From NCBI RefSeq assembly GCF_000204055.1, contig NW_006768766.1:2470524-2534523 (forward strand): DNA of 64,000 nt, read 5' to 3'. The notes under the pieces are model-generated. The model ran no database searches and had not been told where the DNA came from. It saw only the letters and a program-made list of their open reading frames with translations. Below are positions 1 through 64,000 of this stretch, one piece after another. The DNA comes from Melampsora larici-populina 98AG31. Taxonomy: Eukaryota; Basidiomycota; Pucciniomycetes; Pucciniales; Melampsoraceae. The translations under genes and the position numbers were made by a program. The first letter of the stretch is position 1, and every line of letters begins with the position of its first letter.

Positions 1-11
1 GATCCCCACAT

Positions 12-320
12 CATGAAACACACACAAACTCACTGGAGTATTATTTCTATAATGTCATAATTTCAGACATATATACTGCTCTAAAAGCAGCACATTTTAT
101 CTCTATTGTTTGTTCTTACAGCTCACCGCCTTCATCTTCATATCTACAATCAAAAACTCAAGATACCTTGTTTGGCTCCCGCTCTGCCATGAAACACGCA
201 CAAACTCACTGAAGTTTTACTTCTATAATGTCATAATTTCAGAAATATATTCTACTCTAAAAGAAGCACATTTTTTCTATATCATACATCCTTGTAGCTC
301 ACCACCTTCATCTTCATAAT
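12..320. repeat. Diverged tandem duplication, about 176-bp unit
   Basis: Two head-to-tail copies begin near 12 and 188. Both run from a shared start (catgaaacac) through a common stretch (ataatgtcataatttcag) to a shared cttcatcttcat stretch. They differ by scattered substitutions and small indels, so the duplication is not recent. No coding content is evident. The sequence from 321 to 638 holds no recognisable gene and would be the promoter side of the gene starting at 639. Confidence 0.7.
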
Positions 321-638
321 CACCCTCAAACATTCAAAATATCACGTTTTGCTCAAAATCAACTCGGTTCATTTTGAAAGGAACATACAGGTTTTTATTT
401 AGGGTTTTATTTGAGGCATAGGGCAGCATTCGCTTAGTTTCTGCCCTGTTCTCAACATCTCCACGCCAATCTCAAGTTCCTTTTATATACTTAGACACAA
501 TTTTCAGACCATACACCGTTCAACATCCTACCATTTAATACCATCCAATACTAGAAGAAATCGACCCCACCTCCTATCATTCACGGCTTTTCCTTTTTCC
601 GTTTTACTCATCGCTTGTTATATTTTGTTTAATCCATC

Positions 639-2852
639 ATGAGGAGAACTCGGTCAGGAGCTAAACTACCTTCTCCACCACCGGTTTCCAATCCACCACT
701 CGCTTCCACAATCACAACGTCAAAAACTAAAAGAAAGAAAAACCAACCTGTGGCCTCACCTAATCCGCCAAAGACTTCCTCAACTCGAGAAACTAGAAGT
801 CTCCGAACTGCTTGCTCAACTTTGCAGCCCGGCGCTCCACCTACCCCGGATAACACCCAGCGAACTCTCAATCGCACTTGTACCCCTGATTCCAACTCCG
901 ACTCCGACTCTGGCGAGTCCGAAGATGCATATCTACCAGATCCGGACATTCTAGATTTGCAAATCGAACCACAATCACCAGGTCGCAACATTAATGTCCC
1001 TGCAAAGACATCCAAGTCTCGAAAACCAGCTCGACAACGTCAAAAGCGACCTCGCATTGAAGAGTTTACTAGTACTGCTACTCGATCCAACGATAACATT
1101 ACAAATTCTTTGGAAGAAGATCTAAATGATGATGATGATCTTATCACCAGAATTCAGCGTACCCTTGCAACTTCTTCAAACCCGGCCAACACTACTGGAA
1201 ATCCTAGCAACAAGAACCCGACCAATGTCGCAATCGAACTGCCTACTCTTATGAATTATAAGAGTCACGTGGAGGATTGGGCTCCGTCACGTGTATCAGA
1301 ATACCAAGAAGGTAAGACCTTGGGAACCGCAGTGGCGAAAAACATCTTTGACGAAGCGAAAGCAATTCAAAAGCTCTACATACAACAAAAGGCCGTCCTT
1401 GCTTTGGTGGCCAATGTCAGTATTTTTACATTGGAGAAAGCACTGTGAGTCGAGTCATCTTTTGATTCTTATGTGAAGTCGATATCTTGAATTAAAACTG
1501 ACAGTTGGATAATTCTCCTTAGTGGTGAGCTCGGCAGTACGCGAACTCCGGATTGTCTTCGACTTTGGTCTAGATATTCGATCAAGGCTCTTGGAACTAA
1601 AAGTAAGTTGAATTTGCAAGACTTTAGATTGACGTTTGACTGAGTGGTGTGATCTTTTCATGATTATGATAGTGCCACCGGGCAGCGAGAAAGGAGGCTT
1701 AGGAGAACGAAACCGTAAATTATCTGCTATGTGGAAAGGCCTTTCCAAGGAGGAGAAGCGTGTATGGGACCCTCCGATCTTCTACCTACTCTCTGGTCTA
1801 CCTCGCCCTCGTAAACCCAATGTCGATTCTGATGATGAAGGAAGTCAAGATATTGATTTGACCCCCGAAGAACGAGCGGATCTACAAAAGCTTTATGATG
1901 AAATGGTTTGTACCACAAAGGTATCTCAAGCTTACAATAAGGTTGCCTCTGGTATACCTAATGGGCCATCTCTCCCCAATTATAACCGTCGGTCTTTGAA
2001 ATGTGTTAAGAAACTACATAATCAGGTGAGTGTGATTATATCTACAAAAGATGTTATAATATCATGTGCTGACAAACTGACATACATATATGTATCATTT
2101 TTAGATTGAAAACGAGTCTAATCACATGGACTTCGCATATTACTTTCTCGCAGCTACCACTCGCCCTGCTACACAAGCCGGCTCGGAGGGGACGGGATGG
2201 TGTGATCAAAGAGTACACCTCTCACCCGGACCTGGCCGAGTATGTTCGTAAGGAGTGCAATTTCCCAACTGTGTTTGCTACACACACCCAGGGTCTTTCA
2301 GTTGAAAAGGCTGTTGCAAGCGCGATTGGCAAGAACAAGCAACCCGAGACTACTAAAAGCGTGTCCTCAGGTGATAAAGTCAAGGGAGACCTTGCGCTGT
2401 TATTGCGCTCTCAATTGGGTAAGTCAAGGGTTCCTATTTCCTGATTCCTTCTTTGACTAGCACTGACTAAATGTGATGTTCTTACAGGTCTAGTATTAGG
2501 TATCGAAGTTAAAGGGTTTCCCCGCGGACCCGATCCTGCTCAGTTATTGCCAGAAAAAGGTTTCCCTGTTCGCCTCATTCAAGAGGATGGGTCCACTCTT
2601 CCACCCGAAGTCTTGAAACTGGGTTTCAAGGGTATGAATAGTAAGCGATCACTATGGCTTAACGATGCACAAAACGGACTGTTCCGATTCGAGAAGATCT
2701 CTGCGGATGATGGCGATGATAGTCAACTCAACCAAGCCAATGAAGACGAACCAGGCACACCCGCAGGGGATGCATATTTAGAAGAAGAGGAGTGGAAAGG
2801 TTTGGACGATGAGTGGAACGGATTTTCCAACGCTGAAAGTGATGAGACGTGA
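639..2852 (+). CDS. Five-exon gene of unknown function with HMG-box-like core; one frameshift in exon 4
   Basis: I do not recognise this gene. Exons fit at 639-1444, 1523-1602, 1673-2025, 2105-2418 and 2488-2852, with GT-AG introns of about 70-80 bp and matching phases. The summed length is one base over a multiple of three. The fault lies near 2190-2215, where the reading frame changes between a tail ending around GTGWC and a block starting IKEYTSHPDLAEYV. Without the extra base the product would be about 638 residues. The N-terminal 200 residues are Ser/Pro/Lys/Arg-rich with an acidic run near residue 165 and look disordered and nuclear. Exon 3 holds LSAMWKGLSKEEKRVW, which resembles the core of an HMG box; this is a weak resemblance. 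The last exon is acidic. It may be a recent pseudogene or contain a sequencing error. Confidence 0.6.
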
Positions 2853-4750
2853 TATTGAAACTCTTATTTGTAATTTCTCGATTTTCAATAGTTCTGTCAT
2901 TTTAGTGGGATGGGCTTGACAGTAAAGTACACGTTCAAAAAGTTGAAAGTTTTTCTCATGTTATTTTTGTCTTGATTTTTGTTGCTCTTTTTGTTGCTCT
3001 TGTTGCTGAGTACAAAGTCGCTTGACCGAGTACCACTTTTGTTTGTGTATCAGGTCAATAAGCTTCTGTTACATTTCAGCGTTAATTACTTTTCATCATT
3101 GATGCTTCAAGAACTTTGCAATATTAGTTTCACATGTTCCGTATTTGTTCTCTCGTGATTGATTGGTCTAAGGATGAATCACATTTATCATACCTTTCAT
3201 TGCTATACAGTAATTTGCCATTGATATCATACAATTGGAGCAGTTGTTCTTTCAGAGAACTTAATGAATCAAGTATCGTGAACTCAATTAAACGAAATTT
3301 CTCAGCCGCATCTCATCTTGGCCAATGTCAACTTCAACCCTTCTGACAGCTGCTTCATCTTGAATTCAACAATACAGAGTTACCATTATCTCAGTACTGC
3401 TTGTACCAATTAACATGAACTGAAACCGACATGAGTTAGGTGAACATCATGTAAGTACGATTCACTAGAGTGAATCAAAGTGAGCCTTCTCGCTCAAATT
3501 AATCAATTGAGTTTTTCAATTATGTCAGGCTTGGTTCTGGCTATTCAAATTGTCAGCCATTGATAAAGTCCCTTTGAATCATTTTTCGAACATTGTCTCA
3601 ATCAATTCAAACTCTCAATGTACAGTAAGGAAATGACTCTTGATTTCATAATTGCTCTCATGATATGATTTGTATAGTCACACACTGACTCAACCACTGA
3701 ATCAACACTTCAATCATATGCATCCTCTCTTAATTCAAATTACGAATAAGTTTGTGTTTAGTCTCATGTACTTATGTAGTGCTACTCTGTACTAGTTGTG
3801 CTTTCAAACTCGACCACCCTCAATTGGAAATACATTTTCATTTGTTCAAAATATTAGAAGAATCGATTGACTACACAATCCTTCAATCCTTGTCTGATTT
3901 AATGATAATGGTATTGAATGAATCAATCGTTTTTCATTTGTTTCATGTTAATTCGATGAATTGATCTTGACAGCAGAGTAATTCAAAAATTTATTGAGCT
4001 GGGGTTGATCTTCGTTAATTTGATGTCTCCTCTTGCTTGACCTTCGAGAATTATACAAAAGTAATGTTGCAGTTGATGGCTGACTCCTCCGACAACAAAA
4101 GATACAAGTTAGCCTATGTAAAACAACTAAATGAAGACGACTAAATGAAGACTCACCATAATGAAATGTCCAATGAGCAAATGTGTTCATGGAACCGTTG
4201 AGTAAGTGTTGATGATCTGACCCGGCAAGACCGTTTGATGAGGGGTCTGTAAAGTCTGTTGAGTTAGTTTTAGTTATCAGATAGGGGTTCCGAAGTGTGA
4301 GGTAAGTGAAATTGTCAAAGTTTGATGTGTTGTGATCAGTCGAGGGTTCCAGCATGTGAGGTTGGTGGAATTGGGTGAAGATGTGTGTGTGCGAGGTGGA
4401 AGGTAGGATACGCAATCAAGCTTGAGGTTGTTGTAGTGTAGCAAATTTGAAGGGTGGGGTAGTCGGTGTGTAGATTGATCTGGGCCGTGGCTGGTCTGCT
4501 GAGCAGTGCGGCTGAGCAGTAGAGACTTGTCTATGGACACGTCTGGGGCTGTAGACGCGTCCGAATAGGTCTTTGTAAGGAGATGTGTGAGAAAAGAGAG
4601 TCTTGAGACACGTCCTGCTTGTCCTTGAGTCTATAAGGGAAGAGACGGGCTTTACCCGCCAGGAATTACACGTTTTCCCTCGGGTATTACCCTAAGGGTC
4701 AGGTAGCCACAGGTGGTCCAAGTTTTTAAAACTTAAAGATACACAAAAAC
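2853..4750. other. Intergenic stretch, no gene recognised
   Basis: This is AT-rich sequence with only short open frames and no recognised domain. A minus-strand frame at 3948-4415 is Ser/His/Asn-rich and unconvincing. Nothing here could be assigned. Confidence 0.5.
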
Positions 4751-4751
4751 T

Positions 4752-5113
4752 CAAACTTGAAACCCCTAATTGCATAAAATTTACGCAAAATTTTATGCAA
4801 TTGGGAAAAGTTATATGACATCCCAATTTTTTTTGGGAAAAGTTTTCACAGCACGGTACCATAAAAAACTTTCCCCAATTTTTTAAGAAAAGGCCGCAAA
4901 AATTTTGACTTGAGCCCCCTTAATGTTTTCAGTAATTTTATGCTACAACAACTTGCACGTTGTTGTAAAATATGCGTAATTTTTTTGAAGCAGGACACCT
5001 TTTTAGGTGTCCTGAATTAAAAATACATCTGTTTTACAAAAAATATTTTTATTAACAACTTGTCCAAACTTTAAAAAAATACCCAAAACAAATCTCAACT
5101 TGAAACCCCCTAC
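4752..5113. repeat. Degraded relatives of the 213-bp MITE found at 12437
   Basis: Several copies or ends of the terminal motif ACTTGAAACCCC occur, at about 4755-4769, 4907-4921 and 5098-5111. An inner hairpin GGACACCTTTTTAGGTGTCC lies near 4994-5013. Both match the layout of the intact element at 12437-12649. Ends are diverged and possibly nested, so exact limits are not given. Confidence 0.6.
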
Positions 5114-5387
5114 TGTGTCACTGCCTGCATATTTGGCTCAGAGACAAATGTCTGAGGAGTTCTCAGATGGTGCCCCTGAGCCTGAGGGAAAGAGAACCCA
5201 AGGGATAGTTCTGAGGCAATTTTTGGCCCTGGCCATTGCCTCCAATTGGATGCTTGGATGGTGCTTCACTCGGAGTCAAAATCGGAGGACTCGTCATATT
5301 TTTGGCTCCAAGCCAAATATGCTGGCTGTGCATCTGATGCTACCTTTGCGCAATTGGTTATTAAGAATGTCTTTGAGTCTTCGAACA

Positions 5388-5549
5388 CGGTCTGTTTAAA
5401 CTACCACTCTGATAAGCACAAACTCAAACAAGAACTTTGATGTAAAACAACTCTGACCTGTTTAAACTACCGCTCTGATAAGCACAAACTCGAACAAGAA
5501 CTTTGATGTAAAACAGCTCTGACCTATTATAAGGTACAGAAAGGATAAT
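5388..5549. repeat. Host repeat split by the MULE: two 68-bp tandem units plus the left target flank
   Basis: A unit beginning ctgtttaaactac and ending ctctgacct is present twice in tandem at about 5390-5457 and 5458-5526, followed by attataaggtacagaaaggataat. The same repeat resumes across the Mutator-like element at 12168. It recurs in a longer version at about 12280-12436 and 12650-12722. It is an older repeat of unknown class, possibly an LTR remnant. Confidence 0.65.
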
Positions 5550-6143
5550 GGACGCCACTATTTGGCGACTGGATGAGTTTTACCCGAAGCCCGGTTTTCC
5601 TGGTACTTTACCCGCGTTGATTCTGGCAACCCGGACACGCTCCTGCCAAATTTCGCCGCAGCCGCAGCAATTCCTCAAACTAGGGCTGTCCATCACAGGC
5701 AAGCGGGCTTCTTCCTAACCGGGCTACCCTCTACCCATGTCATCCTCACGCTATCCAAACCAGGCTCTTGAATTCTGGACTGCCAAACCGGGCTATCCAC
5801 ATCTCTCTTCCTCACCACTTCCGCATTGGTTCATTTGTACCTCTCCTGTAACCAACTGTTGATTGATTTGAGCGACCTCCTTCATCAAGCTACCTCTCAG
5901 AGGTGACCATCCAATATGTATTGGCCAAACACGGTCGTGGCGTCCAACATGGTAAGTCTAAGTCTATAGTTCCCTCCCTCTCCCTCTCAAGTATCTTGCG
6001 CTGGCTGACTGACTCCTCCTTCCTCCTAGGCAATTCTGTGCAGAAACACCGTCTTCTTTGTTCACCTCAACACCAGACGTCGCACCGTCCTGGTCTTGGT
6101 CCACGCTACCGATTCCTACATCCTGATAACACCCCCTCTCGAG

Positions 6144-8781
6144 ATGTCTCTCAATCACCCTATCCCAACGGCATTGAAGTCTCAAGATTCTCGAGATAGT
6201 TCGTCGGCACCTTTGAACCACTCTCACCCACCAAATTCATATCCCTATATGTATCATACCGCCAATAACTATTGGCCACCTTTTCCATATCATGGAAACA
6301 CATCACAACCGTTTCCTCCCTTTCCGAACACAAACCACCCAAATCAAGGGCATTTCCCCCAATATATGTATCCGACTTCTTATCAGCCCAGTTTTCCGCC
6401 CGGTTTTCCGCCGTACCCACCGTACGGATATCCAGCGCCTCATGGTTACCATATGTCACCGGCTATCCCTTCTGACCCCGATGGAAGTCACCCATCTCAA
6501 CCACAAGCTACTCAAGCACCAGCACCCATTTTGTCTCACATGTCACCAACTATTGGTACTGACCCTTCCCAAGAACGACTATCACCAACTATTTTCAATG
6601 TAACCATCGATAAAAGTCAACTCACTCAAACCACCAGCCTGTCACTTTCCTCCCCGAAAGCACCTGCACAGTCTGAAGCTGAACTTAAGCAAGATGCAGC
6701 ACTTCCTTCTGAAAATGACAACTACGGAACAGACAATGAGATCTTTGATGATCTTCAAGCTGAGCGTGATAGCAATTGGCCTGATATCGGTCCGTTTGAT
6801 TTCTCTCTTCCCATGTCACTTTCATTTCTCAGATCTGACATTCTTTTTCTTTTTCCCTTATCCAGGTATTCAACCAGTGCGACTCATGAAACCGCCAGTT
6901 TTTGGAAAACAATTTGTGGCAATGGCGAGCGGAGTTATGTACTTGAATGCTGTTGCTCAACATCAAGGATACGGACTCAGTATTAAAAGTCATAAGACCA
7001 AACATCATCAAAAGGTTCGAATCTATTTCAGGTGCTCTTTGGGGCGCCCAGTAAACTCTGTAGCCACGGTTCGAGCAAGCTCCACAAAAATGAACAACTG
7101 TGAAGTTGAGGTTCCATTGAATTGTCACTTACGTAAGGATTGATGGTTTGTTCAGCGGGATCCAAAGACACCTGCAAAACATGTTCACAACCACCCTCTG
7201 TTTTTTGAACAACCAAACAATCTATCCAAAAACTGTCGATTCACCCAGGAAACCTTAGATCAGATGGACTTACTGGCATCAGCTGGATGCCGCGCGAGCC
7301 AGATACGTCAACTCTTGCATTTCGAACCCGGATCTGAACCGCTTGTCAGAGACATCTGCAATGCTCTGTGTCGTCAAAGAGACGTTTGGCTAGCTGGACG
7401 CACCCCAATACAAGGTTTATTCGTCTTGATCATGGAAAGTCGATGGGCCTTTCGGACGACTACAGCCAGTGACGGAACTTTGCAATCACTCTTCATCGCC
7501 AGCCCTCAAGGCATCGACTTAGCTTGTCGGTTTCCCACCGTCATAGGTTTGGACTGCACCTATAAAACCAACAGATTCAATCTACCGTTGCTTCACATCG
7601 TAGGGACAACAAACACTCACAAAACTTTCACGGTGGCCCTGTGCTTCATGCACAGCAAGGTCGAAGAACGATACGTTTGGGCTATGGAGCAATCAAAGTC
7701 TGTGGTGTTCAACGGCGACTCTGAAGACCACTCATACCCGCTTCCTCAAACGTTTTGTACGGATGCTGAGCCAGCATTGTTCAATGCAATCGGTAAAGTG
7801 TTTCCTAGCGCAACACACATTTTGTGTATATGGCATATCAATCATAATATTGCCAAGAATTGCAAGAAGAAGATGAACAAGACCGAATGGGAAGAATTCA
7901 TGCAGAGTTGGAATCTATTTTTGCAAATCACAAATAATCAAGCATACGATGAACATCTTGAGACTGTCAAGAAACTCGCTCGACGACATCATATTTTGGA
8001 GTATCTGGAAAAGACGTGGCTCTATCGAAGCGAAAAGTTTGTCGCTCTTTTCACGTCGCAAACACCACATTTCGGCAACTCGTCAACTTCCCGAATCGAA
8101 GGTGGCCACCATCAACTCAAGAACTTTTTAGACGGCAGCAATAATGATTTCATAACATGTTTCAAGGACTTCAAGCATGCGGGAGACTCTCAGTATCAGG
8201 CAATCGCTACTTTGACCGGAGTAGAAAGTCAAAAAATACTTAACGGGCTACCGACATGCTTTCAAGAACTGATTGGTGTAATATCACATTTTGCCCTGAA
8301 AAAGATGAAGGCTCAGTACAAACTTATTCCGGAATCAATCAACAGGGAGTGTACCAAATCTTTTTGTGGCGCTTGGGGACTACCATGTTCCCATGAGCTC
8401 GCGCGTGCTCTAGTACAATCTGACTACATTTCACCTCAGCTTGTTCACCAACAATGGAATCTCACTCTGGTCGCGCCCCCAGCCACTCACGACAATCTCA
8501 AGAAGGCAGTGAAGTTAAAGGTCAAACGCCTATTTGAACTTGATGAACACTCACTGCGAAAAGTTTACAAAGACCTCGCTAAGATAGAAACCGGCCGGTA
8601 CTCCCTAGTTCCAATTAAAAATGCTAAGGTCAAGATTCAAAACCGTGGCAGACCTCGTGCCAATCAAAACAAACACCCTGGAATGTCACAAGAAGAGAAA
8701 GGTAAAGGACGTTGGAAAAGGGACATGGAGGTAGAGGACACCGAAGAAGCTCTAAGAGATGCTAAAAAAAAGGGTGGCTAA
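6144..8781 (+). pseudogene. MULE transposase part of the transposase-Rtc4-OTU gene, one nonsense codon and one frameshift
   Basis: Exon 1 is 6144-6789 (Pro/Tyr-rich, low complexity), joined by a 76-bp intron to an exon starting at 6866. Near 7000-7200 a C...C...HxH pattern fits the FAR1/WRKY-GCM1 type DNA-binding fold of MULE transposases. An in-frame TGA at 7141-7143 interrupts it. The catalytic core follows: first Asp in VIGLDCTYKT (about 7552), second Asp in FCTDAEPAL (about 7762) followed by CxxH, and Glu in SRIEGGHHQLK (about 8098). A SWIM-like GLPCSH lies near 8380 and an AT-hook-like RGRPR near 8645. The frame then breaks at a run of eight A residues (8764-8771). Losing one A continues it into a zinc knuckle, so 8779-8781 is probably not the original stop. 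The damage suggests this copy cannot make full transposase, although the DDE core is unbroken. Confidence 0.85.
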
Positions 8782-11748
8782 TCCTCGGTGTAGCCATTGT
8801 GCTCAGCCGGGCCACCGAATCACCACTTGCCCGGTGCTTCACACTGACCCAGCGGAATATGAACGCGATTTGACGCCGTAAGAGGAAGCCGCCAGAGTTA
8901 ACTTCACGCTTACTGATTCCCAAAATTCGGTGGCTCCTTCTTCATCCAAGGCGACACAACCTGTTTCACAAGCAACTCTTAAATCATCTCAACCGCTGAA
9001 ATCATCAATAAAGCGCCTTTACAAATGCAGCATTTGTAAAGAGGAGAATCATCGTGCCAATCATTGCCCACATCGAACTAAGGACAGTGGCAAAGTCGAT
9101 CTTCCAGCACCTCAACAAGTCGATGTGCTAACAGTCTCAGCTACAGCTCAAGATCTCAAGCAACCAGCAACACCAAGCGCTGACTTGGCAAACCCTGGGG
9201 CAGCATTGGACACCAGTCCCAAACCGCTCTGGTCGGATACAGAAGATGACAACTTGTGTCCCTTCTGTGAAGATCCCCTCCCATCCCACCCTTCGGCGAA
9301 ACTCCAGAGTCAGAAAGCCGCGCTTCTGTCTTTGCCTAATGCATCCTCCCTTTCGGTGAGTAGGCCACGTTACACTACACAAAATGTCATCTTTACCGGG
9401 CGGTAAAGAAAACTACTGACATAGAAAAATGCTGAGGCAACAGGAAGAGAGCTAAAAATCTGAAAAAATATGCACCTTGTTCCTAGATGTTGGGGCATCA
9501 TGATGAGATTTTTTTTGTATTTTACACACACATATTGGTTAATGTACCAACAATAAAGGCTGAAAATCATTGACAAACCACCTGTAACAATACCTGAAAT
9601 TTGGCCCATGATTTTGAAGACATGATTTTGAAATCTTCAAACATCAATAACTTTTGCAGTTCTGAAATGAATCACTTGATTTTGAATTCATCAAAAAGGT
9701 GAGTCTTTCCTCTACATTTATCATTCAGACATCACATCTGTAGCCGGTCTGCAAAAGATTCTACGGAGATATTTATTCAGAAGTGTTTGAACATATGTAG
9801 AGCATTTACATGACTAGAAAACACCTTACTACCTTTATGAAGTGTAAAGGAGAATGGTTCAGCTTTTGAATGATCCAAAAATCAAGTTATCTGTAGCAGA
9901 ATTGCAAAAGTTATTCAAGTTTTTAGACCACAAAATATTGTCTTCATGATTTGGACCCAAATTTCAGGTATTGTTACAGGTGGGTTGTTGACAATTTTCA
10001 GCCTTTATTGTTAGTACATTAACCAATATATGTGTGTAAAATACAAAAAAATCTCATCATGACGCCCCAACATCTAGGAACAAGGTGCATATTTTTTCAG
10101 ATTTTTAGCTCTCTTCCTGTTGCCTCAGCATTTTTATATGTCAGTAGTTTTCTTTACCGCCCGGTAAAGATGACATTTCGTGTAGTGTTACTCACCCTTA
10201 CTCTACCAATTTTTTTGCTGAATGAGGTTGTCTTTGATGGTCATTCGAAATGGTTGAACATCACTAGTTCCCACAAACCGCCCAGTTTTGCACTCTTCAT
10301 CGGGCTGAACGGGATGTGATCCTGTTTGGAAAACGTGAGGGTTGGCCGACAGCCATCAACTTTTGTGGTTTGCCCCGGTGAGCATCTCATTGATTTTGGA
10401 CTTTTGCTTTTGGTACTTACAAACGTGACATTCACCGTGTCCGGGTAGTGTTTGCTCGTCAACGAGCGCGCACGACTTCCCTTTCTGCCTCAAAGGGAGT
10501 TGGTGTGCGCTCGTCGACTAGCAAAGCCTACACAGACACGGTGATTCAAAAAGGCGCATCGAAAAGCAAGCGAGTCATCTTTTCAAGATTATTCAGCGTC
10601 AAATACCGTCTTTTTACCTGGATGCTGCCCAGCATAAGTGGAAGACGCAGGGAAGGTACATGTTCAGTATGTCTGGCAAATTCGATGGCTTTGAGGTTGA
10701 GCAACCCGGGTAGTGAGTATGTGAATTGTTTTGTGAAGATAGGATGTCACACTGACAAACTATTGATTTCCTTTCCAGTTTTGGCCAACTTGGGTATGAG
10801 GTTATGGTCAACGAATTGACCAGAGCTTTCTTGTCCGATTCTTCCAATACTAAATTGGAGGCAAGCAACACATCCCCATTTCCCGCCGAATACTTCCTGC
10901 GTCGCGTTTTGCTTCCGGAGCTGGCCATTTTAATCATTGCCAAAGACCTGGGCATCCCGCCCAATGACCCCAAAGTTAGGAAGACACTCAAATCCAGTCG
11001 GGAATTTGGTACTGCACTGTTCAACAATGAAGATGGAACTTTTGACCCACTCTCATTCTCATCAAGTGGTGAGGGGGGTGGTGTTGCAAGTAGTCCGATA
11101 GACCAAGCAATTTTGGATCAACTTCCAAGTACAATCATTCAACATACATCTTCCATGTTCAATCCCCCGGCTTTGGGAAACTGTGGATACCATGCTATAG
11201 CTGCGTCGATTGGAATGTATTCGGATGCTTCTTATTTGGATGTTAGGAGCAAATTATTAGCTGAAATCACGACCCACGTTGAAGATCATGAACGGTTAAT
11301 ATGTGCTCCTCCCACCCGGACTTCCATGAAGACACGGAGTATTCAATGGTTTGGCGCCAAGGTAGTACAGGATTTGATCTTCCGACTGGATTACATGGAA
11401 GTTGAATGTGCGGAGGAATACTGGCTGCGTATGCCTTATATGGGGTATGTGATTGCTAGTGCTTACAATTGGCCAACCGTCCTTTTGGAGCCGCGCCCAT
11501 CATATTGCCAAATGTTCTTCCCTTATTGCACTACCCCCAGTGATGAAAAAATTCAAGATCAAGAACCAATTGTAATTGCTTATGTGAACAAGAATCATTT
11601 TGTGAGTTTGGGATTGAAGGATCCTCGGTCTATGCCCTTTCCAGCCGTGTTTGGATACGGCCGTAACACAGCAATGCTGGAGAGTACCCACATACCTGCG
11701 TGGGTCAAAAGGTATCAAAAACAATTAGATATGTGGAGCCGCTTGTGA
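8782..11748 (+). CDS. Downstream part of the same MULE gene: zinc knuckles, Rtc4-like domain, OTU cysteine protease
   Basis: The frame reached by removing one A at 8764-8771 gives a zinc knuckle PRCSHCAQPGHRITTC (from about 8786), a TAA at 8879-8881, and a second knuckle YKCSICKEENHRANHC near 9020. Next comes CPFCEDPLP near 9250, then exons 10268-10377 (CTLHRAERD, GWPTAINF), 10554-10709 and 10779-11748. The order CPFC, HRAE, GWP..I.F, FDGFEVEQPG, GQLGYEVM, FLRRVLLPE fits the Rtc4-like domain of fungi. The last exon carries an OTU fold: catalytic Cys in LGNCGYHAIA (about 11181) and His in NKNHFVSL (about 11596). All splice phases agree. No in-frame ATG lies between the TAA and 9355, which argues that this is not a separate gene but the end of the transposase protein. 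Known OTU proteins cleave ubiquitin-like chains; activity here is inferred. Confidence 0.78.
9373..10187. mobile_element. CACTA-like non-autonomous foldback element in an intron of the MULE gene
   Basis: The ends read CACTACACAAAATGTCATC (left) and its inverted counterpart CACTACACGAAATGTCATC (right), flanked by TTA on both sides (9370-9372 and 10188-10190). CACTA ends with a 3-bp duplication are the signature of the CMC/EnSpm superfamily. The inverted repeat extends about 250 bp into each side, leaving about 300 bp of middle with no coding capacity. A small palindrome CTTTACCG/CGGTAAAG lies 20 bp inside each end. It lies within the intron 9356-10267, so the host frame is preserved. Confidence 0.87.
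10433..10543. mobile_element. 111-bp foldback element with CACCGTGTC ends
   Basis: The whole segment is an imperfect palindrome: CACCGTGTC at the left and GACACGGTG at the right, about 45 bp per arm, around an inner CCCTTT...AAAGGG hairpin. ATT flanks it on both sides (10430-10432 and 10544-10546), a 3-bp duplication. Without it the intron 10378-10553 keeps a good acceptor (AAAAAG at 10553). The CACCG terminus resembles the CACTA-type element at 34630-36010, though the rest differs. Confidence 0.75.
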
Positions 11749-12176
11749 TCCTCTTATTATTTGGCTCATGTCTAGCTCTCTTGCTCTTTGTGTGTTCTCT
11801 GCTGTGACTGTGACTTTCTCTATCTTTCACTCATTATATTCTCTTTCTCTCTCACTCGTTTGTTTTGTGTGCTCTCACTATGTAGTCTATTTACTTGATT
11901 GAATTGAAGTGCAAGTGCACGTTTTGTCAAAGTGACAAGGAGTGAGTGAGTGACAAGAGTTGTGAAGTGTCACAGATTGTCAAAAAGTCACGAAGCGTCA
12001 AGAATTCAATAGTTTTCCTTTGAAGATAAGTATAAGTAGTGGAGAGTAGAGCCGGGCGCTGAAAAACCGGGCGCTGTAGGTCAAGTTACACAAAAGGGTG
12101 GTGAAAATCAAATTACCTGATTTCCGGGCGTCGGGTTGAAAAAACCGGTCGCCAAATAGTGGCGTCCAAGGATAAT

Positions 12177-12722
12177 ATGTTGATTAGTTAATATGTTATC
12201 TAGATTTGATAACAGATCTCTGGTGATCTACAAAGAGAACAAAAGTTTCTCTTCCCAAAGATATTTATTATATTCACCTGTTTAAACTACTGCTCTGATA
12301 AGCACAAACTCAAACAAGAACTTTGATGTAAAACAACTCTGACCTAAAACAAACAACTCTATCAGAAGCTATTATGAAAGAAGTGAAAAGAATAGAAAAC
12401 ATTTAATACCTATTATAAGGTACAGAAAGGATAATAGGGGGTTTCAAGTCAGAAATTTTTTGTGAACTTTTCAAAAACGGACAAGTTTTTTAAATTTTAC
12501 AGTGGGTTTTTTTTCTGCAAATATACGGTCAACACCATTTGGGACACCTAAAAAGGTGTCCCAATTTTTTTAAATTTACGGTATATTTTGCAACATCGGA
12601 CAACTTGTTGGACTGTAAAATACCGTAAATTTATTGACTTGAAACCCCCTAATATGTTGATTAGTTAATATGTTATCTAGATTTGATAACAGATCTCTGG
12701 TGGTCTACAAAGAGAACAAAAG
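12177..12722. repeat. Right part of the MULE-split repeat followed by a second, longer copy
   Basis: ATGTTGATTAGTTAATATG starts at about 12176 and again at 12654, each followed by the same block to aacaaaag. Between them the unit seen at 5390 recurs at about 12280-12345, then a stretch absent from the first copy, then attataaggtacagaaaggata. The first copy lacks internal blocks bounded by short identities (acct and ttct), as expected of deletions between microhomologies. This is an old repeat of unknown class. Confidence 0.6.
12437..12649. mobile_element. 213-bp MITE with TAATA target duplication
   Basis: Ends are GGGGGTTTCAAGTC and its exact inverse. TAATA precedes it (12432-12436) and follows it (12650-12654). 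The empty site is visible at the first copy of the host repeat, which reads straight through GGATAATATGTTG across the MULE target. An inner hairpin GGGACACCTAAAAAGGTGTC lies near 12540-12562. Superfamily is not certain. Confidence 0.85.
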
Positions 12723-13071
12723 TTCTGATTTATCAAACAAATAGTTTTATCAAGGTCAATGACATATAGAATTCAATATAAAATTAAAGTATGAAATAGT
12801 GCTTACTTCTCTTCCCAAAGATGGGGAAAGAGAAGTAAGTCGAGTGAAGGGATGACTAGTATAAGTAGTTGATTATCTTTTACATTGGGGTAAATGTCAG
12901 AATGGAAAATTATTTTGTCTAATGATTGTTAATTTTTTATCTTATATCTTTCACTAAATATTTGATTACATTACGTTTCTACCTTTTTCTTTCTTACGTC
13001 AATTGGATACTTCAACAGTTATCTGTAAAATAACATATTTAAACAGCCTGGAAGTGGACCTCGAATGAATG

Positions 13072-13245
13072 CAATAGTGGTCCACAAACATGAACACCCA
13101 ACCTAAAAACCCATGGACAAAACCCATGGCAACCCAATTGTTTTTTGGGTTTTGAAAACCAATGTAAACCTTCAACAACAATTGGGTTGCCATGGGTTTT
13201 GTCCATGCATTTTTGGGTTGAGTGTTCATGTTTGTGTACCGTTAA
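13072..13245. mobile_element. Foldback element of about 174 bp
   Basis: A left arm containing CACAAACATGAACAC and CATGGACAAAACCCATGG is repeated in inverse on the right, about 65 bp per arm with few mismatches, around a short middle. The outer ends match less well (first two bases differ), and TA on both sides is a possible but weak duplication. Open frames across it are by-products of the palindrome. Confidence 0.7.
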
Positions 13246-15978
13246 TGTCAAATCCCATGAGAGGAGGTAAAACTCATCCAGTCATTGACTGATCCCATTG
13301 ATTGATTGTAGAGCACATTTCAACAGTGCAAATCTCAAATAACATAAGTAGCAAGGAAAATATACAGCATCTAATAGCCTGACAGCTCTAGCAACACTTA
13401 AAGCAATGGAAAAAAAGTTGCAAGCACCTTGGAAACCACATCTTGAGTAAATACCATTCTCCCAATGATACAACCCGGAACCATTACCTCTTGTGGTCCA
13501 GATACATCTGTACTATTGTAAAATGTCATTGCACATGTAGATTAATGATATTATTAGCTTGTATGTATTTGATGCTCTCAATGAGAAGAATAATAACACC
13601 CACTTCCACTCCTATATGCATTGTATATCAGGTCCAAAACAAATATGTAACACACCATCTCTCTATATTGATTTGTTGAGAATTTGTATGCCATAGTGTC
13701 AAACGTATGAGCTTTGGTGGATGTGCCATATATCCCAAGGACTGTGACTCCCTTGAAGGCAATTACACATTGCATGAATTAGTGCTGAACCCCCTTAACA
13801 TATCCCATTGTTGCAAAGGAAAAACTGATGCTCAACAAAACCATCAATTATAGTACATAAAAGCTTTGGAATGTCTGCTCCAAAAGGAATTTGACTCAAT
13901 GACCACAGATCCATCATGCAGAGGAGATTTGCACTGAGTTGATGATAACAGTATCTTTATAGTTCATTGAGATCCTGATAGAAGAAAGGAAATCCTAACT
14001 CTTTCTGCATTGTTATATTTGCTTTGAAAATCCGCACTGCCCATTTGTAGGAGTGATGAGTAATGATACAATTATGTCTTAATCAAGTGACATGCACTCT
14101 CACTCATAATTGTGGTTGCATACTATAATATGAATTTAGAGATGCTAAATATTATGCACAATAGATGGGAGGAAGTAAATTACAAACCTCCAGCCTTGAA
14201 GATAGAACCTCAATATATATGATGTCATATTTCTTATGACCCATGTACTCATAGATGGAATACAGCAGATATTCAATTGGAATATAGCACTACACAATGG
14301 ATATGCTGAGTGGGTTCCACATAGGTGCAGAATAGTCTACATTATAAGCAAGTTCAAATTGAATGTATAATTCACAAGAAAACATAAAGCCAATAGGATA
14401 ATGGATGATCAATTTCATTGATAGACGGTCATTCCAAGACAGCATTAAAGAATGATTGACCAAGTGAGCATGCACTCTTTTGGACATCAGAAACCCATAG
14501 ATGTTACTGGTAGGAAAAACCAGTTTATCCACTATGTAAATGTCATGACAAAGAGGTAAAGTCATATTTCCTTGATTTTCTGGTAAGGTCCACGTCAGGC
14601 GGCATTGGCCTATTGGTGTGAAAATTATATCAGTAAAGAAGCTTACACCAAGCAGCAGATGAATCACACCTTTATTTTCATTTCCATGATCATTAAATAC
14701 AACAAAAGTGAAAAAAACACTGAGCTCTTGAGGTTTAAGGCTCAGTAATGCGGAAGGTTACACTCCTGAAACAATCAACATTTTCTGTTGATCTGTCTCT
14801 GTAATCTGGAATTGCATTGCCTTGGGTGACTATATTCATGTAATTTTATCAACACACTGGAATGAGTATTAGAAAGCGCCGAAACATACCTTATTGAATT
14901 GCATTTCTATAAGTCTAGCCAGATTTGTGAGATTGGCAATACATTCAGGAGAAGGAGTTCTTGGTAAATAGTGACCCATTGAGACTTTGAATGGCAGGGT
15001 GAAAATGAATATGCTGAAGTAAGTTGAGAGATTTGTTTGTGGTTTGAAACCTTGATTTTCACCAACAAGGGTTCCATTGATGAGGTAGAACCTGAAACAC
15101 CTCCAGGCAAGAAAACACCAAGACCAAGACAAAGTGATGTCATTGTTGAATGCTTAAGGAAAGACAAGATTCAAACAAACAAATTGAATTAATGGCCAAA
15201 AATTTCTGTGGAAGACACATGCTGTCATTGAAGTTGTGAAACATCAATTAAGGAATGTTCTGGTTGAAGGCCCATTGAGGCCTACTACACATGTATAACT
15301 GGGTCATAATTGTTGGATATGCCCCTTGAATAAAGGTTATTATGGTGATCAAAATTGAATAGCAGGCAAAAACCATCCTGCAATCAAATATGAGGCAATT
15401 AACACAACACAGGAGTTCTTATACAGGTTGTATAACAGGGAAATTCAGAAGTAAATGATATCAAAAGATTTTAGACAATTACACAATAGATGAAAACTTG
15501 CGGTTACTATAAATATACATTTTTCATAAGGCATGAGGATTTTTGCGCGACAGACTTAGAGTCCATAGGACTCCCAAACTGTCTAAACATCCACGTGGCT
15601 GACAAGCATTTCATCCATGGTGTGTATGCGGACAGGAAAGTTGCATTCAGAAGTTGGAGACTGAACCATCTGGAGGATCAATGTACTGGTTCCTAAACAG
15701 TTGATATGGAAGAGATTAGAAATTTAATCTCATAATAAGTGAATGAAGCCAAGAATTTACCGCTGTCAGATCTATTCCAACAGAAATGGAAGTGAGTGAA
15801 AAGATGCTTGGGCTGGATGGTATCTTGACCTACAATGTGATATGCAATGGTACCAAATCTGTGGACTGACTCCCTGCGGCCTTCAGGATACTTGAGTTTA
15901 GGCTCAACCTCGATTGCTATGAAAGCCATGAGATACAGGAGCGGAAATATAACACATGGCAGTGGAATTGTTGGGCTA
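13246..15978 (-). other. Unassigned region, possible remains of a minus-strand intron-containing gene
   Basis: Several minus-strand frames look protein-like, for example the hydrophobic IFPLLYLMAFIAIEVEP (about 15920) and a segment near 14300-14667. Plausible splice sites join some of them. I could not build a continuous gene or recognise a family. The gypsy element has inserted at its right edge (15979-15983), so if this was a gene it is broken there. Confidence 0.3.
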
Positions 15979-15983
15979 CAAGC

Positions 15984-16321
15984 TGTAAGGTCTCTCAAGA
16001 CCTTCACTAGATGTCTGGATTCTTTCTCAACGGACTCCTCGGAGAGCGCTAACTTAGAACTTCGGTGTGAATTACTAGCTCCAGATAGTCCCAAAGAGTG
16101 GCTTTCGAAGAGTCAGCACCCAATCTAAGAGAATAGAAACTAAACAAAAGAGAAAACAATCAAATAAGGAATAAATCTCACCTAGCTCCAGATAGTCCCA
16201 AAGAGTGGCTCTCGAAGAGTGAAGACTATCCGAAGCCAGGCTGAGGAGAGAACAATATATCCAGTCTGTCTAATCCCATATCCTAACTCCATAGCTACTG
16301 TATGCCTGTGTACCTCTTACA
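15984..16321 (-). repeat. 3' LTR of the gypsy element (338 bp)
   Basis: It begins TGTAAG and ends CTTACA on the plus strand, the TG...CA pattern of LTRs. It matches the other LTR over its length except a short patch near 16076-16092, where this copy reads TAGCTCCAGATAGTC. That patch is identical to a block found about 110 bp further along in both LTRs. This copy also preserves the empty site of the pogo-like insertion. Confidence 0.93.
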
Positions 16322-16332
16322 CCCTCCCCTCC
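16322..16332 (-). other. Polypurine tract of the gypsy element
   Basis: On the minus strand GGAGGGGAGGG lies immediately before the 3' LTR, the expected position of the plus-strand primer for reverse transcription. Confidence 0.75.
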
Positions 16333-16918
16333 TAAAAAAAAAACTCCACCCCTTAAAAGAAACTGAGAAAACTTGAAAAGAAAACAGAAAATTAGAAAAG
16401 AAATCTTGAAGAAAAAAAAGGTGAAATTTGTGAACAGAGAAGACTACTATAGAAAGAGAAAGAGTAACCACGAAAAAAAAGGAAAAGAAACCGTAATGTT
16501 TATTGAGGTGAAATTGTCATCTTGATGCGTAAGGTTATGTATCTAAATAAGAAGACTTTTTTAAAAAAAGAAAAACTGGCATGACACGCCCTTAAACTGA
16601 CCATGACTCGTCCCAAGAAATTAAAACAATCAGAACAAAAAAGAAGAAAAAAAGAAAAAGTTGATATAACAAAGAAAAGCAAAACAAAAACTCAAAATTG
16701 AAACTCAAACCAAAAGTTGATAATCAAAATGAATAAAGGATGTGATTGATCTTGATGCGTATTCTCGTACCACCCCCTTCGATCTTGAAATACGTTCGAA
16801 TTGGCCCATGGAGAAAAATCTGTAACAAGCGGTGGGTGCAGTGCTCACAGAGTGGCCAAGGTCTTGTTTTTCGAAAAGGTGGGTAGTAGAGCCGGCGGTG
16901 CATACTAAGGAAGGGAAC

Positions 16919-18046
16919 TTACTTTTGGGTGCTATCCCCCGCGCCATACGTTCCTTCCAATCCGCCGTGATACAGCTTCAGCTTTGACATGTGAAATACC
17001 GGATACGAGAGGTCGTTTGCTCCTAGGCGTAGTCAAAAGTCTCGTCCTGAATTTAAAACTTCCACTACTTCATAAGGGCCATCGTACCTCGCTCGTAACT
17101 TGCTGACTTTCTTATGTCTTCCGCCAACTACCTGCTGCCTGTCACTGCTGTCTACCATGACAAGATCCCCGACTTGAAAGCTTGTTCCTTCTTGCCTACG
17201 TTGGTTGTACTGAAATGCTTGACCAACCCGGCTACGCCACAAGGAGTCTCGCCATGTTGCCCATTCGCTTTGTTGACGTTCAATCCAATGTTTGACATCC
17301 TCGGCCTCCTCCTCTAAGGGGTGCTGTATTGGGAAGAGCCTTGGGATTTGTCCGTACACGAATTGAAAGGGAGAGACACCAGTCGCGCGGTTGACGGCTG
17401 AGTTGATAGCAAACTCAGCGGAAGGAAGACTTTGAAACCATTTACCATGTTTGTTGCCAACTTGATGACGGAGGATTTGTCCGATCGTCTTATTTGATCT
17501 TTCACTCCTGCCGTCCGCTTGAGGGTGGTATGCCGTAGATAAGTTGATACGCACTCCCAGCAACTCATGTAACCGTTGCCAAAACCTTGATGTCCAAGCT
17601 TTATCCCGATCGCCTATGATTGATTGTGGTAATCCAAAGATTGAGGACCATGCTTGAAAAAGTCGGCTGGCTGATTTTTCGGCCGTATCACGTTGACACG
17701 CTGGAATCAATCTGACAAAACCCGTAAGACGACAAGTACAAGAGAGAATCATATCATATCCTGATACTTTTGGAAATGGTCCTATGAAGTCTATGCCAAT
17801 TGACTCCATCGGCTCGTAGGGTATTGGTGTGCTTTGTAGTCTTCCTGCTACAGGTGATGTCCTGGCTTTGTTACGCTGGCATGAATCACAAGTCTTCAAC
17901 TGATTTTCAACATCCTTGCTCATACTCGGCCAAAAAAACGTACTCCTGAGATGAGATAGTGTCTTAAAAGGTCCTAGGTGGCCTAGTGCCTCATGAGCCT
18001 GTGCGATGAAGTCGTGGCGTAAGTTGCTGTGACGTGGTATCACCAA
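16919..18046 (-). pseudogene. Gypsy integrase, continuous with the upstream Pol frame apart from nonsense codons
   Basis: It is in frame with the upstream polyprotein; the TGA at 18047-18045 separates them (LMYLDG, stop, LVIPRHSN). Integrase has the zinc-binding H..H..C..C region (HEALGHLGPF to CDSCQRNK, about 17870-18015). The catalytic residues are Asp in IGIDFIGPF, Asp in IIGDRDKAWTSRFW and Glu in ADGRSERSNKT. A second TGA near 17033 (GRDF, stop, LRLGANDLSYP) precedes the C-terminal MSKLKLYHGG block, which runs to a TAA at 16919-16921. Both stops can be explained by C to T at a CpG in a CGA Arg codon. No chromodomain is evident. Confidence 0.88.
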
Positions 18047-21000
18047 TCAACCGTCCAGATACATAAGATTATCTTGCATGATACAGTCATCTCGTAATGG
18101 AAGCACCTTGCAAAGTTTTACACAGAATGGATCGTGATCGTATCCCAGTTGAATGGAGTCAAGTTTGTCGCTGCCTAATTTGGCTTTCACCTCGCAGACC
18201 GCTACGTCGTCTCGTCTCAAAAGGGCGTCAGCGACAGAGTTATCTTGGCCTTTCAAGTATCGGAAGTCAAGATCAAACTGGGAGAGCGTTTCTAACCATC
18301 TTGCTTGTCTACGGCTCAGGTTTCGTTGTGTGAGGAGGGTGGTCAGCGAATGATGGTCCGACATCACATTGACCCGCATACCTAGAAGTAATAATTGCCA
18401 TTTATTGAGGGCGTTGATTACCGCAAGCAGCTCCTGTTCGTGAACCGGGTAATTCTTTTCCGCTGGGGTCATCGTACGGCTTTTGTAAGCAATAGGAGAC
18501 GCGGTGTCCCATTCCGCACCTTGGAAGAGTGCCGCTCCTAGGCCATTACCACTTGCATCACTAAATAACCAGATTGGCTCTTGTGATTCATAATCCAAAT
18601 TGCGAAGCACCGGAAGCGTTGTGATAAGTCTTTTGATGTTATTAAAAGCACTCTCTTCTGCTTTGCCCCACCGGAAGGGCTTTCCTTTCAATGTCGTGCT
18701 AGTCAGGGGTGTCAGCGTACCAACGTAGTGAGAAAGCCCGTCGATGAACTTCTTCATCCACTGCACGGTGCCCAAGAACTTCAGTAATTGCTTTGAATTA
18801 GATGGGGAAGCCCATTTCGAGATTTTCTCAACTTTTTCTCCATCGTGGCAAACTCCCAGTTCGCTGATTTCATGACCAAGGAATTGAATTTGGCGTCGAA
18901 AAAATTTACTCTTCTTGCTGGAGCAATATAGCTTAGCTGCTCTTAACCTTTCCAAAACCATCTTAACATGGAGCTCGTGCTCTTCCACGGTCTGCGAGAA
19001 AATCACTATATCATCAATATAGACAACACAGATTTTTCCTACCAGGTCTCCCAGCACCTCCTCATTACGAGCTTGATGTGTGGCTGGTCCGTTCGTCAGT
19101 CCCATAGGCATGCCGGTCCACTCGTAAAGGCCCCACGGTGTCTTCACTGCTGTGAGGGGAATATCCTCCTCGCGCATCCGGTCTTGAAAAAAGGAGTTTG
19201 TTTGATCTACTACAGACCAAATCTTTCCGGTTGCAACAAGGCGGACTGCCTCATCCACGTTAGGCAAGGGTGCACGGTCTTTGACGGTAAATTTGTTAAG
19301 GGTTCGGTAATCACAAACCCAACGCGGCAACTCAGCAGGGTCTTTCTTCGGTATAATCATTGAGGCCGACCCATACTGGCTTTGCGAGCGTCGAAGACGA
19401 CCGGCTGCGACATGTTGATCAAGTAACTTCCGCCAAGACGCTAGATGTCTATGCGGGTACGCAAACTGTTTTTCATTGATAACAGCATTAGGGTCGGTAA
19501 GAATGATCTTATGTCGAACCTGACGCGATGGGTCTGGCATCCCTTCAGGAAAAGACTCAGGTATTGATTCGTCGCCTTCCTCTACCGGTGGTAACTCTGC
19601 AGGAAACAAATCTTCAAACTTTCTGAACACACTCTCTTCTTTCTCTCTCAACACTTCAACTTCATCTATCAACTTCAAATTTTCCAAAGCACATAACAAA
19701 TTTTCCATTTCAGTCTGAATCTTCTTTTCATATAAAATCTTTTGACTTGGAACATGTATCACACAACGCCGATGCATAGAAACGTCTAATTTAAATTTCG
19801 ATAGAAAAGGGGAACCGAGTATCATGTCGTACTTCGAACCTAACGGAGCCAGCTTAAAAAAAACCGCCCCAAACCGGATATTAGGCTGTTCACACTTAAG
19901 ATTGGCAAATGCAAAATCTTTCAGTATCACCGGGGCACCTTCAGTTGATATGGCCAGGCGTACCTCAACCGGAGATACAAGCGGTCGGCGAGGTATTTTC
20001 AGGTTAGACGCCATCCGATCCGAGAGAAGATTGGTCCCTGCTCCCGAGTCAATCAAGGCGCGAACCGGTTGTCCATTACACATCAGTTCCAAGATGATTG
20101 GAGAAACTGGTGTGGGATTCACGCACCTAGTTTCCTGATGCTCAGCTTTCTCAACCAACTCCTCTCGCTGCCGATCAGCTTCTTCATAAGCAGCGATATC
20201 CTCTGCTAGCAAGTCTGGAAATGCGTCGACTGCGGCGATTCGAGTTGCAGGCATGACAGGAGCTGGTCGTCCGGCAGGTCGTTGCGTAGGCGCTCCAGGG
20301 ATACCTCGTGGTTGAGGTGTTGGAGTTGATCGTACAGGGCGAGGGCCGGCATCAAAGCTTGAGGGTACCGAGAGGAATCGATTGGTCCTCTTGGTACAGT
20401 TTGCATCATTGCACTTTTCTTTACATACTCCACAGATTCCCATTCGTCGTAAGTACTCGTGATATCTCCACCCACTCTCTGCTCGTTCCTCCTCCGAACG
20501 CTGTCTTGGGATTGGTCTCGACGCGTTGCCACTAGCCACCTGATTTGCATTGACAGTCACCGTTGATCTCGTCTTGAGTGCTGGATCCGCAATCAATTTG
20601 CTGTGAATAAGGAATCTCCAGATCCCGTCGGCTGCTTGTTTGAAAGCTGGGAATGAGAACGGTTCCTTCTTCAGGTGAGCCTCGCGATCGATCATGTCTC
20701 TGAAGAGGATCGGTGCGCCCCAAGTGATGTATTGGGCTAAATGTTGGTCGTTGACTTGACCGAAACGTTTAACGAGGCGATGGAGAGTTTGAGCTCGGAT
20801 TACGTAGGCGTCAAAAGATTCGGATGGCTTCATCTCAAGTTGGCGAAGAGCGTCCTCGGTATCAGTTAACCAGGCATGTGGTAAGGTGCCCATTGCCATC
20901 ATGTTCATCGCTCCATCCCATGACTGTTGCCGCATTTCCTCTTTGTTCGATTGGTACCACGCAGACATTTCTTCAGTGTTTAATAATGAACCGAGTAATT

Positions 21001-22174
21001 TAAGTTTCTCTCGATCGTCCGTCACATTTTTGATTTCAAAAGTCTCTTCAATTAAACTCCGCCAGTGAAACAAGTCTGCTGGGCGTCCAAATTTTCCGCT
21101 AAATTTGGGAAGGTCACTGAGTTTGATACGATCAGCGGTCATTGAGGTGTGTCCCTGTTCCGTGTACAGAACTTGTCGTCCTTGAGACGCCGGATCGAAG
21201 CGATGTTCTTCATGAGTAGGAGACGGAAAGTAAGGTCTTTGGGGCGTTGGATCCTGTACCTGATGGGTTGGAAGATGCGGATGCGGTGGAGCCTGCTGAG
21301 CTGGAGTAATGATCAGACTGGGCGGGACAGCTTGTGGTCGTGGTGATTGTACACGGCGTTCGTTCTCCTCGGCATAACCCGTAGCACGGTTGTTGTCCGG
21401 TGGGAAATTGGGAGTGAATCCGGTCGTCGTCGCTTCCGCACCAACCTGTTGGCCAGCCTCCCTTCGTCCGGCAGGAGTTGGCGAGACAGGTGTCCTGTTC
21501 ATGTAGTGAGCAAAACTCCCACCTACATTCCCTGATGGTGGCTGGTTGCTGCCTGCCACACTCGCACTGCCTACATCTACACCCTGTGATTGCTGGCCTC
21601 GCTCTGAAAGTAGTTCGCGTACCAGCTTCTGCAAGGAGAGGGTCTCCCTTCTTGATTGCTCCAGTTCCTCGGATTGGCGTTGATAACCTTGGACCTGGGC
21701 TCTGAGCGACTCAATCGTCTCTTCAGGGTTCGACATCGTATTTGTCGGATCACAGGTGAGTGTCAAGTTGTTTGACCTAGCCGATTGTTTCGATATAGGT
21801 GTTATGTCGACGAGATAGCCCGGTGGGTGTGGGGTTGACTCCGGATAGCTAATCCTCGCTTGTCCGAGTAGCTTTTGGAAATGTAAGTCGACTATTTGAT
21901 GATCAGCAACCGATGGCGACACGGTAGGCGGGGAGTATTTGACTGTTGAGGCTTCGGAATCCTCGGATCCTTGAACTACCGACGATGCGTATAAGTATCG
22001 GTTCGTTTCGGTAGCTTGGCTCTCCGGTTTCCAGAAAAATTTGCTCAACGACGGTGCTGGTGGTGTTTCTCGATCCTCCGGCACTGATCGTTCTTTGCCT
22101 TTAGCTGCTTTACGTAGAAGTGAGTCCGGGTCGTCGAGGTAATTGTCTGGTTTCCAAGAGGAAGGACCTGACAT
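18047..22174 (-). CDS. Gypsy Gag-protease-reverse transcriptase-RNase H polyprotein
   Basis: This 1,375-codon frame starts at the ATG at 22174 (MSGPSSWKPDN), about 210 bp from the 5' LTR. The N-terminal third is Gag, with a retrotransposon-gag block near 20700-21100 and a Cys cluster CGVCKEKCNDANC (about 20410-20440) that is not a standard CCHC knuckle. Protease follows with the active site LIDSGAGTNLLS (about 20040). Reverse transcriptase has the catalytic VYIDDIVIF (about 19010), and RNase H has FSDASGNGLGAALF (about 18555) and MSDHHSLTTLL (about 18350). The fused Gag-Pol in one frame is common in fungal gypsy elements. No break is present within it. Confidence 0.93.
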   Translation of the reverse strand: MSGPSSWKPDNYLDDPDSLLRKAAKGKERSVPEDRETPPAPSLSKFFWKPESQATETNRYLYASSVVQGSEDSEASTVKYSPPTVSPSVADHQIVDLHFQKLLGQARISYPESTPHPPGYLVDITPISKQSARSNNLTLTCDPTNTMSNPEETIESLRAQVQGYQRQSEELEQSRRETLSLQKLVRELLSERGQQSQGVDVGSASVAGSNQPPSGNVGGSFAHYMNRTPVSPTPAGRREAGQQVGAEATTTGFTPNFPPDNNRATGYAEENERRVQSPRPQAVPPSLIITPAQQAPPHPHLPTHQVQDPTPQRPYFPSPTHEEHRFDPASQGRQVLYTEQGHTSMTADRIKLSDLPKFSGKFGRPADLFHWRSLIEETFEIKNVTDDREKLKLLGSLLNTEEMSAWYQSNKEEMRQQSWDGAMNMMAMGTLPHAWLTDTEDALRQLEMKPSESFDAYVIRAQTLHRLVKRFGQVNDQHLAQYITWGAPILFRDMIDREAHLKKEPFSFPAFKQAADGIWRFLIHSKLIADPALKTRSTVTVNANQVASGNASRPIPRQRSEEERAESGWRYHEYLRRMGICGVCKEKCNDANCTKRTNRFLSVPSSFDAGPRPVRSTPTPQPRGIPGAPTQRPAGRPAPVMPATRIAAVDAFPDLLAEDIAAYEEADRQREELVEKAEHQETRCVNPTPVSPIILELMCNGQPVRALIDSGAGTNLLSDRMASNLKIPRRPLVSPVEVRLAISTEGAPVILKDFAFANLKCEQPNIRFGAVFFKLAPLGSKYDMILGSPFLSKFKLDVSMHRRCVIHVPSQKILYEKKIQTEMENLLCALENLKLIDEVEVLREKEESVFRKFEDLFPAELPPVEEGDESIPESFPEGMPDPSRQVRHKIILTDPNAVINEKQFAYPHRHLASWRKLLDQHVAAGRLRRSQSQYGSASMIIPKKDPAELPRWVCDYRTLNKFTVKDRAPLPNVDEAVRLVATGKIWSVVDQTNSFFQDRMREEDIPLTAVKTPWGLYEWTGMPMGLTNGPATHQARNEEVLGDLVGKICVVYIDDIVIFSQTVEEHELHVKMVLERLRAAKLYCSSKKSKFFRRQIQFLGHEISELGVCHDGEKVEKISKWASPSNSKQLLKFLGTVQWMKKFIDGLSHYVGTLTPLTSTTLKGKPFRWGKAEESAFNNIKRLITTLPVLRNLDYESQEPIWLFSDASGNGLGAALFQGAEWDTASPIAYKSRTMTPAEKNYPVHEQELLAVINALNKWQLLLLGMRVNVMSDHHSLTTLLTQRNLSRRQARWLETLSQFDLDFRYLKGQDNSVADALLRRDDVAVCEVKAKLGSDKLDSIQLGYDHDPFCVKLCKVLPLRDDCIMQDNLMYLDG

Positions 22175-22655
22175 CCGATGGCTTTCGATAAGGTTTAGGT
22201 TTGATCGGGGACGATTAAGGTTGGGAAGTCGGAGATCCCAAAGACAGAATGCGGAGTTGACAGGTTAACTTTATATCGTTGATCGATATAAAGACAGATT
22301 CTTTTTGCAGAACAGAAAACAGATTTGACAGAAGGATGAAAAAATTCTTTTTAAAACTTTCGAAGTGATAAGTTAAAAAAAGTGTAAGGTCTCTCAAGAC
22401 CTTCACTAGATGTCTGGATTCTTTCTCAACGGACTCCTCGGAGAGCGCTAACTTAGAACTTCGGTGTGAATTACACTACGGTCCAAACCCAAAGAGTGGC
22501 TCTCGAAGAGTCAGCACCCAATCTAAGAGAATAGAAACTAAACAAAAGAGAAAACAATCAAATAAGGAATAAATCTCACCTAGCTCCAGATAGTCCCAAA
22601 GAGTGGCTCTCGAAGAGTGAAGACTATCCGAAGCCAGGCTGAGGAGAGAACAATA

Positions 22656-23513
22656 CAGTCGCCGCTCGATATAAGCAACCTTTTAAATGCAGAATACCTG
22701 ATGCTTAAAGGGAGCGATGCATCACTTCGAAGTAAGCATAAAAGCATATTTGGGAAGAAATTGACCCTAATGCTTATTTCATCAAAGTCAAAATTGCATA
22801 TGATTATTATTGTAATTGGCATAGATACATCATAGATAATAAAAAAGCATACAAAGCATAAGAGGGCATACAAAGCATAAGAGTGTATGTCTAGGACAAC
22901 GACACAAACATTTAAGACATCTGGTTTTATTCACCTTCATGGAATAGGCTTGGGGCAAAGAAGTCGGTGATACATTTTTGATTCACAAATTTGAAGCGGG
23001 CAGTACTAACATCATTTCGAAGCGAGTGTAAGGCTGTGATGTGCTTTCTCCAGTCGGGTCCATGATCATCCACGAGTTCATCTATTTGCTTATCAATTGA
23101 AGACATTTTGATTGAGGATGTAGAGCAGGATAGAATGCTGAAACAAAAGTGGTGTAGGGTCGACTTGATAAAATTTGATGGCTGGGTCTTAGTCAAGCAG
23201 AATTGCTATCAGGATTTGGGTCCACTGATTTCTTTCGAGTCCCACTGGCATACCTACTGTTTTTTTCCTCACCTGTCTGGAATCTAGATGTTTCTAGGCC
23301 ACTCTTTATAAGCATACATGACTTGAGAGTGGTTACTTATGCTTATAAAGCCACACTTTCTCGTTCCTTGTAAGCATATTTCCAGAAAAAAAATGCGTTT
23401 AGCCTATATGCTAAAGTGCTCCAAATAAGCCCCCCGCATTTTTGTTTCACTGAAATTTGACCCTTATAGCGAAATATGCTAACTCGATGTGTGCTTATAT
23501 CGAGCGGCGACTG
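22656..23513 (-). mobile_element. 858-bp pogo/Tc1-mariner-type element inside the LTR
   Basis: The ends CAGTCGCCGCTCGATATAAG and its exact inverse are flanked by TA (22654-22655 and 23514-23515). The sister LTR reads GAACAATATATCC without the insert, which proves ends and target. CAGT termini and TA duplication fit the pogo/Fot1 branch of Tc1/mariner. It is too short for a whole transposase and is a deletion derivative. Confidence 0.9.
22927..23106 (-). pseudogene. Short pogo-element open frame, likely transposase C-terminal remnant
   Basis: A frame beginning MSSIDKQIDELVDDHG ends with VNQKCITDFFAP shortly before the stop. A short ITDFF-type tail is often seen at the C-terminus of pogo/Tigger transposases, so this is probably the retained end of that gene. 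No DDE core remains. The call rests on a short motif. Confidence 0.45.
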
Positions 23514-23584
23514 TATATCCAGTCTGTCTAATCCCATATCCTAACTCCATAGCTACTGTATGCCTGTGTACCTCTTACACAAGC

Positions 23585-24324
23585 CTGTAAGGATTACATG
23601 TATGGGTGGATAGGCATGATATTGTAGCATGGGTTTATACAGGCCTCATTTCATTCTTACTCTCTGATTCCTGGCTTTGGAAAGTTCTGTTATGAGCCAC
23701 TATTAGGCTATGCTTGTACTGAGTCCTACTCAAGACTATACTGTGCCTGTCAGAGATTTTCCCAAACCTCACGTTGCAATCTCATTATAATCCCACGGCA
23801 CCGTTCCTTGTAGACTCTTGATCACCACTTCACAAGGTCCTAATAAGTTCCTCACTCCTCAGAGAGCCAAACTTGGACTTTTTGGAGCAAGGTGAGTTTT
23901 GATTCTCTTTGTTGTTTCTCTCTTTTCACTTCTACTTAGTCGGCTGCTGACTCCTTGGAGAGCAAAACTTGGACGTTTCAGAGCTAGTTGTAATATTATA
24001 ACAAAGTTCCAACTTAGTTTCTCTCTTGAGAAGTTGTGCCGGAATCCAATCCAGAACCCCAGTGAAGGTTGACATTGAACCTTACAAAGCTGGGCAAGAC
24101 AATGTCTTCAGGTCCATCCGGAGTTTTGGCCTGGACTTGCATAGGAGGCATTTTGTGATGGATGCGGATGAATGAGATAACATGCAATTTAAAGAGCGGA
24201 GTATAGATTGGGATGTGTGCAGAATGGCAAGGAATAGATGAGATGAAAGAAACGGCGGATTTTATACTTATAAATTCAGTCTAAGTGAGGGAACACAATA
24301 CTTTCAAAAAAAGAAATTGTAGTG
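23585..24324. other. Unassigned sequence, possible old LTR fragment
   Basis: Two related motifs (agagagccaaacttggac near 23858 and ggagagcaaaacttggac near 23957) give it a degraded LTR-like look. A short ATG frame at about 24101 (MSSGPSG) follows. No gene or element could be firmly assigned. Confidence 0.35.
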
Positions 24325-24325
24325 G

Positions 24326-24945
24326 CACTGCAAACATTATTCAACTTCCCCAAGTGGGCAGGAAAAAATGATTGGGAGTATGATTTGTGATAAAATGATC
24401 TATGACACCACACCTGAGCCATAACACCCACACTACATATGTGTAGCAGGCTCAGTGAATAGTTGGTTATAATGTACATACAGTTCTGCTCAGTTATCTG
24501 CTCATCAGCACAAGTTATGCATATGTAATACATGCTGTAACTTTTTTCAGATTGACAAAAGCATTCAAAAGATTGACTACATACAATGACTCAACATTTT
24601 GGCGTAATCTCATCAACTCAACTGCATGTAACACCCTTTCTGTTACTAAGAAATAGCTTCAACAATATTGCCTGAGCAGCTACAGAATTGTATGTAGTCA
24701 ATTTTTGGGACATTTTGTTCAAAGTCAAAAAAAGTACATGTGGTATAACATGTGAATTTTATATTCTGATGTGCAAAAACCTGAGCAGACCTGTATGTAC
24801 ATGATAGAAGACTATTTACTTAGCTTGCTCCACATATGTAGTGTGGGTGTTATGGCTCAGGTGTGTATTGGATCCTTTTATGACAAACTGTACTATTAAT
24901 CATTTTCCTCTTCCAACTTGAGGAATTTGAATGATGTTCACAGTG
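24326..24945. mobile_element. 620-bp element with inverted ends CACTGYRAACAT, at the outer edge of the inverted repeat
   Basis: The left end CACTGCAAACATTATTCAA and the inverted right end CACTGTGAACATCATTCAA share about 160 bp of inverted similarity, including a conserved block cacctgagccataacaccca. A third copy of this end lies near 32560-32723. No clear target duplication is seen here. The mirror copy is at 37123-37742. CACTG ends suggest the CMC group, but this is not secure. Confidence 0.6.
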
Positions 24946-26043
24946 AATGGCCACAGTCAATCGATTCGAATTTCTTGAGAGCGTGTTTTGGGCTCTTATA
25001 ACACTTTTCATTTTGATTGCAAGTAGTTCTTCTTAAAGGTAGATTACAATGTGTAAGAAGCAGGCCCATAACATAGTCAAAGTAGTTGAAAATTTATAAT
25101 CAGGGAAAACATTATAAGGAGTAAACAACCAAAGGCCATTGAATTACTCACCAAGAAACACAAGATTCCATGTGAGTCCCCTTGGGGCCTATGCACCTTT
25201 TTGTTTTGGTAGGTCTCAAAGGGGACTTAGTCAAGTGAGTGTACATATGAAGTTATAAGTTTATTGTCCATTTTCTTGTGTCTTGTCTTATCTCAAGAGA
25301 TATGAATCTTGTCTTCCCCAGTTTGTTACTGAGCAAGAGAAGACTCTGTTGTGGGCTAGAAGCCCCCTCAAATTCCAGATGGTTTGAGAGGACCAGTTTT
25401 TAAAAGGTGCCCATTCTTCATGTTTTCTAAGAAGGGTTTTGTTACCCTTCTACTGAACGTAGATGAAATGGGACCTCTTATAACAACAAGAGCAGAGGAG
25501 AGCCAGAGTCTCCCATCAGGAGACTTGTGGGCTCCTGCTCCAAATGTAGGGCGGGCGGGCTGGACCAAAAAATTCTAAAAATTGCTAAATGTTTTGTTAA
25601 CTCTAATAGTCCACCGAGTTACACAAAAAGGATCTTTATGAAATTGTTAGGTCATGGAAAATTTCAGTTGTGCTTAGTTTTACTTGAATGGTTGTAGGAA
25701 AAGTAGAAAATTACGGAAAGCAGTTGTGGGAGAAAGGTGAATCACCAGCTGCTCCCTAGGGATTATATATCCTTGCTTTTAGGAGCCTCAATGGCGCCTC
25801 ATAGCTTCTATGATATGTGATGCTTTAGTATCTGCCGTGTGACCTGATTACCAAAAGGAATCTGTCACTCATCTTTTGGGAAATAAGAGGCCTTGGTGCT
25901 ATGTCTTATTTACTAATTTTTGTGCTCCTACCGTCTTCAAGTGCACACCTTCATGGAGTTGCTCCACACATTGTCCCTTGTGTAAATGCCTATGACACAA
26001 ACTATTAAGCTACTCCCACGGTAAATACCCAAATTTTGCACCA

Positions 26044-26133
26044 GCCCGGCTAGCTCAGTTGGTAGAGCATTCGACTCTTACAAGGGTACTTCAGTCCATC
26101 GAATTGTCGTGGGTTCGAGCCCCACGTTGGGCG
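26044..26133 (+). tRNA. tRNA-Lys (anticodon CTT) with an intron of about 17 nt
   Basis: The acceptor strand GCCCGGC pairs with GTTGGGC at the 3' end, with G-U pairs. The D arm TAGCTCAGTTGGTAGAGC is an intact A box, and GGTTCGAGCCC forms the T arm and B box. The anticodon stem TTCGA/TCGAA encloses loop CTCTTA plus one base, anticodon CTT. The extra bases between A37 and the 3' stem (about 26081-26097) fit a short tRNA intron in the canonical position after base 37. Exact intron ends were not computed. Confidence 0.9.
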
Positions 26134-27528
26134 CTGCCTTTTTGCTAGGACCTCAAACCCACAACAATTTGTTTTTGGCTCAGGCTTAGATCATGTTGCC
26201 ACAAGCTCAAAATAAATGAATATAATTTCTTTCATTGAGATCATTTTAATCAAGCTGATCCTATTAGATTTTTTTGCTTGCAAATTCTTGCAGAATATGT
26301 AGGAATCAGGGGCAACACCAGCTATGTGCAATTGTTATGATCTTACAATGTAGATATCAAGGAGACATGACTCTTAACAAACGTTTTCCAGAGAGACATT
26401 TCTGGACCGTTCTTGTACTAATAATTGCAACCTGAGACTTCAGCTTGGATTGATTTTTTGAGAAAGACCCCTGAATGTAGTGAGTTGTGGGCTTTGATTA
26501 CCATGGCCTCAGAGTGAGGGTAAGAAGATGGAGAGGTAGCAAAAATACAACAAAACAGGCCATTGTGATTAGTGCTGTTTGCAGGCCAAATTTTTCTGGT
26601 GTTTCTGTGAAAAAGGTGGTATACCTTATCCACAATCCTATAACACATCATCCTGATCAGACATCCTCAAAGTACCACTTCCCTTACTATGTAGTACCAC
26701 AAGGAAGACCTTCTATGAGCCATATATAAGGCTACTTGTATGATGCTTGTACTAAATGTTTCACCCAGGTAGAGGTTGACTCATGGATGGCCTGTGCATC
26801 CTCACGCTACAATCCAAATACCAATACAAGAGGACCCACGTACCTTGCATCCCATCCCCACTAGAGCCATAACCCAACCCTGTAGCTTTGTCGCCGGCCC
26901 TGGCTTGACCTGTAAGCCTTCAAAATCAATCAGGTCCTACCAAGGCACACCCTGAACCTTATAAACCCGGGGTGTGGCTTGATTTTGGGTGCAAAAGACA
27001 AACAAAAGAGAGTTCTTATTGTAGGCTCATTGCTGGCCCAGCCCTTGAGACAGGGCTAAGCCTCACAATTGGGGCAACTCAAGGAATGAGTACAGCAGTA
27101 GTCAACTGTATCTGAAAAATCTGCGGGGAGCCTGGCAACCCAGTCTGCTTGATGTGCTTTCAGGGCCTTTGAGGCTCCCATCAGTAGATCTCCAAGAGTT
27201 GAGGCACATACCACCAGCCTCCAAGATCAGTTTGGGAACAGTTGACTGAGTGGGGCCAGGACTGGGTCATAGCCCTAATCCCCATTGGCCTGCTCCTGAC
27301 AAATTTGGAGGGGCCAAAACTGATGCTCACATACAGGTGAGCATTGTACACTTCCCTGAACTCTCCAAAAAAGATTGTTTTTCTTTCAGATTCCTTCAAT
27401 TCAAATTTTGGTAGTGCTTGGGTGATCTGGCTGTTTTGCTCAAATTTTGCTGTACATTGCTGCAGAATGCTCATTGAGATCTTGGATGAGCATTCTTTGA
27501 GATCAGTATCTCAGATGAGTACTCAGAA

Positions 27529-30024
27529 CAATGCTGGCTTGCAGCACTGCTAGCCGTAGATTGGCCAGTGCAACCAAACCCAAGAACTTTCAAGAGCCTT
27601 AACGTCAGCTGTGAGATGGGCGCAGGCAAAAAAAGAAGCTGTAGATGGATTCTTTCTTGCGCTGAGCTTTGCAGTGCCACAGGCCAAAAAGAAGCTTTTT
27701 TGTTTTGAAAAAGAAAAAAAAAATGAAAGTCAAGACAACAACAAGAGTGGAGAAAGAGTAAACAAACAGTAGATTAGTAAAGTTTCTGAGTGTACAGAAA
27801 ATACAAAACAGTCAAAAAGCAAACAAAGTAAAAAAATTAAAGTAAAAAAAATTCAAGAAGATTTAAAAGTGGGAGTTTCTTGTTGTCTTTTTGACCACAT
27901 TCTTTCCAAACTTAAGCACTTTCCCTACTTTACCAAAATCCCCAATGAGAGGTGTCCACTCATTGGCCCATATTTAACCCCTAACAGTCATATTGATCAT
28001 TTGGGGGACCATTGCACCCCAATCAGCAGTGCATATTCATCCAGGAATTGAGACCAATTTCTTGGGGGCACCAGAGGCTGCTGGTGTAGCGAGATAATCC
28101 TGAGCCAGTATTGATAAAACTGGATACTTGCCAGCATGTGTCTGTGGAGTATCAAATGACAATAATCAAAGCTTAAGAAAGATTCAAATTAAAAAAATAT
28201 AAGTGATTTATCACTTACTTTCCATCAATCCAACATGCATTGTGGATTGTTCATATCCAGAGCAATCATTGGGTAGATACCTTGAAGGTATTGCTTGAGT
28301 TTATTGAGTTTGCTTGAAGTGGCAATGTTGTTCTATAAGTTCAAAAAGTCTGTAACACCCTCTTCATCAGGATTCTTGGTTGGAGGACGGAAGTTGATAT
28401 GTTGGGCTCAATTGTCAATAAGTGTGCTTATTGAGAAAGGTAAGAGCTTTAATAAGAGATATGTTTCTCATTGAAGATCACGATGATTAAAAGACAGTGA
28501 CTCTAGCAATCAAGAATCAAGTAAACAGAGAATTAAAAGGATATCAAGGACATGGCTATCACTAACTTTGGAGGGTTATCACTGGAAAGTGATCAGGCTC
28601 TAAATAGAAATATGGAAGTCAAAGGTTGCTTTCAATGCCATTCTAAACTTGGTAATATGATTGAAGGTAAGGAACAAAAGAAATAAGACAAAAGCAAGGG
28701 TTTATATACCCATCAGAACAAGCATGAAGGGCACAGTAAACAGTAAACAACTGCATCATAGAAGTGAAGAAAAACTAATCATGAGAACAACTGATCATTG
28801 ATTAGTAGAAGATCACATAAGATCTTTACAAATGGATTTGCATGTGTAATAATCTAATTTAGTGTGCATAACCTTCAATGTCATTTAGCCCTGAATCACC
28901 CTTGTTGATCATTCAACAACAACCTATCATTTTGCCATGAGAACCCTAGACATCCTTTCTCAGCGGCCATCACATGTCAAGAAGATCAGGTTTAGAAGAT
29001 CAGTTAATAAGTTGGGTTCCCAATCCAACTTAGTAGCTTGAAATAGGATCACACGTGTGTATTAGAACCATCATCATAAAACAAATCACTTCAGGATCAT
29101 CTTCCAAATTTATCTGTGAATCTTTTGTTTATTGAACAATGATTATATCTTTTGGATAACATTTAGTGAGAGAAATTAGAGAAGAAAATTGAAATAGATA
29201 AATGATAATTGAATATTGAGAAGTGTAGAAATAAACAGTCTGCGCATTCTGTGTATAATAAATGATTACCTATCTGTTTATGTATGTAATCAGATATTTA
29301 CACCTTTCTTTAATCATTACTACATGTAGCTAATCAATTACATGTACTATAGGTTTTTTTATGTAATGTTTTTGTTTGTAAGGAAGGTGATATGCCGTTA
29401 AGGTGGCTCATGCCCTTTCTGACAATATAAAACTTGGGAGAATTAATGACAATGATGAAATAGAATAGATAGATAGCCCACATTGAACCAAGTTTTGACT
29501 TGTCTGAGCCCTGGGTTGGCGCAGACAACCTGTTTTATTCAATATGCCTATCTCAACATCTGAGGCCAAGACAGAGTGTCCTTGGTTTTGGTTTTGATTT
29601 GAGGTACCCTAAATCATGTATGATAAAAACAAGAATGAGAAAGCTGGAAACAACCCTGCGCCAGTTACGCTGATGTTGTGTGTTGCATGGAGGGACATTG
29701 CGGAAATTTGGCCCCATAATGTTACAAAAAAAACCACCAAATGTTGTGGTATGTACCACTAAGTTACACAAATTCAGATTTGGGTTTTTTTTGAACAGCT
29801 AAATATGTGTTAACGTTATGGTCCCACACCGTTAATTAACAGTGTTGAGGCCCTGGGTTCTTATTTTGGCACTATTCCTGAATAGACAAGGCGTAGTAGC
29901 ACAACCCTCCACATTCTTCCACATTAATCAGCCTCATGCCCAGCAAGGGGGTGAATGGTCCACAGAACTCAAGTGAGTTTTTCTTATCTCTTTCCTAAGC
30001 TTGCTTGCTCTGTCTTCCATCCAA
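27529..30024. other. Left part of the inverted-repeat spacer, no gene recognised
   Basis: This is AT-rich sequence with short frames only, and an A-rich low-complexity run near 27700-27860. Nothing coding could be supported. Confidence 0.5.
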
Positions 30025-30032
30025 TTGTTTTT

Positions 30033-30700
30033 GGCCGTTGCTATCTGCAGCCCACATGAAATCCATGTAGGCGCTGTCCAAATTACGCCTACACGGTTGT
30101 TTTCCGCCAAAAAGCGCCTACATTTATGATGTAGGCGCTTTTTTTGAGCGCCTACATTGTTTTTTCCATGTAGGCGCTTAAGTTAGTTATAAGGGTCTTA
30201 TACACATGTGAATACAAATCTATAAGGGTGCTGGTATTAATATATAAGGGTGCTGGTATTAAATTATAAGGGTGGTGAGATTAATTATAAGGGTGGTGAG
30301 ATTAATTATAAGGGAGTTGGTATTAAATGATAAGGGTATTAAATGTAAGAGTGCACATTTGATTATAAACATATAAGGGCCTTATAATTAATTATAAGGG
30401 TGTTGGAATTAAATCATAAGGGTGTTGGAATTAAATAATGAGGGTGTTGGTATTAAATTATAACGGTGTTGGTATTAACATATGTAGGCGCACAAAAATT
30501 ACGCCTACACAATGTAGGCGCTTCAAATTTACGCCTACCTTTGATTTTTAGAATGTAGGTTTCAGCCTGTAGGCGTCATTTGAAAAAGGAAAAAGTGCCT
30601 ACATCATAAATGTAGGCGCTTTTTTGTGGGAAACCTTCATATAGGCGCTGTTTTGGCAACACCTACATGGATTTTGTGTGGGCTGCAAATAGCAAGGGCC
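30033..30700. mobile_element. 668-bp MITE with 8-bp target duplication and internal tandem repeats
   Basis: Ends GGCCGTTGCTATCTGCAGCC and inverted GGCCCTTGCTATTTGCAGCC are flanked by TTGTTTTT on both sides (30025-30032 and 30701-30708). An 8-bp duplication fits hAT elements (also P and Merlin). Inside each end the motif GTAGGCGC is repeated several times in both orientations. The middle (about 30188-30480) is a run of imperfect units of about 20-27 bp built on ATAAGGGTGNTGGTATTAAA. No coding capacity. Confidence 0.85.
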
Positions 30701-30708
30701 TTGTTTTT

Positions 30709-31735
30709 ATACACTTACCTTTCTTAAAATTACATTGATTAATCAAATCTTTTCAAGATTGTAATACACCTTATTATTTTAGAACTACACTCATTTATAT
30801 TTAAATCTAATATCTCTATTTTAACTTAACCTTCTCTAGTTTTCAGTACACTCGTTTAATCTCTTCAATATAACTTTTTATTGTTACCAGTTTGCTCAAG
30901 GATTATAAACTTCATGAAAGATATATTTGTGGCCGCTGTCTTTTGTACTAGGTTTCTTGTTAGACATTGTAGGATTCAAGTAAAGGTGATGGGGTGGTTG
31001 AGCGGATTGTATATGAGTAAAAAGTGGTTAAGGAAATGAAAAATAAGATCAACAATTAAAACTGAGAGTCAATGAGATTGAAGGATGGGACAAGGAAGTT
31101 CTTACCTTTATACCATAACCCAATTGTTTGGTCCATGATTGTGAGCGTACAACAAGAGTGAGGTTGATTGAGTTGAGAGGTAGTGATATCAAGATCCTGC
31201 CACATGGAAACTCCATGTATTGAGATAGAATGTGATACCTGGAAAAATGGTGTTGATCAAGAATTCCAAATGGCTTCAAGCAAAACGTTGTCAATCAAAG
31301 GAATTCCAAGTCTTGACAATGGCTGGAAGTAGTAAAAAAGTTGCATTAATGATTTAATGCAACTTTTACATTAAGGCAAGAAATTTTCTCACCTTGTATG
31401 TATATGTAAAAGTGTGATCGTTGGGAATGTTTGGTAACCAATTGAATAGTGATATGGTGATCATACCAAGATATCATCAGGATGTCTTGTCATTTGGTAA
31501 ACAGGTCACTGAGGTCATTGAGATCAATAATTCCCATATGTACCTCCCTCTTCCTTTCTTTCATAAACCTTTGAATGTAGCAAAACAAGTCAGATTCAAA
31601 TCCAATCCATGATTTTAATATGTATTCTCATCAAGCTCTTCAACGCTGGAGACATTGACACCACCAAGCTATATTTTTCCACCACTTAATCCTAATAGAA
31701 GCTACTAGATTCTACTACAGCAGAATCTTGAAGCC
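30709..31735. other. Spacer sequence with no gene recognised
   Basis: Only short open frames occur, in AT-rich sequence. It may include the decayed 5' side of the Harbinger relic that follows. Confidence 0.45.
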
Positions 31736-31739
31736 CAAC

Positions 31740-32354
31740 ATAATTAGAAATCCAAGGATCAGATTTCTCCTTTCTGGCCAGATGTGGATTGATGAGTTAC
31801 TATGCAGGCATGAGAAGGTTTTCTATGAAAATATGGGACTTGCAAATACAGTCTTTTTTGAATTGAGAGGATGGCTTGAGGAATCTGCATTGCTTTCTAA
31901 TTCCAGATATGTTACGAGCACAGAGCAATTGGCTATTTTAATTCACTTTCTCATCACTGGACTCTCAAATCCCAAGCTCAACCAGCGCTTTCAAAGGTCT
32001 GCTAATATGGTTTCCAAGTGAATCCAATGTGTCTCTTAAATTATCTTTTCATACACTGATGATTATGTCTTTATAGGATCATCAACAACTTAACTACAGA
32101 TATTACCATGAATACTCAATTGATCCATTAATACATTGTCCTTCCTCAACAGGATACTCCAATTTCAGCATCAATTCGTAATAATCCCAATTGGTATCCT
32201 TACTTCAAGAACTGTGTTGGTGCAGCTGACAGGACTCACATGCCAGTTCATATATTGCCACTAGACGCCAAGCCTTGTCTCAATATAAAAGGAAATATCA
32301 CTCAAAATGTATTGGCTTCTTGTAACTTCAGCTGGTGTTTCACGTATACACAGG
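31740..32354 (+). pseudogene. PIF/Harbinger (HARBI1-like) nuclease relic, truncated
   Basis: An N-terminal exon (to about 32020) contains MWIDELLCRHEKVFYENMG, STEQLAILIHFLI and LSNPKLNQRFQRSANMVSK. This is the pattern preceding the nuclease core in HARBI1-like proteins. After an apparent intron, about 32160-32354 reads NPNWYPYFKNCVGAADRTHM, then ITQNVLASCNFSW. GAADRTH holds the first catalytic Asp (usual form GAxDGTH). The homology stops at CFTY; the rest of the DDE core is missing. The relic is dead by truncation. Confidence 0.82.
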
Positions 32355-33155
32355 AAGAAAAGAGATAATCTGATCTGAGATAATTCCAGTCATTGATTCA
32401 TCAAACACAAGGCCAATGGAGACGCAGGTGTGTTGGAACCCTTGCGCAGGGTGTGAGGCACCTTTTTTGAACAAAAAAAGTGGGACAAGTGCAGCTGTAT
32501 TTTATAAAGACACACCCACAACATAACCCTCATCCATATGAGGAAATGACTTATCAAACCTGTATGTATATGGTAGCCACCTATTCACACAGGCTGCTGC
32601 ACATATGTAGTGTGGGTGTCATGGCTCAGGTGTGCAGTGATAGATCCTTTTATGGCAAATTATGCTCCAAATCAGTTCCCCCTTCTCACTGGGGAAGTTG
32701 AACAATGTTCAAAGTGTGTACTGATTGTAAGTGTGATAAAGGGAAGGAATGTGGAAAATATTTCAAGCAAAATTGTCTCATTAACAGAATCTTCAAAAAA
32801 ACAATAACAAAATCACAATCACAGGGGCAAGGATAGAGGCTCACATCAGGGTGAGCATTGAAACTTTTGTGTTTTTTTTACATGCTTGTACAATTTTGCT
32901 TCCAAATCCTTTCCCTTTTATTATTGTTTTCTCCTTGCTTGTCAGCTAATTACATGATAAACAGGAGCTGAGAGGTTGAACTGTGCCTTCCTCAGGTGTC
33001 ATTCCTTAGCAAAGAAGCCTGAGGGAGGGCTGGCCCGTCTGCTCACTTTATCTCACCCCTCAGCTGATCCTCAGTGGCATGCCTTGGAGCCTGCTGATAC
33101 AAGGTTTTGGACAAGGTTTGGAGCTGTTCTGAGTATGGAGTGACTCATGAACTGA
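32355..33155. other. Right end of the spacer with a third copy of the CACTG-ended repeat
   Basis: From about 32540 to 32723 the sequence matches the ends of the element at 24326-24945 (cacatatgtagtgtgggtg, then gaagttgaacaatgttcaaagtg). It seems to be a single end only. No gene is recognised in the remainder. Confidence 0.55.
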
Positions 33156-34629
33156 TTCTGAGTACTCCTCTGAGATACTGATCTCAAAGAATGCTCATCC
33201 AAGATCTCAATGAGCATTCTGCAGCAATGTACAGCAAAATTTGAGCAAAACAGCCAGATCACCCAAGCACTACCAAAATTTGAATTGAAGGAATCTGAAA
33301 GAAAAACAATCTTTTTTGGAGAGTTCAGGGAAGTGTACAATGCTCACCTGTATGTGAGCATCAGTTTTGGCCCCTCCAAATTTGTCAGGAGCAGGCCAAT
33401 GGGGATTAGGGCTATGACCCAGTCCTGGCCCCACTCAGTCAACTGTTCCCAAACTGATCTTGGAGGCTGGTGGTATGTGCCTCAACTCTTGGAGATCTAC
33501 TGATGGGAGCCTCAAAGGCCCTGAAAGCACATCAAGCAGACTGGGTTGCCAGGCTCCCCGCAGATTTTTCAGATACAGTTGACTACTGCTGTACTCATTC
33601 CTTGAGTTGCCCCAATTGTGAGGCTTAGCCCTGTCTCAAGGGCTGGGCCAGCAATGAGCCTACAATAAGAACTCTCTTTTGTTTGTCTTTTGCACCCAAA
33701 ATCAAGCCACACCCCGGGTTTATAAGGTTCAGGGTGTGCCTTGGTAGGACCTGATTGATTTTGAAGGCTTACAGGTCAAGCCAGGGCCGGCGACAAAGCT
33801 ACAGGGTTGGGTTATGGCTCTAGTGGGGATGGGATGCAAGGTACGTGGGTCCTCTTGTATTGGTATTTGGATTGTAGCGTGAGGATGCACAGGCCATCCA
33901 TGAGTCAACCTCTACCTGGGTGAAACATTTAGTACAAGCATCATACAAGTAGCCTTATATATGGCTCATAGAAGGTCTTCCTTGTGGTACTACATAGTAA
34001 GGGAAGTGGTACTTTGAGGATGTCTGATCAGGATGATGTGTTATAGGATTGTGGATAAGGTATACCACCTTTTTCACAGAAACACCAGAAAAATTTGGCC
34101 TGCAAACAGCACTAATCACAATGGCCTGTTTTGTTGTATTTTTGCTACCTCTCCATCTTCTTACCCTCACTCTGAGGCCATGGTAATCAAAGCCCACAAC
34201 TCACTACATTCAGGGGTCTTTCTCAAAAAATCAATCCAAGCTGAAGTCTCAGGTTGCAATTATTAGTACAAGAACGGTCCAGAAATGTCTCTCTGGAAAA
34301 CGTTTGTTAAGAGTCATGTCTCCTTGATATCTACATTGTAAGATCATAACAATTGCACATAGCTGGTGTTGCCCCTGATTCCTACATATTCTGCAAGAAT
34401 TTGCAAGCAAAAAAATCTAATAGGATCAGCTTGATTAAAATGATCTCAATGAAAGAAATTATATTCATTTATTTTGAGCTTGTGGCAACATGATCTAAGC
34501 CTGAGCCAAAAACAAATTGTTGTGGGTTTGAGGTCCTAGCAAAAAGGCAGCGCCCAACGTGGGGCTCGAACCCACGACAATTCGATGGACTGAAGTACCC
34601 TTGTAAGAGTCGAATGCTCTACCAACTGA

Positions 34630-36010
34630 CACCGCGGGAAATGTACTGTCGCATCATGTGATACGACAGTCTGACGTGTAACAACGTGTGAAACATACAG
34701 TCCCAGCGACACATAGCTTCTGTACAGCGACAACTGCTTGAGGATTGCGACAGCAGGCGCACTAAACCAGCGGTGCTGCGACTCTTCCAATCAATTCATC
34801 ATTCATCCAAGGTCATCCAAGGCCGATCCTTTTATTTTCAACTTTTACATAAATTCAACCAAACATACCGTAACTCACGCTACTCACCCTCGATGCTCAT
34901 CCCACCCGATCCTTTTGGAACCGCCTTGGTCATTAATTTACAACCGGTCACGCACAAATACTTGTCCAAAACAGTACTAAGGCCAAGATCAAATGACGCA
35001 CCTCCACTTCCCACTCCCAAACGACTCGAACGAGGTCTCGAACGAGCTAGAATCATGACGCGTGGCAGATACAACCGCCTCAAAGGACTTGGCAGAACCC
35101 TGAAATCCTTCAATGAGTGGGTATTTTCGTGAGATACTGATCCCTGCTGATCAATTCAAAGGACTTGAAAGGACTGAAGCTCTAGAATGTTCTAGCCTCG
35201 AAAGTTCGATCACGATCTTCTCATTTCACTTCGTCGTACATTTTTCTCGAAACTTGAAATTAAAATCCTTGCTATCATCTATCTAAACCGTAACTGATCC
35301 TCAATACCTGTATCTCAATGGTCGCGAAGAAGACCTATGATTCGCAGGATGAAGGATCTGGCCAGCTGACACTTGTAACGACTGAGTCCGCAAAATAGGT
35401 GGAGCCAGCTAAGAAAGATGCTAACGAGTGCAACGACTAGTGTTCATAATTATTTATCAGCTGGGTGATACCATTCCATTGCTAAAGAAACAGAAATCTT
35501 ACCTGTGAGTGATGCGTCATGACCATCTACATGCAATTGCTCGAACTCTGAAATGAGATCGTCGTCCGAATCGGCAACCGCTTCCACAGATGGCTTGCCG
35601 TGTGATGTAGTAGTTGCAAGGGAAGGATCAGATGCAGGGCGGTTTAAGTCGGCGCGATGATGCTGCAGCTGGACTGCTCGTGATACATATTGGCCACGAA
35701 GGACCGTTCCATCCTTGTCGTGACACGTCTGGGTGATGCACTTCGAGCATGTACATATATGCATTGCCTGAGGCATTGACTTGGTGATTGTTCAGAAGGT
35801 GTGGTGGGTCGTAGGAAAGTGGTGAATGATATCGAGAAGTTGATAAGGGGGGAGCTGTCGCAGGGTAGTGTACAATTATGTACAGCTGTCGCAGTATATG
35901 AGGCAGCTGTCGCAGCGTGAAAGCCTTCTGTCACCTGTACTGTTGTATACCCGGGTTGGCCGGCGACCAACTGTCGGACCGCGGATTGCGACAGTACATT
36001 TCCCGCGGTG
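34630..36010. mobile_element. CACTA/EnSpm-type element inserted in tRNA-Lys
   Basis: Ends CACCGCGGGAAATGTACTGTC and the inverted equivalent are flanked by TGA on both sides (34627-34629 and 36011-36013). The motif CTGTCGC or its inverse GCGACAG occurs repeatedly in the first and last few hundred bases, as in CACTA elements whose transposase binds subterminal repeats. It encodes what looks like the N-terminus of a TNP2-type transposase and is otherwise internally deleted. Confidence 0.85.
35450..35776 (-). pseudogene. N-terminal fragment of a TNP2-like (EnSpm) transposase
   Basis: A 108-codon frame begins MPQAMHICTCSKCITQTCH and continues GQYVSRAVQLQHHRADLNRP, then an acidic stretch. The start CxCxxC, then a G..VS block and a following HHRAD resemble the N-terminus of basidiomycete TNP2/EnSpm transposases. 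No catalytic domain follows, so this is a remnant left after internal deletion. The match is by pattern only. Confidence 0.5.
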
Positions 36011-37743
36011 TGAGCTAGCCGGGCTGGTGCAAAATTTGGGTATTTACCGTGGGAGTAGCTTAATAGTTTGTGTCATAGGCATTTACACAAGGGACAATGT
36101 GTGGAGCAACTCCATGAAGGTGTGCACTTGAAGACGGTAGGAGCACAAAAATTAGTAAATAAGACATAGCACCAAGGCCTCTTATTTCCCAAAAGATGAG
36201 TGACAGATTCCTTTTGGTAATCAGGTCACACGGCAGATACTAAAGCATCACATATCATAGAAGCTATGAGGCGCCATTGAGGCTCCTAAAAGCAAGGATA
36301 TATAATCCCTAGGGAGCAGCTGGTGATTCACCTTTCTCCCACAACTGCTTTCCGTAATTTTCTACTTTTCCTACAACCATTCAAGTAAAACTAAGCACAA
36401 CTGAAATTTTCCATGACCTAACAATTTCATAAAGATCCTTTTTGTGTAACTCGGTGGACTATTAGAGTTAACAAAACATTTAGCAATTTTTAGAATTTTT
36501 TGGTCCAGCCCGCCCGCCCTACATTTGGAGCAGGAGCCCACAAGTCTCCTGATGGGAGACTCTGGCTCTCCTCTGCTCTTGTTGTTATAAGAGGTCCCAT
36601 TTCATCTACGTTCAGTAGAAGGGTAACAAAACCCTTCTTAGAAAACATGAAGAATGGGCACCTTTTAAAAACTGGTCCTCTCAAACCATCTGGAATTTGA
36701 GGGGGCTTCTAGCCCACAACAGAGTCTTCTCTTGCTCAGTAACAAACTGGGGAAGACAAGATTCATATCTCTTGAGATAAGACAAGACACAAGAAAATGG
36801 ACAATAAACTTATAACTTCATATGTACACTCACTTGACTAAGTCCCCTTTGAGACCTACCAAAACAAAAAGGTGCATAGGCCCCAAGGGGACTCACATGG
36901 AATCTTGTGTTTCTTGGTGAGTAATTCAATGGCCTTTGGTTGTTTACTCCTTATAATGTTTTCCCTGATTATAAATTTTCAACTACTTTGACTATGTTAT
37001 GGGCCTGCTTCTTACACATTGTAATCTACCTTTAAGAAGAACTACTTGCAATCAAAATGAAAAGTGTTATAAGAGCCCAAAACACGCTCTCAAGAAATTC
37101 GAATTGATTGACTGTGGCCATTCACTGTGAACATCATTCAAATTCCTCAAGTTGGAAGAGGAAAATGATTAATAGTACAGTTTGTCATAAAAGGATCCAA
37201 TACACACCTGAGCCATAACACCCACACTACATATGTGGAGCAAGCTAAGTAAATAGTCTTCTATCATGTACATACAGGTCTGCTCAGGTTTTTGCACATC
37301 AGAATATAAAATTCACATGTTATACCACATGTACTTTTTTTGACTTTGAACAAAATGTCCCAAAAATTGACTACATACAATTCTGTAGCTGCTCAGGCAA
37401 TATTGTTGAAGCTATTTCTTAGTAACAGAAAGGGTGTTACATGCAGTTGAGTTGATGAGATTACGCCAAAATGTTGAGTCATTGTATGTAGTCAATCTTT
37501 TGAATGCTTTTGTCAATCTGAAAAAAGTTACAGCATGTATTACATATGCATAACTTGTGCTGATGAGCAGATAACTGAGCAGAACTGTATGTACATTATA
37601 ACCAACTATTCACTGAGCCTGCTACACATATGTAGTGTGGGTGTTATGGCTCAGGTGTGGTGTCATAGATCATTTTATCACAAATCATACTCCCAATCAT
37701 TTTTTCCTGCCCACTTGGGGAAGTTGAATAATGTTTGCAGTGC

Positions 37744-38250
37744 ATTAGTAGGTTGGAATAAACTCATGACACAAGTCACGTAACATTTCATTTATTACAA
37801 GTTAACAATCTCATGTTCATTGTATATGTTTAAGATATTACTCAAAACCTTTTGTACCAAACTATAACCTAACCATGACATGTATTGCACTCATTATTTC
37901 ATACCTTTGTTGTTTTGAAAACTTTCTTCTTCTTTCCTCATGAGTTTAGAAAGTTTTCTTCTAACAACATCTTATCATAAAACATCCTCTCTGGTCTTCC
38001 AGATCTCCTTTCCTGTTTACTGATAAGTCTGTTGTTGGATCTGATCAGGTATGATACAAATGTGCTACTCATGTCTTTCTTGTTTTGTTTTGTGTATGAT
38101 ATAAAGAAATACATTATCAGTTTAGAAAGTTCTCTTCTCACAACATCTTATCATAAAACATCCTCTCCGGTCTTCCAGATCTCCTTTCCTGTTTACTGAT
38201 AAGTCTGTTGTTGGATCCGATCAGGATTCAAAGATTCCTTTATAGTACAG
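37744..38250. repeat. Direct repeat of about 108 bp just outside the inverted repeat
   Basis: The segment tttagaaagttttcttctaa... at about 37944-38050 recurs at about 38119-38226 with few changes. Both copies contain catcttatcataaaacatcc and gtttactgataagtctgttg, with about 70 bp between them. No coding content is seen. It fits a small tandem duplication. Confidence 0.7.
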
Positions 38251-38254
38251 GTGC

Positions 38255-38565
38255 TATGTAAGTGGGCCTACCGCTTTTTGAACTGGGCCTACAATTTTTT
38301 GGATGAAGTGCTGGCTCAGCCAACACCCCAACCGCTCTGCTTAAGAAAGCGTGTTCGGAGCAATTTTGGGGTCCGCTCAGCACTCCACTATAATGAGCAG
38401 AGCGTGCGCAGCACACCCTGGGGTTGGAAATCCCTGAGCGGAGCGAACTACCACACTCAGGGCCCCGGGCTGGGCTGCTCCGCTCATCAGTGGAGCAAAA
38501 CCCTGTACCCAGGGGTACAGGGTTTGGCAGTAGTCTTTTGCGACTCCTCCCAATCTATTGATATA
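38255..38565. repeat. GC-rich repeat unit, related in inverse to 39410-39660
   Basis: GGCTCAGCCAACACCCCAACC near 38313 has an inverted, diverged partner GGTGTTGGCTCAG near 39629. Both units are rich in cgct and ggctc motifs unlike the surrounding AT-rich DNA. A palindrome CCCTGTACCC/GGGTACAGGG lies at about 38502-38524. They may be two copies of one repeat around the kinase relic, or ends of one element. Confidence 0.4.
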
Positions 38566-38589
38566 AGCCATTGCCTTCAGCTATCACCT

Positions 38590-39345
38590 GTACAATCTTC
38601 CAGCTAGATTGTTTGGTGATAATGCTTTATTGGCTTTACATGGTCTACATGATCTCAATATTGTTTACAGAGATTTAAAACCTGAAAATACCCTTTTGGG
38701 TCCAGACATAAGGTTTTTCTTGAATTGAAAATTGCCTTCTTCTCTGAATTCTTTGAACTAATCTTGCCTTTTTTATTGAATGTTTTGTAGGGTACCAGAT
38801 TGAACATGGACTTTATGTGGTACACCAGAATACTCAGCACCTGAAATCATCCAATCCAAAGGACCTGGAAAATTAGCAGATTGGTGGGCATTTGGAGTGG
38901 TATTACATGAAATGTTATCAGGCTTTCCACCCTTGTTTTTTGATGGATCAGTACTGTTTCCAATTCATGAAAAGATTCTAAGTGGTGAATTAGGATTTCT
39001 GAATCATATCAATCCATTAGCACAAGATTTGACTAGTTGACTTTCAACAACTGATCAAGCTAAACAATCAGGAAATTCAAAAGGTGGTGCATTTGATGTG
39101 AGACCATCCTTGGTTTGCTGGAGTGTATTGGGATGCACTTCGTTGTCAATCTATTCAAGTTAGTCCTTTCATCTCATACTTTTGATGATTAGTTCTTTTT
39201 CTCTTCTTTTTTTAGTTTTTCAATAGGCTCCGATTTTACCTAGGATTGGAGTTCCAGTAGATTCATTGAAATTTGAAAAATACCCTGAAGTTGGATCAGA
39301 AGATAGAGTGTGGCAAAGAAAAAGACTTCAGTTGCTCTGTATACA
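38590..39345 (+). pseudogene. AGC-family protein kinase relic (PKA-like C-terminal half)
   Basis: The catalytic loop VYRDLKPEN and LLGPDI lie at about 38660-38705, followed by an intron and [11 protein letters not shown] (about 38820-38850). [19 protein letters not shown] and [12 protein letters not shown] follow, then GNSKGGAFDV. A TGA interrupts the frame after AQDLTS (about 39037). An extra base near 39107 shifts the frame before HPWFAGVYWDALRCQSIQ. After a second intron comes APILPRIGVPVDSLKFEKYP, the AGC-type tail. The ATP-binding lobe and the DFG motif are not found. It is clearly dead and is probably a fragment moved by transposition or duplication. Confidence 0.85.
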
Positions 39346-39719
39346 ACTTATTTGGAACTCATATTTTTTTCTCTTTTTTTCAATCCTTTTTTTGTGAAAC
39401 CGAATTGATTTTAGTGCCATGTGCGCCGCTGTATAGCAATGTGTGGCGCTATATAGCGGCTTTGTGTGTAGCTCAGCCAATGAGCAAGTGCATCGTGGTA
39501 AAATCACTACACACCCTGAGTCAATAAAAAAGTTGGTAATGTGTGATTTTGAGTGGTGCAACTTAGAGCGCAGGGCTCTGCTGTGCACCCCAAACAGGTT
39601 GAAATCCTGTGCAGGGCGTAGCGATTGCGGTGTTGGCTCAGCTGCCTAGTGGTACAATCTACTTTGTTAATTTTGAAATAATCATCAACTTCAACCTAAA
39701 CTCAAAGTAATCAGATCTG

Positions 39720-40520
39720 TTGACAATGGTCCAGTCAAGCAGGAGGAGTCAAAGTACTAATACCAAAGGAACCTCAGGGGTTATCAAAGTAACCTTCAAA
39801 GTTCAAACATTGGAAATCCAACACCCAAACACAACTAGAAAATTCCTTGACTCAAGCCCAGACCAGCAAAGTGCAGCTGTCATGCTTCTGTTCAAAGAGA
39901 AGTGCAGCCCAAGCAAACCAACAGAAGTCCAAGTTAAGAGTGTGGTAAGCCGGTCACACTGAGAAAATTTGTTTCTTTCAGCGGCTACTGGTTCTGGAAA
40001 AAGTCAAGTCCCCAAGATGTGCTTCCACATGTTTCCCAAGGTCAATAAGCCTGTGGTTTTGGTTTTAAATCTGCTAGATGCCCCAAAATTCAATCAGGTA
40101 CGTGTGTGTGGTTCAAATGTCAAAGTAACAAAGGAAACACAATTTCTGAAGCACATCCTTGCCAGTTTTTTTTGAAAAGAAATCAGGGGGAATCACTGCA
40201 ATCAATCTGACAAAGACAACCTTAACCAAGTTTGGATTGGGTAGATTGAAGGAGCACTATCACTCATTCATTTATCCGGTCATCCATTTAATTTTCATTG
40301 AGGATTATACATTAAATTGATGACATCTCTTTTGAACGACAGAGTCCTGGAATATCCCTAAACAGTAAGGCTTTTCAAAGCCTTTACAATAGCAAAGATT
40401 TTGAGAAACATTAAGTCTTGAAGGTGGTTGATGAAGCTCATTACCTCTAACTCTGGGGACTTTAGGCTAGTGGCAAGTCCCAGTACTTTTCTAAGGATGC
40501 ACTACCAGCATGAAGTAATT
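39720..40520 (+). pseudogene. RecQ-like helicase relic
   Basis: PTEVQVKSVVSRSH, then a TGA at 39960-39962, then ENLFLSAATGSGKSQVPKM carries the Walker A motif (ATGSGKS, about 39984-40004). PVVLVLNLL and, after an intron-like gap, GGITAINLTKTTL follow. KVVDEAHYL near 40420-40450 is motif II (DEAH). Several stops break the rest, and a short foldback element sits at 40517-40674. The arrangement resembles RecQ-type helicase copies spread through rust genomes. Confidence 0.75.
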
Positions 40521-40674
40521 TTCCCAAGTAAAAAATGAATACATTTAGAGCAAAAAATGATTGAAAATGCATTTGATCAGCATTAAATCAGCATTAAATA
40601 AGCATCATTCAGCATTAAATGAGCATTTTTGATTAAAAATGCAGTAAATGTAATCATTTTTTCCTTGGGAAAAT
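40517..40674. mobile_element. Foldback MITE of about 158 bp in the helicase relic
   Basis: GTAATTTTCCCAAGTAAAAA at the left and its inverted partner ending TTGGGAAAATTAC at the right bracket a segment with three repeats of cagcattaaat. No clear target duplication. Its ends are read by eye. Confidence 0.6.
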
Positions 40675-40967
40675 TACCTTTTGCTGGGAGTGATGTCACC
40701 CCCAAAGATGTAGACACTTGTGGACACAGACTCAGTACCTTTCCTTCTGATGTTGGCCACCTGTTGTCCCTCTGCAATTGAAAAACAATGACACAGTGTA
40801 AAGCTGATTTCAAAACAAATCATTATGAATCAAGGAGAATTGACTGGACCAGAGCATTGATTTATAAAGATTTATTTGACCCAAAAGTTAGATTCTGCAG
40901 AAGATGTATCCAGTCCTTTGGCTTTGTCTTCTATTGTGGGTGATGAAGAGCTCACCCCAACATTAAC

Positions 40968-41130
40968 GTGTGTGTAAACTACAAAAAAATACTGATAATA
41001 GAGTTCCAACATCTAGGAACAAGATCCATAGTTTTGTGGATTTTTTGCGGTCTTCCTGGTGTCTCAGGGTTTTTCTACATCAATAGTTTTCTTCACCGCA
41101 AAAAATCATATTTCTTGTAGTAACACCTTA
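40968..41130. repeat. Decayed fragment related to the CACTA-like element at 9373
   Basis: It shares ccaacatctaggaacaag, a stretch near gtcttcctggtgtctcag, and agttttcttcaccgc with the right half of the 9373-10187 element, ending cttgtagtaacacc. Only one side is present and it is well diverged. Confidence 0.55.
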
Positions 41131-41188
41131 TTTATGGACACAGGCAAGCCACAGGGAAGCAAAGAAGCACTTCTTGATTTGAGTCAAG

Positions 41189-44100
41189 TGATGATACATA
41201 AGCACTGTATTGATAGGGTTTTCAATTTGGGCATTATGGTCAATTGAGATGCTGAGGATAGATGATAGGATTCGATCAAGTAAGCCAATGGCCATGGACC
41301 ATCAACATTCATTACTACCAATCACTAATCAAGATCAAGACCAGCATCCTCATAATTCTCTGTTTACCATGGCATCCGTCACTTCACTCACTGTCTCAAT
41401 TCCATCCACTTCAACTTCAACTTCCAACCTCAAGCAACAACAACTACTACTACAACCGAAGTCAAGATGGTTCTCAATTGAATTCTTTATTTATTATCTC
41501 TCACTCATCAAGATGGTCTCAACTACCCTCACACTAAGTCAAGGTATGATAAAGTTAACCTTTGTTTGATCTCAATGGCAATTTTACTGATACTATTCTT
41601 GTAAATTTTCAGAACAACATCAAAACTATCCGTTCTATAAACATAAACTCTCCCCTGGTTGGATATTCGATCGCAAGATTGTAAGGTGCTCTCCCCCTTT
41701 AGTTTAACCCGTTTTCTCCATTTATCTAAAATATAAATACGTCAAATCAACTTGCATAAGTACCGTACAATCCTCTTCTGTTTTGGTCCACCTCCCTTCA
41801 GGTTGGCTTTGGTGCTTTTCAAGTTTGATTTGTACTTTTCAAGTTGGGTTTGTGATTGTATGTCTACTTTTCAATCGCCAATTTTATCGTGCTTTTTCAT
41901 TTGGTATTGTTCTTCTTTCTTTCAATTTCTATTGTTCTTTTTTTTGTTTTTGTAATTTCTTGAAAAGTTAAGCTATTTATTCTTAATTTGCCTTGTTCCG
42001 ATTCATCATCTTGTGTGAGGCTCCGAGCAACCTGCTATCTTCAATGGTTGCCTGTAAAAAGTCATTTTCAAAGCTGTCTTCTTCTCAGCATTTGAAAGTA
42101 TCACTTCAAAAGTCGTGTGAAGAAACTTCTATAATGCAACCATCCACCTAACCCAACAAGCCATTATAAAAAACCATCATCTCATAGTAATTTCCTTGCA
42201 CCATACTCTCACCTTGTGGAAAGGAAATGTACTTTCCCACATTGCCTGACAACCCCGGCTTTAGATTAACACTTTCCAATCTTGATTGCTCTTGATGTTT
42301 TGTGATTGTTTGCATTTGATTATACATTTACAAATCCATTTTTGGTGTGACCTGCAATTCTTGGTAGCAAGCTTTGCAAAATCTGACTCCAAATGGTGTG
42401 TTTCTGCCTTGGTATACTTTTTTTTACTTTATAAGAAGGTAACATGTCACACTGACTCTCCCAACAAATTTGCCCACCTCAAAACCAATCCTATAGCTCA
42501 ATATTTCACCTAATTCATCAAGTCACTGTACAGATAATTCCTTTTGTACTCTTTTTTCTGCCCATTTTTTGATAACTACTTGGTAATCTTTCTTCTTCTT
42601 GGCCTATTTGTACCTGTCTTGGCTTGCTTGAATCTCACGCTAAGCCTACAACCTCCAACCTTTATATATCTCCTTTGACTGGGCTTGCCTTGTGATAATA
42701 GGAATCTTTGTGAACAACATTCCTTTTGCATCCAACTGTTGCGCCAAATGTGGTCTGCAAGCTTATACCACCTGGTTGTCTACAATGACTTCAAAGTGTG
42801 CTCTAGGTGACAGTGTCCATCTTTGTCTCTTGAAAGATGTGGACAATCGTGGCCAGAGCTACGTAAGTGGGTGGTACAAAGTGCTTCTTTTTGCAAATGT
42901 AAATTTCTGTAGGTAAATTCAGAAACAGTCTAGCTGTGGCGGGCATGCCCGCATGTTCTCTAGTCTTTAGAAAAACTCTTACTCAAAGAAACGTATTCAT
43001 CAGTTTGAAATTCTCGATTCTTTTAATCACAGGATATCTCCGATTCACAATATCGTCGCTTTCGACCAGGGCTTGGTCAATTGACTGCATTGGCGTTCGG
43101 CTATTTACTCATCGCTCGACTCGTTGGCCGTCATTCGCGGAACCGTATCAAATTTCAAACTCGTGCAGCTGCTTTGATCCTCCTTGCACTACATGGTACA
43201 TCGGTCTTCAAGATTCTCATTATCATCACTGCCAATTATCATCCGGCTCGTCGTGCACCATCACCTTTGATTTGGGTCTTTAATGTCGGGGTATTGTTTG
43301 CGAATGATTATTGGGACGGTTATCGGTACCGGCACTTTTTGCCCTTTTTGTCTTTCCTGGTAAGTCACCGACTCTCTTCGATCAAAACTTTTGATAGTCA
43401 ATCGATAGCTATCATCTCATATGAGTTTCCTTCCTGAATTGTTTGTTGTAGGACCAAGGAAAATATCGCCGATTGATTCCATGATGGCAAATCGGCTTCA
43501 ATATCTCCATGCTTCGTCTGATCTCTTACAGCTGTGATTACCAATAGCGGCAGCAAAGGCCAAACAAACTGCCAGTACCGACACTTCTACCGCACCCAAT
43601 ACAACAGTAAAGATTTTTTCTTTTTACTGAAGTTGGCATCGGAGTTATAGCTTATGGATTGTCAGGTTAGTCGACACCTCTTCACAATTACAACAGAAGA
43701 TATCCTTGGGGGCTGATGGTTCTAGGTCGTAGGTATATCTATTTACCGATAGGTGGATCTAACAATGTTGTGCCATCCACTATCTTGGTATTTACTTTTG
43801 TGGCACTTTGGCATCAGATTTCGTTGAGATTGTTTCGTTGAGATTGTTATGATGGGGTTGGCTCGTTAGCGTCTTTGTGATTCCTGAAGTATTAGCTAAA
43901 AAAGTTTTTTCAGGTTCTATTGTAAGTCTTTGATGTTTTTCTGATCAAGCTTGATGTTTCACACATTTAAAATCAATTTTTTGGATGATGTTTTGATTGC
44001 GAATTTTTGAAACCAATAGCACGAGAAGAAATGGTATTTTAGACATTTGTCTGCTATTGGTGGAACATTGAATGTTTTGAGTATGATGTCTGCCAATCTT

Positions 44101-44478
44101 GTTGGATTTGTTATCGGATTGGATGGGGTTGAAGTTATGTGGTCTCAACCCCTTGGACCTTGGTCTGGTACGATATTAGTTCAAACAAAGGCCTCACACC
44201 CAAAGAAGGAAACTAATGGGAAAGTTGTTTTTTTAGGATTTTTGACCCTTTTGACTACTTTTGGTGCATTATTTTGTGCGGTACAAATGATGATGGAGAA
44301 TAGGTTAGTTTTTTTTGGATATAATCGAGGATTTTTCCAAGTATTGATTTTTTTGCACTGATGGATAGATAGGGAGGAAGAAAGACGAGAAGGGATTTGG
44401 AGAAAGTGCCATTGAAAGAGGAATGATTTTGCTGAGAAGTCTGAAAATCAGGTATGTTTGAAAAACAAGTAGAAGTAA
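41189..44478 (+). pseudogene. GUP1: GUP1-like acyltransferase, first copy: broken by deletion and a Helitron
   Basis: This copy matches 48656-51363 from a shared start (tgatgatacataagcactg) to a shared end near gaaaatca. It differs in three ways. A 1,239-bp Helitron sits in intron 2. At about 43636 the sequence jumps from the intron after exon 4 directly to GAAGTTGGCATCGG in exon 7, deleting about 660 bp that encode exons 5, 6 and most of 7. Exon 4 carries a stop after SCDYQ. Exons 8 to 11 are recognisable ([31 protein letters not shown]) but cannot give a full enzyme. The divergence of several percent between copies implies an old duplication. Confidence 0.88.
41725..42963 (+). mobile_element. 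Non-autonomous Helitron, 1,239 bp
   Basis: It starts TCTAAAATATAAATACG and ends CTAG, with a perfect hairpin GCGGGCATGCCCGC at 42939-42952, 11 nt before the end. It lies exactly between A and T of CCATTTA|TCTTTAG and makes no target duplication. The second GUP1 copy carries the uninterrupted site CCATTTATCTTTAG near 49200-49213. These four features together define a Helitron. No Rep/helicase gene is present; short frames at 42286-42513 and 42692-42916 have no recognised origin. Confidence 0.92.
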
Positions 44479-44710
44479 AACATATTGAAACACCATTTGC
44501 CGTGAAGTTTAGTGTTAGTGACGAAAAAGGTTGGAATCCGATGTTTTTTTGAAAATTTGCCAGAAAAAGGTCGAAATTTATGTCACACACCTCAACAGGC
44601 GCTTTCCAGGGTCCTGGAGGAAACCACGATAAGGAGATAGGCAAATGGGGTGCACATTGAAGGAAAATGGAAGTCAATATCGAAGATCATATCGATGTTT
44701 CTGCATGAGA

Positions 44711-44810
44711 TACTGTTGATCTCGAAACGCTTGTCCAAGTTTTCCCGCAAAACTCGAGCAAAGTTTTGCGGGAAAACTTGGACAAGCTTTTCGAGAACGA
44801 CAGTAGTTGG
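44711..44810. repeat. Near-perfect hairpin of about 95 bp
   Basis: CTTGTCCAAGTTTTCCCGCA and its inverse enclose a 6-bp loop (cgagca). The arms extend outward imperfectly through CTCGAAA to TACTGT on both sides. No target duplication was identified. Open frames over it are by-products. The neighbouring 44480-45070 holds no recognised gene. Confidence 0.65.
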
Positions 44811-45153
44811 CCACAGAGAAACAAAAACGAAGTCCGTGTCAAATATAAAGTCTGACATCCTCTCTGTGTTACTACACACCGCACGGGCCCGGCCCTCCAG
44901 TCGAGTTTTTCCAAATTTCAACCGTGAACAACCGTACATAAAGTGGACAGCTTCACAGCAAGCTGAGCCATGACCCACTTGGCGTGAACTCAGATGCACA
45001 GCAATCGAATGTACACTAGTTGAGTTACATTATTTTGATATCCTCTTGCAAGGTGATGCAGAGGATAGTACATGAATGCTAGAAAGGATAGAAAGGAAGA
45101 GCATTCTGAGGCATATTTCTCTTCCCCTCCTGGTCTGTCGCGAATATTATACC

Positions 45154-47603
45154 ATGTCACCCTTTTCAACATGCCCAAGTGATGTTATGCTTGATCAGTT
45201 GTACTATAACAGCCCCTCATCCAGTCTATTGAAGGATGGGATCACATCGCCTCCACGGGATTTCAATCGGCAAACTTTGCAGTCCAGTGCTCAGAGCGAG
45301 GGTGTAAGTGTTCTTTGTTTTGAAAGTTGGTCAAATACTTACGTTGTATCTTCCTTCCCTAGAGAGTCAAAGTGTATACCGCTTCTAGGGAATCAAAGCA
45401 ACCCAGCCGGATCGGATCAATCCTAACTGTCGTTGGACTCTCTTTGACTGCTATCCTACCTGGCATACTGGGACTGGCTTTTTACCTCTCTTTGACCTTT
45501 GGTGCCCCTCATGGTAAATTTCTCTCCAATGGCACCTACATCAGACCAGATGACGAAAGCTTCGCTTTGAACATGCCATTGGTATCATGGTCAATCCACT
45601 TTCCACCCCTACTGGTTTGTTCTGTGTCAAGTACACTGATGTCAGTCTAGCGCATTTGCATCACACTCCGGATCCTTTAGAAAAAGCTGATATATTGTTT
45701 TTTCCTCTCAATGCACAATCATGTAACTTACGATTTAAAGTGGAATCATAGCTCCATGGGTAATGATGCTCTTTGCATATCATCTAGCAAACCACTGGCT
45801 AAAAGTTTCTCGTACCCCTCATGGATTTCAAAAACTTCCCAGTCCATTTCAGTATTTCCTCACAATGGCCTTCATTAATAATTCAACTCCTTTCTCTGTA
45901 TTACGATTCTTGATATACGCCTTAAAACCTTCACCTTCCAATCGTCAGCGTCTGTCTTTTACCAAGCGTAGAACAAGTCGTGCTAGCCTATCTCCAATCT
46001 TACTGTTAGGCTTCGTAGGGCTCTTGATTGTCCTCACCTTCACTTGGTCTATAAAAGTCATAGATGTGATCTTACATGATCAAATCGTTACTGTGGTTCA
46101 AAACATTACCGAAAAGGATAATTCCACCTTCAGGGCAAATGCAATGATCGAAAAAGGATGCGAGGACCCGATCTTTAACACTTGCGGTGTCCTGAATCGT
46201 ACTCTCCGAGCTAGTCAAGGTGGAGCCAATACCAGCTCCGAATTGCAGGTCTATCAAGCTACGCCTTTGTCCGAGAGTAGAATGTCTTTCATGGGCCCGG
46301 CACTGCCTGATTCTACAATCAGCTTCAACTCATCGCATACATATGCTGCTGGTACGGTCTGTGAAGCATTCCATCCATTTTGCAAAGTTCATGATATGGC
46401 AATTCAAAATTGTACTCCGGGCACCCCTCCTCCACATGGAATCGGCCGATGGAACATGCTTCTTTATGGTAATGGTTTCAATACAACGATTTGGAAACAA
46501 CGACTTCAAGTCTTCATCACCGAACACGGGAACGTATCGGGTGCAAATAAAAAGCCGCTCACTAATGGTGCCAATATCAATCCATTCACGATTGCTACAT
46601 TTGGATGCTTTCACAACTATGCAAACATCACATGGGATGATAACAATCAAAGCTATCCTACACCATTCTTCAATTGGTGGTCATTAGGTCAAGGTATTAA
46701 AAACAAACCTTACATGATGTGCACAATCTTGATCTGCAATACCACCGTATACGATGCTCAATACAATCTAACTGGAGGAAAACTTGTATTGATTGACAAC
46801 AGTCTCACGTTAGCAAATGCATCAGCTACCTTGGCCATATCGGGTTCAGTTGCTTATCTAGGGACTGCTGACACAGACTATTATCAATATGCTCCGCGCT
46901 TCTTAGATGATCAGTTACAAGTTGATTTGACTGCAGCGGGAAACCAATATGGAGAGGACAGGTAATGTACATTCCATCTAAACTTCCCTCAGAGTTTTCA
47001 GAGTTCATGTTGATGGTATGATAACTATATAGTCAACTTTTTGCATCTGCATGGGCTCAAGCTTTGTCAAATCGGATGATAGGATGGAGTGTAGGAGCTA
47101 TCGAATTACAACCGATCATAGTCAACAAGACTCAATCACATTTAGCGACTTCTATTCCTCTTTCAACGGCTTATCTTTTCCTTGGGCTCCATATCTTATT
47201 CTCGATATTCATCCTTTCACTTGGTATATCTGCTTTGTTTCTTCCAGGAATACTTAGACGAGATCCAAGAATTACAACTCAGCATGATAACATGCCAGAA
47301 GATCCTTCCCAAGAAGATCTCCAATTGAATGGCGTAACTTTAAGTTTTGCACGAGATAAAATAAGTACCCCTGCTTCATTGATTCATGAGTTGATGAATA
47401 CTAGACGATCACAAGAATTGGCTTCTTCATCTTCAGCACTTCCTTCTATTTCTACACCTACTCTTCATCGAACTCAGACATTGTTAACATCAAATGATAG
47501 GAGACAATCGAAAAGATTATCAGAGTTTTCCGAAGCTGAACAATTGAAAGTAATCTTATCATCTGACACTGAAAATGGACTTGGATTGCATTTCGTTCAA
47601 TAG
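45154..47603 (+). CDS. Multi-pass membrane protein of unknown function (about 732 residues)
   Basis: I do not recognise the family. Exons 45154-45303, 45363-45630, 45752-46961 and 47033-47603 join in phase with GT-AG introns and total 2,199 bp. An in-frame ATG at 45076 could add 26 residues. Hydrophobic segments lie near VVGLSLTAILPGILGLAFYL, VMMLFAYHLA, ILLLGFVGLLIVLTFTW and, after a long hydrophilic region, AYLFLGLHILFSIFILSLG. The region between the third and last segments (about 400 residues) has many Asn-X-Ser/Thr sites (NITEKDNSTF, NVSG, NITW, NTTVY) and conserved-looking Cys, so it probably faces outside or the ER lumen. The Ser-rich tail would be cytoplasmic. No break is seen. Confidence 0.85.
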
Positions 47604-48305
47604 TTCTTCATTGGCCTCCCAAAAGTACGTCAAGATTGTCTTCTAAGAGAAACTAAGTGATTTTGACTCTGTAGCTCTTTTCTTCGCTTCCTCTAGGTTT
47701 TTCACTTAATTAATTTTTTTTCCAGGCGGTCGAACTCTAGTAAACCCTTCAAGTTACATTACAAAATAATTTAATCAGTTCTCGCCTGAATTTCAGTTTA
47801 ATTTTTGCCAAAATTGTCAAATGGTCCTGAGTGAACTCTTGTTTACACCTATACTTTTCTCTATACTTTTCTTGGTATTTTGTTAGAATGCGCTTCTGGC
47901 TTCCTATATTTTGCTTGCAATCATAAAGCATTTGTCGCCCCAAATCAGTATCTGTATGGGTTACTGGTTAGTACATGGTGTTCCTTTCAATGCCTCAAAT
48001 GACCATACATCCTGCCCATGTGAAACCTTTGATCTATAGGTCAAATCACTAGACCTTGCGGGCTTTAACGTATCTTTACTTATACTTTACCGCTTCACTT
48101 ACATCATTCGTATCGTGACCTTATATTAACATTGTCCAGATACAACATACCAAGAATAAGATATACAGGTGGACAAACAGGACAGCATCAAACACTATGA
48201 AAACTACATCTGAATCAAATTAAACTTAACAAATGGCATCAGTCAAGTCTGACAACATCATTCTTGCCAATATTGGTAGACCAAATCAAAGTCAGGCAAG
48301 TCGCT
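47604..48305. other. Intergenic, no gene recognised
   Basis: This holds the 3' flank of the membrane protein gene and the flank of the minus-strand MCT1 fragment. AT-rich, with no domain or clear repeat. Confidence 0.5.
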
Positions 48306-48307
48306 TC

Positions 48308-48655
48308 CTATGTTGCAAGTTCGTGAGCAAGAGTTTCAAAGTCATGAGCAGTCGCAAGACTCGATGCACTTTTGATGCCGTCAGAAATTTCCTTCCGACA
48401 TAGATTTGCTAATGCCGTTCCTGGTCCTATAAATACTAAAATATCCACTCCTAGATTGCTCTTTGGCATTCCTGTTATCGTATTTGACCACATAACTGGC
48501 GATCGAATGGCAGAAGCAAGATGATCCCGCAGGGCGTTTCCTGTAAGCGTGTAACTTGCTTGGCCAGTAGGAGGAGACAGGATGATGGGACGAAGAGGTG
48601 GGTTGAGGGTAACGGCTTCCAGTGCGATTGCCATGCCCTGTGAGGCTGGAGTTAT
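48308..48655 (-). pseudogene. C-terminal fragment of a malonyl-CoA:ACP transacylase (MCT1-like)
   Basis: On the minus strand, LTGNALRDHLASAIRSPVMW, then GVDILVFIGPGTALANLCRK match the end of mitochondrial-type malonyl-CoA:ACP transacylases (FabD/Mct1). There the pattern is a PVxW block followed by a GPG block, and the enzyme charges the acyl carrier protein in fatty-acid synthesis. The catalytic GHSxG region is absent. The homology stops at 48655, exactly where the duplicated GUP1 segment begins, so it was cut by that rearrangement. About 115 residues remain, ending at a stop at 48308-48310. Confidence 0.6.
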
Positions 48656-48717
48656 GATGATGATACATAAGCACTGTATTGATAGGGTTTTCAATTTGGG
48701 CATTATGGTCAATTGAG

Positions 48718-51295
48718 ATGCTGAGGATAGATGATAGGATTCGATCAAGTAAGCCAATGGCCATGGACCATCAACATTCATTACTACCAATCACTAATCA
48801 AGATCAAGACCAGCATCCTCATACTTCTCTGTTTACCATGGCATCCGTCACTTCACTCACTGTCTCAATCCCATCCACTTCAACTTCAACTTCCAACCTC
48901 AAGCAACAACAACAACTACTACAACCGAAGTCGAGATGGTTCTCAATCGAATTCTTTATCTATTATCTTGTCTTTGTTTGCTCACTCATCAAGATGGTCT
49001 CAACTACCCTCTCACTAAGTCAGGGTATGTTAAAGTTAACCTTCGTTTGATCTCAATGGCAATTTTACTGATACTATTCTTGTAAATTTTCAGAACAACA
49101 TCGAAACTATCCGTTCTATAAACATAAACTCTCCCCTGGTTGGATATTCGATCGCAAGATTGTAAGGTGCTCTCCCCCTTTAGTTTAACCCGTTTTCTCC
49201 ATTTATCTTTAGAAAAACTCTTACTCAAAGAAAAGTATTCGTCCGTTTGTAATTCTCGATTCTTTTGATCCCAGGATATCTCCGATTCACAATATCGTCG
49301 CTTTCGACTAGGACTTGGTCAATTGACTGCATTGGCGTTCGGCTATTTACTCATCGCTCGACTCGTTGGCCGTCATTCCCGAAACCGCATCAAATTTCAA
49401 ACTTGTGCAGCTGCTTTGATCCTCCTCGCACTACATGGTACATCGGTCTTCAAGATTCTCATTATCATCACTGCCAATTATCATCTGGCTCGTCGTGCAC
49501 CATCACCTTTGATTTGGGTCTTTAATGTCGGGGTATTGTTTGCGAATGATTATTGGGACGGTTATCGGTACCGGCACTTTTTGCCCCTTTTGTCTTTCCT
49601 GGTCAGTCACCGACTATCAAAGCTTTTGATAGTCAATCGATAGCTATCAGCTCATATGAATTTCCTCCCTAATTCGTTTATTGTAGGACCAAGGAAAATA
49701 TCGTGGATTGATTCCACGATGGCAAATCGGCTTCAATATCTCCATGCTTCGTCTGATCTCTTACAGCTTTGATTATCAATGGGCAGCGGCTGCAAAAGCC
49801 AAACAAACTACCAGTACCGACACTTTTACCGCACCCAATACAACAGTAAAGATTCTTTCTTCTTACTCAAGTTATCCTCATGGACTATTCTGAGATGAAG
49901 TTTAAATCAATTTGAAGGTCGAAAAAGGTGAAGAAAATGACCGACGTAGAACAGATTCACCTCGAGAGTTATCTGAATATGGGTTCATCAATTATTTCAA
50001 TTACGTTTTCTATCCACCACTCTATATCGCTGGACCGATCATCACTTTCAATAATTTCACATCTCAGGTGCGTTTTCTTTCCCCATTCCTAAAGAGGATT
50101 TTGTCCGGCTTGATAACTTAAGCCTGCTTTCTTGTCATCTTTAGATTGCCAGGTCACCCAGTACCATTACTCCCAGAATGATCATTGGATATTCGATTCG
50201 GTTTTTAATCTGCTTCCTTACAATGGAATTCGTCTTGCACTATATGTATGTAATCGCAATCAAGGATGCAAGAGCCTGGGGGGGAGATTCACCATTTGAA
50301 TTGAGTATGATCGGATACTGGAATTTGATAGCTGTGTGGCTCAAGGTTTGAATCTCATTTTTAATTTTCTGAAGTTTTGATTTTAAACTGACATTGGGTT
50401 CTTGATTTTGCAAAGTTGTTGATTCCTTGGAGATTCTTCAGGTTATGGGCTTTGCTGGATGGGGTGGATGCACCTGAAAATATGGTCAGGTGTATGGCCA
50501 ATAATTATTCCACTTTGGCCTTCTGGAGAAGTTGGCATCGGAGTTATAACTTATGGATTGTCAGGTTAGTCGAAACCTCTTCACAATTATAACAAGAAGA
50601 TTTTCTTGAGGGCTGATGGTTCTAGTCTATAGGTATATCTATTTACCGCTAGGTGGATCTAACAATGTTGTACCATCCACTATCTTGGTTTTTACTTTTG
50701 TGGCACTTTGGCATGATCTTTCGTTGAGATTGCTATGGTGGGGATGGCTCGTTAGCGTCTTTGTGATTCCTGAAGTATTAGCTAAAAAGGTCTTTTCGGG
50801 TTCAATTGTAAGCCTTCGATGTTTTTCCAATCAAGCTTCATGTTTCATACATTTCAAATTAATTTTTTGGATAATGTTTTGATTGCAAATTTTTGAAACC
50901 AATAGCATGAGAAGAAATGGTATTTTAGACATTTGTCTGCTATTGGTGGAACATTGAATGTTTTGAGTATGATGTCTGCCAATCTTGTTGGATTTGCTAT
51001 TGGATTGGATGGGGTTAAAGTTATGTGGTCTCAAATCCTTGGATCTTGGTCTGGTAAGATCTTAATTCAAACAAAGTCCTTACACCCAAAGAAGGAAACT
51101 GATGGGAAAGTTATCTTTCAGGCTTTTTGACCCTTTTGACTACTGTTGGTGCGTTATTTTGTGCGGTACAAATGATGATGGAATATAGGTTAGTTTCTTT
51201 TTGGATATAATCGAGGAGCTCCAAGTAGTGATTTTTTGCATCGATGGATAAATAGGGAGGAAGAAAGAAGAGAAGGGATTTGGAGGAAGTGTTGA
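48718..51295 (+). CDS. GUP1: GUP1-type membrane-bound O-acyltransferase, intact, 11 exons
   Basis: Exons are 48718-49024, 49094-49161, 49275-49601, 49687-49845, 49918-50067, 50145-50345, 50416-50564, 50633-50807, 50906-51053, 51122-51188 and 51256-51295. All phases agree, 1,791 bp, 596 residues, close to yeast Gup1 in size. MBOAT hallmarks are [13 protein letters not shown] with [10 protein letters not shown] (exons 7-8) and the catalytic His in FTFVALWHD (exon 8). [17 protein letters not shown] and the closing [13 protein letters not shown] are also Gup1-like. Many hydrophobic segments agree with an ER-resident enzyme. Gup1 remodels GPI-anchor lipids in yeast; that role is inferred here. The apparent stop at 51127 disappears once the 68-bp intron 51054-51121 is recognised. 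The start at 48718 is the first ATG of the exon; ATGs further in are also possible. Confidence 0.9.
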
Positions 51296-51363
51296 TTGAA
51301 AGAGGAATGCTTTTGCTGAGAAGTCTGAAAATCAAGTATGTTTGAAAAGCAAGTAAAAGTAAA

Positions 51364-52470
51364 CCTTAATCAATTAAGCTTTCATCTTTTTTTTTGCAAA
51401 ATGGTAGCCTCTTTTGGTTGATTTATTGGGAAATGTAGGTGTTCTTTTTGGCATTTAATGTAATTATATAGGTATATAGATTGATTGAAGATCATCAATT
51501 AGCATTTGATGTGCCTTGAGTTTTTTGGTTTTGTTTTGGATGTAATTGAATTTTCATTGAAACCTGTCCATAGCAATTTGATGGATTTCTTACATACATT
51601 TGGTGTAGTGATATGTGGTATAACAAGAGAAATAATTTTCACTTTCCCAATTCAATGCAGGTCAATCTAAAGCCAGGTAAAGTCATTCTACATTTGCTAC
51701 AGTATGACATTATCATGAATAGCATAGCAGCTTTGTATGATATCTTTGACCTATGAGTATCCTTGTCCTTTGTGCATGTGAGAGTTTTGGCCATGTTCAT
51801 CACATGTCTTTGATATAGGCCAGCTTTGCACTGTGTTGTGTGCAACATGTAATTTCTGACCTACAACACAATGGACCCCCAGACTTGGACTGCAGCAGTA
51901 ACAGTACTGAGTAGTTTGTAGGAAAACATTATTGACCCAAGGTGATGGTAGTGCTACCCAAGTCCATGTTGCACTTCCAGGGACCAATATTACAGCAGAA
52001 CATGTGTGCTGTGTTGTAGGTTTGTAATTTACCCATATGAACTTGGAAGCTTGCTAGACTAAAACCTTCCCTGGACCTGCCCACCCTAAAATTAGTCCTC
52101 AGGATCAGGCCTCTATGATACTCAAAATGAAGTGTGCCCACCAGGTGAATTTTGAAATACTTCATACCCATAGTGTTTATCCATCATTGGTGAATCATCA
52201 ATGAAGAATTTAAATTTGGAAAGACCAAAAACTTGTCCACAAAAAAATATCATAAAAGAAAGACAGTGCAGTTTGACTACATATACATACATCAAACTGT
52301 AGCTATTAGAAAAAATCTAAATTGTCATGGCCAGTAACACTTTCCAGAATTGAAGCTTTCCACCATTACAGAGCCTATCTCCTCTTTCAATGAAGCCATC
52401 AAGTATAGACATCCATTGATCAAGTTTGCACAAAACAACAAAGTCTCACTAATATTGAAAATTAGTCCAT
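51364..52470. other. Intergenic, no gene recognised
   Basis: Low coding potential on both strands; several short minus-strand frames between 51639 and 52171 have no known features. Confidence 0.5.
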
Positions 52471-52474
52471 AACA

Positions 52475-54290
52475 CCGGGGATTTTTAGCATTGAAAGCCA
52501 TCTCTCAAATGACTTTGAGGAGTGAAAGCAGTTCATCTTCTTTACAACTTTATGCATTTGTTTTATTTCTATTTCACAAACAAGAGTCTCAACATGTATA
52601 TACAATCAGAATCAGATAATGTCAATTCACAAAAGAAAACTCTTAATCATTCCCACCACTTGAATCATCCCCATCACTTTGATTATTCCAACTGCTTATG
52701 ATTTCTTCATTGTCTCACAGCTTTATTAGGATCAGTAGGAGGAGTACAAAACAGAATTCCCTGACCAGCTTTGTCGTTACAGGGATTTTTGGAATTGCTA
52801 CCTACAAAAGTCATTGTTTCTTTCTTGTTGCATTGGATTGTGCCAGTAAACTTGCCAGTCGGATCTTCCTTTGATGGTACACATTGAGCTTTTGATGAAG
52901 TTGGTTTTGTACCCTTCGTAACACATAAGACCGAAGGTGGGTTAACAACAGGAGTTGCTGCAGCACCTTTTTTGCAAGAGATCGGAATTGCAGACAATTC
53001 ACAAAAGAGCTTGGTTGGTTTCTTTCCACTTTTATCACAATCTTTGAATTTGATTTCAAGTTTCGCTTTGTCACTACATCCAAGTTCACCTCTGGCTGTT
53101 GCGCCTGCTGGGGCTGTTGTTGACTTTGAGTCCACTTTAGTGCATATAAGTTGCGGCTCCTTTGAACTAGTGCCCGTTTTCTTGCAAGTGGGCTTTTGTT
53201 TCAAAGGGTCTCCACCAGTCGCCGCACAGAATACGTCGAGATTACTTTGATCGTTGTTTGCTCGTTTGACGAACAATTGCGAACCTTCCACTTTAGGCGC
53301 ATGAATGTACACCGCTACAAGAAAAACCAAAGTAACAATGCCACAAGATTTCATTTTTGAGAAGCTGGATTGAGGGTGAATTGGAAAGATGATCTAAGAA
53401 GCTAAGTTCGGATATATGAAGAAGGGAGACTTCAAGTTTCAAACTCGAGGTGTCCAGGGGTAAGTGGAGAGTAACAAGGTGTCAAAGAGTTCGTCAAGAA
53501 AGCTCTTCGTCTACTTTGGAAATCAACGAGTCAACTAGAAATATATTGAATGTGATATAAGGACAAGGTCTAATTTTTGCTTTGTGCGAATGTAGGTAGG
53601 TGCAGAATGAAATGTTGAGATGCAATAAGATACACTTTGTGAGGTATGGCTGAGGAAGTGAGGAATGGGTAATTGGGGGTGAATGTGTGCTGCTTTTATA
53701 GTCCACCGGTCTCAGGAAGGACGGCGAACATGCAGCTATCAAGGTTTTGCTCATGCACAGCAGTGCTCATGTGTGATCGTTAACAATGAGCGAGTGGCTC
53801 TTAGTCTTACGTCACTTCCAACAGGCAAAATCCAAATTAGGTTTTGAGTTTGAGCTCAAGAGATCACATTCTTGGTGAGGCATTCTCGGAAGTGATAGGG
53901 AAGCCAGCCAAAGAACATTTCACCGAGACCGAATCACGATCTTTCAAAGACGTGGTCTCGGACTTTAAGGCGATCGACAAGGATCGACATATGACTACGA
54001 AAGAAATTCCAAAATTTCAGTCTGATTCCTTCATTTAACGATGTCACTACGATGTCAGTCGATAGCAATCCTTAGCAATCCCGTCTCATCCGGACGGACT
54101 TGTCCACATTGGACGCCAGCATCAGAGCTAAACCTAGCCGAACATCGTATCTTCGGGGAAACGGCACGCGAGGGAGGCGTCCGAGGTGGTTGTCGACCCT
54201 TGTCGATGCATGACATCAGCTCCTGGGTTGCTCCATTCCTTGATGCTAATATTCGAATGATCATTGGGTCTAGCGTCCGAGCCAAAGTTT
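52475..54290 (-). repeat. Segmental duplication, copy A, containing the secreted protein gene
   Basis: This block is similar to 62085-63700 over the whole gene, about 130 bp downstream of it and several hundred bp upstream (shared cttcaagtttcaaactcgag, gatataaggacaaggtctaa, tcgatgccaat-type blocks). Copies differ by many substitutions and some deletions, so the event is not recent. Confidence 0.85.
52707..53354 (-). CDS. Small cysteine-rich secreted protein, candidate effector
   Basis: The protein has 215 residues and starts at MKSCGIVTLVFLVAVYIHA, a typical signal peptide, with likely cleavage near VEG|SQL. The mature part is Lys/Thr/Ser-rich and contains 12 Cys, an even number that suits disulfide bonding outside the cell. 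The module GELGC..C..TKLFC in the first half is echoed by GTIQC..C..ILFC in the second, pointing to an internal duplication. No enzyme motif is visible. It has no intron and lies next to repeats, with a diverged paralog at 62292. In rusts such proteins are treated as candidate effectors or apoplastic proteins; the role is inferred. The stop is at 52707-52709. Confidence 0.85.
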   Translation of the reverse strand: MKSCGIVTLVFLVAVYIHAPKVEGSQLFVKRANNDQSNLDVFCAATGGDPLKQKPTCKKTGTSSKEPQLICTKVDSKSTTAPAGATARGELGCSDKAKLEIKFKDCDKSGKKPTKLFCELSAIPISCKKGAAATPVVNPPSVLCVTKGTKPTSSKAQCVPSKEDPTGKFTGTIQCNKKETMTFVGSNSKNPCNDKAGQGILFCTPPTDPNKAVRQ

Positions 54291-54596
54291 CGCAGACGGC
54301 ATATTCATCAAAGTTGCCAAAGTTCTTGACCCTTTTGTATATCCTTTCTTCATCTATTATCATTAAGCGTGAATCTTCTCACTGCAACCAGTGATTCAGA
54401 AGTTGAAATCTATCAATCAAAAACATAACTGTACCAGAATTACAGCCGGGCCATGCTTGAAATTGATTATTCTTTTGTCCTTATCAAGTGTGTGCCTTGT
54501 GTTTCAACAACCTTTTTTTGATTGGGGATCATCACAAACCTGATCATACACGACAATATGGAATTAAAATTGAGAAGCATAATATGTCAATCTTGA

Positions 54597-54741
54597 GGGC
54601 GCGTTCACTTGAGAATATTCTGACCAGAAATCACATTCTGTAAATATTTTAATGCAAAAATGAAACATGCACCACCAAATAGACACTTTAAATTTTGCAG
54701 AATGTGATTTCTCACCAGAAATTGCTTAAGTGAACGCGCCC
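54597..54741. mobile_element. 145-bp MITE with GGGCGCGTTCACTT ends
   Basis: Ends GGGCGCGTTCACTT and its exact inverse are flanked by TGA on both sides (54594-54596 and 54742-54744). A further inverted pair (accagaaatcacattctg, with its inverse cagaatgtgatttct) lies inside. GGG-starting ends with a 3-bp duplication fit PIF/Harbinger-type MITEs. Confidence 0.85.
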
Positions 54742-54744
54742 TGA

Positions 54745-55300
54745 ATGTATCAACGCTGTGATATTGCTTTAGGCCTTGGATTCGCTCCACATGGATACAT
54801 AAATGACACACTCCAGTAGGTGTAAACGGAAAATAGTCAATTAGGGCGCACTTGCGTTGAGGTGAATGTTTAAAAGTCAACTTGTAGGTTAGATTTGAAA
54901 GACGTGAATCCATAAAAAATTGGTTTCCTGTAACCAAAAAATATGATGAACTAAATTAAATTCCAATCAAGATGAAGAGAAGCTTTTGATTTCCAGGGTA
55001 GTATAATTTAGGTATTGCGGATTCACCAATGAAAAAACATACAGTATTCTTGTGTAGTACATACATGAATTTCAGAGAAAAAGAATCATGAGATCATATG
55101 TACAGGACAGGCACATTTGAAGGAAATGAGGTAAGCCTTAAGGCAGTGTTGGGATTGGAAAATCACACAAGTCAAGACTGGGCTGTTGATTGAAGTATTG
55201 CACAATGGATGTCAACAAAAAAAATGATACCCTACAAAAACCCCCACCACCACACCCACTGAATGTGCTATGACTCTTTTTGACTCTGGCCTGTTTTACT
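54745..55300. other. Intergenic, no gene recognised
   Basis: Nothing coding or repetitive was recognised before the Copia relic. Confidence 0.45.
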
Positions 55301-55309
55301 TTTCCTGCC

Positions 55310-56645
55310 AAATCTTGCAGCTGATCCTGTGAGTCAAGTACAAAAGGATTTCCCCTACAAAAGAATCTGTGAATATACTCCAACTGGTTGTAAGACCACA
55401 TTCCGTGTTGTTCTAGCTGTGGACACCATTAATGATTTTGATGTGCCCACTATGGCCGCCATTGCATCTTTCCTTGTTGGCATCCCAGAAAAAGTTATTT
55501 TTCTGTTGATGCTAGATGTACTTGACATCCCTGAACGTCCTTGTGCACTATCTTCAAACTCAACAAGTTGCCTTACGGCTTTAAACAATCTCTGCAATGT
55601 TGGTATAAACAACTCACAGTGTTCTTCATCTCCATTTCTTTCAGAGAATCCAGGGCCAATTTATGTCTATCAATCAGCCTTGAGAAGTCTCAAATTTGCT
55701 ATGTTTCTGTGCATGTCAATGACATGGCCATCACCAGTAACAAACAAGGGATTCCCATCTTCAAATCCCTTAGTTCTGAGTGGTTTGAGATAGACAACAT
55801 AGGCAAAGCAACTTCCATCCTTGGTATGAAGATCACTTGTAATTGTGCTATCAAAAAGATATTGTTATAAGAACACTATATCCAGACGCTGCTTGATCAC
55901 TATGGCATGTCACAAAGGTCTTCAGTCTTGACATCTATGGTACCCAACAAGTGTCTCTTGCCCGCCAGCGCAGAATTGTTGAGGCCTTCAGAGCAAGCCT
56001 TCTGAACTACTGTCAAGAAGTTGGTTCCATCAACTACATAGTTTGATTCTCAGCTCCTGATCTAGCTTTCACCTGCTCCCAGATCTCTCAACATCTTGAG
56101 AACCCAGGCAAAGAGAAGTGGGATGCTTTCCATTGTCTTCTCCACAATATTCAAGGCACCTCAATTATTGCATCACCTAAGGCCCCCATTCCCTGGCCAA
56201 AGGATTCTTAGCTCACTTTTTACCAGTCAATTATGCCAATGCCAACTGGGCTGGTTGTATCAACACTTGCTGATCCACAACTGGGGATTTTTTCATGATC
56301 TTTGGAGATCCCACCAGCTGGAAATCTGAAAAGCAACCTGTTGTTTCTTTTGCTACTACAGAAGCGGAATACACAGTGGTAGTAAAAGCAGTTCAAGAAC
56401 TAATGTGGCTTCAGACAATCTTCAATAACTTGAAGGTGGTCACCAACAAAACCATTCCTTTATTTAAAAACTTTCAATGTTGTATTTCATTGGCAACTAA
56501 TCCTATCTTCCATGCACAAACAAAACACATTGGAATCCAGTATCATTAGATTCATGAGAAAATAGAAGGCAGTTTTTTTCTAATTTATAAACCTACCAGT
56601 GAAATAAATGCTGACTGTTCCACTAAATCATTATCTCATTTTTGA
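55310..56645 (+). pseudogene. Ty1/copia polyprotein relic: reverse transcriptase and RNase H
   Basis: CTIFKLNKLPYGFKQSLQCW (about 55545-55600) and YVSVHVNDMAITSN (about 55695-55740) are Copia reverse transcriptase motifs; the catalytic DD is reduced to ND. ATSILGMKI follows. Near 56330-56550, SFATTEAEYTVVVKAVQELM and HAQTKHIGIQYH with EINADCSTKSL are the Copia RNase H end. Frameshifts and stops lie between these blocks. The integrase and Gag side is absent or unrecognisable. A purine-rich agcagcggggt near 56712 may mark the old 3' LTR boundary. Confidence 0.85.
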
Positions 56646-56649
56646 ATAA

Positions 56650-59030
56650 TAGACGCTGTGTTAGTATGAGTCCTATGCCCAACTCTATACAATCTTCATA
56701 GATTTTCAAAGCAGCGGGGTTTAAGGTAATTGACTCTTCACTCATGTAGTTCTTTTTGCAATCACATTGTTGTTGTTAATCTCCTCTGATTTTGTTCTTT
56801 TCTATTCTGACTCCACAATGGTTTGTTTCCTCTCAGCCTATCCACTTGTACCCTGGTTTTACAAGATCAATTCTTTGATATACTTTTTCTGTCTAGCTGT
56901 TTGTTATGAGCTATATCACAGACAGGTGAAACTCACGTTGTAGTATTTAAAGCTCAACAAGAGCTTTACAACACCTAAGAAGGGATAATCTACTACGTGT
57001 AATATAGTAGAAGTTGCCTAAAGACTGCCTTCTTCAAAGAAACCAGCACAAGAGCACTTGCTGACCACTTTGTGATAACAGAGAAAAAGATAAAGGCACC
57101 AGAGAAATAAAGCAATACTGTTGTGAAGTATTATTCCCAGATTTTAAGCGCAAAAAGTCCACACACTATGTTATTACTAGCAATACTGTTGTTAAGTATT
57201 ATTCCCAAATTGACTCATAGTCTTTAACACACGTAAATAAATTTCTCCTTGCTTTGAAGGGGCGGATTTAAGTGATCTTAGTACAAATATAGTAAATAAA
57301 TGATGATTTATAACACTACAACAAAGGTATAAGATGCAGAAAAGGGAACAAAAATCCCAAAATCATCAAGGAGTACTTATATCCACATGTAACAACCTCT
57401 ACAATAGTCAACAGCCTCAAAAACCAGCCAAATCCGTCTAAAGAACCCTAAAAACCATGTAATGACGCAATGTAATGATCTTGTTACTAATGTATGATGT
57501 AATTTTCACAGCCAAAAGTAATCAATGACGCAGTGATTTAATGTACAGCACTTCTTAAGATGAATACAGGTGATTTTTTCCTTGTAAACTAGCTGCAAAC
57601 CAATTTTTGAGATTACGAATTTTTTCAGATGGGGTCCAATTTTGAACTACTATAGTGCATCTTGTAGCCCTCGTGATGCTGATCATTTACGACACCCATA
57701 TGACCTATTTCTGATGAGTGATGAGTAAGTTATTGAGTTGTGAAGTTAAGGTTTTTGGTGTTACATGTTGACTTGTGACTGTAAATTCAAGATTCACACC
57801 ACTTTCTTATTTCCCTTATACCTTTTTACATACACCTCTGTTACTAATTGTTTAACGCTTGTACATTATGTAATACACTCTCCTGCGTTGAATGAGCTAT
57901 CTACCAACCTAATCTGACGTCATTTGACATATGTAATTAGCTGAAAACCTTCATTTTTGACGAAATTCACCCATTTTCTTCACTTTTCACAGCTGCTACT
58001 CTCTTCTCCTTGCTCATTTAATATGACATCATCTTCTATAACCTTAAAAATCCCAAAAAATCCTCTTGGCAACCTTAATTTCCACTCCTACCACCATTAC
58101 ATATGTAAACTACACGTATAACCCTTGTTTACCATCCTCAAAAAATACCTTTCTGCTAATAACTTCTGTTTTTCCTTATCAACCTCCAAGATTAAAATTG
58201 TTGCTGTATAATAAAATGTTTTTCTTTCATATTCTATACCCTAATAAACCCATAACTTAATTATTAATACCATAAAAACCATTTTCCAACTTTTACACCT
58301 ATATTTTCAAATTTTTCTTATCTTTTCTTTTTCTGTCTTTTTGTAATAACTTTGAAAGTAAACTATAATGATCTTAAGAGTATATTTGAAATAAGATGAC
58401 GTAATCTTGAGTTAATAACTACACATAAGCCTCTAAGAGCTTCAATTGATCTGAAAACCTTCATTTCAAATTTTCTACTACACTGAAGTTTTCTAATAAT
58501 TTGGTAAAGTAATAATGATTAATTTTCTTGATTGATCCCATAAATAGATCACCAAAACATACATACATGTCACAGAACTTAGAGAGCACCATCAGATATA
58601 GCCATGCTGCACTTGTACTTCCTTTCCTCAGACGGCAATCTATCTACCAACAGAGCCTTACTAGCTAGACTCCACCGTACCCTGAGCCTGCAACACTGTT
58701 TCTTTTCTCATTCATTCTTATCATTGTCACTTGCACCAATAGGTACTTTGCTTTCTTAACACACTTATGCTCTCCTTTAGCTTATGCTGAGAACCTGTTG
58801 TGTTTCTCAAAGCTTGATCATCTATAAATTGGAAAACATTGTTGTATTCTTGAAATCAGTGGAGGAACACAAAGCATGTTAAACCTTAATTTTGGATAGA
58901 CTTTGGAAGGCAAACCTATATGGTTGCAAGAAGAAGACAAAACTCTTCAACAGGGTGGTAAAATCTCAAGTTATTTCATTTCTAATAGTCCCATCACATT
59001 CAAATCAAAGCAAATGTCAATGGCCAAGCG
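56650..59030. other. Long AT-rich stretch, no gene recognised
   Basis: The first few hundred bases may be the remains of the Copia 3' LTR. From about 57200 there is very AT-rich sequence with no open frame over 65 codons and no recognised motif. Confidence 0.5.
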
Positions 59031-59039
59031 TAAAGACCC

Positions 59040-59335
59040 AGCTCATGAATAAGAAATGTTGATGGTAATCCACACGCTTCAGAAGTGGAGAATGATTCTT
59101 CTGGGCATTAAGGTGAATGTGATGGGTGATCACCATTCTCTAATGTACCTTCTGAAACCACACTCCCTCAGCCAACACTAAGCCCATTGGCTTGAGACAT
59201 TGGCTGAATTCAATTTACATGTCCAATATATCAAGGGAGGAGACAATTATGTTGCAGATGTGTTATTCAGAAAAGACTCAGAAGATTCACAGGTGGGAGT
59301 GGAGACTGTGGAAATATTAGCCATTTCATGTTAAT
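59040..59335 (+). pseudogene. Gypsy RNase H relic
   Basis: VMGDHHSLMYLL, HWLETLAEFNLHVQYIKGG and NYVADVLFRKDS are the end of a Ty3/gypsy RNase H domain (usual forms SDHxSL and ADALSR). A stop follows LSQH. It belongs with the integrase relic after 60230, separated by a later insertion. Confidence 0.8.
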
Positions 59336-59475
59336 ATACTATCTTATCAGGAAACCTATGTTAAGATATCATCTTGGTAGGTAGTCAAAGATCATTTCCG
59401 CTTTTGGTAATTTGAATACATCTTGGAAGGTTGTACGGTTTGGGTAAGAAGAAATGGTGTGCTGTGCAGTATTAG

Positions 59476-60123
59476 TGTAGGAAGTTGACCAAAGGGGTTA
59501 AGCGCTGAATAACAAAGCGTACCAAGGGGCTGAATGGTAAACGGATTCAAGGGATGGAAAATTTTCTTTCTGGGTTACCTTCTCTCTCTCTGAAAAGTTG
59601 TTCTTCCCCCTCTTCTGATTCTTTTCTTGTCAAAAAGAATCAGTAAGTCCTTTCTCCTAAAAATCTATCAATTTGTCTTTTCTTTTACAACTCTTTCTTT
59701 TACTAACATCATATCATTCCTCTCAGATTGTTAAATTCATTTTTATCTTATTAACTTTCTTACGTGTGCTTCACAATATCCTTTGAGCTCGCAGGTAGTG
59801 AAAGTTTCTCTTATCTTTTATTTTGATCTTTGTTAATTTCTCTTTCATACTCTTCTATCGTGCGTTTATGACTGTCTGGGTTAGTGTCTTGTATTGTCTT
59901 AGACCTGCTGTCCGCCGTAGTCTTACAAAGATACCTGTGCCCTCAGGTAAGCTCATCGAAAAGGATCAATTGTTAAATTCATTTTTATCTTATTAACTTT
60001 CTTATGCGTGCTTCACAATATCTTTTGAGCTCGCAGGTTAGTGTCTTGTATCGTCTTAGACCTGCTGTCCGCCGTAGTCTTACAAAGATACCTGTGCCCT
60101 CAGGGTATCAATCTTTTACTACA
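59476..60123. repeat. Probable solo LTR with an internal partial tandem repeat
   Basis: The segment begins TGTAGGAAG and ends TTACTACA, and splits the RNase H and integrase halves of a gypsy relic. Within it, a block from attgttaaattcatttttat to cctgtgccctcagg occurs twice (about 59728-59946 and 59967-60104), the second lacking about 80 bp. No target duplication is visible, so the ends are tentative. Confidence 0.45.
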
Positions 60124-60229
60124 GGCAAAGTTAGAAGCGGATAGTCAAGACTAAGATTCCCCAGGAATCACAAGATCACTTTCTCACCAAGAAATTATAT
60201 TTCACACACCAGACTTTCAGAAGATCTCA

Positions 60230-61360
60230 AGAATAATGTCCTCCAAGGTTACAAGCAAGACAAGTTCTGTACTGTGGTACACAATGGAGAACCACTTTGG
60301 GTCAACTGCTATGTGGATGGCGGCTTGATTTTTATTGAAAAATGGTCATTGATCCCAACCACTGAAAATGTAGGCATTCATCTCATCAAAAAAGCAAAAA
60401 AGCAAGCGGGCCATTTTGGTGTATTAAAACCTTTGTCCAGCCTCTGCTGGGATTTCTTTCGGCAAAGGATGAGCAAAGATGTCAATATCCACCTCAAATC
60501 CTGTGTGATATGCCAGAATATCCTTACCTAACAGACACACAAGAACATCAAAAATACCCACTGAGCCACTGACAAACAGTGTCATCAATTTTATCTGGCC
60601 ACTTCTAAATATTAACAACTATGATATGTTACTAACAGTTACTTTCCGTTTTTCAGCCTTCACTCAACTCATTCTTGCAAATCAACCAGGCAAAACCAAA
60701 AATACCGCTTTGAGGTTCTTTTGTGTGTGGATGTGAACTTTGGGAGCACCTAACCCAATCATTAGTGATAGAGACCAGGCTTGAACGTCTAAATTTTGGA
60801 GATCCCTCATTTTCCGCTTCAATGCCTCCTTTCATTGGTCTTCAGCAATCCACCCTCACATAGACAGCAGGAGTGAAGAAACAAATAAGACAGGGGGCTA
60901 GATACTCTGCACCTTCATGGCTAAACATCAAAAATGATGGTTAGAAGCTCTACCTTTGGTTGAACTCACAATTAGCAGTGCAAAAATATGGCTACAGCAC
61001 CTTTGCAGGTGGTTTTTGGCTAACCAGCCAAACTCTTTCCCTCTAGTGGATTGACAGATGATGTGGACCAGCAAGGTACAACAAGCCTTACAGAATACTA
61101 AATGTCACATGGATGTGTTAGTCAAAACAGACAGTTGGGTACTACTAGACTCTGGTGATTGGCAAGGTTGACACTGTGGTGGGGATGATAAGCTTAAAGA
61201 ACACTCCAAGGGTCCCTTAAAGGTGCTGGACACCTTTAACAAAGTTCCCTCAACTTACCTACTAGTACCAGGGACAAACAAAATGATGTCTTCAATATCT
61301 CAGAACTGAAGCCTTTTGTGGAAAACATGGAACAAGGGCCAGAGGCCCAAAAGTAAGTTC
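60230..61360 (+). pseudogene. Ty3/gypsy integrase relic
   Basis: AKKQAGHFGVLKPLSSLCWD and HLKSCVICQN (about 60390-60525) are the HHCC zinc region. PNPIISDRDQA near 60750, followed by a stop and SKFW, holds the second catalytic Asp. DSRSEETNKT near 60862 holds the Glu. DVFNISELKPFVENME near 61290 is the C-terminal block. Numerous stops and shifts make it dead. A purine run (AAGGAGGGG near 61408) followed by TGTTGTTCAG suggests that the old 3' LTR begins at about 61416. Confidence 0.82.
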
Positions 61361-61415
61361 TCTCCTTAGTATTCAACCTGTTTTTGTCAAATAATTCCCT
61401 TGGCACAAGGAGGGG

Positions 61416-62080
61416 TGTTGTTCAGACCCTTTTTTTTGGTTTACTCCCTTCAGTTGATCCCACCAATGCCTCAACACAAAAACACAGAAGCGGCACAGCA
61501 TGTTTTCTTTCTCTTGTTTTTCTTTTGATTTCTCTTTCTTTTCTTCTTTTCTTGTCTTGGTGCTTGTCTCATTTCATAATCATTTTTTTTCTTTCACTTA
61601 CGCTCAAAATACCACAACGCTCACAATCATTAAATACCTGTTACATTGAGCAACTATGCAGGACCCCTTTTGGCTTCATGCTTTTACTCGCACTTGTTTT
61701 CCTTCTTTCTCTTTCTCCTTTTCTTTTACAACTCTTGCACCTTGGCACTCAAATCTTTTTTATAGGAGGGGAGGATTTATGGTTGTTGTAGAGTCCATTA
61801 CAAACATATTACAACGACATTATCCTTATACACAAACACATGTCCTTTCATCTCAATCACCGCGCACAACACTGACTCCCCAGGGAATCTAGACTGATCT
61901 AAATTGATGTACTTTTAGAGTTCGATAATCAAACCACACAGTTGGGTTCTAAAATCAGGCCAAGATCAAATTCCAAACCTCTGTTCCCTCAGGCTGTAGA
62001 TTCAAATAAAAGTTACAGTTTTAGTGAGGTCAATTAGAGTCCTTTACGCATTGCCATTGGCAAAGGAGTTCATACCACCA
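61416..62080. other. Pyrimidine-rich sequence, probably the decayed 3' LTR of the gypsy relic
   Basis: It follows a purine tract and begins TG. Long TC-rich runs (61500-61600, 61690-61740) produce spurious hydrophobic frames. Its right end was not found. Confidence 0.35.
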
Positions 62081-62084
62081 GATA

Positions 62085-63700
62085 TTTTTAGCATTCAAAG
62101 CCATTTCTCAAATGATTTTGGGGACTAGAATCATTTTATCTTCTTCACAACTTTATTCATTTGATTTGTTACATACATATAAGGCTGTTTCAGGAACAAG
62201 GGTCTCCTTCAAACCTTAATACATGCATTCAGAAAATGTAAAATCACAAAGTGTTTCTAGCTCTCCAACTTTCCCACCACTTATGCCCCTTTCAATTCTT
62301 TACAGGTTTGCTAGGAGGAGTACAAAACAGCTTTCCATTACCAACTGGGGCATTGCAGGGGTTTTTGACACTGGTACCAACAAAAGTCATTGTTTCTCCC
62401 TTCTTGCATTGAAGTGCCCCAGTAAACTTTCCAGTTGGACCTGACTTTGATGGTATACATTGAGGTTCAGTAACAGTCGGCTTTACACCAATGGTGATGC
62501 AGGAGATCAAAGGTGGGTTGACAAGAGGAGTTGCTGAAGGACCTGTTTTACAGGAGATTGGAATTGAAGGCAATTCACAAAAGATCTTTGTTGGTTTCTT
62601 TCCATTTTTATCACAATCTTTGAATTCGATTTCAAGTTTTGCTTTTTCACTACACTGAAGTTCACCTCTGGTTGTTGCGTTTGTTGGGGTTTTTGACTTT
62701 GGAATTGCTGGCTTGTCACACAACAGTCGAGGTTCTTTTGAAGAAGCGTCTTTTTTCTTGCAAGTGGGCTTCTGTTTCAAAGGTTTTCCACCAGTCGCCG
62801 CACAGAATACGTCGAAATTACTTTGATCTTTTTTTGCCCGTTTGACAAACAATTGCGAACCTTTCACTTCAGGCGCATGAATGTACACCACTACCAAAAA
62901 AACCAACGTAACGACGCCAAAAGATTTCGTTTTTAGGAAGCTTGCTTGAGTGTGAATTGGAGAGATGGGCTAAGAAGCTAGGTTCGAATATATCAAGAAA
63001 GGAGACTTCAAGTTTCAAACTCGAGGTGTCCAGGGAGAAGTGGAGAGTAACAGAGTGTCAAAGAGTTCGTCAAGAAGGCTCTTTGTCTACTTTGCAAATC
63101 AAAGAGTCAACTATAAATATATTGAATGTGATATAAGGACAAGGTCTAATTTTTGCTTTGTGCAAATGTAGATAGAATGTTGAAATCCAGTACAGTACAC
63201 TTTATGAGGGATGGCTGAGGAGGTGAGGAATAGTCAAATGGGAGTATATGCGTACTGCTTTTATATTCCACCGATCTCAGGCAGGACACTGATGATTGAG
63301 CCATCACTGTTTTGCTGATGTAAAATCGGATTTGCTAACACCCAAATGCGCGCCTGGCTCTTGCACCACGTCCGACAAGACAATCCTAAATTTGCTTTGA
63401 AGTTCGAGCCTCAGAGCTCACATTGACGGGAAGGCGTTCTCGGAATTGCCATTTAAAATAATATTTCACCGAGACCGAATCAAGATGTATCACAGACGCG
63501 GTGTTTGCCCTTGAGTCGACGGAGGATATGACTCCCCAAGAAATCCCAAATTTCAGTCTGGTGATGTCATCCTATGATGTCAGTCAATAGCAATCCGTAT
63601 CAATCCCCTCTCGTTCGGACTGACCCTCCCGGTTGCCCCGTTCCTCGATGCCAATATCCGAATGATGTCATAGCCTCCGAGACAAAGGTCTGGGCACATA
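62085..63700 (-). repeat. Segmental duplication, copy B
   Basis: This is the counterpart of 52475-54290, in the same orientation, with deletions in the upstream part after about 63600. The last 300 bases of the window (63700-64000) hold no recognised gene. Confidence 0.85.
62292..62930 (-). pseudogene. Paralog of the cysteine-rich secreted protein, start codon lost
   Basis: The frame is open and alignable along its length with the product of 52707-53354. It shares SQLFVKRA, VFCAATGG.PLKQKPTCKK, FKDCDK.GKKPTK.FCEL and the closing LFCTPP, with the same Cys spacing except that the stretch after LLCDKP is shortened. At the position of the ATG the codon is ACG (62930-62928), and no other in-frame ATG exists until near the C-terminus. 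The secretion signal is otherwise kept (LVVVYIHAPEV). Either it is a very recent pseudogene, or it uses a non-ATG start, or the base is an error. Confidence 0.7.
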
Positions 63701-64000
63701 GGACCCTGGAGAGCGCCGAGGGAACCTACCGATGAAACGAGGTTTTTGGATACCAAGATCCTGTGAAACCACATGTCACATTCCCTTACATGTGACATGC
63801 TCAAAAGATGCGCAAAGACATAGGCTATCTGCTGGTGTACATCTGGAAGCCACAGCGTGTCTGGTTGCCGCACAAAAGTGCAATTAAGGTTTTTTTGCCC
63901 CGAGGCTTGAGAATAATTCATACCTGGTCGGACTTTGTGTTACAACCGGATATCTCCGTAATTACATGTGCTACATAGGTGAAAGTGTATGTAATCAATA

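What the first reader, a model, noticed from the sequence alone, without database searches (positions are those of the whole stretch)
6144..11748. Mutator-like transposase apparently fused to Rtc4-like and OTU protease domains in one protein
After removing introns and one extra A in an A8 run, a single frame of about 1,456 residues covers FAR1-type zinc region, MULE DDE core, SWIM, two zinc knuckles, an Rtc4-like domain and an OTU domain with Cys (GNCGYHA) and His (NKNHF). The downstream part has no ATG of its own, which supports fusion rather than two genes. MULEs with ULP1-type proteases are known (Kaonashi elements); a MULE carrying a deubiquitinase-type OTU plus the telomere-linked Rtc4 domain is, to my knowledge, not well described. 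Such a protease could remove ubiquitin or SUMO marks from the transposase or from host silencing proteins.
Basis: partly seen in the sequence, partly recalled or inferred. Interest (0 to 1): 0.87.

Follow-up and report, generated by a model that had tools for sequence, protein, structure and literature searches.

The report
Jumping gene carrying a ubiquitin-type protease
A family of fungal DNA transposons encodes one long protein that joins the cut-and-paste enzyme to a piece of a fungal protein called Rtc4 and to a protease of the kind that removes ubiquitin, which suggests that these elements bring their own tool to edit the cell's ubiquitin marks when they jump.

Summary
The fusion is real, but the window copy is broken. 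Positions 5550-12167 are a 6.6-kb Mutator-like element with 24-nt inverted repeats and a 9-bp target duplication. Relatives carry the argument. In the same 98-Mb genome 72 of 80 transposase loci have the Rtc4-OTU exon within 3 kb downstream on the same strand; chance gives 0.14. In 26 of 30 loci a phase-0 intron of 55-96 nt joins the knuckle exon to the Rtc4 exon. 16 of 21 elements have inverted repeats and exact 8-10-bp duplications. The OTU part folds like A20/VCPIP1 deubiquitinases, keeps Cys and His in 21 of 21 copies and is under purifying selection. A sister family, two loci read, has MULE and OTU in one uninterrupted ORF without Rtc4. Transposons with ubiquitin- or SUMO-type proteases are known (Ginger1, Helentrons, Kaonashi MULEs); my nine paper searches found no MULE transposase fused to OTU or Rtc4. 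Activity and role are inferred.

The parts
5541..5549 (.). target-site duplication, left (9 bp)
   Evidence: exact match to 12168-12176
5549..5572 (+). left terminal inverted repeat; the element proper starts at 5550
   Evidence: 24 nt, 96% complementary to 12145-12168
6144..6789 (+). exon 1: low-complexity N-terminal part, ATG at 6144
   Evidence: ORF; donor by inspection; no Pfam family
6866..9355 (+). exon 2: FAR1-like part, MULE transposase (core ORF 7144-8778), SWIM, zinc knuckles and the CPFC start of the Rtc4 module; broken by in-frame stops at 7141-7143 and 8879-8881 and a frame break near 8780
   Evidence: Pfam MULE 2e-23; ORFs; stops and D/D/E
9356..10267 (+). intron between knuckle exon and Rtc4 exon, enlarged by a nested foldback element (arms 9369-9515 and 10045-10191)
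   Evidence: GTGAGT donor and AG acceptor at the places conserved in relatives; inverted repeat
10268..10377 (+). exon 3: Rtc4 module, C..H zinc pair
   Evidence: matches in 20 of 20 fetched pair loci; splice sites by inspection
10554..10712 (+). exon 4: Rtc4 module up to QPG
   Evidence: matches in 16 of 20 fetched pair loci; intron after it in 24 of 30 loci
10779..11748 (+). exon 5: end of the RTC4 domain and the OTU protease; Cys codon 11182-11184, His codon 11596-11598; stop 11746-11748
   Evidence: PF14474 7.1e-9; OTU fold; residues
12145..12168 (-). right terminal inverted repeat; the element proper ends at 12167
12168..12176 (.). target-site duplication, right (9 bp)

Best explanation
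The window holds a decayed copy of a Mutator-like DNA transposon family whose one spliced gene encodes one protein: FAR1-like zinc region, MULE DDE transposase, SWIM, zinc knuckles, an Rtc4 module like that of transposase-free fungal Rtc4 proteins, and a C-terminal OTU cysteine protease. Shown by sequence: one unit between inverted repeats, conserved order, conserved in-frame splice junctions, conserved catalytic residues, purifying selection on the OTU. Inferred: the OTU is an active deubiquitinase, and the fusion keeps it on the transposase-DNA complex, where it most likely strips ubiquitin in cis from the transposase and from chromatin or repair proteins at excision and insertion sites, so that the complex is not degraded or blocked. 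Rtc4 would act as a docking part to nuclear or DNA-end proteins. My odds: fusion about 0.95, active protease about 0.8, the cis role about 0.45.
For: 72 of 80 transposase loci have the OTU exon within 3 kb downstream, same strand, chance 0.14, none in opposite orientation within 10 kb. MULE, knuckle, Rtc4 (first piece) and OTU matches in this order in 20 of 20 pair loci read; FAR-like piece in 19, second Rtc4 piece in 16. Phase-0 intron of 55-96 nt in 26 of 30 loci; GTRAGT donor with in-phase acceptor in 20 of these 26 against 0.03 expected in shuffled introns. Phase-2 intron inside QPG-Y-[YF]G in 24 of 30. Inverted repeats with exact duplications in 16 of 21. Core and OTU distances correlate, r 0.84, 0 of 9,999 permutations. 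OTU fold, Cys and His in 21 of 21, median pN/pS 0.316/0.776 against 0.279/0.818 in the transposase and 0.459/0.779 in the linker. Sister family with MULE and OTU both above Pfam cut-offs in one uninterrupted ORF.
Against: No transcript or protein evidence. The window copy is broken. 8 of 80 transposase loci lack an OTU locus within 3 kb and 39 of 115 OTU loci lack a listed transposase, though the lists are capped. The database held few joined gene models: P0005 (lacks the SWIM-knuckle stretch) and P0010 (lacks the MULE core and the OTU). Silent sites are near saturation, so selection is a bound; the one close pair, L020-L038, gives 1.29 for the transposase on very few changes. In four of 21 elements no inverted repeats were found. 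The role of Rtc4 is a guess.
Confidence: 0.75

Rival explanations
1. Two adjacent genes in one element: a transposase gene and a separate Rtc4-OTU gene, as KIU-type plant MULEs carry a Ulp1 gene beside other genes.
For: The reading frames differ between the blocks, and the OTU exon is always a separate ORF in the Rtc4-type elements.
Against: Only 55-96 nt separate the blocks in 26 of 30 loci, with donor and acceptor in phase; the second junction restores QPGYYG only after splicing; the Rtc4 zinc site is split over exons 2 and 3; the sister family is one ORF.
Confidence: 0.04
2. The Rtc4-OTU part is a host gene fragment picked up by chance, without a role for the element.
For: MULEs are known to take up host fragments (PMC6431247, passages); the Rtc4 part resembles transposase-free Rtc4 proteins.
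Against: Kept in copies only 35-62% alike over the OTU exon, with invariant Cys and His and fewer amino-acid-changing than silent differences, and travelling with the core.
Confidence: 0.03
3. Same fused protein, other role: the OTU acts in trans against host silencing, for example on histone or heterochromatin ubiquitin, rather than protecting the transposition complex.
For: KIU elements carry the Ulp1 domain in a VANC-type anti-silencing gene (PMC13317346, passages).
Against: Here the protease is joined to the transposase, not to an anti-silencing factor.
Confidence: 0.2
4. Same fused protein, other role: the OTU is a maturation protease that cuts the fusion into transposase and Rtc4-OTU parts, as tymovirus OTU enzymes cut their polyprotein (recalled).
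For: The linker between transposase and Rtc4 is long and poorly conserved (pN/pS 0.459/0.779).
Against: I saw no conserved cleavage-like motif between the blocks in the printed exon ends; this was by eye only.
Confidence: 0.08

Closest known systems
Ginger1 DNA transposons (PMC2836005, passages)
   Same: DDE-type transposase with a C-terminal OTU or Ulp1 protease domain in one protein; TIR element
   Different: Core is a Gypsy-integrase-like enzyme, not MULE; no Rtc4 mentioned in the passages; animals
Kaonashi (KIU) / Ulp1-carrying plant MULEs (PMC13317346, passages)
   Same: Mutator-like elements that carry a protease of the ubiquitin-like-modifier kind
   Different: Ulp1, not OTU; in a VANC-type gene separate from the transposase; non-TIR elements; plants
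Helentrons with OTU and VTD deubiquitinase domains (PMC9741609 and PMC6431247, passages)
   Same: Transposon protein with OTU domain; proposed to prevent degradation of proteins needed for transposition; transposon OTU activity untested there
   Different: Rolling-circle RepHel protein, not a DDE transposase
Fungal and Puccinia MULEs of the broad MULE survey (PMC6446971, passages)
   Same: Basidiomycete MULEs with SWIM, CCHC, and FAR1 in half the members
   Different: The text has no occurrence of OTU, ULP or peptidase
MULE-OTU proteins without Rtc4: L045, L046 (same genome) and P0006 (Puccinia striiformis)
   Same: MULE core and C-terminal OTU in one protein; OTU homologous to the window's (hhalign E 2.9e-22 and 2.1e-12)
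   Different: No RTC4 hit at E<=1 (L045, L046) or E<=0.5 (P0006); no Pfam OTU hit in P0006
Transposase-free Rtc4 protein P0017 (Tephrocybe rancida)
   Same: Whole Rtc4 module, 30% identity over 244 columns to P0010
   Different: No transposase or OTU hit at E<=0.5

Membership tests
Mutator-like elements (MULE) | MULE transposase domain with D/D/E | tested here: met
   PF10551 2e-23; D, D, E at 7552, 7762, 8098, kept in 20, 20 and 21 of 21 loci
Mutator-like elements (MULE) | terminal inverted repeats and 8-11-bp target duplication (size recalled) | tested here: met
   24-nt repeats, 9-bp duplication; 16 of 21 loci with 8-10 bp
Mutator-like elements (MULE) | SWIM zinc finger | tested here: met
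   C, C, H present by position; no separate Pfam SWIM hit was listed; ZSWIM1-3 RNaseH-like domain hit 3.3e-7
Mutator-like elements (MULE) | FAR1 DNA-binding domain (in part of the superfamily) | tested here: inconclusive
   no Pfam FAR1 hit at E<=1 in the window pieces; weak 0.048 in P0006
OTU cysteine proteases | OTU fold | tested here: met
OTU cysteine proteases | catalytic Cys and His | tested here: met
   21 of 21 loci, window included; geometry in the model not measured
OTU cysteine proteases | Pfam OTU model PF02338 | tested here: inconclusive
   not hit at E<=1 by the window exon; 26.2 and 23.8 bits, cut-off 23.3, in the homologous sister family
OTU cysteine proteases | deubiquitinase activity | not testable with these tools
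   needs an enzyme assay
Rtc4 proteins | RTC4 domain PF14474 | tested here: met
   36.3 bits, cut-off 23.7
Rtc4 proteins | role at telomeres or in the DNA-damage response | not testable with these tools
   recalled; mentioned in PMC9370660 (passages)
Ginger1 | Gypsy-integrase-like core | tested here: not met
   core is MULE; no integrase family among hits at E<=1
Kaonashi (KIU) MULEs | Ulp1 domain in a VANC-type gene separate from the transposase | tested here: not met
   no Ulp1 family at E<=1; protease joined to the transposase

The most novel reading that the evidence does not exclude
Transposases of this MULE lineage are DNA-tethered deubiquitinases. An older MULE-OTU fusion, still seen without Rtc4 in this genome and in Puccinia striiformis, later took a whole host-type Rtc4 module with its zinc site between the knuckles and the OTU. 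If so, reported expansions of RTC4 and OTU families in rust genomes are in good part transposon genes rather than DNA-damage or effector genes, and Rtc4 itself can be studied as a partner of ubiquitin editing at DNA ends.
Probability: 0.4. Interest if true: 0.78.

Novelty: new variant of a known kind. Interest (0 to 1): 0.64.

Why it matters
Proteases for ubiquitin-like modifiers sit in Ginger1, Helentron and plant MULE elements (passages), which points to a shared need in transposition that is not explained. Here the protease is part of a MULE transposase in a large and diverse family, so the need can be tested on one protein. It also warns annotators: 45 RTC4 proteins of Puccinia novopanici were read as help against DNA damage (PMC9370660, passages), and OTU-like proteases are listed as enriched in a comparison of wheat rusts (PMC5295586, passages). 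I did not test whether those proteins come from this kind of element; they should be checked for a linked transposase.

Tried and rejected
Rejected: two separate genes (26 of 30 loci with a short in-frame intron; 20 of 26 with GTRAGT in phase against 0.03 in shuffled introns; itself the script prefers GTRAGT and YAG, and its choice needs an open exon, so its donor counts lean upwards). Chance neighbourhood. Passenger fragment. Ginger1 or KIU membership.

Led nowhere: a profile search of PDB sequences gave 3 hits at E 0.53-0.69; two of them align at the Cys loop (7jms is a Hazara virus OTU by its title, that Lpg2248 is an OTU enzyme is recalled). The third protein search found no complete joined gene model beyond P0005 and P0010. 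Nine paper searches listed no paper whose listing or passages describe a MULE transposase joined to OTU or Rtc4; the library is open-access only, and I opened 10 papers as passages or abstract, none in full. The species could not be named; a rust is inferred from P0006, P0010 and the genome size. The size of the sister family was not obtained: 7 weak OTU matches (26-27% identity), 2 of 7 read. A Foldseek table was not obtained; the VIA list covers only chains that Foldseek ranked.

Counts and rows dropped: one search reported 152 matches, 150 were listed and merged to 115 loci; one search listed 91, merged to 80; both lists are capped. Of 72 pair loci I fetched 20 by place (the first of four lists in contig order, not chosen by quality). 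The 30 loci are the window, nine partial loci from searches and the 20; L001 and L009 (the window) and L005, L007, L010, L011, L012, L014, L016 (loci already counted) were left out. The codon survey uses the window and L019-L038. In one search, 15 OTU exons without stops or long gaps were aligned with the window and five database proteins; 10 of the 25 candidate loci were left out for stops or short matches. Of 8 transposase loci without an OTU locus within 3 kb: L013 does carry Rtc4 and the start of exon 5; L039 and L040 have Rtc4 but no OTU match beyond it; L041 has no match to any piece in 3.5 kb; four have an OTU locus 5-12 kb away and were not read further. Of 39 OTU loci without a listed transposase, 7 are the weak sister-type hits; of the rest three were read (L042-L044): all three have Rtc4 upstream, two also the knuckle part, none a transposase match in about 3.6 kb.

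Full report
What is in the window. Positions 5550-12167 form one DNA transposon of 6,618 bp. Its ends are inverted repeats of 24 nt, 96% complementary, flanked by the exact 9-bp duplication AAGGATAAT. The end pattern, with one mismatch allowed, occurs nowhere else in the window. Inside, on the + strand, lie a low-complexity N-terminal exon, a MULE transposase (PF10551, E 2e-23), zinc knuckles below the Pfam cut-off, and an exon with an RTC4 domain (PF14474, E 7.1e-9) followed by an OTU-like stretch. D, D and E of the transposase, the SWIM cysteines and histidine, and the OTU cysteine and histidine are present.

It does not exist in this copy. Between the FAR1-like part and the transposase core there is an in-frame TGA (7141-7143); the frame changes after the ORF that ends at 8781; an in-frame TAA follows the first knuckle (8879-8881). 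The intron after the knuckle exon is 912 nt long because a foldback element with 147-nt arms sits in it. So the copy is very probably dead. The exon with the OTU is uninterrupted.

Relatives in the same genome. The OTU exon gave 152 matches, 150 listed, forming 115 loci; the transposase core gave 91 matches forming 80 loci. In 72 of the 80 an OTU locus follows within 3 kb on the same strand, at 816-1,978 bp; none lies in opposite orientation within 10 kb; chance would give about 0.14. The lists are lower bounds. I read 20 of the 72 pairs. Matches to MULE, knuckle part, first Rtc4 piece and OTU come in this order in 20 of 20; the FAR-like piece matched in 19 and the second Rtc4 piece in 16. Identities to the window are 46-72% in the core and 33-52% over the OTU exon, so this is an old, diverse family.

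One gene or two. In 26 of 30 distinct loci a phase-0 intron of 55-96 nt joins the knuckle exon (mostly ending SLP) to the Rtc4 exon (mostly beginning FPQT or FTQT). The other four are the window itself (same donor and acceptor, nested element between), L013, and L027 and L030, whose Rtc4 motif my pattern did not recognise. As a control, a GTRAGT donor with in-phase acceptor is present in 20 of the 26 and in 0.03 expected with shuffled introns; intron lengths fall evenly on all three remainders of three. A second intron, phase 2, 54-96 nt, lies inside the Rtc4 motif QPGYYG (QPGYFG in the window, HPGYYG in L032), which is formed only when it is removed, in 24 of 30 loci. Such gaps leave hardly any space for a second promoter. 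P0010, an annotated protein of Melampsora americana, and P0005, a 968-aa protein from an unnamed assembly, both read QPGYYG and run from transposase parts into Rtc4; P0005 goes on into the OTU. P0010 lacks the MULE core and the OTU, and P0005 lacks the SWIM-knuckle stretch, so they support the reading without proving it.

The unit moves as one. In 16 of 21 loci the coding unit lies between inverted repeats that resemble GGATCCCACTATTTNNCGCCC and has exact duplications of 8-10 bp; L034 has repeats without a duplication; in L022, L028, L033 and L036 I found none. Protein distances between copies in the core and in the OTU correlate (r 0.84, 0 of 9,999 permutations, 21 loci), as expected if the parts have travelled together.

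A sister family supports the fusion of MULE and OTU directly. Seven weak OTU matches have only 26-27% identity. I read two: each is one uninterrupted ORF, 1,035 and 1,042 aa, with MULE (78.3 and 79.1 bits, cut-off 27.6) and OTU (26.2 and 23.8 bits, cut-off 23.3) and no RTC4 hit at E<=1. Their OTU is homologous to the window's (hhalign E 2.9e-22, L046). L046 has imperfect 112-nt inverted repeats and an 8-bp duplication; for L045 the ends were not resolved. A Puccinia striiformis protein, P0006, has the same layout, with an OTU that Pfam does not report but hhalign does (E 2.1e-12). I infer an older MULE-OTU fusion into which an Rtc4 module was later inserted; I built no tree to test this.

The Rtc4 module. 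P0017, a 1,040-aa protein of Tephrocybe rancida without a transposase hit, shares the whole module with P0010: the CPFC pair, the C..H pair, the GW motif, QPGYYG and the LVPE stretch, 30% identity over 244 columns. So the element carries more than the Pfam domain: it carries the conserved body of an Rtc4 protein, with a likely zinc site split over exons 2 and 3. The name comes from a yeast telomere-capping screen (mentioned in PMC9370660, passages).

How it likely works. The transposase binds the element's ends through its zinc parts (from family knowledge). The joined OTU would act where DNA is cut and repaired. Ubiquitin on the transposase can lead to its loss, and ubiquitin on histones and repair factors organises the response to breaks; removing it locally would favour completion of transposition. 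Authors of the Ginger1 and VTD papers propose such roles for other elements (passages). That the protease counters silencing instead has a parallel in plant KIU MULEs (passages). None of this is tested here.

Novelty. Transposons with ubiquitin- or SUMO-type proteases are a known kind: MULEs with Ulp1, Ginger1 and Helentron proteins with OTU. Nine paper searches showed no MULE transposase joined to OTU or to Rtc4; the text of the broad MULE survey has no occurrence of OTU, ULP or peptidase. The library holds open-access papers only, and repeat databases were not searched. I call it a new variant of a known kind.

Noticed in passing
9369-10191: Nested foldback element (147-nt outer arms, 97%, further inner arms) inside an intron of the transposon; its own target duplication was not resolved.
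   Followed up: partly
10432-10544: Short palindromic stretch (53-nt arms, 81%, 7 nt apart) inside the next intron of the same gene, possibly a second small insertion.
   Followed up: no
5390-5549 and 12276-12435: The element sits in a repeat: a 66-bp unit twice on its left and once on its right, and the sequence of the left junction flank recurs downstream at 12396-12435.
   Followed up: no
17036-22264 (-): Two long ORFs (337 and 1,405 aa) that look like a Gypsy-type retrotransposon by eye.
   Followed up: no
52710-53393 (-) and 62295-62969 (-): Two similar ORFs of about 225 aa whose N-termini look like signal peptides; possibly a tandem family of secreted proteins.
   Followed up: no
L039, L040, L041: Elements of this family cut off in or before the OTU; L040 runs into an ORF that looks like a Tc1-type transposase by eye.
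   Followed up: partly
PMC13208475 (abstract and passages): A 330-aa OTU protein of Melampsora larici-populina was reported to reduce global ubiquitination and discussed as a virulence factor; whether it stems from a transposon of this kind was not checked.
   Followed up: no
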